In this document: positions 1 to 64,000 of the stretch, one piece after another | Layout of the letters: every line of letters starts with the position of its first letter | How positions within the stretch are numbered: the stretch's first letter is position 1 | NCBI GenBank assembly: GCA_002928535.1 | Contig: PERG01000011.1 | Coordinates: 1-64,000, forward strand | Length of the DNA stretch: 64,000 bases | Source of the DNA: Methylotenera sp. | GTDB lineage: Bacteria; Pseudomonadota; Gammaproteobacteria; Burkholderiales; Methylophilaceae | Direction: 5' to 3' | Translations under genes and position numbers: made by a program | The notes under the pieces: generated by a model | What the model was told of the DNA's origin: nothing | The model's input: only the letters and a program-made list of their open reading frames with translations | The model's database searches: none

Positions 1-195
1 AAATTCCTTTTCTGTGTTCGTTAGTTACGGACATTTCTAATAATTTACATTAAATCCTAGCAACAACTTTAACCCCTGTAAAGCAATTTTATTTACAATT
101 TGTTACTAAATATTTTAAATATTCTTTAAAGTTCGCAGGGATCAGCGTAGCAATTTATAATAGCAGGACATTAATTAATAGAATCGTCCAATTCC

Positions 196-2652
196 ATGAC
201 TCCAAATAAATGGTGGCACTATTTTCTACTTGCACTCGTCGTAGGTGCCTTATCACTTACTGCGTTAGTGGCTATAGCCGCTGCTTTAATTTATCCCGCA
301 TTGCCCTCCTTAGATGCACTGACTGATTATCGGCCTAAGTTACCCTTAAGAGTCTATTCGGAAGATGGCTTCTTGATTAGTGAGTTTGGTGAGGAGCGTC
401 GCGCCTATGTAAAGATTGAAAATGTACCGCAAAACATGAAAGACGCAGTTATAGCGATTGAAGACCGTCGCTTTTACCAACACGGCGGGATCGATACTAA
501 AGGCATCATGCGGGCGATTGTGAATAATTTATCCGGTGGAGCCAGAGAAGGTGCAAGTACCATCACCATGCAAGTAGCACGTAACTTCTTTTTAACTAGC
601 GAACGTAACTATAAACGTAAAATCAATGAAGCCCTATTAGCCCTTAAAATCGAACACAGCTTAAGCAAAGACAAGATTCTGGAACTGTACATCAACCAGA
701 TTTATTTAGGTCAGCGCGCCTATGGCTTTGCGGCAGCTTCTCAAGTTTATTATGGCAAGCCTTTAGAAAAACTAAATTTAGCTGAAACAGCATTATTAGC
801 CGGATTACCTAAAGCGCCTTCTAGTTACAATCCGTTTGTAAATCCTAAACGCGCCATTCAACGTCAAAAAGAAGTGCTGCATGATATGTATCGCTTTGGC
901 TTTATTAAGGAAGCGACTTATCAACAAGCGTTGAAACAGCCACTTCGTTTTAAAGCTTCTAAGCAATCTAGAGATCTAGACGCAGAATACGTAGCTGAAA
1001 TTGTGCGCCAAAGCTTATATGCCAAATATCATGATGATATTTATTCAAGTGGCTTGAAGGTTTATACGACGATTCGCAAAGCTAACCAAGAAGCTGCCAA
1101 TGCAGCCATTCGTGAGGGCATTATCGATTACGACCTTCGCCATGGCTATCGTGGCCCTGAAAAACAGTTAGGTCAGGATATCGTTGCTTCTAATGAAAGT
1201 ATGGATAAAGCACTTGATGAGATTGAAGTGCTGAATGGTTTAGTACCCGCCATTATCACGGAAATTGCTCCTAAAAAAGTGATCGTACGCGCAAAAAATG
1301 GCTTAGATTTAACAATTACGGGCAAAGATTTGGCTTTAGTAGATAAGACTTTGACACATAAAGATCCTAAAAAGCGTCTCTTAAAGCCAGGGGCTTTGGT
1401 ACGGGTTTTTAAACGTAGCGAAGATCGTTGGCAGATCGTTCAGTTACCCCAAATTGAAGCTGCCCTCGTGGCATTAGACCCTCAGAACGGAGCTGTACGC
1501 GCATTGGTAGGCGGTTTCGATTTCAACAAAAATAAATTCAATCATGCCACTCAAGCTTGGCGCCAACCTGGCTCCAGCTTTAAACCTTTTGTATATTCTG
1601 CCGCTCTGGAAAAAGGCTATACCCCTGCTTCTATTATTGAAGACTCGCCATTAAACTTTTCAGCAAATGAAACAGGCAATAAAGCCTGGGCGCCACAAAA
1701 CTTTGACAGCACTTTTGATGGCCCGATTCGCATGCGGCAAGCCCTGGTCAAGTCCAAAAATATGGTATCGATCCGGATCTTGCAAGCAATCGGGGTGAAT
1801 TATGCCCAGGATTACATCACCCGTTTCGGTTTTTCGCCGAAGAACCATCCTGCCTATTTAACCATGGCACTTGGCGCTGGCTCGACGACAGTCTGGCAAA
1901 TGGCAGATGCTTATGCTGTATTTGCCAACGGCGGCTACCGTATTAAACCTAATTTGATCGCAAAAATAGTAGATCAAAACGGTAAAGTGCTGATGCAAAC
2001 GCATTTTACCCAAGCTGGCAAGGATGCACCGCGTGTTATTGATGCGCGCAATGCGTTCATCATGACTTCAATGATGCAAAGCGTGGTTAGGCATGGCACT
2101 GCCATGCGTGCATTAAGGCTTGGACGGGCCGATATTGCTGGGAAAACAGGCACCACCAATGACCATTATGATGCCTGGTTCACGGGTTTTAGCCCCAAGC
2201 AGGTCGCTGTGGCATGGGTAGGCTATGACAAACCGCAGTCACTGGGCAGGACTGAAACGGGCGGAGCGGCAGCATTGCCAATATGGATTCGTTATATGGC
2301 CACTGCATTGCGCAGCTTCCCCGATGTAGATCCAATAGTGCCAGAGGGAATCAGCGCAATTAAAATTGATCCGGTGACGGGCACACGGACAGATGAAGAT
2401 GATAGTGAAGGCATTTATGAGTATTTCTATCATGAGAATCCACCCCCCGATAGCCCTTCTTTCTTCTCTGAGCTCTTTGGAGGTTCGGACGATGAAGAGA
2501 TCGATGATCCTGAAGCGGATGCCGAACAGCCTCCACCGTCTGAAAGCACTTTCTCACCTTTGCTGCCTAACCGGGCACCGCCTCAACCGTTACCGCCAAA
2601 GGTGATTAGAGAACCTCAACCCAATCCTCTAAAACCTACTAATCCAGGTTAA
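196..2652 (+). CDS. mrcA: Penicillin-binding protein 1A (bifunctional transglycosylase/transpeptidase)
   Basis: 818 aa; N-terminal TM; GT51 motifs (EDRRFYQHGGID, GASTITMQVARNFFL); transpeptidase SSFK and KTGTT motifs; Pro-rich C-terminus. Confidence 0.95.
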   Translation: MTPNKWWHYFLLALVVGALSLTALVAIAAALIYPALPSLDALTDYRPKLPLRVYSEDGFLISEFGEERRAYVKIENVPQNMKDAVIAIEDRRFYQHGGIDTKGIMRAIVNNLSGGAREGASTITMQVARNFFLTSERNYKRKINEALLALKIEHSLSKDKILELYINQIYLGQRAYGFAAASQVYYGKPLEKLNLAETALLAGLPKAPSSYNPFVNPKRAIQRQKEVLHDMYRFGFIKEATYQQALKQPLRFKASKQSRDLDAEYVAEIVRQSLYAKYHDDIYSSGLKVYTTIRKANQEAANAAIREGIIDYDLRHGYRGPEKQLGQDIVASNESMDKALDEIEVLNGLVPAIITEIAPKKVIVRAKNGLDLTITGKDLALVDKTLTHKDPKKRLLKPGALVRVFKRSEDRWQIVQLPQIEAALVALDPQNGAVRALVGGFDFNKNKFNHATQAWRQPGSSFKPFVYSAALEKGYTPASIIEDSPLNFSANETGNKAWAPQNFDSTFDGPIRMRQALVKSKNMVSIRILQAIGVNYAQDYITRFGFSPKNHPAYLTMALGAGSTTVWQMADAYAVFANGGYRIKPNLIAKIVDQNGKVLMQTHFTQAGKDAPRVIDARNAFIMTSMMQSVVRHGTAMRALRLGRADIAGKTGTTNDHYDAWFTGFSPKQVAVAWVGYDKPQSLGRTETGGAAALPIWIRYMATALRSFPDVDPIVPEGISAIKIDPVTGTRTDEDDSEGIYEYFYHENPPPDSPSFFSELFGGSDDEEIDDPEADAEQPPPSESTFSPLLPNRAPPQPLPPKVIREPQPNPLKPTNPG

Positions 2653-2664
2653 TGAGTTATTATT

Positions 2665-3294
2665 ATGGCAAAAGAAAACTTGGCACAATTGCGACAGCGA
2701 ATTGCCCAACATGCTGCGCGTATGATGGCAGAGGACGGCATATCCGATTTTGCGTATGCCAAGAAAAAAGCTGGACGCTTATTAGGGGCGATGGACAATA
2801 GTATTCTGCCTTCCAACAGCGAAATTGAAGACGAGATCAAACTCTATAATGTCCTTTATTTGAGCGAAGAGCATCCTGGCAACCTGCTGGCATTACGTAA
2901 AAATGCCCTATTTACCATGCAGTTACTGGAACGGTTTAATCCCTATTTAACTGGCGCCGTGTTGGATGGTACTGCAGGCTTAGGCAGTGAAACCCACATT
3001 CATTTATTTGCCGACAGCATGAAGGAACTGGAAATGTTTCTGTTGAATCAGGACATTCCGTTCGATATTAACGAAAAATCCTATCGGGTAATAAATGACG
3101 GTAAGCGGGATAAAAAGGGTGACCATCGTAAAAATGTGCCGGTATTTACACTGGAAACAGACACTGGGTTGATTAAGTTAAGCGTGTTTGAATCAGATGA
3201 TATCCGTATTGCCACGAAGCGCGCTGCCGATGGCAGCAATGCTGAGCGCGCCAATATTGAAGATGTAAATGCGTTGATTCAGAGCAGTGATTAG
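2665..3294 (+). CDS. Conserved hypothetical protein (209 aa)
   Basis: Full-length ORF 12 bp after mrcA; no motif I can assign with confidence. Confidence 0.75.
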   Translation: MAKENLAQLRQRIAQHAARMMAEDGISDFAYAKKKAGRLLGAMDNSILPSNSEIEDEIKLYNVLYLSEEHPGNLLALRKNALFTMQLLERFNPYLTGAVLDGTAGLGSETHIHLFADSMKELEMFLLNQDIPFDINEKSYRVINDGKRDKKGDHRKNVPVFTLETDTGLIKLSVFESDDIRIATKRAADGSNAERANIEDVNALIQSSD

Positions 3295-5089
<1,795 letters not shown>

Positions 5090-5111
5090 AAAAAATTAAG
5101 CTAACGTTAAA

Positions 5112-5567
5112 TTATTGGTATTTTTTGCCCTGCAGCATAACCCAGCCTGGTGTGTGTCTGCCCTGCGGATCCCGGTGTGTCCAATGCACAATGCCCCCTT
5201 TTGGGTTATACACGTATTCGCCATTGAATGACACTATGTCACCCACTTTCAAAGGCAGTCTTTCCGCTAAATCAATGTTATGCGCGAATAACAATGTTTG
5301 CTGAGCATTAATGCGCACCAGAAACTTCTGATGTCGTGCGCCTTTTTGATCATCCGGCAAGAGTTTTGTCACGATGCCATGACCACTGACCTGGACATCA
5401 CTTAACTTTTTTGCATACGCAGCTTCTACACTTGCATTTGCATTTTCTGCTTCTGAGCTAGTGAGCTGCGATACCGCAGATACGTCAGGAGGCGCGGCCT
5501 CACAAGCATTAAGCAGTAAGGCTAAGCTAATTAATAAACAGCGCAGCAATAAATAACGTTGGTTCAA
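5112..5567 (-). CDS. DUF3465-like lipoprotein/secreted protein
   Basis: 151 aa with lipobox-like LLLNAC; VGDIVSFNGEYVYNPKGGIVHWTHRDPQGRHTPGWV resembles DUF3465. Confidence 0.75.
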   Translation of the reverse strand: MNQRYLLLRCLLISLALLLNACEAAPPDVSAVSQLTSSEAENANASVEAAYAKKLSDVQVSGHGIVTKLLPDDQKGARHQKFLVRINAQQTLLFAHNIDLAERLPLKVGDIVSFNGEYVYNPKGGIVHWTHRDPQGRHTPGWVMLQGKKYQ

Positions 5568-5575
5568 GGCAAAAC

Positions 5576-6607
5576 TCAGACAGTTGCTGCAACTGCATTG
5601 GTCATGGCAACCAACTGATCAAGCTTGCGTTTTGCCTCACCGTTATCAATACTTTCAGCGGCCTTATGGATGCCTTGTTGCAAGGTATCGGTTAATCCAG
5701 CCACATAGATAGCGGCCCCAGCATTCAGTAAAACAATATCGCGCGCAGGGCCAGGTTTAGCCGCCAGCACATCTAAAATCATTGCTTTGGAAGCCTGTGC
5801 ATCGGCTACCTGAATACTGGCAAGCGCATGCAAACCCAGACCGAATTGCTGCGGGTTCAGCACATATTCATGCACTTGGCCATTTTTCAGTTCCGCCACA
5901 TAAGTGTCGCCAGAAAAAGAGATTTCGTCCATGCCATCCGCGCCACATACCACCATGACATGCTCGCTACCTAACTGCTGCAACACTTTGGCTAATTTAG
6001 CTGTTAAAGCTGCGGAGAATACCCCCATGACCTGGCGTTTTGCACCGGCCGGATTAGTCAGTGGCCCAAGCAGGTTGAATAGCGTGCGAATGCCTAATTC
6101 ACGGCGTACCGGCGCAGCATGTTTCATTGCACTATGATGGTTAGGCGCGAACATGAAACCGACACCAAGCTGATTCACACAATCTGCCACTTGTGCTGGC
6201 GTCTGATTGACATTAACGCCCAAAGCCTCAAGCACATCTGCACTACCACAGGTTGAGGACACTGAGCGGCCGCCATGCTTAGCTACGCTAGCACCTGCAG
6301 CCGAAGCAACAAATGCACTGACTGTCGAAACATTAAACGTCTGGATACCATCCCCGCCGGTACCACAAGTATCGACTAGATACTGGCGTTTTGCGATTTC
6401 TACTTTGGTCGATAATTCGCGCATGACAGTTGCCGCAGCGGCGATTTCATCGACGGTTTCGCCTTTGATACGTAGTGCCACTAGCAAGGCTGAAATTTGT
6501 GCTGGCGTGAGCTCACCGCCCATTACCTGGCCCATCATGTCCAGCATCACTGGCGGACTTAGATCTTGTCCACTGACCAGCATATTCAGGGTTTGGGAAT
6601 AAGACAC
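5576..6607 (-). CDS. trpD: Anthranilate phosphoribosyltransferase
   Basis: 343 aa; VDTCGTGGDGIQTFNVST, KHGGRSVSS, FMFAPNHHSAMKHAAPVRRELGIRTLFNLLGPLTNPA. Confidence 0.96.
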   Translation of the reverse strand: MSYSQTLNMLVSGQDLSPPVMLDMMGQVMGGELTPAQISALLVALRIKGETVDEIAAAATVMRELSTKVEIAKRQYLVDTCGTGGDGIQTFNVSTVSAFVASAAGASVAKHGGRSVSSTCGSADVLEALGVNVNQTPAQVADCVNQLGVGFMFAPNHHSAMKHAAPVRRELGIRTLFNLLGPLTNPAGAKRQVMGVFSAALTAKLAKVLQQLGSEHVMVVCGADGMDEISFSGDTYVAELKNGQVHEYVLNPQQFGLGLHALASIQVADAQASKAMILDVLAAKPGPARDIVLLNAGAAIYVAGLTDTLQQGIHKAAESIDNGEAKRKLDQLVAMTNAVAATV

Positions 6608-6608
6608 A

Positions 6609-7172
6609 CTAGGCTTTCAGGAAATTATTCAATAGATCGTGACCGTGTTCGGTCAAGATCGATTCCGGGTGAAACTGTACACCTTCGATCGCCAGTGTTT
6701 TATGGCGAACCCCCATAATCTCGCCATCCTCTGTCCAAGCTGTAATTTCCAGGCAATCCGGTAGCGTTTCACGCTCAATCACCAATGAGTGGTAACGCGT
6801 GGCAGTATAGGGATTGGTCAGGTCTTTAAACACACCAACATTATTGTGATGAATGAGCGAGGTTTTACCATGCATAAGCTGTTTGGCATGGATGATATTG
6901 CCACCGAACGCCTGGCCAATGCTCTGATGGCCTAAACAAACACCTAATAGAGGGATTTTGCCCGCAAATTCCTTGATGAGCGGCACACTAATGCCCGCTT
7001 CATTAGGTGTACATGGACCAGGTGAAATGACGATTTTTTCTGGCTGCATGGTATTAATCTGTTCCAGCGTAATTTCATCATTACGATGCACTTGCACATC
7101 CTGGCCCAGCTCCCCTAAATACTGTACCAAGTTATAGGTAAAGGAATCGTAATTGTCTATCATCAGCAACAT
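6609..7172 (-). CDS. trpG: Anthranilate/aminodeoxychorismate synthase component II (glutamine amidotransferase)
   Basis: 187 aa; [58 protein letters not shown]; directly upstream of trpD. Confidence 0.93.
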
Positions 7173-7338
7173 AATGTTATCTATCTACTTTTTAAGCTAA
7201 GCAACTGGTTTCAAATTTACTGTGACCTAGTGCAACACCTAAGACAGCAATCCTTAAGGGCGCTACCTTTAGATTTTTAGTCGGAATCATGAGGACATGT
7301 ATTATCTCACAGAGTACCAGGCATTAAAAACCGCGAGA

Positions 7339-8619
7339 CTACAGCGCTTCACTCGTTTGTAGGTCTGAATAAAGTTTACAGGTATTCTTACCACTTTTTT
7401 TCGCCAGGTACATGGCTTCATCTGCTTTGTTTAATAAAGTTTCCGAATCGGTTCCATCGTCCGGGTACATTGCAATCCCGATACTGCCACCCACCCTGGC
7501 GACACTGCCGCCTAAGCTGAAAGGCTTACAAAGCGTTTCAATGAGTTTATTCGCCACCATTTGTGCATTCTCTTGGTTGCCGACATTGTTCAAAATAAAG
7601 GTAAACTCATCTCCTCCAATGCGGGCTAGCACATCGGAGCCTCGCGTCACTTCGAGCAATCGGCCGGCAACTTCCTGCAAAAGCAAATCGCCATTGGCAT
7701 GACCAAAATTATCATTGACTTCTTTAAATCCATCCAAATCCATGAACAATAAGGCTACTTTGAAGGCATTTCGCTTAGCTAATGGAATAGCGTACTCCAA
7801 CCGCTCCAGAAAAAGCGCACGGTTAGGCAACCCCGTCAGGTAATCATGATGCGCAGCATGGCGGGTAGCTTCTTCTACAATTTTGCGCTGTGTAATGTCA
7901 CGCGCAATACAGACAAAGTAGCGTTGCCCGTTCAGGACCATTTCTGAAGTAGACAGCTCTAATGGAAAGCGCTGCCCGTTTGCGCGCTTGGCAGAGAGCT
8001 CATAACCACAAACCCCGATCAATACGAACTCCCGTGAACGTAGAAAGCGGTTGATGAAGGCATCATCCCCACTTTCCACCATATCCGGCATCAGGACCTG
8101 AATGCTTTTCCCAATGATTTCATCTTGTGCGTAACCAAATATTTGCTCTGCCGCTGGATTAAATCCTTGGATTTCCCCTTTATCGTTAAACGTGATGATG
8201 CCATCCAGTGCGTTATAAATGATGGCGTTTAATTGGACCTGGCTACTTTCAAGCTCCTCTCTGATACGCTTGAGGTTCATGACAATTTGCCAGAACAATT
8301 TAGCTTCCAAACCGTCCGTTACTTTCTTACCGCTAAAAACCTCTCCGGCGGTTTTGGCCACTTTATCGTCGTGGGTAAGATTGTAGATAATACAATCCGG
8401 CTGGTCTTTACACGCCAGAAAAGCTTGTCTGGTATTAGTAAAAGTAGGAATCTCATAAAACTGCGCCAGTTGTATACCAGCTGCGGCAGGATCTTTATCT
8501 ACCACCGCAATCACTTCTACCAATTGATCTTCTAAAAACAATTCAAGCAAGGCGAAACCGCCGCGCCCTGCGCCAACGATGATGACTGGCTGTCCGTGTG
8601 ATTTACGTACCATATGCAC
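7339..8619 (-). CDS. Diguanylate cyclase with N-terminal Rossmann-like domain, PAS and GGDEF
   Basis: 426 aa; N-terminal VIIVGAGRGGFALLELFL glycine-rich motif; PAS (DGIITFNDKGEIQGFNPAAEQIFGY); GGDEF core (RIGGDEFTFIL) intact. Confidence 0.88.
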   Translation of the reverse strand: MHMVRKSHGQPVIIVGAGRGGFALLELFLEDQLVEVIAVVDKDPAAAGIQLAQFYEIPTFTNTRQAFLACKDQPDCIIYNLTHDDKVAKTAGEVFSGKKVTDGLEAKLFWQIVMNLKRIREELESSQVQLNAIIYNALDGIITFNDKGEIQGFNPAAEQIFGYAQDEIIGKSIQVLMPDMVESGDDAFINRFLRSREFVLIGVCGYELSAKRANGQRFPLELSTSEMVLNGQRYFVCIARDITQRKIVEEATRHAAHHDYLTGLPNRALFLERLEYAIPLAKRNAFKVALLFMDLDGFKEVNDNFGHANGDLLLQEVAGRLLEVTRGSDVLARIGGDEFTFILNNVGNQENAQMVANKLIETLCKPFSLGGSVARVGGSIGIAMYPDDGTDSETLLNKADEAMYLAKKSGKNTCKLYSDLQTSEAL

Positions 8620-8817
8620 CCTGTTATTATTTACTGTATGCGATTGATCGTAATTATGATTTTTAAATATGCTGAAATTAATATATTACGACACGAGTTT
8701 GGTAGGATACTAGCGAGGTTTGAATTTGTATAGAAGTTGCTCATAAACAAAAGTCCGTTTACTGTGTCAAACAGCACCACGCTTCAATAACATCCAATAA
8801 TAGCTCTATTATTTAAA

Positions 8818-11286
8818 GTGACGACTATGATCATGACAGCAGCTTTTGAATGGCCTATGCCACCTTACTTTCATGTAAATCATGATGGACTTGAAGATGG
8901 GCCAGAGACCTGTTTAATCTATTTTCGTAATGGCAGTAAATCGCTAGGTGAACTCATACGATTTTTACCGGAAGAATCCAGTCTTCTATTTTTGCCGACT
9001 CGCAGTGAAGCCAATGCAGTGATTCCCCTGGATGATATTAAAAGTATGCGTTTGATTAAAGCGCTGCTTTTAAATAAACAGCAAACCTCGTTGGAAGATC
9101 GCGCAGAAGAAGTTTCCCCACCCTCTGAGCGCCAATCCTATACCGTAGAATTTGTTGACAAGGAAATTGTCAACGGGGAGACCATCGGATACTCCAATAC
9201 CGGGGTCGGTTTATATCTTTTTTTACCTAATGCAGACGATAAAGTTATCCGTTGTTTCATTCCGCATTCTGCGATCAATCATTTTCAGATAGGCCAAAAA
9301 ATCGGTGAGATTCTGATTGACCAGAATTTAGCCAGCCGCGCAGACATTGATGCTGCTTTGATTCATCAGCAAGAACTTCGCAAGCAACGTATTGGTGATT
9401 ATCTTTCCGAACATCAGATCATTACGCGTGAGCAACTGGACCAAGCCATCAAATTCCAGGAAGGTCAGCCTATCCTCAAACTGGGCGAAGCACTCAGGCA
9501 ACTTAACCTGATCTCAGAAACGCAGCTCACCGAAGCGTTGGCCAAGCAAAAGGTCAATCGAAACATGCAGCTAGGGCAAATTTTAGTCAAAATGGATATT
9601 ATTGACCACCGTACCCTGCGGGGCGTACTAGCCAAGAAAATGGGGATTCCCTATGTGGGCCTTGCCAAATTCAACTTTGATATCAACGCCATCCGGCTGA
9701 TTAGTGAATCACTCGCAGTACGCTATCATCTGATGCCTTTATGTTTGCATGAGACTAACCTCATCGTAGCCTTAGAGGATCCGCTTAATTCTGCTGCATT
9801 AGAGTATCTGCGCTTCATAACACAGAAAAAAATTGTGCCCGCAATGGCATCTCCTGAAGATATTCAAGCTGCAATTAGCCAATACTATGGTAGCGGAGCT
9901 GCCGCACTGAATATGGACTTAACCAGCAAGCGTAACAAAAGCGAAGAGTATGAAATGCATCTCACGACGCCGGCAAGCCAGATGGATGCAAATGCCCTGA
10001 AAGAGAAGCTATTCGGCGAAAGCATCGAGATGGACATACCAAAAGAGCCGATCGCCGAGTCCGACAATACCCTAGTCCAACTTATTAACAAAATGATTAT
10101 GGATGCACATGAAGATGGCGTGTCTGATATTCACATTGAAAGTTATCCAGGCAAACAGAATACCCGCATCCGTTTTCGCAAGGACGGCACCCTGATTCCT
10201 TATTTTGAAATTCCGGCTAATGCACGCGCGGCCATGATTTCACGCATTAAGATTATGGCGCAGCTGGATATTTCAGAGCGTCGCAAACCCCAAGATGGCA
10301 AGATCAATTTTGCGCATTTTGGCCCGGCAAAATTAGAATTGCGGGTCGCGACGATTCCCACCAATAATAGTTTGGAAGATATTGTTTTACGCTTACTCGC
10401 CTCTACTAAACCTTTGCCAATGGATAAGCTGGGGCTGTCGGAAGCTAATTACAAAGCATTAGACGCTTTAATGCAGCGCCCTTATGGCCTTATTCTAGTC
10501 TGCGGTCCAACAGGTTCCGGTAAAACTACAACTTTGCATTCATTATTAGGCCATATCAACTCTCCAGAACGTAAAATCTGGACTGCTGAAGACCCGGTAG
10601 AAATCACCCAAGCGGGGTTAAGGCAAGTGCAAGTCAACAGCAGAATCGGCTGGACTTTCGCTGCAGCGATGCGTAGCTTTTTACGTGCCGACCCAGACGT
10701 CATTATGGTAGGGGAAATGCGCGATGAAGAAACTACCCGGGTAGGCATCGAAGCCTCTTTAACCGGTCATTTGGTACTCTCAACACTACATACCAATAGC
10801 GCACCGGAAAGCGTGGTACGCCTTTTAGATTTAGGCATGGATCCTTTTAATTTCGCCGATGCCTTACAAGCTATTTTAGCCCAGCGCCTGGTAAAAGCCT
10901 TATGCCCAAAATGTAAGCAAGCCTATGAAGCCAGTGATGCCGAAATAGATGCCTTGGCGGATGAATTTATCTATGATACCGCTTGGTCTAAAGTAGAAAT
11001 TTTAATCCTATGGCAAAGCCAGTTTGCGCCAGATAAGAAATTTACTTTATATCGCCCGGTAGGTTGCGCAGAATGTAATAAAACGGGTTATCGAGGCCGC
11101 ATTGGGATACATGAGCTCATGACGGTATCGCCTCCTATTAAGCACTTGATCCAAACCCATGCAGTCGTCAGTGAATTATTCGAGGCGGCTTTATTTGCCG
11201 GTATGCGCACCCTTAAACAAGACGGCATCAGTAAAATATTGCAAGGGAAAACCGATTTAGCCCAAGTGCGCGCAGTTTCTATATAA
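8818..11286 (+). CDS. GspE/PulE/PilB-type secretion ATPase with N-terminal MshEN-like repeats
   Basis: 822 aa; Walker A GPTGSGKTT, AEDPVEI, LRADPDVIMVGEMRDEETT, ATLHTNSA-type motif (STLHTNSA), CxxC zinc motifs (CPKC, CAEC); tandem LGxxL repeats upstream. Confidence 0.92.
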   Translation: MTTMIMTAAFEWPMPPYFHVNHDGLEDGPETCLIYFRNGSKSLGELIRFLPEESSLLFLPTRSEANAVIPLDDIKSMRLIKALLLNKQQTSLEDRAEEVSPPSERQSYTVEFVDKEIVNGETIGYSNTGVGLYLFLPNADDKVIRCFIPHSAINHFQIGQKIGEILIDQNLASRADIDAALIHQQELRKQRIGDYLSEHQIITREQLDQAIKFQEGQPILKLGEALRQLNLISETQLTEALAKQKVNRNMQLGQILVKMDIIDHRTLRGVLAKKMGIPYVGLAKFNFDINAIRLISESLAVRYHLMPLCLHETNLIVALEDPLNSAALEYLRFITQKKIVPAMASPEDIQAAISQYYGSGAAALNMDLTSKRNKSEEYEMHLTTPASQMDANALKEKLFGESIEMDIPKEPIAESDNTLVQLINKMIMDAHEDGVSDIHIESYPGKQNTRIRFRKDGTLIPYFEIPANARAAMISRIKIMAQLDISERRKPQDGKINFAHFGPAKLELRVATIPTNNSLEDIVLRLLASTKPLPMDKLGLSEANYKALDALMQRPYGLILVCGPTGSGKTTTLHSLLGHINSPERKIWTAEDPVEITQAGLRQVQVNSRIGWTFAAAMRSFLRADPDVIMVGEMRDEETTRVGIEASLTGHLVLSTLHTNSAPESVVRLLDLGMDPFNFADALQAILAQRLVKALCPKCKQAYEASDAEIDALADEFIYDTAWSKVEILILWQSQFAPDKKFTLYRPVGCAECNKTGYRGRIGIHELMTVSPPIKHLIQTHAVVSELFEAALFAGMRTLKQDGISKILQGKTDLAQVRAVSI

Positions 11287-11304
11287 GGACATAGTAGGCC
11301 TAGA

Positions 11305-13914
11305 TTAACGCTTTAGCAGCGCTTGTTCAAAGTCTTCTAAGGTAACGGGTTTGCTGAAGTAAAACCCTTGAAAGTAGTTGCAGCCGAAGCTTTTGAGCAT
11401 TTCAAATTGCGCCCGGTTCTCTACCCCTTCTGCCACGATATTGCATTGTATGGTCCTTCCAATCGCCAGAATCATCTGGATGATGGCAGCATCATTGGAA
11501 TCGGTAAGTACGTCTTGCACAAAGGATTGATCAATCTTAATTTGGGTAACCGGTAATTTTTTAAGGTACACCAAAGAAGAATGGCCTATACCGAAATCAT
11601 CTAGTGAGATACGTACCCCTAATTCCCTCAAAGTAATAAATTTCTTTATCACATCTTCAATATTATCAATAACCGCTGTTTCAGTAAGTTCCAGCTTTAA
11701 TTTTCCAGGGTCAATACCTGTTACTTGCAATAGCGCGTTCAACTCTTGTATAAAATTTACATACAGAAATTGCTTAGCACTGATATTGACAGAAAGCCGG
11801 ATCGGATCAAATACAGGATGACCATCCCACGCTTTAAGCTGCAGGCAGGCTTGTTCTAGCACCCAATACCCTATTTTTAATATCAAGTTATTTTCTTCTG
11901 CAATCGGAATAAATTCTACAGGGCTAATCTCACCTAATTGCGGATGTTGCCAACGTAATAACACTTCAGCCGCAATCACTTCCTGGTTCTCATCGACAAT
12001 ATTTTGATAATTGAGGTAGAACTCTTTATTTTTTAGGGCAGAGTGTAACGCCGCTTCTACCGCAAAGCCTTTGTCCAAGGTTTGCTGCGTTTGCAAATCG
12101 TAAAAACGGTAAGTATTACGGCCCGCTGTTTTGGCTTGATACATAGCAGTATCGGCATGCCGCAGATGCTCTTCAAAGCTGAGCTGGTCACCATTAAATA
12201 AGGTAATGCCAATGCTCCCGGTGGTGTTAAATTCAAACACCCCAAATTGATAAGTTTTATCCAGTTCACTGAGTAATTTTTGTACAATTTCTGCGGTTTG
12301 CTCAGATGCGATAGACTGATGCTGGCTTAAATTTTCGATGATCAGGATAAACTCATCGCCACTTAACCTTGCTACCGAGTCGCCCGCCCGTATCGCATTC
12401 TGGATACGTCTGGCTACTTCAATCAAAAGTTGGTCGCCTGCATCATGTCCCTTGGTATCATTAAGTGCTTTAAAATGATCAAGGTCCACAAAAATGAGTG
12501 CGCAATAACTTTTCTCACGTTTGGCCTTTACGACCGCACGCTGGAAACGGTCAATCAATAGCCGCCGATTGGGTAGACCCGTAAGCAAATCGTAATATGC
12601 AATGTTCTCTATTTCCTGCTGGGCTTTTTTCTGTTGAGATATATCGCGAATAAACCCTGTCACGATCTGGTTATCAAAGTCATTGAGTGCAGTAAGGGTA
12701 AGTTCTACAGGGAACTCACTGCCATCCGCGCGCTGGGCGACTAACTCCACCCGCTTATTAAACATGTGTTGCTTGCCTGTCGATACGAATTCAAGGTGTT
12801 TGTGATTATGCGCATCCCGCTGAGCAGGCGGTATGATGAGATTGGCAAGCGACTGGCCCATCACATCCTTTTTTTGGTAGCCAAATATTCGCTCGGCTGC
12901 CGGGTTGAACTCGATAACTGCGCCCTTGGCATCAATGCTAATAATGCCATCTAGAGCGCCGTCGATGACGGACCTCAGTTTTCGCTCATTATTGCGCATG
13001 GCGCGCTCCGCCATATTTCTTTCTGACTGCAATACCGAAATCAGCAGCATTACCACCATGAGGGTCACAATAAACGCCCACAGCGAAAATATACCTTCAT
13101 TGGCATCCAGGCTGTAAAACGCACCATAACCTTGTGAGGTCGCCCATACTGCAATGCTAGACAGGGTAATGACCACTAAAGAGCCGCCAATAAGGCCAAA
13201 ATGCATTGAAGCCCAGATCAGGACTGGCATAATCAAGAACAAAGACAACATAAATTGCTTATTCAAGCCCATCCCCAAGTTGGAGATAATCAACTCGCAA
13301 GCCGTGAAGAAAACTAACCAGCAAGCCAGTTGGTAATACTGGGTAATATTGAGATTAATCTTGGTTTTGCGAATGCTCAAAGTAAGTGGTAATGCCAGTA
13401 TCACGCCGACTGTATCGCCTACCCACCAAATAAACCATACGCGATTCATATTCTCCGCCTTCACAATATCAGAGAGATATAACGCTAAAATTCCGCCCCC
13501 AGAAGAAACCAGCATCCCCAGCAAGGCCGCACCTATCATCAGGCCAATGTCTTTTTGCCTGATCAGTTTTTCATTGAATTGCGCTTTTCTTAATAAGTAT
13601 GCGGAGATATAAGGTGCGAGTGTATTGGTAGTGGCAATGGCTAAACTTGCCAATACCGGGATTCCCATTGAATATTCAGTAAAGGCTGCGGCAAGATAGA
13701 TGGCCGGTAAGCTGATATTGCCCCAACGTAGGATTGCCCCAACCGCGATACCACTGGGTAGCCACATGAGGGTGGCGATGGACTCTTTATAAGGCACCAG
13801 CAAACCTAATTTAGCCGTAATCAGGTAAGCGGCAAAAACGACGATATATTTCGCTATCTTGAAATAGAAGGCATTTGGCATATCACGAACTCTACATGAA
13901 AATAAGCGTGCCAA
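11305..13914 (-). CDS. MASE1-PAS-GGDEF-EAL c-di-GMP turnover protein
   Basis: 869 aa; N-terminal multi-TM MASE1-like domain; PAS; GGDEF variant ARLSGDEF; EAL domain with EVLLRW, LELTETAVI, DDFGIGHSSL, AEGVE, QGFYFSKP. Confidence 0.9.
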   Translation of the reverse strand: MARLFSCRVRDMPNAFYFKIAKYIVVFAAYLITAKLGLLVPYKESIATLMWLPSGIAVGAILRWGNISLPAIYLAAAFTEYSMGIPVLASLAIATTNTLAPYISAYLLRKAQFNEKLIRQKDIGLMIGAALLGMLVSSGGGILALYLSDIVKAENMNRVWFIWWVGDTVGVILALPLTLSIRKTKINLNITQYYQLACWLVFFTACELIISNLGMGLNKQFMLSLFLIMPVLIWASMHFGLIGGSLVVITLSSIAVWATSQGYGAFYSLDANEGIFSLWAFIVTLMVVMLLISVLQSERNMAERAMRNNERKLRSVIDGALDGIISIDAKGAVIEFNPAAERIFGYQKKDVMGQSLANLIIPPAQRDAHNHKHLEFVSTGKQHMFNKRVELVAQRADGSEFPVELTLTALNDFDNQIVTGFIRDISQQKKAQQEIENIAYYDLLTGLPNRRLLIDRFQRAVVKAKREKSYCALIFVDLDHFKALNDTKGHDAGDQLLIEVARRIQNAIRAGDSVARLSGDEFILIIENLSQHQSIASEQTAEIVQKLLSELDKTYQFGVFEFNTTGSIGITLFNGDQLSFEEHLRHADTAMYQAKTAGRNTYRFYDLQTQQTLDKGFAVEAALHSALKNKEFYLNYQNIVDENQEVIAAEVLLRWQHPQLGEISPVEFIPIAEENNLILKIGYWVLEQACLQLKAWDGHPVFDPIRLSVNISAKQFLYVNFIQELNALLQVTGIDPGKLKLELTETAVIDNIEDVIKKFITLRELGVRISLDDFGIGHSSLVYLKKLPVTQIKIDQSFVQDVLTDSNDAAIIQMILAIGRTIQCNIVAEGVENRAQFEMLKSFGCNYFQGFYFSKPVTLEDFEQALLKR

Positions 13915-13940
13915 CCTCTATTTAAAGGTTAAGCACCCCA

Positions 13941-15422
13941 TTAGGTACGGTCTAAACCTTCTTGTACTAGTTCAGCAGCACGGAGTACCGCACGCGCTTT
14001 ATTTTGGGTTTCTTCCCATTCACTTTGAGGGACTGAATCTGCCACGATCCCGGCACCAGCTTGTACATAAAGCCGATTATTTTTAATAACACCGGTACGG
14101 ATAGCAATCGCAACATCCATGTCGCCATTAAAACCCAAGTAGCCAACCGCGCCTGCATAAATACCACGTTTGCTGGGTTCCAGCTCATCAATAATTTCCA
14201 TCGCCCGTACTTTAGGCGCACCAGATACCGTACCAGCCGGGAAGGTTGCCTTAATCACATCAACCGCATCCATGCCGGGTTTTAGCTTACCCTCTACATT
14301 GCTGACGATATGCATTACGTGCGAATAACGCTCAATCATCATATTGTCGGTGACCTTCACGGAGCCGGTCACTGCCACACGACCAACATCATTGCGACCT
14401 AAATCCATGAGCTGCACATGCTCGGCTCGCTCTTTAGGATCAGCCAGCAACTCTACCGATAAGGCGATATCTTGCTCACGCGTTTTGCCGCGCGGGCGTG
14501 TTCCGGCGATTGGGCGCGCTGTAACGGTACCGTTTTCCAAACGCACCAGAATTTCCGGCGAAGCGCCTACCACGTGATGGTCGCCCATGTCGTAATAGAA
14601 CATATAAGGAGATGGATTCAGACTACGCAGTGCACGATAGAGTGACAATGGCGGTGCAGAGAACGCCTGTGACATGCGTTGCGAAAGCACGACTTGCATA
14701 ATATCGCCATCGAGAATGTATTGCTGGGCGCGTTTGACTGCCGCTTTGAAATTTGCTTCGCCAAATTCTGAGCTTGCTGGCGTTTTCGCCATCGCCACAG
14801 AAGTAGGGATGGTCACTGACTTACGCAACATTTTGAGCAAGTCATTCAAGCGTTGTTTAGCATTATCAAAAGCGTTCGCTTGAGATGGGTCGGCGTATAC
14901 GATGAAATAAAGCTTGCCACTCAGGTTATCCACTACCGCCAACTCTTCAGACACCATGAGCAAAACATCCGGTGTATCGATTGCGTCTGGCTTCACGGTA
15001 TCGGCAAGGCGTTTTTCGATATAGCGTACCGTCTCATAACCAAAATAGCCCGCCAGGCCACCCGTGAAACGCGGCAAGCCTTGATAAGGCGGCGTCTTGA
15101 AGCGGGATTGATAGTCTTTAACGAAATCCAAGGGGTTAATATTGTCGGCAGACTCAATTACGGTATCTTGTACGATTACTTCTACTTTGCGGCCACGCGC
15201 AACGATACGTGTTTTAGCAGGTAAACCGATAATAGAGTAACGGCCGAAACGTTCACCTCCCTGCACGGATTCCAGCAGGTATGAATAAGGCTGATTTGCC
15301 AATTTGAGGTACAGGGAAAGCGGAGTATCGAGGTCGGCAAAAGTTTCCAGCACGAGCGGGATACGGTTATAGCCTTGCGCGCTGAGCGCGTTGAATTCTT
15401 CTAAACTGATGGTATTAAACAT
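13941..15422 (-). CDS. trpE: Anthranilate synthase component I
   Basis: Track ORF extends to 15461, but the start [10 protein letters not shown] at 15422 fits homologs better; [44 protein letters not shown] motifs. Confidence 0.94.
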
Positions 15423-15571
15423 ACATTTCCTAACTTGATGGGTCGATGATATGGCCGGCAAATTGCCGCTACTAGCTTCGCCACCATCGCCAACTGAGTG
15501 TTTTATTGTTGAGCAGGAAATACATATTAATTAATTGAATACTTATAGTTCTTATTTCAACGCAGTGAAGA

Positions 15572-16243
15572 TTATGTTGCGATCAGCTCCACTGCATCCC
15601 CTATATGGTCAATCAATGCGTCTACCGCACCGATTTCCATACTATACCCTTGATTATAGCCATAAGGCACGGTAAATACATAGCAGCCTGCATTACGCGC
15701 TGCCTCTACATCGGTTTTAGAATCGCCAATCAACAAGCTTTCATTGACCGGTATACCAAACTGCTCGCAGATATATATAATTTGATCCGGGTCAGGCTTC
15801 TTTTTTTTCAGAGTATCGCCAGATACCACTACATCAAAATAAGGCAGTAGCTGGCTTTGCTTCAGTAAAGGCAATGTAAAAGCCTCAGGCTTATTGGTAA
15901 TACAAGCCAACTTGAATCCGGCTGCTTTGATGGCGATTAAGGCTTCAATCACATTTGGATAAGGCTGGCTCTCAGCGACCACTTTTGCATAGGCTTCAAA
16001 GAACAGCGGCTGCGCTTTTGCCAATAACTCACTTGTCGGCTCGGCCTTATAAGCGTGGTTAAGACAGCGCTTAATTAATATTTGCGCACCTTCACCGATA
16101 AACCCTTGTATCTGCTCTGCAGCCAGCTGGGGCTTACCCATTGCTGCCAACATATGGTTTGCTGCCTGCGCGATTTCAGGGGCGGTATGCACCAGCGTGC
16201 CGTCAAGATCAATCATGACGACTTTCACTTTAAATTTGCTCAC
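15572..16243 (-). CDS. gph: Phosphoglycolate phosphatase (HAD family)
   Basis: 223 aa; MIDLDGTLVHTAPEI, ITNKPEAF, GDSKTDVEAARNAG. Confidence 0.92.
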   Translation of the reverse strand: MSKFKVKVVMIDLDGTLVHTAPEIAQAANHMLAAMGKPQLAAEQIQGFIGEGAQILIKRCLNHAYKAEPTSELLAKAQPLFFEAYAKVVAESQPYPNVIEALIAIKAAGFKLACITNKPEAFTLPLLKQSQLLPYFDVVVSGDTLKKKKPDPDQIIYICEQFGIPVNESLLIGDSKTDVEAARNAGCYVFTVPYGYNQGYSMEIGAVDALIDHIGDAVELIAT

Positions 16244-16376
16244 GACTTATCTAAAAATTAAAATATCTAAACAAGACTAGGCGTTAAAGAAAATTTAATT
16301 ACGATGCATACATTTGAGTATGTGAGCGTTTAAATTTTCTTTAACAACAAAGTTTGTGACGATACTTTTAGTTTTT

Positions 16377-17096
16377 TTAAGCTGCAGCCAATGAAGCACG
16401 CATCGCGCTGACTACAGTGTCGTAGCGGTTTTTATCATTTTCACCAGGCGCACCAAAAATCGCACTGCCTGCTACGAATGTATCGGCTCCGGCACGCGCG
16501 ATTTCAGCGATATTTTGTGCATTCACGCCACCGTCCACTTCCAGCCAGATTTGACGACCGGTTTTTTCGTAGTAGGCATCAATACGTGCACGGGCCAATT
16601 TCAATTTTTCGAGGGTTTCAGGAATGAATTTCTGACCGCCGAAGCCAGGGTTCACAGACATTAATAAAATCATATCGACCTTATCCATCACGTGATCCAG
16701 GTAGCTCAGTGAGGTGGCCGGATTAAATACCAAGCCGGATTTACAGCCCAAATCACGCACCATGGCCAGGCTGCGGTCAATATGGTCAGAAGCTTCGGGA
16801 TGGAACGTGATGATATTGGCACCAGCCTTAGCAAAGTCAGGGATGATGCGGTCAACTGGTTTTACCATCAAGTGCACGTCAATTAAGGCGCCGACTTTTT
16901 TTGCTGTTTCACGGATGGCGTCACATACCAGCGGACCTATCGTCAGGTTAGGCACATAATGATTATCCATTACATCGAAGTGCACGATGTCGGTACCGGA
17001 GTTGATGACATCCTCAATCTCCTGACCGAGTTTGGCGAAATTCGCAGAAAGAATACTAGGGGCGATTCTAAAAGTTTTATCCATGGCTACATCCAT
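16377..17096 (-). CDS. rpe: Ribulose-phosphate 3-epimerase
   Basis: 239 aa; [64 protein letters not shown]. Confidence 0.96.
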
Positions 17097-17397
17097 AATG
17101 TGTTTTAACAGGCTAAATTTAGCGTAACTAAATTGATTCTAAGCCGTTATTTTAACTTTATTTCTTCGTTTACATAAGCTTCTTGCTTAACATTAGCCAA
17201 TACGGGAAAATTACACCTTGGACCATATTCATCATTCTTTAAGACGAATGAAAATTGACGGTCTAAAATCAAGTCAAGAATTTAATTGAGATGTAGCGTT
17301 AGGAGACGCGCAGCGAATGACGCACACAGATCAAAACCGACATGGCGCACGGCAATCGTTGCAACGAATTGCTTATCAAAGGGATTGCTAGCGCGCT

Positions 17398-18642
17398 ATG
17401 CAGCTCTATGTCATCGGCGTTAACCACACGACCGCACCCATCCAGATTCGCGAACATGTCGCGTTCGATAGCGAGCATCTTGGCAGCGCCTTACGCGAAC
17501 TGACCCTGCATGACGCCAGCGAGGCAGCAATCCTGTCGACTTGCAACCGCACCGAACTATACTGCAGCACAGATAATCCGGCCAAGCCGCTTGCCTGGCT
17601 ATCGCAATACCATAAGCTCGAAACCAACAGCATCCAACCTTATATCTATACCCTGCCGGATAACGAAGCCGTGAAACATGCGTTCCGTGTGGCCTCCGGC
17701 TTAGATAGCATGGTGTTGGGTGAGCCGCAGATCCTAGGCCAATTTAAGCAATCAGTGAAAATCGCTCAGGATGCCGGTACGCTGGGTACTTTGCTACATA
17801 AGCTATTCCAACGCACGTTTGAAGTGGCTAAAGAAGTGCGTACTAATACCGATATCGGCGCCAATTCGATATCTATGGCCGCAGCAGCCGTAAAATTAGC
17901 GCAGCGTATCTTTGGCGACATCAGCGGCCAGAAGGTATTGTTTATCGGTGCCGGTGAGATGATCAGCTTATGTGCTGACCACTTTGCCGCGCAGAAACCC
18001 AAATCGATCGTAGTTGCCAACCGCACACTGGAACGCGGCATCGAACTCGCGGGGAAAATCGGCGGCGAAGCGATTTTGTTAAATGATCTGCCAGAGCGCT
18101 TTGCTGAGTTCGATATTGTGGTCACTTCTACGGCTAGCCAATTACCGATTATCGGTTTAGGCATGGTAGAAAGTGCGATTAAAACCCGCCGGCACCGGCC
18201 GATTTTTATGGTGGACCTTGCCGTACCTCGGGATATCGAACCGCAAGTCGCTGAGCTTGATGATGTATTCCTGTATACGGTGGATGACTTGGCACAAGTC
18301 GTCACTGATGGCATGGTCAATCGCCAGGAAGCGGCCATTGATGCCGAAATGATCGTCGCCGCGCGCGTTGAAAATTTCATGCATTGGTTGAAAAAACGTG
18401 AAGCTGTGCCTACTATCAAAGCTTTGCGTGACCAGGCTGAGGCCATGCGTAAAATTGAGTTGGAAAAAGCACTTAAGCTCATTCAAAAAGGTGAAAGCCC
18501 GGATAAAGTGCTGGAAGCCTTAAGTACCGCGCTCACCAACAAGTTTTTGCATGCGCCCAGCCATGCCTTGAATCTTGCCCAGGGTGACGAGCATGTGCGG
18601 CTAGAGCAGTTGATGAAACAGTTGTACCAGATAAAAAATTAA
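17398..18642 (+). CDS. hemA: Glutamyl-tRNA reductase
   Basis: 414 aa; [57 protein letters not shown]. Confidence 0.97.
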
Positions 18643-18658
18643 TGGGAAGCTACAATGA

Positions 18659-18774
18659 AAAATACAAATTTTGGAATGTAGAGCAAGGACGCCCCGAACA
18701 CAATCACAGTACACAAGGTACGGCGAATTGATGAGCACCGCGCAACGTAGCAATACGTCCAAAATTTGAATTTT
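18659..18774. repeat. Imperfect hairpin-like intergenic element between hemA and prfA
   Basis: Terminal inverted repeats AAAATACAAATTTTGGA / TCCAAAATTTGAATTTT (16 of 17 positions complementary) around an 82-bp interior centred on GTAC-ACAAG-GTAC. Confidence 0.7.
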
Positions 18775-18784
18775 AGAGATTAAA

Positions 18785-19867
18785 ATGAAACCTAGCATGA
18801 TTAGAAAGCTCGCTACCTTAAGCGAGCGATTAGAAGAACTGAACCGCTTAATGAGCAGCGAAGGCGTCACCAACAATATGGATACGTACAGAAAGCTCAC
18901 GCAGGAGCACGCTGAAATAACGCCTATCGTTGAGCAGTATCATGCGTTTACGCAGGCTGAGGCTGATATTAAAGAAGCTCAAAATATGTTGAGCGATCCG
19001 GACATGAAGGAATTTGCCCAAGAAGAAATTGAAAACGGCAAAGCGAAATTAGAGGCCATTGAAAAAGCCTTGCAAACGTTGTTATTACCTAAAGACCCCA
19101 ATGATGAAAAAGGCCTTTTCCTTGAGATTCGGGCGGGCACGGGTGGTGATGAATCCGGTTTATTTGCCGGGGACCTATTCCGCATGTATAGCCGATATGC
19201 CGAACGTCAGCGCTGGAAAGTCGAGATCATGTCTGCCAATGAATCGGAGATTGGTGGTTACAAGGAAATCATTGCCAAAATTGACGGCTACGGCGCATAT
19301 TCCAAACTCAAGTTCGAATCTGGCGGCCATCGTGTGCAACGCGTGCCGGATACCGAAACCCAGGGTCGTATTCATACCTCTGCCTGTACCGTTGCCGTCT
19401 TACCAGAAGTCGATGAAATCAATGACGTTGTGATCAATCCGGCAGATATCCGTATCGATACTTACCGTGCCTCTGGCGCTGGCGGCCAGCACATTAACAA
19501 AACCGATTCCGCAGTGCGTATCACGCATAATCCAACGGGGATCGTCGTGGAATGCCAGGAAGGCCGCAGCCAGCATGCCAACAAGGCACAGGCAATGCAG
19601 GTGCTGGCAGCACGTATTAAAGCGGCACAAGTCAATGAACAGCAAAGCAAAATTGCCAGCGAGCGTAAATCATTGATCGGTTCCGGCGATCGCAGTGAAC
19701 GTATTCGCACTTACAACTATCCGCAAGGACGCATCACTGACCATCGTATTAACCTAACTTTATATAAGATCGACGCAATTACTGAAGGCGATATGGATGA
19801 ACTGATTGGCGCACTGATGGCTGAGCACCAAGCCGACTTGCTTGCAACACTAGGCGATGATAATTAA
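18785..19867 (+). CDS. prfA: Peptide chain release factor 1
   Basis: 360 aa; [38 protein letters not shown]. Confidence 0.97.
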
Positions 19868-19891
19868 CTGCTTTAATAGCAGGAAAATGTT

Positions 19892-20779
19892 TTGAACCAC
19901 ACACCAATAACCATTCGCGAGCATGGCTTATTTGCCCAACAGCAGCTTATCCAGTCCCTCGCTTTAGATAGTCACGAAGCCCAACTAGAAGCGCAGTTAC
20001 TACTGCAAACCGCTTTAAAGGTAGAGCGTGCATGGCTCATTGCCCATGAAATCGATGCTTTGGGAGCTAATAACCATGCCGAGTTTCAAACGCTACTTTT
20101 ACGTCGCTTACAAGGGGAGCCTATTGCCTACATACTCGGTTATCGCGAATTCTATGGTTTAAAACTATGCGTTACGCCGGATACCTTGATACCTAGGCCG
20201 GATACAGAAACATTGGTAGAAGCTGCATTAGCAAAAATTCCTCTCCATACAAAGGTTGAAATCCTCGATTTAGGAACTGGAGCAGGCGCGATTGCGTTAG
20301 CTGTTGCCGATCATCGACCGCATGCACAATTGATGGCCATAGATGCAAGTGAAAATGCGCTAACTATTGCCCAGAAAAATGCGAAAAACTTAAATATCGC
20401 CAATGTGCAGTTTCTGCATAGCGATTGGTTTTCGACTATTAACCCCAAACGCTTTGACTTAATTCTGAGTAATCCGCCTTATATCGAAGCAAGTGATACA
20501 CATCTTCAACAGGGCGATTTACGATTTGAACCGATCACTGCGTTAGCTTCCGGCCCCGATGGCTTAGATGATATCCGCCGGATCGTGCAGGATTGCCTGG
20601 TTTACCTGAAACCACAGGGCTGGCTTATGTTGGAGCATGGCTTTAACCAAGCACAAGCCGTAGCCGATTTAATGGCAGATAGTGGCTTGGTAGATATTGC
20701 AACTATTAAAGATTTGGGTGGCAATGATCGTGTCACTATCGCGAAAAATCCGCTTATTGTCAGCACGCATTGGCATTAA
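19892..20779 (+). CDS. prmC: Release factor glutamine methyltransferase
   Basis: 295 aa; FYGLKLCVTPDTLIPRPDTETLVE, DLGTGAGAIALA, SNPPYIE; follows prfA. Initiation is TTG at 19892 or nearby. Confidence 0.94.
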   Translation: MNHTPITIREHGLFAQQQLIQSLALDSHEAQLEAQLLLQTALKVERAWLIAHEIDALGANNHAEFQTLLLRRLQGEPIAYILGYREFYGLKLCVTPDTLIPRPDTETLVEAALAKIPLHTKVEILDLGTGAGAIALAVADHRPHAQLMAIDASENALTIAQKNAKNLNIANVQFLHSDWFSTINPKRFDLILSNPPYIEASDTHLQQGDLRFEPITALASGPDGLDDIRRIVQDCLVYLKPQGWLMLEHGFNQAQAVADLMADSGLVDIATIKDLGGNDRVTIAKNPLIVSTHWH

Positions 20780-20871
20780 ATGTAATCTCTCATTTGTAAA
20801 AATAGAAGACTCTAATTAAGATAGCTGGCATCAATAATTACACTTAATAATTAAAATAAAAAAGGGTCGCC

Positions 20872-22014
20872 ATGATCAATAAATTACGCCTTGCAATCCG
20901 CAACGATTTAGAAGCTCCACATGAGCAACGTACTTTTGGTTCAGGATGGTTTAGCGGCGTAGGTGCACTCATCACAAGTCTTGCTGGTTTATTTTTGCTG
21001 TTGAGCTGGCAATACCCAAGTTTTTTCTCAATGAAAGAGTTGACTGCTGTCATTCATCGAAACCCTTTGTTTGAAACCGTCATTCAAGGCTTTTTAATTG
21101 TTGGCTTTTTGCTGGCGTGTGCTAATTTAATTTTAAGACGTAACAAGATATTAGGGTTCAGCGCAATCTGCATAGTCTTCTTGGCTACTACCTTAGGACA
21201 AATAGGACAAATCTCACACGCTGCAATTGCACACACAAATTTAGGCTTAGATTGGTTTGCCCTCAATCTATTACTCACGGGTGTATTGTTTATACCATTA
21301 GAAAAAATGTTTGGCCGGCTGAAAGACCAGCCCTTGTTCCGAAGTGAATGGCGGGAAGATTTATTCTATTTTCTATTGAGTAGCTTGCTAGTCCAAAGCC
21401 TCACTTATCTAACGCTAGCGCCTTCAATGGCTATCTTGCAACATGCCAGTCACTGGTCGGAGCTCCGGCAAATGATGGCAAGCCAACCGTTATGGTTACA
21501 GGTCATAGAAGTCATGTTTTTAACTGATTTGGTGCAATATTGGTTTCACCGCGCATTTCATCAATTGCCATTCTTGTGGGGATTTCATGCCGTCCATCAT
21601 TCTGCGCAAGCAATGGATTGGTTAGCAGGGTCACGCATGCATATTGTCGAAATTATTGGCTTACGCGCCCTCACTATTATTCCAATGTATGCTTTAGGCT
21701 TTGCCGAAAGTGCACTGCATCTTTATATTTTGTTAGTTTATTTAAATGCCACTTTTGTACACGCCAATGTCCGTTTCAATGTGGAATGGCTAAAACCATT
21801 TATTGTTACGCCTCGTTTTCACCACTGGCATCATGGTATTGAGAAAGAAGCAATTGATGTGAATTTTGCCATTCATTTTCCGTGGTTAGATAAGCTTTTT
21901 GGTACCTACTATATGCCTAAAAATCAGTGGCCTAGCGGTTATGGTATAGGCGGACATCCTGTGCCGAACGGTTACTGGAGCCAATTCTTGTATCCTTTTA
22001 GGCGCAAAAATTAA
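20872..22014 (+). CDS. Sterol desaturase / fatty acid hydroxylase family membrane protein
   Basis: 380 aa; histidine boxes HRAFH, HAVHHS, HHWHHG; several TM segments. Confidence 0.88.
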   Translation: MINKLRLAIRNDLEAPHEQRTFGSGWFSGVGALITSLAGLFLLLSWQYPSFFSMKELTAVIHRNPLFETVIQGFLIVGFLLACANLILRRNKILGFSAICIVFLATTLGQIGQISHAAIAHTNLGLDWFALNLLLTGVLFIPLEKMFGRLKDQPLFRSEWREDLFYFLLSSLLVQSLTYLTLAPSMAILQHASHWSELRQMMASQPLWLQVIEVMFLTDLVQYWFHRAFHQLPFLWGFHAVHHSAQAMDWLAGSRMHIVEIIGLRALTIIPMYALGFAESALHLYILLVYLNATFVHANVRFNVEWLKPFIVTPRFHHWHHGIEKEAIDVNFAIHFPWLDKLFGTYYMPKNQWPSGYGIGGHPVPNGYWSQFLYPFRRKN

Positions 22015-22105
22015 CTAAGCCAACTATTGATGATTAGCTTTAATTCTCTAATGGGTCTTTTCAGCTTACTGCTAACAGCAAATTATTTTTGGTGGCTTCA
22101 CATAG

Positions 22106-22111
22106 TATAAT
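22106..22111 (+). promoter_or_regulatory. Possible -10 box (TATAAT) of metX-metW
   Basis: Perfect TATAAT ending 6 bp before metX ATG; no good -35 recognised. Confidence 0.4.
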
Positions 22112-22117
22112 TACGCG

Positions 22118-23281
22118 ATGCTAGAAAATAACTCAGTTGGCCTTGTAGCCCCTCAAACCGCGCATTTCGACACGCCGCTCACCTTAAAAAGCGGTGCGGT
22201 TTTGCCCCAATTCGACTTGGTATTTGAAACCTATGGTCAACTGAATGCAGATAAATCCAATGCGGTCTTAATCTGCCATGCCTTATCCGGTAACCATCAC
22301 GTGGCCGGAAAATATCATGAAAGTGATAAAAACCCGGGCTGGTGGGATAATTTGGTCGGTCCAGATAAACCGCTGGATACGAATAAGTTTTTTGTGATTG
22401 GCCTGAACAACCTGGGCGGCTGTCATGGTAGTACCGGCGCGTCCAGCATCAACCCGGCCACACAGCAGCCATGGGGTTCGACGTTTCCGGTATTAACCGT
22501 TGAAGATTGGGTAAACTCTCAAGCATTGCTTGCCGATTATCTGGGCATCGAGCAATTAGCGGCTGTGGTGGGCGGCAGTTTAGGCGGAATGCAGGCTTTG
22601 CAATGGACCTTAAGTTACCCGGACCGCGTAAAGCATGGGTTGGTGATCGCCTCTGCCCCTAATCTAACGGCACAAAACATTGCATTTAACGAAGTGGCAC
22701 GCCAAGCCATCATTACAGACCCGGAATTCCATAATGGTGATTACTACGCGCATGGCGTAGTGCCGCGTCGCGGCTTGCGCATCGCGCGCATGTTGGGCCA
22801 TATCACCTACTTGAGCGATGATGCAATGGGCGCAAAATTTGGTCGCACGCTCAAGAATAAAGTCGGCAATCAGCTGCAATACAATTTCGATGTCGAGTTC
22901 GAGATGGAGTCCTACCTACGTTACCAAGGCGATAAATTTGCTGGTGAATTTGATGCCAATACTTATTTACGCATGACACGGGCACTGGATTATTTTGACC
23001 CGGCCTTGAATTATGATGGTGATCTGAGTAAAGCGCTGGCCAATGTGAAAGCGCAATTCCTCGTAGTGTCTTTCACCAGTGACTGGCGATTTTCACCTGC
23101 GCGTTCTCGCGAGATTGTGAAAGCTTTATTAGATAACGAATTGACGGTCAGTTATGCTGAAGTGACAGCCGCGCATGGTCATGACGCATTCCTCATGCCT
23201 GACCCGCACTACCATGCGATCCTACGTAGCTATCTGAATAAAATCGATGTAAATAATACAAAATTGCGAGGTGTGGTATGA
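22118..23281 (+). CDS. metX: Homoserine O-acetyl/succinyltransferase
   Basis: 387 aa; [34 protein letters not shown]. Confidence 0.95.
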
Positions 23282-23898
23282 ACCAGTCTGTGCAAATCAA
23301 CGCTGACTTAACCGCATTCCGCCATGATTTCGCCATCATCGCCAGTTGGCTGCCGTTTGGTGCCAAAGTACTTGATTTAGGTTGTGGTGACGGTACATTA
23401 TTGCAATACTTAAAAGCTTCGCTGGAAGTGCGCGGCTACGGTGTAGAAAAAGATGATGCCAATTGGTTGGCAGGTATGTCGCGTGGCGTGAATATCATCC
23501 AGATGGATCTGGAAGCGGGCTTATCCGGCTTTGAAGACCAGTCTTTCGACACGGTCATCCTCTCCCAAACTCTACAGGCCATGCACAATACCGAGAAAAT
23601 CGTGCAGGAAATGTTGCGCGTAGGCCGTGAAGCCATTGTGACTTTTCCCAACTTTGGCTATTGGCGCAACCGTTATCAGATATTGGGCGGACGAATGCCA
23701 GTTTCTGAAGACCTGCCCTACCAGTGGTACGACACACCAAACGTGCATTTATGCACGATTAACGACTTTGATCAATTTTGTACCAACAGTCACATCCAAA
23801 TCAAAGAACGTCTAGTATTAACAAATAACAGTCCAGTGACTTTCCTGCCTAATCTGTTTGGCAGTTTAGCCATGTACCGGCTCAAAAGTAATCTTTAA
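23278..23898 (+). CDS. metW: Methionine biosynthesis protein MetW
   Basis: 206 aa; [36 protein letters not shown]; overlaps metX by ATGA. Confidence 0.95.
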
Positions 23899-23915
23899 CT
23901 TAACCCGTAAAACTC

Positions 23916-25202
23916 ATGACAAATAAAACCAGCGTTTGGCAAGTCTTAATGAACAAACGCATGTTGATTTGCATCTTTACCGGCTTTAGTTCTGGCCTGC
24001 CGCTCTATATATTGATTAGTTTATTACCAGCATGGCTGCGGTCTGAAGGTGTAGATTTGAAATCCATCGGGCTGTTTGCCTTAATCGGCTTGCCATTCAC
24101 CTGGAAATTCTTATGGGCACCATTTTTCGATCGTTACTCGCCGCTCGGTTTCATTAAAGGCATAGGCCGCCGAAGGGGCTGGTTGTTCATTTCCCAAACC
24201 GCGCTATTACTATCGATACCGGCGTTTGGTTCGCTAAACCCTCAGCTAGATATCTGGACCATTGCCTATCTTGCAACTGTCGTTGCATTCTTTAGCGCTT
24301 CCCAGGATGTGGTGATTGATGCTTACCGACGGGAATTTTTGCTAGAGGTAGAGCTCGGTCTAGGCAATGCCATCCATGTAAATGCTTATAAAATTGCCGG
24401 CTTGATCCCAGGTTCTTTATCCTTGATTTTGGCCGATCATATGCCGTGGAAAAGTGTATTTCTGATTACTGCACTATTCATGCTGCCAGGACTGTTAATG
24501 ACATTGTTGGTAAAAGAACCGCAACTTGCCGAGGGCAGGCCACGTACATTAAAACAAGCCGTCGTTGAGCCATTTCATGAATTCATTACCCGACATGGCT
24601 GGCAATATGCCGTATTAATACTGGCGTTCCTGTTTTTATATAAGCTTGGCGACAGTATGGCGGTGGCTTTGGCAACGCCTTTCTACCTGGATATGGGTTT
24701 CAGCAAAACGGAGATCGGCCTGATCGCCAAAAATGCCGGCCTATGGCCCAGTGTCATTGGCGGTTTGTTAGGCGGGCTATGGATGGTGAAACTCGGCATC
24801 AACCGCGCACTTTGGATTTTCGGTGTATTGCAGATGGTAGCCATTTTGGGTTTCGCCTGGCTGGCATGGCTAGGGCCATTTAAAGACCCTGGGTCTATTC
24901 CGCTCATGCAGCTTGGGTTTGTCATCGGTATTGAAGCGTTCGGGGTAGGATTAGGTACCACCGCGTTTGTCGCTTTTATCGCCCGCACTACCCATCCGCT
25001 TTATACCGCAACCCAGTTTGCGCTCTTTACCAGCATGATGGCCGTACCGCGCACTTTTGCCAATGCCGCCACTGGATACCTGGTGGATAGCATGGGCTGG
25101 ACAAACTTCTTTATTTTCTGCTTCATCATCGCCGTGCCCGGCATGCTGTTGCTATTCAAGATCGCGCCGTGGAATGAAATTAACCAAGGCTTGAAACGTT
25201 AA
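23916..25202 (+). CDS. AmpG-like MFS transporter
   Basis: 428 aa; FTGFSSGLPLYILISLLPAWLRSEGVDLKSIGLFALIGLPFTWKFLWAPFFDRY typical of AmpG family. Confidence 0.88.
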   Translation: MTNKTSVWQVLMNKRMLICIFTGFSSGLPLYILISLLPAWLRSEGVDLKSIGLFALIGLPFTWKFLWAPFFDRYSPLGFIKGIGRRRGWLFISQTALLLSIPAFGSLNPQLDIWTIAYLATVVAFFSASQDVVIDAYRREFLLEVELGLGNAIHVNAYKIAGLIPGSLSLILADHMPWKSVFLITALFMLPGLLMTLLVKEPQLAEGRPRTLKQAVVEPFHEFITRHGWQYAVLILAFLFLYKLGDSMAVALATPFYLDMGFSKTEIGLIAKNAGLWPSVIGGLLGGLWMVKLGINRALWIFGVLQMVAILGFAWLAWLGPFKDPGSIPLMQLGFVIGIEAFGVGLGTTAFVAFIARTTHPLYTATQFALFTSMMAVPRTFANAATGYLVDSMGWTNFFIFCFIIAVPGMLLLFKIAPWNEINQGLKR

Positions 25203-25228
25203 GCACTCAAACTTACTTAACGCATTAA

Positions 25229-25999
25229 TCAAGCATAATCAATGATGAGTGGGGCATGGTCGCTAAACCGTTCCGCTTTATAGATGATGGCCGATTGCGC
25301 TTTTGCGGCAAATCCCGGTGTGGATATCTGATAGTCAATACGCCATCCTACGTTCTTGGCCCACGCCTGGCCGCGGTTACTCCACCAGGTATAGCAGTCG
25401 TCAGTCGTTTCCGGGTGCAGTTTTCGGTACACATCGACCCAGCCAATCTGTTCAAATAATTGCGTCAACCAGGCGCGTTCTTCAGGTAGGAAGCCTGAAT
25501 TTTTGCGGTTACCACGCCAGTTCTTCAAATCAATTTCCTGGTGCGCGATATTCCAGTCACCGCAAATCAGCACTTCGCGCCCACTCATTACTAACTCCCG
25601 CAAATGCGGCAGAAAGCGTTCCATCATACTGAATTTAAAAGATTGCCTGAGTTCGCCACTGGAGCCGGATGGTAAGTACAAAGAGACCACACTTAAATTA
25701 CCGAACTGGCATTCCAGATAACGACCTTCGCTGTCGATATCCGGCATGCGCAAGCCTTCAATCACTGCGTCGGCTTTGACTTTTGAATAAATGCCCACGC
25801 CGCTATAGCCTTTTTTCTCAGCGTAATGGAAATAGCCGTAATAGCCTTCGGGATTGAGCATTTCACCCGTCATGTCCGTGGCTTGCGCCTTGATTTCCTG
25901 CATGCAGACGATATCCGCCTGCTGGTTGTACAGCCATGGATACAAACCTTTATTGCTTGCTGAGCGTATGCCGTTTAGGTTTAGCGATATAATTCTCAA
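25229..25999 (-). CDS. xth: Exodeoxyribonuclease III
   Basis: 256 aa; MRIISLNLNGIRSA, MQEIKAQ, GDWNIAHQEIDLKNWRGNRKNSGFLPEERAW, WRIDYQISTP, SDHAPL. Confidence 0.94.
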   Translation of the reverse strand: MRIISLNLNGIRSASNKGLYPWLYNQQADIVCMQEIKAQATDMTGEMLNPEGYYGYFHYAEKKGYSGVGIYSKVKADAVIEGLRMPDIDSEGRYLECQFGNLSVVSLYLPSGSSGELRQSFKFSMMERFLPHLRELVMSGREVLICGDWNIAHQEIDLKNWRGNRKNSGFLPEERAWLTQLFEQIGWVDVYRKLHPETTDDCYTWWSNRGQAWAKNVGWRIDYQISTPGFAAKAQSAIIYKAERFSDHAPLIIDYA

Positions 26000-26047
26000 A
26001 CTTAATCCTTAGATTTCAAAACATTAGTTAATAAAAAGCAGCTATCC

Positions 26048-26701
26048 ATGACCACACAGCAACAGCAATTCAGGCAAGAGTTTATCGCATTTGCCATTCA
26101 AAAAGACGTTTTACGGTTTGGTGAATTTAAAACCAAAGCCGGCCGCTTAAGCCCGTATTTTTTCAATGCCGGGCTATTCAACGATGGCGAAAGCCTGATG
26201 AAACTCGGCGAATTTTACGCCGAAGCAATTAAAGCTTCCGGCATTGAATTCGATATGCTGTTTGGTCCGGCTTATAAAGGTATTACATTAGTGGCAAGTA
26301 TTGCCATCGCTTTTGCCAAAAATGGTCACAATATTCCTTACGCCTATAACCGCAAAGAGGCTAAAGATCACGGCGAGGGCGGAGTCATCGTCGGCAGTCC
26401 GCTGAAAGGCCGCGTGCTCATTATCGATGACGTGATTTCGGCGGGAACTTCAGTCAGGGAATCAGTGGAGCTCATCAGCACCCATGGCGCCAGTGCTTGC
26501 GGCGTGGCGATTGCCATTGATCGCCAGGAAAAAGGCGTTGGGGAACTGTCGGCGGTTCAGGAAGTCATTGAAAATAATAAGATTCCTGTTTGCGCCATCG
26601 CAAACTTAAATGACTTGGTGGCCTTTTTGCAAAGCCATGCTGATTTGGCGCACAATTTGCATTCTTTAGCCAAATATCGCCATACTTATGGCGTCGACTA
26701 A
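26048..26701 (+). CDS. pyrE: Orotate phosphoribosyltransferase
   Basis: 217 aa; LSPYFFNAGLF, FGPAYKGITL, YNRKEAKDHGEGG, VLIIDDVISAGTS. Confidence 0.96.
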   Translation: MTTQQQQFRQEFIAFAIQKDVLRFGEFKTKAGRLSPYFFNAGLFNDGESLMKLGEFYAEAIKASGIEFDMLFGPAYKGITLVASIAIAFAKNGHNIPYAYNRKEAKDHGEGGVIVGSPLKGRVLIIDDVISAGTSVRESVELISTHGASACGVAIAIDRQEKGVGELSAVQEVIENNKIPVCAIANLNDLVAFLQSHADLAHNLHSLAKYRHTYGVD

Positions 26702-26729
26702 CTATTTGAGCAAATTTTTTCGAAGGCGA

Positions 26730-27425
26730 ATGATGATAACTGCCGTAAAAATTAGCAGCATACTTAGCAACAAATCAAGCCCTTATCCATTTTGGATGAT
26801 GGCTAGTATAAGTTTGCTGGTATTAGCTACATTTTCACAACTAAGCAAAGCGGAAGAACCCAAACGCATCCTCAAATGGAAAGACGATAAAGGGGTGACG
26901 CAATACGGGGATAAGATTCCAGCGCAATATTCCAATCGCGAAAATTCAGTTATCAATCAGCAGGGCATTACAGTAAAACGCAACAAAGCTTATGTGTACC
27001 AAGACCTTGCTGCTGATGAGGCAAAATTAGAACAAGGCAAAAAAGACCGTGCTTTATTGAGTGCTTTTACCCATGAGGATGAAATCGACTTGGCGCGCGA
27101 CCGTCACTTACAACTTGACAAAGTTACCTTGGAAGGACTGCAAATGCAGAAAACCAATAGCCAGAAACGATTAGCCGAAAAGCAAAAATATGCGGGTAGC
27201 TTCGCAAAACAGAAAAAGGCCTTACCAGCGGATGTTTCAGCCGACATAAAAACCACCCAATCAGAAATCACCAAATTGGATCAACAGATTGCCGAGCGCC
27301 AAGCAGTGATGGAAAGTACCCGTAAACGCTTTGATGAAGATAAGAAACGCTACGTAGAACTTAAGTACCATAGCAACAGTACTCCACCTGTTAATGCTGC
27401 CCCAGAAGTCACTCCCCAACCTTAA
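26730..27425 (+). CDS. DUF4124-type coiled-coil protein
   Basis: Track ORF starts at 26688 inside pyrE; ATG at 26730 has a GAAGG upstream. RILKWKDDKGVTQYGDKIPAQYSN resembles DUF4124; coiled-coil C-terminal half. Confidence 0.78.
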   Translation: MMITAVKISSILSNKSSPYPFWMMASISLLVLATFSQLSKAEEPKRILKWKDDKGVTQYGDKIPAQYSNRENSVINQQGITVKRNKAYVYQDLAADEAKLEQGKKDRALLSAFTHEDEIDLARDRHLQLDKVTLEGLQMQKTNSQKRLAEKQKYAGSFAKQKKALPADVSADIKTTQSEITKLDQQIAERQAVMESTRKRFDEDKKRYVELKYHSNSTPPVNAAPEVTPQP

Positions 27426-27440
27426 ATACTAACGGGAGTA

Positions 27441-28889
27441 CTAACCGGTTAATTTACGTTTAAGCACCTCATTCACCTGCGCTGGATTGGCTTTGCCTTT
27501 CGAAGCTTTCATGGCTTGACCCACTAGTGCATTAAACGCTTTTTCTTTACCGGCTTTGAACTCTTCTACCATAGCTGGATTCGCGGCTAACACTTCGTCG
27601 ATAATCGCTTCAATCGCGCCGTTATCTGAAACTTGCTTGAGGCCAAGTTTCTCAATGATGGCATCGACATCACTATCACCTACCCACATAACTTCAAACA
27701 CCTGTTTAGCGGCATTGTTGGAAATGGTGTTATCTGCAATACGTTTCAAAAGCTGCGCCAAATTAGCAGCACTCACTGGCGAGGCTGATATAGGCTGATT
27801 CTCGGCATTCAATTTTGCGGAAATGCTGCCCATGACCCAATTGGCCGCCTGTTTGGCCTCAGCGCCTGCATCCACGGTAGCGGTAAAATAAGCTGCCAAC
27901 TCGCGAGAGGTGGTCAAGGCATTGGCATCGTAGGCTGATAACCCATGTTGAGTCTCAAAACGCGCTTTCATGGCCCCGGCTAATTCCGGCATAGTCGCTT
28001 GAACCGCGGCTTTATCAGCTTCGGTAATGGTTAACGGCAGTAGATCAGGATCGGGGAAGTAGCGGTAATCATTCGCCTCTTCCTTGCTGCGCATGGCACG
28101 GGTTTCGCCAGTGTCCGGATTGAATAACACGGTTGCCTGCTGAATCGTGCCGCCGTCTTCCAGGGTCCCGATCTGCCAGCGTGTTTCATACTCAATGGCC
28201 TGCTGCATGAACTTGAAAGAGTTGAGGTTCTTGATTTCGCGTCGCGTGCCTAACTTATCCGACCCTTTGGGGCGTACAGAAACGTTCACATCGCAACGGA
28301 AGCTCCCTTCCTGCATATTGCCATCGCAAATGCCGATCCATTGCACCAGCTCGTGTAACTTCTTAGCATAAGCCACAGCCTCAGCGGCTGAACGCATATC
28401 TGGCTCAGTCACAATCTCCAACAAAGGCGTACCTGCACGGTTTAAATCGATACCGCTCATGCCTTCAACCGCGCCATGCACGGACTTACCGGCATCTTCT
28501 TCCAGATGCGCACGGGTGATGTTGATGACTTTTTCGTATGCCGGGTTTTTACCTACAGCTGGCACCTGAATCGTTACCGCACCTTTGCCGACCACTGGCA
28601 GTTCATACTGGCTAATCTGGTAGCCTTTGGGCAGGTCAGGATAAAAGTAGTTTTTGCGTGCAAACACAGATCGCGGCGCGATCTCTGCATCAATGGCCAG
28701 GCCAAATTTAATTGCGCATTGCACGGCCTCTTTGTTCAATACTGGCAAGACACCAGGTAACGCCAGGCTGACTTCACATGCTTGCGTGTTCGGTTCGGCA
28801 CCATATTTAATCGAGGCGCCAGAAAAAATCTTGGTGTTTGTTTGCAGCTGGGTATGTGTTTCCAGCCCGATGACGACTTCCCATTCCAT
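27441..28889 (-). CDS. gatB: Asp/Glu-tRNA amidotransferase subunit B
   Basis: [26 protein letters not shown]; start at 28889 overlaps gatA stop as TAATG (track ORF extends to 28922). Confidence 0.96.
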
Positions 28890-30343
28890 TACTTCAACTC
28901 CTCGGGCATTCTGCTGTGCCAATCTGTCACTTGTTGATATTGATGCGCCACATTCAACATGCGCGCTTCATCAAAATAGTTGCCGATGATTTGTAGGCCA
29001 ACCGGTAGCCCGTTGCTGAACCCCGCTGGCACGCTCATGCCTGGCAGGCCAGCCAGATTGGTTGAGATGGTATAGATGTCCTGCAGGTACATCGCGACCG
29101 GATCATCGACTTTTTCGCCCGCTTTAAATGCCGTGGAGGGTGCTGCGGGCCCCATGATGACATCACAGTGCTTGAACGCTTCCTCAAAGTCTTGCGCGAT
29201 CAAACGGCGAATCTGCTGCGCTTTAAGGTAATAAGCATCGTAGTACCCTGCGCTCAACACATAAGTACCAATCAGGATGCGGCGTTTCACTTCGGCGCCA
29301 AAGCCTTCCGCACGGCTCTTGCAATACATATCCATCAGATCAGTATAGGATTCAGCACGGTGGCCGTAGCGCACGCCATCATAGCGCGATAGGTTGCTGG
29401 ATGCCTCGGCTGGCGCCAGCACGTAATACACGGGAATCGATAAGCCAGTATTCGGTAATGAAATATCGACGAGCTCAGCGCCTAGTTTTTTATATTCAGC
29501 AATCGCCGTTTCAATGACCTTACCCACATTAGCATCCAGGCCATCAGCAAAAAACTCTTTAGGTAAGCCAATACGCAAACCTTGCAAAGGTTTATTTAGG
29601 TCACGCGTGTAATCTTCTTTCTCTCGATTCAGACTTGTGGAATCGCGCTCGTCAAACCCAGCCATCACATTCATCATCAAGGCGCAATCTTCTGCGCTTT
29701 TGGCCATCGGTCCAGCCTGGTCTAGGGATGACGCAAACGCGATCATGCCATAGCGTGACACCACGCCATACGTTGGTTTCAAGCCGGTAAAGCCGCACAA
29801 GGAAGCCGGCTGGCGAATCGATCCACCGGTATCGGTACCAGTCGCTGCCGCACAAAGCCTAGCTGCTACTGCTGCGGCACTGCCGCCGCTACTGCCGCCC
29901 GGTACTCGATCAAAATCCCAAGGATTTTTTACACCCCCAAAATAACTGGTTTCATTGGAGGACCCCATGGCGAATTCATCCATATTGGTTTTACCCAGAT
30001 TCACAGCACCTGCTGCATCGAACTGAGAGATCACATGTGCATCGTAAGGTGCAACGAAATTAGCCAGCATTTTGGAGCCGCAAGTCGTGGTCCAGCCTTT
30101 GGCACAAAAGATATCTTTCTGCGCAATTGGAATACCAGTGAGGGGGGCGGCACTACCGTTTGCGAGCCGTGCATCAGCTGCTTTCGCCTGAGCCAGGGTT
30201 TCCGCCTCGTTTAACGCTATATAGGCGTTAATACTAGGATTATATTGTTTGATGCGATCCAGGAACGACTGTGTTAACTCCACACTCGATATGGTTTTTG
30301 CCTGGAGCATTTCACCAAGCTGCTTTAAGCTACTATTGATCAT
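28889..30343 (-). CDS. gatA: Asp/Glu-tRNA amidotransferase subunit A
   Basis: 484 aa; amidase signature, [35 protein letters not shown]. Confidence 0.97.
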
Positions 30344-30348
30344 GTTGA

Positions 30349-30663
30349 TTATTCGATTACTTTAGGGACAAGGTATAAACCATCCGCTACCGCTGGCTCG
30401 TTCGAGCCATTATTGAGGGTGGGGGCTATGGCTTGGAAAGCCTCACGTTGATTGGTTTTGCTAATCACATCATCGCGTAGACGTTGGCTTAAGTCTTGCG
30501 AATGCGACATTGGGATGATCCCTGCTGTATCCACCGCTTGCATTTGCTCAATTAATCCAAGAATGCCGGAAAGCTTGCTTAGGGTTGCACTGGCCTCCTG
30601 TTCGCTGACTTCTATGCGTGCCAGATGGGCAATTTTTTTGATATCTTCAATGCTAAGTGCCAT
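30349..30663 (-). CDS. gatC: Asp/Glu-tRNA amidotransferase subunit C
   Basis: 104 aa; [41 protein letters not shown]; upstream of gatA. Confidence 0.95.
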
Positions 30664-30813
30664 GCTTCAAAAGTCCAAATTTAAATAGGGATTACCAGTT
30701 AATACAACAGCAGTTTTACCTTAAAATGCTGATGTCTTTTCAATAACTTAAATTAATTGCTTTAGTTTTGTAACAAGATGTAATCACATCTTAATTTTCA
30801 ATACGATATGGGG

Positions 30814-30819
30814 TATTAT
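30814..30819 (+). promoter_or_regulatory. Possible -10 box (TATTAT) of mreB promoter
   Basis: TATTAT about 85 bp upstream of mreB within GGGTATTATACCC; no strong -35. Confidence 0.3.
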
Positions 30820-30834
30820 ACCCTGATTTTATGC

Positions 30835-30848
30835 GCACCTTAAGGTGC
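30835..30848. repeat. 14-bp perfect palindrome GCACCTTAAGGTGC in mreB 5' region
   Basis: Read directly: gcaccttaaggtgc is its own reverse complement, about 55 bp upstream of mreB. Confidence 0.85.
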
Positions 30849-30888
30849 ATACGCTTTAAGCTGACATCGAGCATCGCGCTTGTAATAA

Positions 30889-31947
<1,059 letters not shown>

Positions 31948-31969
31948 TGCAACTATTTGCTAACCCCCT

Positions 31970-31995
31970 TAGGCCGTTTGATACGGCCTAATTTT
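31970..31995 (+). terminator. Probable intrinsic terminator after mreB
   Basis: TAGGCCGT-TTGAT-ACGGCCTA hairpin followed by ATTTT, 22 bp after mreB stop. Confidence 0.7.
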
Positions 31996-32094
31996 ATGCT
32001 GGTTAACAAGGCAGAGTCTGGTAAAACCGACTAAAATTACATTGATTTCATACAAAAACCTCACATAAAGGTTAAAAGCTAAAATAGTTTACCC

Positions 32095-33084
32095 ATGATG
32101 CACGGCTTCAACCATAAATTTGAGCAACAACAAGCCCCTGCATTTTTCGCGCGTGGCCCCAGCCCTTTTGCGCGTTTGGTGTTTTTTTCCGCTTTATCCC
32201 TTGCTTTAATGGCAACCGATTCCAGGCTGCAATACCTCATTGTTTTACGGCAAAACCTAGTAGCCATTTTGCACCCATTGCAATTAGTAGCAAATTTACC
32301 CAGTCAAGTGTATCGCGATATCAATACTTACTTTTCCACGCATCACTACCTGCTAGCTGAAAACAAACGTTTGCAACTCAAAACATTGGAGCAAAGCATT
32401 TTATTGCAAGGGCTCAATACGCTCACGCTAGAAAATGAAAACCTGCGCGAGCTACTAAAAGCCAATAAAAGCTTAACGCAGAATAGTATATTAGGTGAAA
32501 TCATGTATGTGGGCCGCGATCCTTTCACGAGGAAAGTGATTGTCAATCGCGGCGAAAACCATCAAGTGCAAATAGGCGAAGCAGTGGTGGATGCGACGGG
32601 GGTTATTGGCCAAGTCACGCGCATCTATCCACTAAGCAGCGAAGTCACTTTAATTACCGACAAATCGCTTGCTATCCCTATTCAAATTGAACGCAACGGC
32701 TTACGTGCCATAGCCTTCGGGCACGGTCGTGACAACACCTTGGACCTGCCTTATTTACCGACCAATGTGGATATCAAACAGGGAGACAAATTAGTGACTT
32801 CCGGTATCGATGGAATTTATCCAGCCGGACTTGCAGTGGCGACAGTGTCACACATTGAAATTACGCCAGATTCACCTTTTGCCCGCATCATATGCGTGCC
32901 CACCGGTGGAGTAGAGCATCACCGACAAGTATTATTAGTCAGCATTCCTAAGCCGGAGATCCTGCCGAAAGAAGTACTTTCTGATCTTACTAGTAAAAAA
33001 ACGTCCGCTCTTCCTGCAGCACCTGAAAAAGTTATCAGCGATCCAGCAGCGCCCAACAAAGTAAACCAGCCGCATGCGCAGTAG
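32095..33084 (+). CDS. mreC: Rod shape-determining protein MreC
   Basis: 329 aa; N-terminal TM and coiled coil, GEIMYVGRDPFTRKVIVNRGENHQVQIGEAVVDATGVIGQV. Confidence 0.95.
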   Translation: MMHGFNHKFEQQQAPAFFARGPSPFARLVFFSALSLALMATDSRLQYLIVLRQNLVAILHPLQLVANLPSQVYRDINTYFSTHHYLLAENKRLQLKTLEQSILLQGLNTLTLENENLRELLKANKSLTQNSILGEIMYVGRDPFTRKVIVNRGENHQVQIGEAVVDATGVIGQVTRIYPLSSEVTLITDKSLAIPIQIERNGLRAIAFGHGRDNTLDLPYLPTNVDIKQGDKLVTSGIDGIYPAGLAVATVSHIEITPDSPFARIICVPTGGVEHHRQVLLVSIPKPEILPKEVLSDLTSKKTSALPAAPEKVISDPAAPNKVNQPHAQ

Positions 33085-33553
33085 CAATCTTAAAACGATA
33101 TATCTCTCTTTGCTTTTGGCATTTATGGGGTTGCTGCTGCCTTGGTCTGGCAGTGCCTTACAAGCTAGGCCCGATTTTGTATTATTGGTCATCATCTTCT
33201 GGCTGATACGTGCCCCGCATTTGTGTAACGTTGGCACCGCCTGGTTTGTAGGCTTGTTCGTAGACTTGGCTACTGGCGGCGTTTTTGGGCAATATGCATT
33301 GGCTTATACGGTTACAGCCTACTTTGCTGTCAATTACCAACGTCGGCTGGTGTTATTCAATAATATGCAACAGGCATTTTATGTATTTTTGCTATTAATG
33401 ATTTCACAGCTCACATTGTTATTACTTAAGCTTTTTGGTGGCGCTGAGATTTTTGGTTGGCAATATTTCATCCCCAGCTTTACCGGCATCTTATTGTGGC
33501 AGATCGCTGTATTGTTCGGGTTGAAAACAGGTGGGCGCACGCGTGGCGTGTAG
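33074..33553 (+). CDS. mreD: Rod shape-determining protein MreD
   Basis: 159 aa hydrophobic protein, WFVGLFVDLATGGVFGQYALAYTV; position after mreC. Confidence 0.92.
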   Translation: MRSSNLKTIYLSLLLAFMGLLLPWSGSALQARPDFVLLVIIFWLIRAPHLCNVGTAWFVGLFVDLATGGVFGQYALAYTVTAYFAVNYQRRLVLFNNMQQAFYVFLLLMISQLTLLLLKLFGGAEIFGWQYFIPSFTGILLWQIAVLFGLKTGGRTRGV

Positions 33554-33559
33554 TCGGTA

Positions 33560-35497
33560 ATGCGCGCAGAACTTAGAAATTACCAGCATGAGCAATATTA
33601 TTTCAAGCTCAGGTTAGGTTTTGCCGGTTTAGTCGTGTTATGCCTGTTTGGCCTGCTGGCTTTCCGCTTTTTTTACCTGCAGATCAAGCAATATGATCAT
33701 TATCAAACGCTCGCTGAGAATAACCGCATCTCGCTTGTGCCCATCGTACCTAACCGCGGTTTAATTTTAGACCGCAATGGCGTAGTACTGGCGCATAACT
33801 TTTTTGTTTATACCTTAGAAATTACGCCCTCAAAAGTAGAAAATCTGGAAGCGACCATTGCCGAAATTAGCCAGCTTGTAGAAGTCAGTTCACTCGATCG
33901 CAAACGGTTTAAAAAATTCCGCGAGCAAAGCCATAGCTTCGAAAGCGTGCCAATTCGTACCCATCTGAATGAAGTAGAAGCGGCGAAATTTGCCGTTAAC
34001 CACTATCGTTTCCCTGGGGTAGAAATTAAATCCCGACTATTTCGCCATTACCCCATGGGTAAGCTGGGCTCACACATGGTCGGTTATATCGGGCGTATTA
34101 ATGATAAGGACCTGGTCAATCTGGAAAAAAATGGCGACCTTTCCAACTACAAAGGTTCGGATCACATCGGCAAGAGCGGTATCGAACAATATTATGAGCG
34201 TCACCTGCACGGCACCACTGGCTTCCAACAAGTAGAAATCGATGCGGATGGGCATGCAGTTCGCGTACTGTCCAGCACCGCGCCTGTGCCCGGCAATAAC
34301 TTGATCTTGGCTGCAGACAGCAAATTACAACAAATTGCCGAAACGGCTTTTGGTGATTATCGCGGTGCCTTAGTTGCCATTAACCCTAAAACCGGTGAAG
34401 TCTTAAGTTATGTGAGCCAGCCCACCTTCGATCCTAATTTATTTGTCGATGGCATTGATGTAGAGAACTGGAAGCTACTGAACGAGTCTTTAGATAAACC
34501 GCTGATTAACCGTCCCTTGCGCGGGATTTATCCACCGGGGTCCACTTTCAAACCTTTCACTGCGCTTGCCGGCTTAGAAGCGGGTAAACGCGCTCCGCCT
34601 TTTGCGATCCATGACGCTGGTTACTTTACTCTGCCTAACAACAGGCATCGTTATCGTGACTGGAAACCCGGCGGGCATGGAATTGTAGATATGCAGCGCG
34701 CCATTACCATTTCTTGCGATACTTTCTTTTATGGCTTGGCTATGGAATTGGGAATTGAAAAGTTGACCTCTTTCGTGCGCCACTTTGGTTTTGGCAAAAA
34801 AACCGGCTTGGATATTCAAGGAGAAATTGAAGGTTTACTGCCAACGCCAGAATGGAAAATGCGCCGATTTAAACAAAAATGGTATCCGGGGGAAACGGTA
34901 ATTGTCGGCATCGGACAAGGCTATACTTTAGTTACACCACTGCAGTTAGCCCATGCCACCGCCACATTGGCGAACAATGGCGTTGCCATTCAGCCTCGTT
35001 TAGTCACGCAAATTCAGAATGCCTTAACTGGCGAAAAAGAAACGGTCGCTCCGGTAGTAAAGGATAAAATCGAGCTCAATCCGGTGAATGTTGATATCGT
35101 GAAACGGGGTATGATCGACGTGACCTTGCCGGGCGGAACAGCTGCCAGCGTAGGTGCTAACGCTGGCTATAGTATTGCAGCAAAAACCGGTACAGCTCAA
35201 GTGATCGGCATTAAACAAAATGAGAAATATAACGAGAATACCATTAACCCTAGACACCTGGACCACGCCCTGTTTATAGCCTATGCACCTGCTGAAGACC
35301 CAACGATAGCCATTGCGATTATTGTGGAAAATGGCAAACATGGCGGCTCTACCGCTGGCCCGATTGCCCGGAAAATGATGGATTATTACTTATTAGGTAA
35401 AACGCCTGTGCCGGAAGCGCCGAAGGTCGCACTACCTGATGCAGCCATCAACGCTAATGTGCCAGTAAAGCCAGAGGCTGAAGAACACCATGATTAG
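33560..35497 (+). CDS. mrdA: Penicillin-binding protein 2
   Basis: 645 aa; NRGLILDRNGVVLAHN, YPPGSTFKPF (SxxK), SCDTFF (SxN-like), AAKTGTAQV. Confidence 0.96.
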   Translation: MRAELRNYQHEQYYFKLRLGFAGLVVLCLFGLLAFRFFYLQIKQYDHYQTLAENNRISLVPIVPNRGLILDRNGVVLAHNFFVYTLEITPSKVENLEATIAEISQLVEVSSLDRKRFKKFREQSHSFESVPIRTHLNEVEAAKFAVNHYRFPGVEIKSRLFRHYPMGKLGSHMVGYIGRINDKDLVNLEKNGDLSNYKGSDHIGKSGIEQYYERHLHGTTGFQQVEIDADGHAVRVLSSTAPVPGNNLILAADSKLQQIAETAFGDYRGALVAINPKTGEVLSYVSQPTFDPNLFVDGIDVENWKLLNESLDKPLINRPLRGIYPPGSTFKPFTALAGLEAGKRAPPFAIHDAGYFTLPNNRHRYRDWKPGGHGIVDMQRAITISCDTFFYGLAMELGIEKLTSFVRHFGFGKKTGLDIQGEIEGLLPTPEWKMRRFKQKWYPGETVIVGIGQGYTLVTPLQLAHATATLANNGVAIQPRLVTQIQNALTGEKETVAPVVKDKIELNPVNVDIVKRGMIDVTLPGGTAASVGANAGYSIAAKTGTAQVIGIKQNEKYNENTINPRHLDHALFIAYAPAEDPTIAIAIIVENGKHGGSTAGPIARKMMDYYLLGKTPVPEAPKVALPDAAINANVPVKPEAEEHHD

Positions 35498-36584
35498 TAA
35501 ACTCTTTAAAGGTTTAGTCAAACATATCGACTCATTCCTCATGGCCTGCCTGCTATTCACATTAATGGTGGGGCTATTTGTGCTTTATTCTGCCTCTGGG
35601 CAGAATATGGGTCGTGTGTACGGACAAGGTGTGAACATCATTGTGGCCTTAAGCTTCATGTGGGTAGCCGCCAATATTGCCCCCAACCAATTAGAGCGTA
35701 TTGCTCTTCCGCTGTATGCCTTTGGTGTTTTATTATTAATTGGCGTGGCATTATTCGGTGAAATTAGCCATGGCGCAAGGCGCTGGTTACATTTGGGCTT
35801 TGTGCGTATCCAACCTTCTGAAATCATGCGTATTGCCATGCCAATGATGCTTGCTTGGTATTTTGCTAAAAGAGAGGGTAAGCCGCGTATTGCAGATTTT
35901 GCGATTGGCGGAGTATTACTCTTGATCCCTGTCACCTTAATCATGAAGCAGCCGGATTTAGGTACGGCATTATTAATTAGTGCCTCGGGGTTTTACGTAT
36001 TATTTTTAGCAGGCTTAAGCTGGCGCTTCTTATTGGGCGGCGCAGTATTGCTAGGTGCGTTAAGCCCTGTATTCTGGTCCATGTTGCATGATTACCAGCG
36101 CAGACGTATTGAAATACTACTAGATCCAACGCAGGACCCGCTAGGCGCCGGTTACCATACGATCCAAGCGATTATAGCACTAGGCTCTGGCGGCACCGCT
36201 GGCAAAGGCTGGCTCAATGGGACGCAGGCCCAACTAGACTTTTTGCCTGAACGCACTACTGATTTTATTTTTGCCGTATTCGGTGAAGAATTCGGGTTCA
36301 TGGGGAACTTACTCTTACTGTTTCTTTTCAGTTTAATCATCATTCGCGGTTTAATTATTGCCTCACAAGCACAAAGTACTTTTTCACGCTTGTTAGCGGG
36401 CAGCATAACCCTTACTTTCTTTACCTACGCATTTGTTAACATTGGTATGGTGAGCGGCATTCTTCCCGTGGTAGGGGTGCCATTACCTTTAATTAGTTAT
36501 GGTGGCACTTCAATGGTGACTCTGTGTCTGAGCTTTGGTATTTTAATGAGCATTCAAACACATAAAAAATTGGTGGCAACGTAA
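35490..36584 (+). CDS. mrdB: Rod shape-determining protein RodA (SEDS glycosyltransferase)
   Basis: 364 aa; GARRWLHLGFVRIQPSEIMRIAMP, KQPDLGTALLI, PERTTDFIFAVFGEEFGF, PLPLISYGGTSMVT. Confidence 0.96.
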   Translation: MISKLFKGLVKHIDSFLMACLLFTLMVGLFVLYSASGQNMGRVYGQGVNIIVALSFMWVAANIAPNQLERIALPLYAFGVLLLIGVALFGEISHGARRWLHLGFVRIQPSEIMRIAMPMMLAWYFAKREGKPRIADFAIGGVLLLIPVTLIMKQPDLGTALLISASGFYVLFLAGLSWRFLLGGAVLLGALSPVFWSMLHDYQRRRIEILLDPTQDPLGAGYHTIQAIIALGSGGTAGKGWLNGTQAQLDFLPERTTDFIFAVFGEEFGFMGNLLLLFLFSLIIIRGLIIASQAQSTFSRLLAGSITLTFFTYAFVNIGMVSGILPVVGVPLPLISYGGTSMVTLCLSFGILMSIQTHKKLVAT

Positions 36585-37555
36585 TGGGGTTGAATAAAAT
36601 GTTTCTAAGCAAAAACTTGGTTTTTTTATGGATCGTAATATTACTAAGTTTGCTCAGTGCCTGTGGCGGTAAACGCGCAGTCAAACCTACTGTCGATGAT
36701 TCCGCTCCTGCATCAGGAGCAACACCAAAAACGAACACAGGTAAATACTATTTAGATGATGGGCCCGGCGAGAATCCACCTGCCAATATTGATCTTATTC
36801 CTGATGCCACTTTAAAAACAGAAGCACTATTGCCACGTGCCAATAAACCTTATACGGCATTAGGACAACGTTACGTCCCTATGACCAGTTACTCGCCTTA
36901 TCAAAAACAGGGCATCGCTTCTTGGTATGGTAAGCGTTACCATGGCAGAAAAACCTCTAGTGGTGAAGTGTACGATATGTATGGCATGTCAGCCGCGCAT
37001 CCCACTTTGCCCTTGCCCAGCTATGCCAGGGTGACTAATCCTGCCAATGGCCGTTCCGTCATTGTGCGCATCAATGATCGCGGCCCTTTTAAACATAATC
37101 GCCTGATCGATTTATCTTATGCAGCCGCTTACAAGCTACGCTTGGCAGGCCAAGGCAGTGGTTTAGTAAAAGTAGAAGCGATTGATACCAGCCCTCAAGC
37201 AATGCAGGGTTTACCAAAAAATGTGGCGATCCCCGCAGATGCGAACTTAGCAATCAATACTTCAGATGCCACAACTTCCAGCACTTTACCGCCACCACTC
37301 GATATCACACCCACGTTAGAAACCCAACAATATTATGTACAAGCCGGCGCATTCAGAAGTGAAACCAATGGCAATCTGTTACAGAAGAAAATCCAAAGTT
37401 TGGAACTCGCAGAAAATGTCGGTCTAGCGAACGTGTATAATAACGGCTTGTATCGTGTCAGGCTTGGGCCTTACACAAGTAAAGCCGAAGCCAACGCTTC
37501 TGCGGCCAATATCCGTAAACGGCTGAATACTTCAGCCATCGTTCAACTCCAATAG
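36584..37555 (+). CDS. rlpA: Septal ring lytic transglycosylase RlpA (DPBB + SPOR)
   Basis: 323 aa; lipobox LLSACGG; GIASWYGKRYHGRKTSSGEVYDMYGMSAAHPTLPLPSYARVTN; C-terminal SPOR. Confidence 0.93.
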   Translation: MGLNKMFLSKNLVFLWIVILLSLLSACGGKRAVKPTVDDSAPASGATPKTNTGKYYLDDGPGENPPANIDLIPDATLKTEALLPRANKPYTALGQRYVPMTSYSPYQKQGIASWYGKRYHGRKTSSGEVYDMYGMSAAHPTLPLPSYARVTNPANGRSVIVRINDRGPFKHNRLIDLSYAAAYKLRLAGQGSGLVKVEAIDTSPQAMQGLPKNVAIPADANLAINTSDATTSSTLPPPLDITPTLETQQYYVQAGAFRSETNGNLLQKKIQSLELAENVGLANVYNNGLYRVRLGPYTSKAEANASAANIRKRLNTSAIVQLQ

Positions 37556-37569
37556 TTAACCAAGAATCC

Positions 37570-38727
37570 ATGCATAATTTCATTAGACTTTTTAACGTAT
37601 TTCTCTTTTCTAGCTTAGCGCTATTTGCCTCTGTGCAAAACGCACATGCAGCAGCCCAAATTGCACCGCCGCCAAGCTTAGCGGTTAAAGCGTATCTATT
37701 AAAAGATTTTAATAGCGGACATACTATTGCAGCTTATAACAGCAATATGCGCGTTGAACCGGCTTCTTTAACGAAAATCATGACGGCATATTTAAGCTTC
37801 AAAGCGCTAAAGAATGGCCATTTGCAACTCACCCAGACCTTACCGGTAAGTGAGATTGCCTGGAAAATTGAGGGTTCTAAGATGTTTATTGAGCCTAACA
37901 AACCGGTGACAGTTGATGAGTTATTACACGGCACCATTATCCAGTCCGGCAATGACTCATCGATTGCTTTGGCAGAGGGTATTGCCAGCTCTGAAGCGCT
38001 ATTTGCTGACATGATGAATAAAGAAGCACAACGTCTAGGTATGAAGAACACCCATTACGTGAATGCAACTGGTTTACCAGACCCACAGCATTACACCACA
38101 GCGGAGGACTTGGCCATTTTAGCCACGGCATTGATCCGTGACTTTCCTAATGAATACCAGCGCCTGTATTCCACCAAAGAATATACCTACAACAAAATCA
38201 CGCAGCCTAACCGCAATCGTTTGCTATGGCTGGATCCCAATGTTGATGGGATGAAAACCGGCCATACAGAATCAGCAGGTTATTGCCTTATATCTTCCGC
38301 CAAACGTGGCAATACACGCCGCGTTGCCGTAGTCCTGGGCGCTCCGACAGATTCCACCCGCGCTACGGAAAGCCAAAAGCTTTTAAATTATGGCTTTCAG
38401 TTTTTTGATTCGCAATTAGTCTATAAACAAAGTCAGCCAATCAATCAACTCAAGGTGTGGAAAGGCGATCAAAACCAAGTAGCTTCTACGGTAGCGAATG
38501 ACGTGTACATCACTTTACCTAAGGGCGAATACGCAAACGTTAAAGCTTTGATATCCAGTACGCAACCTTTAGTGGCGCCCATTAAAAAAGGGCAGGTCAT
38601 TGGCACGATCAAATTCGTTTTAAATGGCAAAACTATAGATGAACGTAAACTGGTCGCAATCCAATCTGTAGAGATCGCCGGCATTTTCGGACGCGCTTGG
38701 GACTCACTGAAACTTTTAATGCAATAA
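37570..38727 (+). CDS. dacC: D-alanyl-D-alanine carboxypeptidase (PBP5/6 type)
   Basis: 385 aa; EPASLTKIMTAYL (SxxK), SGNDSS (SxN), DGMKTGHTESAGYCL (KTG). Confidence 0.93.
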   Translation: MHNFIRLFNVFLFSSLALFASVQNAHAAAQIAPPPSLAVKAYLLKDFNSGHTIAAYNSNMRVEPASLTKIMTAYLSFKALKNGHLQLTQTLPVSEIAWKIEGSKMFIEPNKPVTVDELLHGTIIQSGNDSSIALAEGIASSEALFADMMNKEAQRLGMKNTHYVNATGLPDPQHYTTAEDLAILATALIRDFPNEYQRLYSTKEYTYNKITQPNRNRLLWLDPNVDGMKTGHTESAGYCLISSAKRGNTRRVAVVLGAPTDSTRATESQKLLNYGFQFFDSQLVYKQSQPINQLKVWKGDQNQVASTVANDVYITLPKGEYANVKALISSTQPLVAPIKKGQVIGTIKFVLNGKTIDERKLVAIQSVEIAGIFGRAWDSLKLLMQ

Positions 38728-38731
38728 CACT

Positions 38732-39013
38732 ATGGCTGACTTAGACCCCGATACCCCGCCACCTTTAATTGAATTTCCCTGTGCTTTTCCAATTAAGGTC
38801 ATGGGAGAAACGCATGATGCATTTTCAGTGACCATTATTGATTTGATTCAAACTATCGTACCTGGATTTAACGCCAGCCATGTTGAAATGCGCGCGAGCT
38901 CGGGCGCAAAATACATCAGCCTGACTTGTACTGTCCAGGTCGTTTCACAAGCACAGCTAGATGACATCTATCGATTATTAAGTGCACATCCATTGGTTAA
39001 GTTCACGCTTTAA
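38732..39013 (+). CDS. ybeD: DUF493 / YbeD-like protein
   Basis: 93 aa; EFPCAFPIKVMGE, SSGAKYISLTCTVQVVSQAQLDDIYRLLSAHPLVKFTL; dacC-ybeD-lipB-lipA order. Confidence 0.9.
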   Translation: MADLDPDTPPPLIEFPCAFPIKVMGETHDAFSVTIIDLIQTIVPGFNASHVEMRASSGAKYISLTCTVQVVSQAQLDDIYRLLSAHPLVKFTL

Positions 39014-39016
39014 ACG

Positions 39017-39643
39017 ATGTTGTATCCATTGATCGTTAAACGATTAGGCATCACCGACTACGAAACAACCTTGCATGCCATGCAGCAATTTACAGCTACG
39101 CGCACGGCAGATACGGCCGATGAACTATGGCTCACAGAACATACGCCCGTATATACCTTAGGCCTCAATCGCAAAAATGTAAGCCTGCCGCAACGCGATG
39201 ATATTCCGCTTGTGTTAACGGATCGTGGTGGAAAAATTACCTATCATGGACCGGGTCAAATCGTTGTGTATGTATTGCTGGATTTAACGCGCCACGCTCT
39301 CAATATCCGAAGCCTGGTAAATAAATTAGAAGATTCAATTATCGCTTTACTGGCGCAGCATCAAATTACCGCTGTGGCTAAGGCAGATGCTCCCGGCGTG
39401 TATGTGAACGGGGCTAAGATCGCCTCTTTAGGGTTACGTATTAAAAATAATTGCTGTTATCATGGACTAAGTTTAAATGTAAACATGGACTTAAGCCCAT
39501 TTTCAGCAATTGATCCATGCGGTTATCGTGGCTTAGAAGTTACACAGACCCAGGACTTGGCCATGACAAGCGATTTCAATACCCTAGGTGAAATGTTAAT
39601 TAATCACCTCACCGCAAATTTAGGAATATCAAATAGCGTATGA
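39017..39643 (+). CDS. lipB: Octanoyltransferase
   Basis: 208 aa; [51 protein letters not shown]. Confidence 0.95.
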
Positions 39644-40602
39644 CTGAAACAACGATCATTAAACCAGCATCGAAAATAGCCGGTGTGAAGGAAATCGATG
39701 CTGCGAAGACATCGCGCATACCGATCAAGATCATTCCACAGCCTATGCAACGCAAGCCGGAATGGATCCGCATGAAAGTGCCGGATTCCGCGCGGTATCA
39801 AGAAATTAAAAAAGTATTGCGCGAGAATAAGCTGCATACCGTGTGCGAAGAAGCCAGTTGCCCCAATATCGGTGAATGTTTCAGCAGTGGTACTGCCACT
39901 TTCATGATTCTGGGCGACATTTGTACGCGTCGCTGCCCATTTTGCGATGTGGCCCATGGTAAACCTCTGCCACCTGATGTAAACGAACCGGAAAACCTGG
40001 CACGTACTATTGCGCAAATGAAACTGAAATACGTCGTCATTACCTCTGTAGACCGGGATGACTTACGTGATGGTGGCGCCCAGCATTTTGTCGACTGTAT
40101 TCATGCAGTACGTGCGCATTCCCCGGATATTAAGATTGAAATACTGGTACCGGATTTCAGGGGTCGCTTGGATGTGGCATTGGAAATCCTGCGTAAAGCG
40201 CCACCGGATGTGATGAACCACAACTTGGAAACGGTGCCACGCCTATATAAACAAGCCAGGCCAGGTTCGGATTACCAAAATTCATTAACCCTGCTCAAAA
40301 CATTCAGTGAAATGTATCCGCAAGTGCCGACAAAATCCGGCCTGATGTTGGGCTTAGGTGAAACAGATGATGAGATATTGCAAGTCATGCACGACTTACG
40401 CGCGCATCAGGTAAGTATGCTGACCTTGGGCCAATATTTGCAACCCAGTGTGCATCATCTCCCGGTAATGCGATATGTCACGCCGCAAATTTTTGATGAG
40501 TTAAAACAAAAAGCCGATGCCATGGGCTTTAATAACACCGCGAGTGGCCCCATGGTAAGAAGTAGTTATCATGCGGATGCACAAGCGCACCAAGTCATAT
40601 AA
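39640..40602 (+). CDS. lipA: Lipoyl synthase (radical SAM)
   Basis: 320 aa; [35 protein letters not shown]; overlaps lipB by ATGA. Confidence 0.97.
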
Positions 40603-40660
40603 GCACTTATATGCTCTAGTATTCGAGTGATATAGTCGCTAATACTTAAAAAAGGTAATT

Positions 40661-41956
40661 ATGGTTCCCCATCTCACCACTGCACTAAACGGTCCTCTAC
40701 TAACGTTGGAAAAACGCATGTTGAACGACATGCCGAAGATTGAGCATTGGTTCCGTTCGCAATGGTTGGAATATGCGGCGCCATTTTATGCCAGTGTCGA
40801 TTTACGTAATGCGGGCTTCAAACTAGCACCGGTGGATACCAACCTGTTCCCTGGGGGTTTTAATAATCTCAATCCAGAGTTTCTAACTCTAAGCGTACAA
40901 GCGGCTATGGTCGCTGTAGAAAAAGTCTGTCCGGAAGCGCACCGTTTAATGATTATTCCGGAAAACCACACTCGTAATACTTATTACCTGCGCAATGTGG
41001 TCGAGCTTGCTAACATCATGAAGCAGGCGGGTTTAGAAGTGCGTATTGGTTCTATTTCTCCTGAAATTACCGAACCCACAACCTTAACCACGCATGATGG
41101 CCATACATTACTACTTGAACCTGTCGTGCGCGTAGGTAATCGTATCAAGCTCATTAATCCTGAATTGGGCGATTTTGATAGTTGCGCAATTCTGCTTAAT
41201 AATGATTTGTCTGCAGGCATCCCGGACATATTGAAGGATCTTGAACAGGACTTGATTCCGCCCTTATATGCAGGCTGGAGTACGCGTCGCAAGACACAAC
41301 ATTTCTCGGCCTATAATCGCGTGGTAGAAGATTTCTCCAAGCTACTTGATATTGATCCTTGGCTGATTAACCCTTATTTCTCTACCTGTGGCCAGATTGA
41401 TTTTCATGCACGCGAAGGCGAAGAATGCCTGGCGCTCAAAGTCGATGAGCTATTAATGAAAATTCGCAGCAAATATGCGGAATATGGCATTACCCAGGAA
41501 CCTTTTGTCATTGTAAAAGCGGATGCTGGCACCTATGGCATGGGCATCATGACTGTAAAGTCGCCTGACGATGTACGTGACTTGAATCGTAAAGCGCGTA
41601 ATAAAATGTCAGTGGTTAAAGAAGGCCTGCAAGTCACGGAAGTCATTATTCAAGAAGGCGTTTATACCTTTGAAAGCATTAATGACGCTGTGGCCGAACC
41701 GGTGGTGTATATGATGGATCACTTTGTGATCGGCGGCTTTTACCGTGTACATACCAGCCGGGGAATAGATGAGAACTTGAACGCACCAGGCTCACAATTC
41801 GTTCCGCTTGCTTTTGAAAAGCCTTGCAGCATGCCTGATTGTGCGGGCCAACCCGATGCATTACCGAATCGCTTTTATGCTTATGGCGTAGTAGCGCGTT
41901 TAGCATTGCTTGCGGCTGCTATGGAGCTGCAGGAATTAGACCCCCTTAGCGACTAA
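40661..41956 (+). CDS. gshA: Glutamate-cysteine ligase (proteobacterial GshA variant)
   Basis: 431 aa; DLRNAGFKLAPVDTNLFPGGFNNL; adjacent to gshB. Confidence 0.9.
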   Translation: MVPHLTTALNGPLLTLEKRMLNDMPKIEHWFRSQWLEYAAPFYASVDLRNAGFKLAPVDTNLFPGGFNNLNPEFLTLSVQAAMVAVEKVCPEAHRLMIIPENHTRNTYYLRNVVELANIMKQAGLEVRIGSISPEITEPTTLTTHDGHTLLLEPVVRVGNRIKLINPELGDFDSCAILLNNDLSAGIPDILKDLEQDLIPPLYAGWSTRRKTQHFSAYNRVVEDFSKLLDIDPWLINPYFSTCGQIDFHAREGEECLALKVDELLMKIRSKYAEYGITQEPFVIVKADAGTYGMGIMTVKSPDDVRDLNRKARNKMSVVKEGLQVTEVIIQEGVYTFESINDAVAEPVVYMMDHFVIGGFYRVHTSRGIDENLNAPGSQFVPLAFEKPCSMPDCAGQPDALPNRFYAYGVVARLALLAAAMELQELDPLSD

Positions 41957-41961
41957 TTGCG

Positions 41962-42912
41962 ATGAAATTTCTTTTTATCATTGACCCTATCGCGTCATTA
42001 AAACCGGCCAAAGATACAACCCTTGCCATCATGCGCGAGGCTCAGCGCCGTAGTCATAGTATCTATATCAGCCAGCAACATGATCTTTTTTTGCGCGGCG
42101 CCACAGCGCGTATCAAAGCTAAAAAGTTTAACTTTGTAGAAGAAAATTATATTCTGGAACCGGAAGCGGAATATGTACCTGCCGATTTTAATGCGGTAAT
42201 CATGCGTAAAGACCCCCCTTTTGACAATGAGTATCTTTACAGTACTTATTTGCTCGAAATCGCCAGGGATCAAGGCGCAAAAGTCTTTAACGATCCGACT
42301 GCAATTCGTAGCTGGAATGAGAAGTTATCCGTTACGCGCTTTCCACAATTCACACCAGAGTTTTTGGTTAGCGCTGACAATAGTTTGATTCGGGAATTTC
42401 TAGCTGAGCATCAAGATATTGTTGTTAAACCTCTGGATGGCATGGGCGGTACTAGTATTTACCGATTAGGACTTGAAGACCCTAATATCAGTGTCATTCT
42501 AGAAACCATAACTGAATTTGGTACGCGGACTATTATGGCACAACGCTATTTACCGGCGATCAAGCAAGGTGATAAACGCATTATCGTCATCGATGGAAAA
42601 CCTCTGCCTTATGCTTTAGCGCGCATACCTAAAGCAGGTGAAACGCGGGGCAATCTTGCTGCTGGCGGCACAGGTGTCGCCCAGCCATTAAGCGCGCGTG
42701 ATTGGGAAATTGCCAGTACAGTAGGCGCTGTACTAAAGACCAATGGTTTGTTTCTGGTTGGGCTTGATGTGATTGGTGATTATCTCACTGAGATCAATGT
42801 GACCAGCCCCACAGGGATGGTAGAAATTGCAAAGCAGACGTACGACTTTGCACAACCATGCAATCCTGCCAGTGTCATGATGGAAGCCCTTGAACTAAAT
42901 ATAGCTTATTAA
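41962..42912 (+). CDS. gshB: Glutathione synthetase
   Basis: 316 aa; RKDPPFDNEYLYSTYLLE, VVKPLDGMGGTSIYR, DVIGDYLTEINVTSPTG. Confidence 0.95.
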   Translation: MKFLFIIDPIASLKPAKDTTLAIMREAQRRSHSIYISQQHDLFLRGATARIKAKKFNFVEENYILEPEAEYVPADFNAVIMRKDPPFDNEYLYSTYLLEIARDQGAKVFNDPTAIRSWNEKLSVTRFPQFTPEFLVSADNSLIREFLAEHQDIVVKPLDGMGGTSIYRLGLEDPNISVILETITEFGTRTIMAQRYLPAIKQGDKRIIVIDGKPLPYALARIPKAGETRGNLAAGGTGVAQPLSARDWEIASTVGAVLKTNGLFLVGLDVIGDYLTEINVTSPTGMVEIAKQTYDFAQPCNPASVMMEALELNIAY

Positions 42913-43006
42913 TAAAGCTATTAATACGAAGCAGCCTGTTTGTACTCAAGGCATTTGGTAGATATTTATTACCTACTTTATGAAAAGTATAATTTCATAT
43001 CCAGCT

Positions 43007-43555
43007 TTAACAAGCTCCCGCACTAGTTTTACTCACTGAGGCTCTACCTGAGCTACTGAGAGTAACCACACGCTTTTGCTCGCCTGTAGACGATGTTGCA
43101 CGGCAAAAAGTTAATGTTGCCTGCGTCACTCCAATGCCGGTTGGCTGAAAGCTTAAACTATCAATACCATTAGCTTCTGTAATTTTATAGCCTGAAGCCG
43201 TTGCCTGTTGATACTGAAGAACGGAAGCACCACTTAATATCAGCCAACCCTGTTCCCATCCTCCTGCCCCACAGCTTGTACCATTTGTGGATACACATAG
43301 AGTAACAACCGCATTGCGCTTAATCGCTTCACTACGTGCCAGGTGAGTACTTGCAATAAAATTATTAGCATAAGAACGTAATTTAGTACTAAGTAAAGCG
43401 TCATCAAAAGCCGGAAAAGCAACTGACGCTAATATAGCCATTATCGTAACAACTACCATCATTTCGATTAATGAAAAGCCTTGCTGAAATCCAGCCCCAT
43501 TTCTTTTAAAGCCCATCAAATAGAACCTCGAAAACATGGTCACTATTTTCATCAT
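43007..43555 (-). CDS. FimT/FimU-type minor pilin (GspH family)
   Basis: 182 aa; prepilin motif QQGFSLIEMMVVVTIMAILASVAFPAF; GspH-like C-terminus. Confidence 0.85.
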   Translation of the reverse strand: MMKIVTMFSRFYLMGFKRNGAGFQQGFSLIEMMVVVTIMAILASVAFPAFDDALLSTKLRSYANNFIASTHLARSEAIKRNAVVTLCVSTNGTSCGAGGWEQGWLILSGASVLQYQQATASGYKITEANGIDSLSFQPTGIGVTQATLTFCRATSSTGEQKRVVTLSSSGRASVSKTSAGAC

Positions 43556-46500
43556 TTCTTGATATTCCAGTAAACCCTACTTCTTGGGCGAACGACCGTT
43601 GACGCCGGTACTGGGTCCCCACCTTGTAGTGCAGAATCCGGACTCGCCCCGATAATAAAGGGTACTGTTGACCCATCATCTAGGGTTACCATGCCTGCTA
43701 CAGGAGAGGGTGGTAAACCCCCACCCGCAATCACTTGACCACGTACGGTAGCACCCACTGGCGCTGCATTTTTGTAATTAATGTTATATACATTTGCTGT
43801 ACCAAGACTGTCACATTGACCACCACTTGGCGCAGTAGGCTGGTGTGTACTAAAAGTAACGGTGCCAAATACTGTAATCGCATTGGTCACTACCTTCTCG
43901 GTTGACGCCAAGACCAAATACCAACCTTTTTTACTCGCTAAATCTGCTTGTGTTGGGGTGTCAGTAGAGGTAATCGCCAATAAGGAATTAGTACACATTA
44001 CATTCGCACCGCAATTAGTATTCTCGGATGTTAACCAAGTAGTATCTGCCGGCTTGTCTTTCACCAAATAAAAATGGTTTATTACAGCACTAGCCGAGGT
44101 ATAACTTGCCAGCGGTTTTTCACGGTCACCTGAACCAATTAATATATTATAAGTACCATTGTCATCTACAATGTCTGGTGCGAACATAAATTTCCGGTTA
44201 TTAGCTCCACTACCCCCTAAGGCTGCAACTTTCGTGATTGTCCAGCTACCTGGAGCAGTCGTACCGATCGCTGTATTAGCATCAACCCCGGAAATACGAT
44301 AAATATTCCCGCCCAAATCTGCAGCATAAGCATACTTGATTAAACCGGTAGTAGTGTCCGGAACAATGGTAAGGTCAGCAATTACACTACTATCTGTATT
44401 AAAAGTTTTTAATGCAGAACCACTTGCAGCATCCAATACATAAATCTTGGTTCCTTTACTTGAAGATGTGCAGCCACTATTTGGATCCGCATCGTGGCAT
44501 ACATCGTATCCGCCTCCCATAATCAGCATTGGTGAGTTGCCAGAACCGTAACCAGCTGACGTGATGACTTTAGGAGATGACCAGGTTTGCCCAATATCAC
44601 TAAGACTAGTGCAACCTACATCATCGCTCAAGTTGGGGCAACCGACCTTCCATTTTAGGACAGGAGTAGAAGCTGTACTGACATCAAAAGCATATACAGC
44701 GCGACCTCCACGACGCATCGTAGCGAAAATGGAAGTAGTAGTCCCTTGTTTATACGCCGTAATTGCACCGTCAAACCCATAGTCTTTCGGCAGTGGTGTT
44801 GGAGTGCCTGTCGTGTGGCCGGGGAAACTAATAGTAGTTGTGTTATCGCGATTGCGTTTAATTTTTGAGTAATATTCTGGCGGAACAAATGACCACAACT
44901 CACTCCCTGCAGCAGTTGTGCCAATGCCAGCCGTACGGTTACCATTCACAGCACGAAGAACACCATCATTACCGCCATAAAATACCACTATTTGCGGCGC
45001 AGCATCCGTACCATAATTGATTGCTACCGGCCGAGAGTGCACTACATCACCATGCACTGAGGCGCGCGTCTCGGTGAGCACCGCATTATTTCTTTCATTA
45101 TCGACATTGAGACCACGTTGCCAATTGATGAGAAGATCTCGCTCGGTAGTATCTGCCGCCCCCAGTAATGCTGTGGTGATTGCGGTATTCGTTGTTTTAA
45201 AGTCTGTTAACGTAGTACATGAAGCGGGTGAACAGGTTTTCATGTTACGAGAAGTGGGCGTAGCACTACGTAATTGATAGCCTTGAGCGCCTTTTTCTAC
45301 GATATTGCCATCAGGAGTATTGGAGTTCTCGGTATTAGCCGTCAAACAATTTCCTTGGGGACTAAATGACCAATAGGTATCTAGTACCGTGGGTGTCCAA
45401 TAACTACGCGCGCATTCTCGAATAAAACCACTATTAGAGCTAATGGCAGCCGCATTATCAGCATCTAATAATTGCAATACATTGTTACTAAAGCCCAGTT
45501 TATATTGTTTTAAATTACCATTCCATCTAGGAAATGAACTGGGGTCTGGCCTGAACATACCTACATAAATTTGGTTTAGAAAGGTACCCTGGGTGTTTAC
45601 ACTGACCGGCAAACTCACAGATGAAAACACACTATCCACAGATTGGATTTCAGAGAAAATATTGGACAATGCCTCTGAAATATCAGTGCCGCTGCTACTC
45701 ACATCAAAATATTTACCACTACTTACAGATGCCATACTTTTTAGAAGTGTAGTAAAGCCTGGCCCTTGCCCTGTGCTTACCTTATCTACATCAAGCGTAT
45801 AAGTTTTAATACCCTTATTTTTTTTCATGAACCGTGCCCATTCATCGGCCATATTATCTTGGGAGCCGCTCGGTGAAATAGGAATAACAGTTGTACTGCC
45901 GCCCGCAGCAGTTAGTGCAGCCGTAGCTTGTGCAATGTCGGATGTATTGTCTTGCGCCGCACCATTACTAATGTAGACTATGAAGTTCTTGGCACAATTC
46001 GCTACTATAGGGCTAACATAAGTAGCTCCAGCCTTAGCTGTCAAGGCATTACCAGCAAGTGCATAAATGGCCTTAGAAGAGGCTGTTCCAGACGTATTGC
46101 CTGTGTAATCTGTTTTCTGTTTATTATTACCCGCGTGTGGAGCTTTAGCGGCAAAGTAAAGGTAAGCCTCTTCCATGGCCTTGCCCACTTTACCGCCGTT
46201 CGATTTATCGCTTGTTACGTCTAGACTACTGATTAAACTGACATATTTAGCTTTGTTAGCCGTATTAAGATCGCGTATCGCAGCACGCACATACGCACCA
46301 TCATTACCCGAGTTACTGCCACCGGTCTCCGTGAACATCATCAGGCCAAGTCGAAAATTTGGAACATCGCCAGTACCAACCGGTAATGCGTTTATGGTAG
46401 ATACCAACGCAGCTATTTCGTTAGTAAAAGGTGTATTCCAGTTGGCTGTATTGTCTAAGATAATAAGGACGTTTGGAATCTCTGTAGCACTTGCTGGCGA

Positions 46501-46593
46501 TCCGATAAATAAATCAACGTCTTCTGCCATGACTGAAGTATTGACAGTCAACAAGCCAATAATCAGTAAATGTTTAAGCAGATAATTTTTCAT
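43552..46593 (-). CDS. pilY1: PilY1-type pilus tip / assembly protein
   Basis: 1013 aa; signal peptide; N-terminal vWA-like; C-terminal propeller motifs (VFYGGNDGVLRAVNG, LWSFVPPEYYSKIK, AADLGGNIYRI). Confidence 0.9.
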   Translation of the reverse strand: MKNYLLKHLLIIGLLTVNTSVMAEDVDLFIGSPASATEIPNVLIILDNTANWNTPFTNEIAALVSTINALPVGTGDVPNFRLGLMMFTETGGSNSGNDGAYVRAAIRDLNTANKAKYVSLISSLDVTSDKSNGGKVGKAMEEAYLYFAAKAPHAGNNKQKTDYTGNTSGTASSKAIYALAGNALTAKAGATYVSPIVANCAKNFIVYISNGAAQDNTSDIAQATAALTAAGGSTTVIPISPSGSQDNMADEWARFMKKNKGIKTYTLDVDKVSTGQGPGFTTLLKSMASVSSGKYFDVSSSGTDISEALSNIFSEIQSVDSVFSSVSLPVSVNTQGTFLNQIYVGMFRPDPSSFPRWNGNLKQYKLGFSNNVLQLLDADNAAAISSNSGFIRECARSYWTPTVLDTYWSFSPQGNCLTANTENSNTPDGNIVEKGAQGYQLRSATPTSRNMKTCSPASCTTLTDFKTTNTAITTALLGAADTTERDLLINWQRGLNVDNERNNAVLTETRASVHGDVVHSRPVAINYGTDAAPQIVVFYGGNDGVLRAVNGNRTAGIGTTAAGSELWSFVPPEYYSKIKRNRDNTTTISFPGHTTGTPTPLPKDYGFDGAITAYKQGTTTSIFATMRRGGRAVYAFDVSTASTPVLKWKVGCPNLSDDVGCTSLSDIGQTWSSPKVITSAGYGSGNSPMLIMGGGYDVCHDADPNSGCTSSSKGTKIYVLDAASGSALKTFNTDSSVIADLTIVPDTTTGLIKYAYAADLGGNIYRISGVDANTAIGTTAPGSWTITKVAALGGSGANNRKFMFAPDIVDDNGTYNILIGSGDREKPLASYTSASAVINHFYLVKDKPADTTWLTSENTNCGANVMCTNSLLAITSTDTPTQADLASKKGWYLVLASTEKVVTNAITVFGTVTFSTHQPTAPSGGQCDSLGTANVYNINYKNAAPVGATVRGQVIAGGGLPPSPVAGMVTLDDGSTVPFIIGASPDSALQGGDPVPASTVVRPRSRVYWNIKK

Positions 46594-46619
46594 GATATTT
46601 CCTAATGACTTAATTCACT

Positions 46620-47117
46620 TTAAGAGCACACGGCATTTTTTTGAGCTTGCGTTAATAACACCCGTGTGCCACTACGTACTGTAGTTTTGGCACCTGTAAT
46701 AGCATCATTCACTACCGCCTCAATTTCCCATAGCGTATTCCAACTTGAGGTCGAGGTCATGGTAATTGGAAGAGTAACGCTACTGAGGTTAGCAGGCGCA
46801 TCTATTGATGACTGCACACAAACAGGTGTTGCTATAGAGACGATATAGTCTGTTGAATTGTCGTTGTTGATATCAACGTTAATCGTTTCAGCGGCAGGGC
46901 TTGTGGTAAAAGACGAGCTTATCACCTGTTCAATCGCCTTATTAGCCGCAGAAATTGCCTCATTACGCGCTTGCATATTACCCACAGATTTAAGATTAGT
47001 GTTACTGAGGGTAAAAGCAGTAGTCACCATAAGCGTAATTAGTACAAGTAAGACAAGACTGACGAACAAGGTAATACCATGCTGACTTTTTTTATAAGAA
47101 AGTATTGGTAGTCTCAT
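46620..47117 (-). CDS. pilX: PilX-type minor pilin
   Basis: 165 aa; QHGITLFVSLVLLVLITLM prepilin-like N-terminus, NMQARNEAISAANKAIEQVI; position. Confidence 0.83.
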   Translation of the reverse strand: MRLPILSYKKSQHGITLFVSLVLLVLITLMVTTAFTLSNTNLKSVGNMQARNEAISAANKAIEQVISSSFTTSPAAETINVDINNDNSTDYIVSIATPVCVQSSIDAPANLSSVTLPITMTSTSSWNTLWEIEAVVNDAITGAKTTVRSGTRVLLTQAQKNAVCS

Positions 47118-48358
47118 GGCGTCTCTCTTCTACCCGAAATATTATTTAAGCGCACGGTGGTAGAGAAAACATGACGTTTAAAACCATCGTTATATGGTCC
47201 TAGTACCGTGCCGCCTAAAGCATAAGTTTTAGTATCGGTATAACCAGCACTTACCTTGTCAGCACGCGCTAATACGTACAATTTAACTACTACAGTATTA
47301 GTGAGCTGTGCTGGCGTACATGGCACTGCGTCAGTACATCTTATGAATGCCCCATCTGGCCGGCCATCGCCACGATTAATCGGAGATATCAAGTTCTCTG
47401 GATCATCCCATATTAGGGCAGCACTATACAATTTAGAGGCATCTGCATTGGTAATGATATTAGTACCATTATCACTCAGGCTATCGACTCCTAGCTCAAC
47501 GTTAAAACCTTCGATACCTTCAACCAATGGCATTGCTTCTTGATGTGCAAGCGTACCCCCCACTAGATCAAACTGAGAAACCATTAAGGTTGGTATCCCA
47601 TCGCCCTCTGTGCTCGCATAATCACGAACGTAATATATATTGGAAACAAATTTACGCTTCTCAGTAATGACGGTTGAACAGTTTTTCTTGTGCAATGTGT
47701 TAAACCCTGCTGTAGTTAACACATAAGGTACAGCATCGCTCGTAAGACTAGTTACTGGGCAATTGGGCTCAGGAATAGGGCGGGGTAAAGGAAGAAAATA
47801 GCTCTGTGATGATTGAAAATAAAGTTTGCCTGCAACATCAGCCTCGCAATTAACTTCGCCCGGAAGGCAGGTTTCTGCATGACGGACCACCAAAACATCG
47901 GTGTTACTCTTTTTATTAGCAGATAAATCTGTCACGCAACCTGCACCTGATGGAGGGGTATCAGCATAAGCCTGTACTGAAATTCCAATTAGATTATTTT
48001 TATGGGTTGGTGTCCAAGTTGAGTAATTCACACATGGATTTGGTACCACTGTTGGTACATCTGCGGGCTCTACAGCAACCGTAAGGTCATCAAACTGTGG
48101 GACATACCCCCCCCAGAATCCTGCATGAATAAGGTCATCTTGCAGTAGTTGTATAGCAAAGCGGCCGCTTTCAATTTGGCTATTGGTTTTGGCCAGCTCT
48201 TCATTGGTACGGTTAATATTGAGAAACAATGCAATAAGTGTAACCAAAATGAGCAATCCAACAGCAATTGCGATCATCAATTCAATTACGCTAAACCCCT
48301 TCTGAAAAGTCTCTAGCTCATTTTTTGACTTCAAGACGTTAATACTGGAAATATTCAT
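47114..48358 (-). CDS. pilW: PilW-type minor pilin
   Basis: QKGFSVIELMIAIAVGLLILVTLIALFLNINRT; start MNISSIN at 48358 overlaps pilV stop as ATGA (track ORF extends to 48403). Confidence 0.85.
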   Translation of the reverse strand: MNISSINVLKSKNELETFQKGFSVIELMIAIAVGLLILVTLIALFLNINRTNEELAKTNSQIESGRFAIQLLQDDLIHAGFWGGYVPQFDDLTVAVEPADVPTVVPNPCVNYSTWTPTHKNNLIGISVQAYADTPPSGAGCVTDLSANKKSNTDVLVVRHAETCLPGEVNCEADVAGKLYFQSSQSYFLPLPRPIPEPNCPVTSLTSDAVPYVLTTAGFNTLHKKNCSTVITEKRKFVSNIYYVRDYASTEGDGIPTLMVSQFDLVGGTLAHQEAMPLVEGIEGFNVELGVDSLSDNGTNIITNADASKLYSAALIWDDPENLISPINRGDGRPDGAFIRCTDAVPCTPAQLTNTVVVKLYVLARADKVSAGYTDTKTYALGGTVLGPYNDGFKRHVFSTTVRLNNISGRRETP

Positions 48359-48927
48359 GTCAGTGTTGCAATACGTACAATTGTGGTTACTACACGACGA
48401 CAAAGATCATTAACACATTGTGCGCCAGCCCCTGCCGCGTTATATTGGTTTTGACCGCACGTTACACTTATTGGTGGTGCTGAAACTGGGACTAAGCCTT
48501 GCCATGCGACAGTTATCATATACTCACTACTGCCCAAACTTTCTACACAACCACGCCCACCAATCATTGCGCCCACATTATTAACCCCAGAAGTTTCAGC
48601 AGCACCTTGCAGTGCATTACACCACTCACTCACATCTCTTGCCTGTTGAGTTGAAGTCGAAGTAGGACAGGCCATTCCTGCACCAAGCGCGCTTGCGGTA
48701 ATATAATCTGCTGCTGCGTAACGATTAGCAGAAATGCGGCTAGCCATGTCATTTAACAAAATCAATGCTTGTGCGCGTTGATATGACTCCATCTCTGACA
48801 CTTGTAACCGCATTTGCAACCCCGCTAAACCTAACAAACCTATAGCAAGAATAACGATTGTGATTAGGACTTCAAGTAGAGCGCCGCCATTTTGATGTTT
48901 GGGTGATAAAAGCCGCATGATTACCAT
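48355..48927 (-). CDS. pilV: PilV-type minor pilin
   Basis: 190 aa; [53 protein letters not shown]. Confidence 0.88.
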
Positions 48928-49397
48928 TTTTCCAACGGGGATTTCGTCCCTTTACTATCAAGCGTAATTGCACCGTCACTAGCTTGTGCAGTGCCAGCGA
49001 TTGGTGTAAATGTAATTAGGAAAGTTGGCGGGGACACACCGTTGTCTACTGTAATATCATAGGTATACTTAGCACTCACTTCTGAAGGTAAACTGAAACC
49101 TAAACTAGCCTTGTTAGCGTATACACGATTCGCCAGAAGATATTGCTGTTCACGATTTGCAATGTCCATCATCTGCGATTGCGCCGCAACACGACTACTG
49201 CGGATGACATACTGCTGATAATTAGGTAAGGCTATTGCAGTAAGAATTCCAATAATTGCGACTGTAATCATTAGCTCAATCAAAGTAAAACCCTTAAGTC
49301 TGACCTTGTGTGAGACTCCATTTGATAAGCGCGCCTGTTGCGAATTTCCTAAGGTATACATTACTTTCCCTTTCAAGTTAAAACGTATCATGCACAT
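48921..49397 (-). CDS. pilE: PilE-type (minor) pilin
   Basis: 158 aa; [35 protein letters not shown]-terminal [16 protein letters not shown]. Start uncertain (MYTLGNSQQ... is an alternative). Confidence 0.83.
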
Positions 49398-49575
49398 GCC
49401 TCCCAGCTATGTCTAGCGTCAGCTGATAATCGGTAAAATTCCATAGACAAGCGGCAGCGATTAAATCAGTACACATACCTTTATGTTAAAATCAGATACT
49501 AATTACTAATCACTTGATATTTAGCAGCATGACGCTGACTTTTTAAATCAAGGCCTCAATGTTAGGCAGGGGAAT

Positions 49576-49716
49576 ATGCAAAACAATACTCACTGGTGCA
49601 TGATACGAATAATATTTCTAGTAGCGATATGCAATGCATTGAATGCTTGTGGTACCAAAGGACCTTTATATATCCCTGAGCAACGATATCCGCAAGAAAC
49701 ACCAGCCAAAAACTAA
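49576..49716 (+). CDS. lptM: Small LptM/YifL-like lipoprotein (46 aa), not in supplied ORF track
   Basis: Manual translation MQNNTHWCMIRIIFLVAICNALNACGTKGPLYIPEQRYPQETPAKN; lipobox LNAC-GxKGPLYxP; immediately upstream of lysA, as in many proteobacteria. Confidence 0.85.
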   Translation: MQNNTHWCMIRIIFLVAICNALNACGTKGPLYIPEQRYPQETPAKN

Positions 49717-49739
49717 TTTTATTTCCAAAGCCTTTAAAC

Positions 49740-50987
49740 GTGAATCCTTTTATCAAAAAAAATGCTGTTCTGCATGCAGAAAATGTAGCGCTTAGCGACA
49801 TTGCGCAAAGCTACAGCACCCCTTGTTATGTCTATTCAAAATCTGCTTTAACCAATGCTTACACCAATTTCAGCCGCGGCTTCATTGGTTGCGACCATTT
49901 GGTTTGTTTTGCAGTAAAAGCTAATCCTAGCTTAGCGATCTTGAATTTATTCGCTAGTTTAGGTGCAGGTTTTGACATAGTTTCAGGCGGGGAGTTGGCG
50001 CGCGTGCTAACGGCTGGTGGTGACCCTAGAAAAATTGTATTTTCTGGGGTAGGTAAAACTGAGCAAGAGATGGAAGCTGCTTTAGACGCAGATATTTTGT
50101 GCTTTAACGTCGAATCCGAGAGTGAACTTCGCCGTTTGAATCAAGTAGCAGAAAAAATGGGCAAAGTGGCGCCCATCTCTTTACGTGTTAATCCAAATGT
50201 AGATGCAAAAACTCACCCTTATATTTCTACCGGCTTAAAAAATAATAAATTCGGTGTAGCTTATGAAGAAGCCTTGAATATTTATAGCCAAGCTGCCGCT
50301 ATGAAAAACATTGCGATTCACGGGGTTGACTGCCATATCGGCTCACAAATTACTGAGCTATCGCCCTTTCTAGATGCTTTTGATCGCGTACTGGCGCTAG
50401 TAGATGCTCTAGCCCAACGCAATATCCATATTCAGCATATTGATGCCGGTGGTGGCATCGGGATTTGCTATAACGGCGAAACGCCTCCTGCATTCGATGT
50501 TTTTGCAAAAGCGATGCGGGAAAAACTAGGCGCACGCAAAATCAAATTAATTTTCGAACCAGGCCGGGCTTTAGTTGGCAATGCTGGCCTTTTACTCACT
50601 AAAGTCGAATACCTCAAACATACAGAAACGAAGAATTTCGCCATTGTCGATGCCGCTATGAATGATTTGATGCGACCCGCTTTATACGATGCTTACCACG
50701 ATATTCAGCCTGTCCAGCCACGCATTGGGGACAGCCTGGTATATGAAATTGTCGGTCCAGTATGTGAAAGTGGCGACTTTTTAGGTCATGATCGTGAGTT
50801 GGCGCTTGAAGAAGGGGATTTATTGGCCATCATGTCCGCTGGGGCCTATGGCATGAGCATGGCCAGCAATTACAACACTCGGCCACGTGCTGCAGAAGTG
50901 ATGGTCGACGGCGATCAATGCCACTTAATTAGGAAGCGCGAAGTAATTGCAGATTTATTTTCTTCTGAAATTGTATTGCCCCCATAA
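49740..50987 (+). CDS. lysA: Diaminopimelate decarboxylase
   Basis: 415 aa; CFAVKANPSLAIL, GFDIVSGGELARV, GVDCHIGSQI, EPGRALVGNAG, CESGDFLG, GAYGMSMASNYNTRPR. Confidence 0.97.
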   Translation: MNPFIKKNAVLHAENVALSDIAQSYSTPCYVYSKSALTNAYTNFSRGFIGCDHLVCFAVKANPSLAILNLFASLGAGFDIVSGGELARVLTAGGDPRKIVFSGVGKTEQEMEAALDADILCFNVESESELRRLNQVAEKMGKVAPISLRVNPNVDAKTHPYISTGLKNNKFGVAYEEALNIYSQAAAMKNIAIHGVDCHIGSQITELSPFLDAFDRVLALVDALAQRNIHIQHIDAGGGIGICYNGETPPAFDVFAKAMREKLGARKIKLIFEPGRALVGNAGLLLTKVEYLKHTETKNFAIVDAAMNDLMRPALYDAYHDIQPVQPRIGDSLVYEIVGPVCESGDFLGHDRELALEEGDLLAIMSAGAYGMSMASNYNTRPRAAEVMVDGDQCHLIRKREVIADLFSSEIVLPP

Positions 50988-51006
50988 TTTTGGATAGTAC
51001 GATGCC

Positions 51007-51042
51007 AATAAAAAAGCGAAGCACATGCTTCGCTTTTTTATT
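51007..51042. terminator. Bidirectional intrinsic terminator between convergent lysA and purU
   Basis: AATAAAAAAGCGAAGC-ACAT-GCTTCGCTTTTTTATT: near-perfect inverted repeat with A-tract and T-tract. Confidence 0.9.
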
Positions 51043-51056
51043 AGCCATATCTTAAA

Positions 51057-51926
51057 TTAATCAAAGATAACCGTCTTATTCGCATAAAGCAAAATGCGGT
51101 TTTCGATATGCCAACGCACCGCTTTCGATAAAACAATACGCTCTAAATCACGGCCTTTTTGAATGAGGTCTTCTACCTGATCCCGATGCGAAATACGGTC
51201 AATATCCTGCTCAATAATTGGACCTTCGTCTAACACCTCTGTCACGTAATGGCTGGTTGCGCCAATTAATTTCACGCCCCGCTCAAATGCCCGATGATAA
51301 GGCCTTGCACCAATGAATGCCGGCAGGAATGAGTGATGGATATTGATGATCTGTTTGGGATAACGCGCGACAAAATCTGGCGACAAAATTTGCATATAGC
51401 GCGCCAACACGATTAAGTCGATCTTATACTGCTCGAATAATGCGAACTGCTGCGCTTCAGCAGAGGCTTTATTCTCTTTCGTCACTTCAATATGGTGAAA
51501 GTCTACTTCATAGAATCTAGCCAGCGCTTCTGTGTCACGGTGATTACTAATAATCAACGGGATGTCACAAGCTAATTCGCCGTTTTTGTGACGATGCAAC
51601 AAATCGGCCAGGCAATGGTCATATTGCGAAACCATGATCGCAACGCGCAACGGTTTTTGCGAAAGCTTTAATTGCCATTCCATGCTGAAGCGCTGGGCAA
51701 TGGCCGCAAAATGGGTCTCGAAATTATTTGGCGTTAATGAAAAGCCATCCAAGTCCCATTCAACGCGCATAAGGAAAAGATTATTTTCGGCATCCTGGTG
51801 CTGGTCGGCATGCAAAATATTGGCATCATGTTGATACAAAAAATCGGCGATGGCCGCTACGATGCCCTTGCTATCAGGACACGTAATCAATAACGTCGCT
51901 GTATTTTTGTTGGCGGCATTTTTCAT
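51057..51926 (-). CDS. purU: Formyltetrahydrofolate deformylase
   Basis: 289 aa; N-terminal ACT domain; LARYMQILSPDFVARYPKQIINIHHSFLPAFIGARPYHRAFERGVKLIGATSHYVTEVLDEGPIIEQD. Confidence 0.96.
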   Translation of the reverse strand: MKNAANKNTATLLITCPDSKGIVAAIADFLYQHDANILHADQHQDAENNLFLMRVEWDLDGFSLTPNNFETHFAAIAQRFSMEWQLKLSQKPLRVAIMVSQYDHCLADLLHRHKNGELACDIPLIISNHRDTEALARFYEVDFHHIEVTKENKASAEAQQFALFEQYKIDLIVLARYMQILSPDFVARYPKQIINIHHSFLPAFIGARPYHRAFERGVKLIGATSHYVTEVLDEGPIIEQDIDRISHRDQVEDLIQKGRDLERIVLSKAVRWHIENRILLYANKTVIFD

Positions 51927-52030
51927 ATTTTTGGGGTCATTCGCTTCAAGCAGGCCCAGATTTTATGCAAGTCTGGATTTGGGTTAAAATAGGCATTATA
52001 CCTTGAGTCACTTTACGAAAAAAACCGTCC

Positions 52031-53017
52031 ATGTCAGATAATCCGAGCGCAGATATTTTATTAGCTAACCCCCGTGGATTTTGCGCGGGTGTAGATCGCG
52101 CCATTATTATTGTTGAACAGGCATTAGAGAAATTCGGCGCGCCTATTTATGTGCGCCATGAGGTCGTTCATAACAAGTTTGTTGTAGATGAATTAAAAAA
52201 TAAAGGCGCCATTTTTGTTGAAGAATTGGACGAAATCCCTGCCGGTAGCACCGTAATTTTCAGCGCTCATGGGGTTTCAAAAGCCATTCGTGCAGAAGCG
52301 GAACGGCGCGGTCTCACAGCTTATGATGCAACTTGCCCACTTGTAACAAAAGTGCACATGGAAGTCGCTAAAATGCGCGCCGCGAGTATGGAGATCGTCA
52401 TGATTGGCCATAAGGGCCACCCGGAAGTGGAAGGGACTATGGGTCAAGCTGAAGGCGATTCCAGCACTAGTGGCATGTACCTGGTAGAAACCCCGGAGGA
52501 CGTCGCAAACTTAACAGTGAAAAACCCGAAAAAACTGTCTTTTGTCACACAAACCACACTGTCTATGGATGATGCTGCACTCGTCATCAATGCATTAAAA
52601 GCCAAGTTTCCTGACATTCATGCACCCAAGGTTGAAGACATTTGTTATGCGACCCAAAACCGCCAGGATGCTGTAAAAATTATGACCAAAGATTGCGATC
52701 TCGTGATTGTTGTTGGTTCTCCAAATAGCTCAAATTCCAACCGATTACGCGAAGTAGCGCAGAACCAGGGTGTTGAAGCGTACATGGTCGATAATGCTAG
52801 TTATTTGAACCCCGCTTGGCTGATTGGCAAAAAACGGATAGGCGTTTCTGCAGGTGCTTCGGCCCCGGAAGTGCTTGTGAAAGAAGTGATAAGCACTTTA
52901 CAAAAAATGGGCGCTGGTCAAGTACAAGAACTGCAAGGCGTAGTGGAAAGCGTAGTGTTTCAGCTACCAAAAAATCTTGTCAACGCACCAAAGAAACCTG
53001 CCGAAATCAATGCATAA
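52031..53017 (+). CDS. ispH: 4-hydroxy-3-methylbut-2-enyl diphosphate reductase
   Basis: 328 aa; [52 protein letters not shown]. Confidence 0.97.
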
Positions 53018-53073
53018 CCGCGAACTCACTTCAAAATTTTCATCTCACATTATCTATATCTAAAATTCGAGGC

Positions 53074-53520
53074 ATGTTCAAAACCCCGATTTCAGCATTA
53101 GTACTTATCCATACAAGAAACTTGCAGGTATTGATTATGGAACGTGCCGATAAAGCCGGCTTTTGGCAATCGGTCACCGGCAGCATTGAAGCTGGCGAAA
53201 CGCCTTACGATGCTGCCATACGTGAAGTGTTTGAAGAAACGGGTTTGGATGCAACCCAATATTCTTTAGAGGATTGGCAATGTTCAAATGTATACGAGAT
53301 TTACCCACATTGGCGTCATCGCTATGCACCCGGTATAACGCACAATACTGAACATATTTTTGGACTTGAATTACCGGCCCCCATACCCATACAACTAGAA
53401 CCTAATGAACATGTTCGATATGATTGGGTAGATTGGCGTGAGGCTGCCAAACGCGTGTTTTCCTGGACCAATGTTGACGCGTTAAGTAAATTAGGTGAAC
53501 GTCATGGATTAAAGTTGTAA
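53074..53520 (+). CDS. nudB: Dihydroneopterin triphosphate diphosphatase (Nudix)
   Basis: Start MFKTPIS at 53074; Nudix box GSIEAGETPYDAAIREVFEETGLD; YEIYPHWRHRYAPGITHNTEHIFGLELP typical NudB. Confidence 0.9.
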   Translation: MFKTPISALVLIHTRNLQVLIMERADKAGFWQSVTGSIEAGETPYDAAIREVFEETGLDATQYSLEDWQCSNVYEIYPHWRHRYAPGITHNTEHIFGLELPAPIPIQLEPNEHVRYDWVDWREAAKRVFSWTNVDALSKLGERHGLKL

Positions 53521-53560
53521 AATATTGTTTTGATTAATTAAATTAACGGCTTCCATAGAT

Positions 53561-54688
53561 ATGCAAACAGAAATCATTTCCAATCCGCAGCTTAAAAGCA
53601 TCCCGATTAAATTCGAGCGCTTTCAAGCGAATGATGAGGCAGAATGCCAGCACCGCATCGTTGCTGCGAAGGAAAAGCTGGGCAAAAACTTAGTTATTCT
53701 GGGCCACCATTACCAGAATGAAGGGGTGTATCGCCATGCGGATTACACCGGTGACTCCTTGAAACTGTCACGCTATACCGAAAACCTGGATGCCAAATAT
53801 ATCGTCTTCCTGGGTGTGCATTTCATGGCGGAAGTCGCAGATATTTTAAGCCGTCCCGATCAGGTCGTGATCTTGCCTGACCTCGCAGCTGGTTGCTCTA
53901 TGGCGGATATGGCCAACCTGGCCAAAGTAGAACGCAGCTATCGAGAACTTAATAAAGTACTGAACTTTGATGACGTCATTACCCCCATCACTTATATCAA
54001 TTCTGCGGCTGATTTAAAAGCTTTCTGTGGCGAGCATGGCGGCATCGTATGTACCAGTACCAACGCTACCAAAATTCTCGAATGGGGTTTTAAACAGCGT
54101 GAGAAAGTCTTGTTTTTCCCAGACCAGAATCTGGGCCGCTGGTCAGGTTACAAAATGGGCATTCCTTTAGAACAAATGCCGATCTGGGATCCGGATCAAC
54201 CCATGGGCGGACTCACTGAAGAAGAGATCAAAAATGCCAAAATCCTGCTATGGAAAGGCCACTGCGCCGTGCACCAAATGTTCCGTCTGCAGAATATTAC
54301 AAAATTCCGTGCTGAACATCCTGATGGATTTGTGATTTCTCACCCAGAAGCACCGTTTGAAGTGTGCTTGCATTCCGATTATGTAGGCTCTACGGAATAT
54401 ATTTTGAAAACCGTCAGTGAAGCACCTGCTAATACCAAATGGCTGGTAGGTACAGAATTGAACCTGGTGAATCGCTTGGCCGAACAGATGAAACCGCAAG
54501 GTAAGCTCGTGCAATTCATGAGCCATGTGGTGTGCGAGTGTTCCACCATGGCGCGTATTGATCCGCAACATCTGGCTTGGACCTTGGAAAACTTGGTGGA
54601 AGGCAATATCGTGAACCAGATCAAAGTGCCTGAACATGAAGCACATTTGGCCAAACTCACGCTTGATCGCATGCTGGCGGCTTCATAA
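53561..54688 (+). CDS. nadA: Quinolinate synthase A
   Basis: 375 aa; LGHHYQNEGVYRHADYTGDSLKLS, GVHFMAEVADILSRPDQ, LPDLAAGCSMADMA. Confidence 0.96.
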   Translation: MQTEIISNPQLKSIPIKFERFQANDEAECQHRIVAAKEKLGKNLVILGHHYQNEGVYRHADYTGDSLKLSRYTENLDAKYIVFLGVHFMAEVADILSRPDQVVILPDLAAGCSMADMANLAKVERSYRELNKVLNFDDVITPITYINSAADLKAFCGEHGGIVCTSTNATKILEWGFKQREKVLFFPDQNLGRWSGYKMGIPLEQMPIWDPDQPMGGLTEEEIKNAKILLWKGHCAVHQMFRLQNITKFRAEHPDGFVISHPEAPFEVCLHSDYVGSTEYILKTVSEAPANTKWLVGTELNLVNRLAEQMKPQGKLVQFMSHVVCECSTMARIDPQHLAWTLENLVEGNIVNQIKVPEHEAHLAKLTLDRMLAAS

Positions 54689-54689
54689 G

Positions 54690-55130
54690 TTGAGCACCGA
54701 ACCCATCTGCGCATTATGTGCGCCTACCGCAACCACCCAGTTATGGCAGGATGATTTTTGCCGCGTGATGTTAATGAACGATACGGATTACCCGGCTTAT
54801 TGCCGCGTTGAATTACTATCGCATGTGAAAGAAATGACGGACCTGCCACCGCAAGATCGGGCCCGCGTCATGAAAACGGTATTTGCAGTTGAGCTGGCCA
54901 TTCGGGAAACCCTGAATCCTGACAAAATTAATTTAGCCAGTTTGGGCAATAAAACGCCGCATATCCATTGGCATGTCATTCCACGTTTCGAAAACGACAA
55001 GCACTTTCCGAATTCGCATTGGGGTGAGGTAGTGCGGGAAGCACATCATGCCCCCCTCAATACTGAGACTGTCAATACGCTCACCGAAAAAATTAAAGCG
55101 CATATCGAATGCGCTTTAAACAGTCATTAA
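54690..55130 (+). CDS. HIT family protein
   Basis: TTG start just after nadA stop; CALC motif; KTPHIHWHVIPRFENDKHFP (HxHxHxxP). Confidence 0.85.
   Translation: MSTEPICALCAPTATTQLWQDDFCRVMLMNDTDYPAYCRVELLSHVKEMTDLPPQDRARVMKTVFAVELAIRETLNPDKINLASLGNKTPHIHWHVIPRFENDKHFPNSHWGEVVREAHHAPLNTETVNTLTEKIKAHIECALNSH
55087..55119 (-). terminator. Minus-strand intrinsic terminator located inside the 3' end of the HIT-family CDS
   Basis: Minus strand reads TTAAAGCGCAT-TCGAT-ATGCGCTTTAA followed by TTTTTT: 11-bp perfect stem, 5-nt loop, U-tract. Confidence 0.8.
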
Positions 55131-55206
55131 TAGCGTCTAATCCTTTTTTTCAGATGCATCCTGTCAGCTTCTGACTGATCCAGTTTTGTTTGATGCTTAA
55201 AGTCCG

Positions 55207-55518
55207 TTAAACCTCTAAGCGTTTGACGACTTTCCCTTGTAGCAAATGACTATCGATAATTTCATCAATATCCTCATTATCGATAAAGGTATACCAAATC
55301 GCTTCTGGGTATACCACCATTAGCGGACCTTCCCCGCAACGGTCCAGACACCCTGCCCGGTTGATACGGACTTTATTTTTACCATTCAAGGCCAGTTTTT
55401 TGACACGCGCCTTCATATGGTCAAAAGCGGCTTCTGCGCCTTTGTCCATGCAACACGGCTCGCCATCCTCGCGCTGGTTCAGGCAGAAAAAAACGTGATG
55501 CTTATAATAATCAGTCAT
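55207..55518 (-). CDS. (2Fe-2S) ferredoxin domain protein (thioredoxin-like)
   Basis: Start MTDYYKHHVFFCLNQREDGEPCC at 55518; NRAGCLDRCGEGPLMVVYPEAIWYT. Confidence 0.88.
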   Translation of the reverse strand: MTDYYKHHVFFCLNQREDGEPCCMDKGAEAAFDHMKARVKKLALNGKNKVRINRAGCLDRCGEGPLMVVYPEAIWYTFIDNEDIDEIIDSHLLQGKVVKRLEV

Positions 55519-55525
55519 AATTTTA

Positions 55526-56497
55526 TTACTCACCTGTGGCGAGACTATCTTCTTTAGTAAACGTCCAAGTACGCGTAATGCCCAAAATATCAACCTCTTT
55601 ACGGACATCATCCGGGAATTTTGCATAAGGCGCTGCGAGTTCCACAATTCTTTTTGCTGCCTCGTCCAAGATTTTATGTCCGGAACTGCGGTTAATCTCA
55701 ATTGAATCAATCGTGCCATCCGATTTAATTGAAACGGTCATCTGCAGTTGACCATACAACTTCAAGCTTTTGGCCGCTTCCGGGTAATTCAAGTTGCCGA
55801 TCTTTTCTACTTTTTGCCGCCATGCCTCTACATAGAGTGCATAGCGATATTCCTTAGTTCGCGCGCCGATGAATTTTTTCTTGGGCCGTTTTTGATATTC
55901 GTCCTGTTGCTTGGAAATTAAAGCTTCCAAACGATCCATTTCCAAAGCTGCCGCAGTAATATCATGCATATCCAATTTTTTACTTGCTTGTTGTGTTCCC
56001 GCTTCCGGCTCTTTAGCGGATGCAGTCTGGGCAAACTTGGAGTCTACCTTTTGCGTGGATGCAATTTGTGTCATGAGTTCCTGTGCCTGCTTTTCCAACA
56101 AAGCAACACGCTGCAGCTCTTGTTCATCCGCTGTTTTCTTAGCAGCTTTTGCGCTTTCTTTGAGGGTTGCAGATGGCTTAACAGTGAAGTCAGTTTTCTG
56201 TTGCTTAATAGCGGGCAAGGCAGATTTCAACTTGCGGTCTTGCTCAGTATTACCGCCGCGATCTAGATTAGCTTGAGCATAGATTTCTGCATTCTCAGGT
56301 TTACTCATTGTTTTCGCATTGACCAAGAACACTTCAAGCACCGGCAGCTTATCTTGGAGTTTCTTGAGTTCCGGTTGGAACTGGATACTTAGAATGACCG
56401 CATGGACCAATATGGAAATCCAGATGGCGATCGTCAGCCCGCTCATTTTTGAGTTGGTTACAGCCTGCGCAACCTTATTTTGAGCAACTTTTTCCAC
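55526..56497 (-). CDS. TonB-like C-terminal domain protein
   Basis: 323 aa; one N-terminal TM; C-terminal GNLNYPEAAKSLKLYGQLQMTVSIKSDGTIDSIEINRSSGHKILDEAAKRIVELAAPYAKFP. Confidence 0.87.
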   Translation of the reverse strand: MEKVAQNKVAQAVTNSKMSGLTIAIWISILVHAVILSIQFQPELKKLQDKLPVLEVFLVNAKTMSKPENAEIYAQANLDRGGNTEQDRKLKSALPAIKQQKTDFTVKPSATLKESAKAAKKTADEQELQRVALLEKQAQELMTQIASTQKVDSKFAQTASAKEPEAGTQQASKKLDMHDITAAALEMDRLEALISKQQDEYQKRPKKKFIGARTKEYRYALYVEAWRQKVEKIGNLNYPEAAKSLKLYGQLQMTVSIKSDGTIDSIEINRSSGHKILDEAAKRIVELAAPYAKFPDDVRKEVDILGITRTWTFTKEDSLATGE

Positions 56498-56499
56498 AA

Positions 56500-57885
56500 T
56501 TATTGCAATGCATCGAGTAGTTTTTGATGGATGCCACCAAATCCGCCGTTGCTCATGACCAAAATATGGTCACCAGGCTGGGCAACGAGCACAATCGAAG
56601 CAACCAGCGTATTCAAATCTTCATAAACACTTGCTTTGGTTTTGATGGGTGCCAAAGCTTCAGCTGCGTCCCAGCCCAGATTCGCACCATAGCAAAATAC
56701 AATGTCCGCTTCTGTTAAACTTTCCGGCAGGGCATTTTTCATTACACCTAGCTTCATGGTATTAGAGCGCGGTTCCAATACGGCCAATATACGCGCACCC
56801 GTTTTATTGAATGCACCGATTTTGCCCCGTAAGCCTGCCACGGTGGTGGTGATAGCCGTTGGGTGGTGGGCAAAATCGTCATATACCGTAATGCCATTCA
56901 CTTCACCGCGGATTTCCATGCGGCGTTTTACGTTCTCAAACTGGCTTAATGCTTCAATTGCAACTTCAACTGTTACCCCGGCATGTCGCGCCGCAGCAAT
57001 GCTGGCAAGCGCATTCATCTGATTATGACGGCCAAATATTTGCCACATGAGCCTGCCCAAAAATTTATTTTGGAACATCACATCAAAGCTTCCATCATTG
57101 CTTTCGTTGGCTATGGCCCAGTCATCCAGACCGGCAAACTTCTCAACCGGCGTCCAGCACCCCTTTTCCAACACCCGATCCAAGCTTTGCTCACGCCCAT
57201 TTGACACGATGAGCCCTTGCTGTGGCACCGTACGGACGAGATGATGGAATTGTGTTTCGATTGCAGCAAGATCATTAAAAATGTCGGCGTGATCAAATTC
57301 AAGATTGTTCAATATGGCAGTACGCGGCCGGTAATGTACGAATTTCGAGCGTTTATCGAAGAACGCCGTATCGTATTCATCGGCTTCAATCACGAAAAAA
57401 GGAGAAGTGCTATGGGCATCTTGCTTGGGTATACCTGGCAAGCGAGCTGAAATACCAAAGTTTTGCGGAACACCGCCGATTAAAAAACCCGGTGCTAAAC
57501 CGGCATATTCTAGTATCCAGGCCAGCATGGAAGAAGTCGTAGTTTTGCCATGCGTGCCTGCGACAGCCAGCACCCACTTACCTTGCAGCACATTTTCAGC
57601 CAGCCATTGCGGGCCAGAAATATAAGGCAAGCCACGATTCAGGATTTCTTCCATCAATGGATTGCCGCGAGATACTACATTACCAATCACATAGATATCG
57701 GGATTCAGTGCGGTTTGCCCGGGATCAAAACCTTCTATGAGTTCAATGCCTTGTGCAACGAGTTGCGTACTCATCGGCGGATAGACATTGGCGTCACAGC
57801 CGGTAACTTTATGTCCTGAGGCTTTTGCCAGCACTGCAATACCACCCATGAAGGTGCCGCAAATACCTAAAATGTGAATATGCAT
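56500..57885 (-). CDS. mpl: UDP-N-acetylmuramate:L-alanyl-gamma-D-glutamyl-meso-diaminopimelate ligase
   Basis: 461 aa; MHIHILGICGTFMGGIAVLAKASGHKVTGCD, VAGTHGKTTTSSML, EADEYDTAFFDKRSKFVHYRP, DDFAHHPTAI. Confidence 0.95.
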   Translation of the reverse strand: MHIHILGICGTFMGGIAVLAKASGHKVTGCDANVYPPMSTQLVAQGIELIEGFDPGQTALNPDIYVIGNVVSRGNPLMEEILNRGLPYISGPQWLAENVLQGKWVLAVAGTHGKTTTSSMLAWILEYAGLAPGFLIGGVPQNFGISARLPGIPKQDAHSTSPFFVIEADEYDTAFFDKRSKFVHYRPRTAILNNLEFDHADIFNDLAAIETQFHHLVRTVPQQGLIVSNGREQSLDRVLEKGCWTPVEKFAGLDDWAIANESNDGSFDVMFQNKFLGRLMWQIFGRHNQMNALASIAAARHAGVTVEVAIEALSQFENVKRRMEIRGEVNGITVYDDFAHHPTAITTTVAGLRGKIGAFNKTGARILAVLEPRSNTMKLGVMKNALPESLTEADIVFCYGANLGWDAAEALAPIKTKASVYEDLNTLVASIVLVAQPGDHILVMSNGGFGGIHQKLLDALQ

Positions 57886-57970
57886 ATTGAACTAAAGTGT
57901 TAAGTTAACTAATTCTAGCAAATACATAGTTTATAAGCACTTTTATTTAATTGTGCTTATACACTTAATT

Positions 57971-59206
57971 CTATGAAAGATTGGGTGCCAGCCAGCGTTC
58001 GAGATACGCTTTGGTCAAACCGCGTCGTTTTGCCATGTCTTCTAATTGATCTACGCCGATTTTATCAACACTGAAATATTTGGATTCTGGATGCGCAAAA
58101 TAGAAACCAGAGACTGCTGCACCAGGATACATCGCAAAGGATTCCGTTAACTCCATGCCAATAGACTCAGCTTGCAGCAAATGGAACATATCTGGTTTCA
58201 CTGTATGATCCGGACAGGCTGGATATCCAGGCGCAGGGCGGATGCCAAGGTACTCTTCTTTAATCAACGCTTCCTTGCTTAGGTTTTCACCCGTTGCATA
58301 ACCCCAAAAATCGGTACGCACACGTTCATGCAAATATTCGGCAAACGCTTCGGCCAGACGATCAGCTAAAGCTTTAAGCATAATACTGCTGTAGTCATCA
58401 TGCGCCGCTTCAAAACGTTGTTCATGTTTTTCAATGCCCAAGCCACCCGTCACTGCAAACAGACCGATGTAGTCATCAATCCCTTTTGGTGCAATAAAAT
58501 CTGCCAGGCACTGGTTGGGACGTTGCATCCCATCGATGACTGGCTTAACCGTTTGCTGACGCATTCCATAATAAGTAAAAGCGACTTCCTTGCGGGTTTC
58601 ATCGGTATAGATCTCAATGTCGTCATCGCCAATACGGTTAGCAGGATGTAATGCCAATACCCCATTGGCAGTGAGCCAGCGGCCATCGATGATTTTTTTC
58701 AACATCGCTTGGGCTTCGCTGAAGAGCTTAGTGGCAGCTTCACCCACGACGTCATCTTTCAATATCGCAGGATAGAACCCTGCCAAATCCCAAGTCTGGA
58801 AGAAAGGCGTCCAATCAATGTATTGCGCAATAATGCTGAGGTCAAAATTCTTGATCTCGCGCCGCCCTATGAATTTTGGCTTCACGGGTGTGTTGCTACC
58901 GGTAAAGGTAAGTGAGGCCTTATTAGCACGGGCCTGGGCTATCGTCAGCAATGGCGTGCCTTTTTTGTTGGCATGCTGGGTACGGGCTTTTTCATAATCC
59001 GCTTGAATCTCGGCCAGATAAGCGCCGCGCGTTTCAGGCGTGAGTAAATTTTGCATCACCGTCACTGAGCGTGAAGCATCCGCCACGTAGACAATCGGAC
59101 CATCATAATGCGGAGCAATTTTTACTGCGGTATGAGCGCGCGACGTGGTAGCACCACCGATCAGCAAGGGCATTTGCTGGCCTTGGAAATACGGGTCACG
59201 CTGCAT
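57971..59206 (-). pseudogene. metH: MetH C-terminal fragment (end of B12-binding domain plus AdoMet activation domain), frameshifted relative to upstream fragment
   Basis: [37 protein letters not shown] and RPAPGYPACPDHT are mid/C-terminal MetH motifs; overlaps the N-terminal ORF in a different frame. Confidence 0.85.
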
Positions 59207-61773
59207 TTCACGTGCACATGCGCCATTTCCTCTAGTGAAGGCGTAATCAAACCTGACAAGCCGATGATATCGGCATTCTCAGCCTTAGCCATAGCAAGGA
59301 TCTCAGACGCTGGCACCATCACACCCATATTCACTACTTCAAAGTTATTGCACTGCAATACTACGGACACAATATTTTTTCCGATGTCATGCACGTCACC
59401 CTTTACGGTGGCGATCACCATTTTGCCCTTAGGCTTAGCAACGATACCAGTGCGCTTTTCATGCTCAGCTTTTTCCGCCTCGATAAAAGGGATGAGATGC
59501 GCAACTGCCGATTTCATCACGCGCGCGGACTTCACCACTTGCGGCAGGAACATTTTGCCCTGACCGAACAAATCGCCGACAACATTCATGCCATCCATGA
59601 GCGGGCCTTCAATCACATGAATCGGGCGGCCTCCGCTATTAGCGACTTTCTGCCTTGCTTCTTCGGTGTCCGCAACAATGAATTCAGTGATGCCATGCAC
59701 CATGGCATGGGCCAGACGTTTTTCGACAGGAGTAGGATTTTCCGGGGTGCCGCGCCATTCCAATGTGGCAGCTTCTTTTTTGCCGCCTGCCACTAAGGTA
59801 CTGGCAATTTCAATCATACGCTCGGTCGCTGCTAATGGATTAGTAGGGTCAACCATACGGTTTAGTACCACGTCCTCGACCCGCTCTTTGAGCTCGGCAG
59901 GTAAGTCGTCATAAACGCCCATCATGCCTGCATTCACAATGCCCATGGTCATCCCAGCCTTGATGGCGTGATACAGGAACACGGTGTGGATCGCTTCACG
60001 CGCCGGGTCGTTACCGCGGAAGCTGAAGCTTACATTGGATACGCCGCCGGAGATTTTGGCATGAGGCAGATTTTCTTTGATCCAGCGCGTGGCATTAATA
60101 AAATCCACCGCGTAGTTATTGTGCTCTTCAATGCCAGTGGCAATGGCGAAGATATTGGGATCGAAGATGATGTCTTCTGGTGCAAACTCTACTTTTTCCA
60201 CCAATAAATCATAGGCACGTTTGCAAATTTCAATTTTGCGTTCAAAAGTATCCGCCTGACCTTTTTCATCAAAGGCCATCACGATCGCCGCAGCGCCATA
60301 ACGCTTGCAGAGCGTCGCCTGACGAATAAATTCGGCTTCGCCTTCTTTCATGGAAATTGAATTGACGATGGCCTTGCCTTGCACACATTTAAGCCCTGCT
60401 TCAATCACCGACCACTTACTAGAGTCGATCATAATTGGTACACGGGCGATATCCGGCTCAGAAGCGATCAAATTAAGGAAATGCGTCATGGCTTTGATGG
60501 CATCGAGCATGCCTTCATCCATATTGATATCGATCACTTGCGCACCATTTTCCACCTGTTGGCGGGCAACGGTTAAGGCCTCATCATATTGTTCGTTTAT
60601 AATCAGGCGCGCAAAGGCTTTGGAGCCCGTCACATTGGTTCGTTCGCCCACATTCACAAATAAAGAGTCTTCATCTATGACAAAGGGCTCTAACCCTGAC
60701 AGCTTGAGGGTTTGGGGCAGAATCGGTACCCGGCGTGGTGGAATGTCTTTGATTTCGTTATAAATGGCATTGATATGGTCGGGTGTAGTCCCGCAGCAGC
60801 CGCCTGCAATATTTAAAAATCCGCTTTCAGCAAACTCTTTCACAAGGCTGGACGTGACATCCGGCGTTTCATCAAAACCGGTATCTGACATTGGGTTAGG
60901 CAATCCGGCGTTTGGATAAATGCAGACAAAGGTATCCGCAATCTGCGACAACTCTTCTACATACGGTCGCATAAGAGTCGCACCTAAAGCACAGTTCAAT
61001 CCTATGGTGAGTGGTTTAGCATGACGGATAGAATGCCAGAATGCAGTTACGGTCTGGCCGGACAAAATGCGACCGGATGCGTCAGTCACCGTGCCAGAGA
61101 GCATGATCGGTAATCGTGTATTGGTTTCCGCAAAGTAAGTATCGATGGCAAACAATGCCGCTTTGCAGTTGAGCGTATCGAAAATGGTTTCCACCATCAG
61201 GATGTCGGCGCCGCCTTCTACCAAGCCACGCGCCTGGTCCAGATAAGATTCCACTAGCTGATCAAACGTGACATTGCGTGCCGCAGGGTCGTTCACGTCG
61301 GGCGAGATACTGGCAGTTTTAGGCGTAGGGCCAAGTGCACCTGCAACAAAGCGTGGTTTATCTGGTGTGCTGTATTTAACACAAGCAGCTTTGGCCAGCT
61401 TCGCAGCTTCGACATTCATCTCATAGGCCAGATGTCCCATGTGATAGTCTTCTTGAGCCACCGTGGTCGCACCAAAAGTATTGGTTTCGATAATATCGGC
61501 ACCGGCAGCCAGATACTTTTCATGAATTTCGGCAATTACATGAGGTTGCGTCAAAGTTAATAATTCATTATTACCTTTAACAAATAACTCACGCTCACCC
61601 TCAGGCGCAGAAAAATCGGCAAATCGCGTTCCGCGGTAATCCGCTTCCGTAAGCTTGTATTGCTGGATCATTGTTCCCATGGCCCCATCCAGGATCAGGA
61701 TGCGTTTGGCGAGCAAATCACGCAGGATATGCTCGGTAGGGGAATCAATAGCGGAAATGGGAGAGGTGCTCAT
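59161..61773 (-). pseudogene. metH: MetH N-terminal fragment (homocysteine, folate, cap and start of B12-binding domains)
   Basis: [66 protein letters not shown]; homologous reading stops at LEEMAHV then frame is lost. Confidence 0.88.
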
Positions 61774-61829
61774 GCGGTCGATTATTAGCTTAAGTAGGGT
61801 TGAGATCAATCAACCCATTATTTTAACAG

Positions 61830-62492
61830 CTAATTTTTAGTTATCGCAGTGGTTAATGTCACTAAGCGCGATACGATCAGTGCCATATACATGATTCCGA
61901 CAAACATCTGGAAAGTGCCGATGACTTTGGCAATCGGATGAATCAAGATGATATCGCCATAACCCGTGCCGGATAAAATGGAAAAACTCAAGAAGACCAA
62001 TTCCACCCAAGAACGCGGCTGATCAGGGTGCAGGGTTCCCATGATGCTACCGGGGTAAATTTGCTGACATACGGAATAGGCCAATGCAAAGCCCCAAGCT
62101 AGGACTGTAAAAGTGGCTGCCGAAGCAAACATTTCGTCGCGGGTAATAATCTGGTCATTGAACATATACATCACAAGACCAATGGCCGTGTAAAGGTACA
62201 TGATGCTTTCAAGGCTTTGCGCCCATAATAAATAGTTACCCTGTCCTGTAGTCACATAAGCAATCGTGAATAACACTGCCGGCACTGCAAACAGCCAAGC
62301 AACCCAATTAATCACTGGGCTACGATTGACTACCCAAACCGCTAGCGACAAAGCGAGCAGATTAAAACAATTAAAAATTGCTTGATGAAACTTAGTGGAT
62401 TGCAGCAGGGGATTGATCACGATACTGAGCAGTTGCACGATTAAAAGCAGCAGTGAGGGGTAAGTGAAAATTTTTGAAATTAATCTCTGCAT
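61830..62492 (-). CDS. Two-pore-domain-type/K+ channel-like membrane protein
   Basis: 220 aa, multi-TM; selectivity-filter-like SGTGYGDI near C-terminus (Ion_trans_2-like). Confidence 0.82.
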   Translation of the reverse strand: MQRLISKIFTYPSLLLLIVQLLSIVINPLLQSTKFHQAIFNCFNLLALSLAVWVVNRSPVINWVAWLFAVPAVLFTIAYVTTGQGNYLLWAQSLESIMYLYTAIGLVMYMFNDQIITRDEMFASAATFTVLAWGFALAYSVCQQIYPGSIMGTLHPDQPRSWVELVFLSFSILSGTGYGDIILIHPIAKVIGTFQMFVGIMYMALIVSRLVTLTTAITKN

Positions 62493-62501
62493 GATCGCTT
62501 A

Positions 62502-64000
62502 TTACCCGTAACGCCTGTATTGTATGGCTTCGGCGATATGCGTAGATTGAATATGTGTTTCATCAGATAAATCGCAAATGGTACGCGCCACTTTTAAAAT
62601 CCGGTGATAAGCCCTTGCGGAAAGATTCAATCGCGAGATTGCGGATTTAAGCAGGTGCATGCCTGCCTCGTCTGGCGCGCAAAAAGTTTCTATTTCCTTC
62701 GTGCCCAGCAAATGATTGGGTTTACCTTGCCGGGATAATTGTTTTGTACGTGCCTTTTCCACTCGATTCCGTATGGATTGTGAGTCTTCACTTACGTCTG
62801 CATTCGTAAGCTCATCCTCTTTAAGCGCGGGAACTTCAATATGTAAATCAATGCGGTCCAGCAAAGGTCCAGAAATTTTGGCTTTATAGCGCGCTACCTG
62901 ATCTGGCGTACAACGGCATTTGTTATTGTGATGACCTAAATAACCGCATGGACAGGGGTTCATGGCTGCAATTAATTGAAAACGAGCCGGGAAATCTGCC
63001 TGACGCGCAGCGCGCGATATCGTGATGCTGCCACTTTCCAGAGGTTCACGCAAAACTTCTAACACTTTTCGATCGAATTCGGGTAACTCATCGAGAAACA
63101 AAACACCATGATGCGCTAAGCTAACTTCACCTGGCCTGGGCACACCGCCACCTCCCACTAGCGCTACTCCAGACGCGGTATGATGCGGTGCGCGAAATGG
63201 TCGGCGTTTCCAATGTTCAATTTTGTACCCGGCATTAAGTGATTGTATCGCGGCAGATTCCAGTGCTTCGGTTTCAGACATACTGGGCAATATACCTGCA
63301 AACCTGGCTGCCAACATACTTTTACCAGTACCCGGTGGGCCGCTCATCAGCACTGAATGTGAGCCTGCAGCAGCAATCTCAAGTGCTCGCTTAGCGCCTC
63401 GTTGCGCTTTAACTTCATTAAAGTCTGGATAGTCAATTGTGAGGCTTTGATCGGCAGCCTGTAATTGGGTTAATGGTGTGCGACCAGCCAAGTGAGCACA
63501 TACTTCAAGTAAGGATTGTGCCGGGTAAATAATTGCCTCACGCACCAATGCTGCTTCTAGTGCACTGTCTTGGGGCAAAATAAACGCGCGTGGATTACTG
63601 GGTTGGCCCTCATTCGAAGTGTTTGTTTGTCGCATCATGCTTGAGGTCATCGCCAGCGCGCCTCGTACAGGCCTGAGGGCGCCGGTTAATGCTAATTCGC
63701 CAGCAAACTCATAGTCAGCCAAAGGGGCAACTGGTATCTGACCTGAGGCAGCTAAAATTCCCAAAGCGATAGGCAAATCGTAACGGCCACTTTCTTTTGG
63801 CAAATCTGCCGGTGCCAGATTTACTGTAATACGTCTTGCGGGAAATTCAAACTGGGCGGTTTGTATCGCGGCACGTACGCGGTCTTTACTTTCTTTTACC
63901 TCAACTTCGGGCAAGCCGACAATTGTAAAACTTGGCAGGCCATTGGCCAGATGCACTTCCACTGTTACCTCGGGGGCATCCATGCCACTTAAGGCGCGAC
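62502..64000 (-). CDS. YifB/ComM family Mg-chelatase-like AAA+ ATPase, 5' end cut by window edge
   Basis: MSGPPGTGKSMLAARFAGILP, FLDELPEFDRKVLEVLREPLESG, AAMNPCPCGYLGH; reading frame stays open upstream (SRALSGMDAPEVTVEVHLANGLP) to base 64000. Confidence 0.93.
   Translation of the reverse strand, partial: RALSGMDAPEVTVEVHLANGLPSFTIVGLPEVEVKESKDRVRAAIQTAQFEFPARRITVNLAPADLPKESGRYDLPIALGILAASGQIPVAPLADYEFAGELALTGALRPVRGALAMTSSMMRQTNTSNEGQPSNPRAFILPQDSALEAALVREAIIYPAQSLLEVCAHLAGRTPLTQLQAADQSLTIDYPDFNEVKAQRGAKRALEIAAAGSHSVLMSGPPGTGKSMLAARFAGILPSMSETEALESAAIQSLNAGYKIEHWKRRPFRAPHHTASGVALVGGGGVPRPGEVSLAHHGVLFLDELPEFDRKVLEVLREPLESGSITISRAARQADFPARFQLIAAMNPCPCGYLGHHNNKCRCTPDQVARYKAKISGPLLDRIDLHIEVPALKEDELTNADVSEDSQSIRNRVEKARTKQLSRQGKPNHLLGTKEIETFCAPDEAGMHLLKSAISRLNLSARAYHRILKVARTICDLSDETHIQSTHIAEAIQYRRYG

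Follow-up and report, generated by a model that had tools for sequence, protein, structure and literature searches.

Probable layered assembly of three c-di-GMP-related genes at the trpE-trpG junction of a Methylotenera genome

We have analyzed three adjacent genes, here called P0001, P0002 and P0003, in a 64,000-nucleotide stretch of Methylotenera sp. DNA (the window). The trio spans 6.6 kb and all three products carry c-di-GMP domains. The genes are probably not a co-selected module; they appear to have been assembled in layers at the junction of trpE and trpG, the ATPase most likely being an extra c-di-GMP-gated motor that acts in trans. This reading is built on the domains, motifs, synteny, co-divergence and platform protein numbers that we observed. 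The old layer would be a P0003-type MASE1-PAS-GGDEF-EAL enzyme held in a tight unit with trpE across the Methylophilaceae. The second layer would be an orphan PilB/GspE-type ATPase (P0002) inserted downstream on the opposite strand, as also in genome G038, and the third, found in the window genome only, a Rossmann-PAS-GGDEF diguanylate cyclase (P0001).

Overview of the locus

The features of the locus are as follows.

15572..17096, minus strand: gph and rpe, upstream of trpE, synteny conserved
13941..15461, minus strand: trpE, anthranilate synthase component I; true ATG about 15423
11305..13881, minus strand: P0003, MASE1-PAS-[S]GDEF-EAL, predicted membrane-bound c-di-GMP phosphodiesterase or dual enzyme; ATG about 13881
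8833..11286, plus strand: P0002, orphan PilB/GspE-superfamily ATPase; likely ATG about 8833
8839..9291, plus strand: tandem beta-barrel N-terminus of P0002, residues about 8-158, two small 5-strand barrels
9298..9639, plus strand: P0002 residues 161-274, four 24-residue MshEN-type motifs
7339..8613, minus strand: P0001, Rossmann-like (GAGRGG)-PAS-GGDEF, predicted diguanylate cyclase; likely ATG about 8613
6609..7172, minus strand: trpG, anthranilate synthase component II, on the far side of the insertion
4301..6607, minus strand: trpD, a DUF3465 gene and trpC, the rest of the trp operon

Pfam and NCBIfam matches place the trio inside the trp operon, with rpe-gph-trpE upstream of P0003 and trpG-trpD-DUF3465-trpC downstream of P0001. 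P0002 is antisense to both of its flanking genes. The three reading frames first described (7339-8619 and 11305-13914 on the minus strand, 8818-11286 on the plus strand) are open, with their domains intact; the frames are real and the starts were slightly inflated, the likely ATGs, for which homolog alignment was among the bases, lying inside them. The original prediction described the domains of the trio correctly, but missed the trp-operon setting and the Rossmann-like domain of P0001. An Rfam search of window positions 1-20000 gave no match and hence no known trp leader. Matches to consensus promoters and terminators occurred no more often than in shuffled sequence and were left unused. The DUF3465 gene between trpD and trpC (window 5112-5567; also L125 and L223) is kept in several Methylophilaceae.

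The trpE-trpG junction is insertion-prone. In locus L228 fabA-fabB (2487-4330) sits between the two genes, and trpE-trpG gaps of 1.8-2.0 kb, like that of L228 in size alone, occur in other Methylophilaceae genera (L225-L227, L229-L231). In Pseudomonas aeruginosa the R/F pyocin cluster is located between trpE and trpG (PMC9810705); it resembles the window in being an insertion at this junction, but its cargo is unrelated.

Distribution of the three genes

The trio was originally proposed to be a local circuit and a candidate undescribed system. It was found in no other genome among about 150 related genomes examined; the three genes are not co-conserved, and the candidate has to be given up, the trio not being a conserved module. 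P0002 and P0003 occur together at the trpE site in the window genome (G000) and in one other, G038 (L125). A close relative of G038, G101 (TrpE 96% identical), has the arrangement trpE-P0003-87 bp-trpG without the ATPase, and appears to represent an empty site for the ATPase insertion. Neighbour maps of P0002 homologs, which were read for large conserved clusters only, because the small genes that a simple ORF caller predicts in high-GC relatives are doubtful, revealed no conserved neighbour. Of 96 relatives, 4 (L062, L091, L125, L127) have a GGDEF/EAL gene no more than 500 bp from the ATPase, where chance would give 2.6 of 96 (P 0.26) at the density of the window genome, with about 31 GGDEF domains, or 0.9 of 96 (P 0.013) at the density within the loci. 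Clustering of such genes near the ATPase is thus at most a weak tendency.

P0001 has PAS and GGDEF domains (E 2e-48 for GGDEF; Pfam/NCBIfam) and the features of a diguanylate cyclase, namely an intact GGDEF motif and an RxxD I-site (RGSD). Its N-terminus forms an extra Rossmann-like domain with the motif GAGRGG, beta-alpha-beta in the structure model. This N-terminus is matched in 3 of 150 Methylophilaceae genomes besides the window, once weakly (E 4e-4) and always at other sites. Homologs of up to 67% identity are scattered over genomes from other families; none has the ATPase beside it in the loci read, and the nearest relatives of P0001 seem by sequence to lie mostly outside the Methylophilaceae. 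Short relatives of about 285 aa, in which the Rossmann-like domain is fused straight to GGDEF without PAS, were seen in other families (L149, L150, L167, L168).

The presence of three c-di-GMP-domain products within 6.6 kb, the adjacency of P0002 and P0003 in G038 as well, and the GGDEF/EAL proteins directly beside ATPase relatives in the four loci named above could also be read as a recent, lineage-specific module, in which P0001 would supply c-di-GMP to the neighbouring ATPase and P0003 would break it down. Such a circuit is improbable, given that the trio is not co-conserved, that the ATPase gene runs opposite to its two neighbours, that the conserved partner of P0003 is trpE, and that chance GGDEF neighbours are not rare in a genome with so many GGDEF domains. 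Since the site is common to G000 and G038, there may have been some co-selection of P0002 and P0003 in that lineage.

A c-di-GMP enzyme gene downstream of trpE

P0003 orthologs, taken as matches of >120 bits to the N-terminal 320 residues, were found in 31 of the 150 Methylophilaceae genomes sampled, in seven genera, and in 31 of 31 the gene lies directly downstream of trpE. The original prediction, which had grouped P0003 with the ATPase and P0001, overlooked this association with its conserved partner. The P0003 start is 1-60 nt past the trpE stop, often 1-10 nt (e.g. tgaGCATG); the likely ATG of the window copy is 59 nt past it. P0003 stays with trpE even where trpG is elsewhere, as in 14 genomes of g1, the genus of the window. 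The pair was seen at window 11305-15461, in L125 and in L192-L221. P0003 has co-diverged with TrpE under purifying selection: its pairwise distances track those of TrpE (Mantel r 0.91, 0 of 2000 permutations; the 31 aligned sequences of this set differ from the 31 matches above in being full-length only and in including two g6 proteins), and the median dN/dS is 0.07 for P0003 vs 0.03 for TrpE.

The EAL catalytic residues (ExLxR, N, ELTE, DDFG, K, EGVE, Q) are present in 31 of 31 P0003-type sequences, together with [S/G]GDEF and an RxxD I-site. The best NCBIfam model is DibA, at 466 bits against a cut-off of 980. P0003 is most likely a membrane-anchored c-di-GMP phosphodiesterase, an enzymatic output predicted from these residues. 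It shares a PAS-GGDEF-EAL core with RbdA (PA0861) and DibA-type enzymes, from which it differs in its MASE1 sensor and its conserved place downstream of trpE. Broken copies were found in three genomes (G062, G071, G073).

Two g6 genomes (L225/L226) have a PAS-PAS-GGDEF-EAL protein after trpE, with an N-terminus unlike that of P0003. Outside the Methylophilaceae no P0003 ortholog was found beside trpE among the loci checked, and a GGDEF-EAL gene follows trpE in one (L307) of about 65 trpE loci of other families, which is about chance level. That gene (L307 159-3080, genome G241) encodes a MASE1-CHASE-GGDEF-EAL protein and is directly downstream of trpE. A literature search of incomplete coverage found no publication describing a trp operon with a GGDEF/EAL gene.

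The trpE-P0003 link may be functional. If the two genes are co-transcribed, as we infer, co-expression would tie c-di-GMP breakdown to tryptophan/anthranilate synthesis, and anthranilate-making cells would lower their c-di-GMP. The adjacency in 31 of 31 genomes with starts 1-60 nt past the stop, its retention in the 14 g1 genomes where trpG has moved away, the dN/dS of about 0.07 and the presence of GGDEF-EAL proteins of two other architectures after trpE (g6 L225/L226; L307) all speak for this. Because anthranilate is known to reduce c-di-GMP in four species (PMC5561115), the coupling is plausible, but no more: the junction also holds unrelated genes (fabAB, and the pyocins of P. aeruginosa; PMC9810705), P0003 is absent or lost in many family members (broken in G062, G071 and G073), and a single old insertion, vertically inherited, could explain the synteny. 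We consider a functional link possible rather than probable. Such a link would involve a single gene of the trio and does not conflict with layered assembly of the locus. More tentatively, a c-di-GMP phosphodiesterase may be resident in the Methylophilaceae trp operon and couple anthranilate/tryptophan synthesis to the planktonic-sessile switch by co-expression, the site having also recruited a c-di-GMP-gated motor and a cyclase in this lineage. The trp-operon phosphodiesterase is the better lead because of its trpE synteny, co-divergence, purifying selection and intact EAL residues.

An orphan ATPase with MshEN-type motifs

P0002 belongs to the T2SSE/PilB-GspE superfamily (PF00437, 404.7 bits vs a cut-off of 24.9, E 4e-121). 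It consists of tandem barrels, four MshEN-type motifs, an MshEN C-subdomain and a T2SSE motor with Walker A (GPTGSGKTTT), GEMRD and two CxxC; Walker A, the Walker B-like motif and the zinc tetracysteine are invariant or nearly so in 92 homologs. It scores below the cut-offs of the equivalog models for PilB (TIGR02538, 524.6 vs 675.65 bits), GspE (TIGR02533, 460.5 vs 630.25) and TfpB (NF053534, 412.9 vs 850). The structure of residues 1-372 was predicted with a mean pLDDT of 88, the two barrels covering residues about 17-158. For the N-terminal barrels, sub- to near-threshold Pfam matches (DUF6982/DUF4388) and weak, Tudor-like structural matches were obtained, and neither Pfam nor structure matching gave a named function. 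Full-length or near full-length relatives occur in about fifteen of 150 Methylophilaceae genomes searched; the 80 named loci of the family are mainly from Burkholderiales, and full-length homologs are also found in dozens of Burkholderiales and Gammaproteobacteria. P0002 represents an orphan motor type that is widespread among Beta- and Gammaproteobacteria.

The MshEN domain foreseen in the original prediction is matched by PF05157 (74.9 bits, E 5e-21), alongside T2SSE, and the NCBIfam c-di-GMP motif NF053729 scores 73.6 bits (cut-off 38). Four motifs of c-di-GMP type, conserved in 92 relatives, start at residues 161, 191, 221 and 251, with a length of 24 residues and a period of 30. Compared with the published consensus, (R/K/L)LGxx..Q with a spacer of 5 residues (PMC11731258), the changes are mostly conservative, with I for L at some positions. 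The spacer in P0002 is 6 residues and not the 5 of the MshE type, so we class the protein as having MshEN-type domains and not as an MshE. Motifs 1-3 all retain K/R at position 1, G at 3 and Q at 24; motif 4 has Q/P at position 1, and K replaces the final Q (position 24). With the 6-residue spacing and the lysine for the last glutamine, c-di-GMP binding at motif 4 is uncertain. The best structural matches to the P0002 model are MshE-c-di-GMP (5htl) and PilF GSPII-B (8pdk).

P0002 may thus bind c-di-GMP, and both binding and the direction of gating are predicted from these motifs and structural matches. It might alternatively bind none, its MshEN-type helices merely docking on the pilus platform, much as PilF GSPII-A has the fold and does not bind c-di-GMP (PMC12002112). 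The spacer and the changes at positions 1 and 24 of motif 4 would fit a non-binding protein, which we nevertheless regard as rather unlikely, since motifs 1-3 are intact at K/R1, G3 and Q24, G3 and Q24 in these motifs are conserved at ~90% or more across the family, and PilF tolerates isoleucine in place of leucine (PMC12002112).

As originally stated, P0002 has no adjacent pilC, pilin or secretin gene, and the suggestion that it acts in trans is strengthened by the census of motors in the genome, which encodes nine T2SSE-family ATPases and has T2SSF platform genes at only 3 loci. These loci are PilB+PilC, a cluster that contains MshL and includes an ATPase, and a cluster of Tad-like appearance, to judge by gene size and order, in which there are two short platform genes. 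Without a platform gene of their own are P0002, a TfpB-like protein (C5, 848 bits) and a GAF-MshEN-T2SSE protein. P0002 would most likely be an additional pilus-type extension motor, working in trans on the PilC/T4P or MSHA-like machinery of the genome, as we infer for its target, gated by c-di-GMP at the MshEN motifs like MshE and PilF, and encoded away from pilC as is TfpB in Acinetobacter baylyi. TfpB, an additional PilB-like ATPase besides the PilB encoded with pilC, serves the same T4P (PMC8213720; PMC11656802) and offers a known example of a supplementary motor.

P0002 resembles MshE (Vibrio cholerae) and PilF (Thermus thermophilus) in combining a T2SSE motor with MshEN-type four-helix motifs, but differs from them in its two successive motif pairs with the longer spacer, its extra tandem beta-barrel N-terminus and the lack of pilus genes beside it. 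It also differs from TfpB, falling short of that model (412.9 vs 850) in a genome that has a separate TfpB-like protein. The GAF-MshEN-T2SSE ATPase (797 aa; G000 C8, L120 8351-10744, divergent from argJ) and its Methylophilaceae relatives are 64% identical to P0002 in the motor region and are also orphans, whereas a GAF domain replaces the tandem barrel and the gene is beside argJ, an arrangement similar in several genera.

Conclusions

The proteins are of known kinds: P0002 is an orphan ATPase of the PilB/GspE superfamily that carries MshEN-type motifs, and P0003 a trp-linked GGDEF-EAL enzyme. The candidate undescribed system gives way to two testable points, an ATPase subfamily and a trpE-linked c-di-GMP enzyme. 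The subfamily is large and apparently unnamed, and comprises orphan pilus-type ATPases of Beta- and Gammaproteobacteria in which a tandem barrel N-terminus precedes four MshEN motifs. The c-di-GMP enzyme has remained next to trpE while a methylotroph family diversified and, if the two genes are co-expressed, amino acid synthesis would be linked to c-di-GMP in these bacteria.
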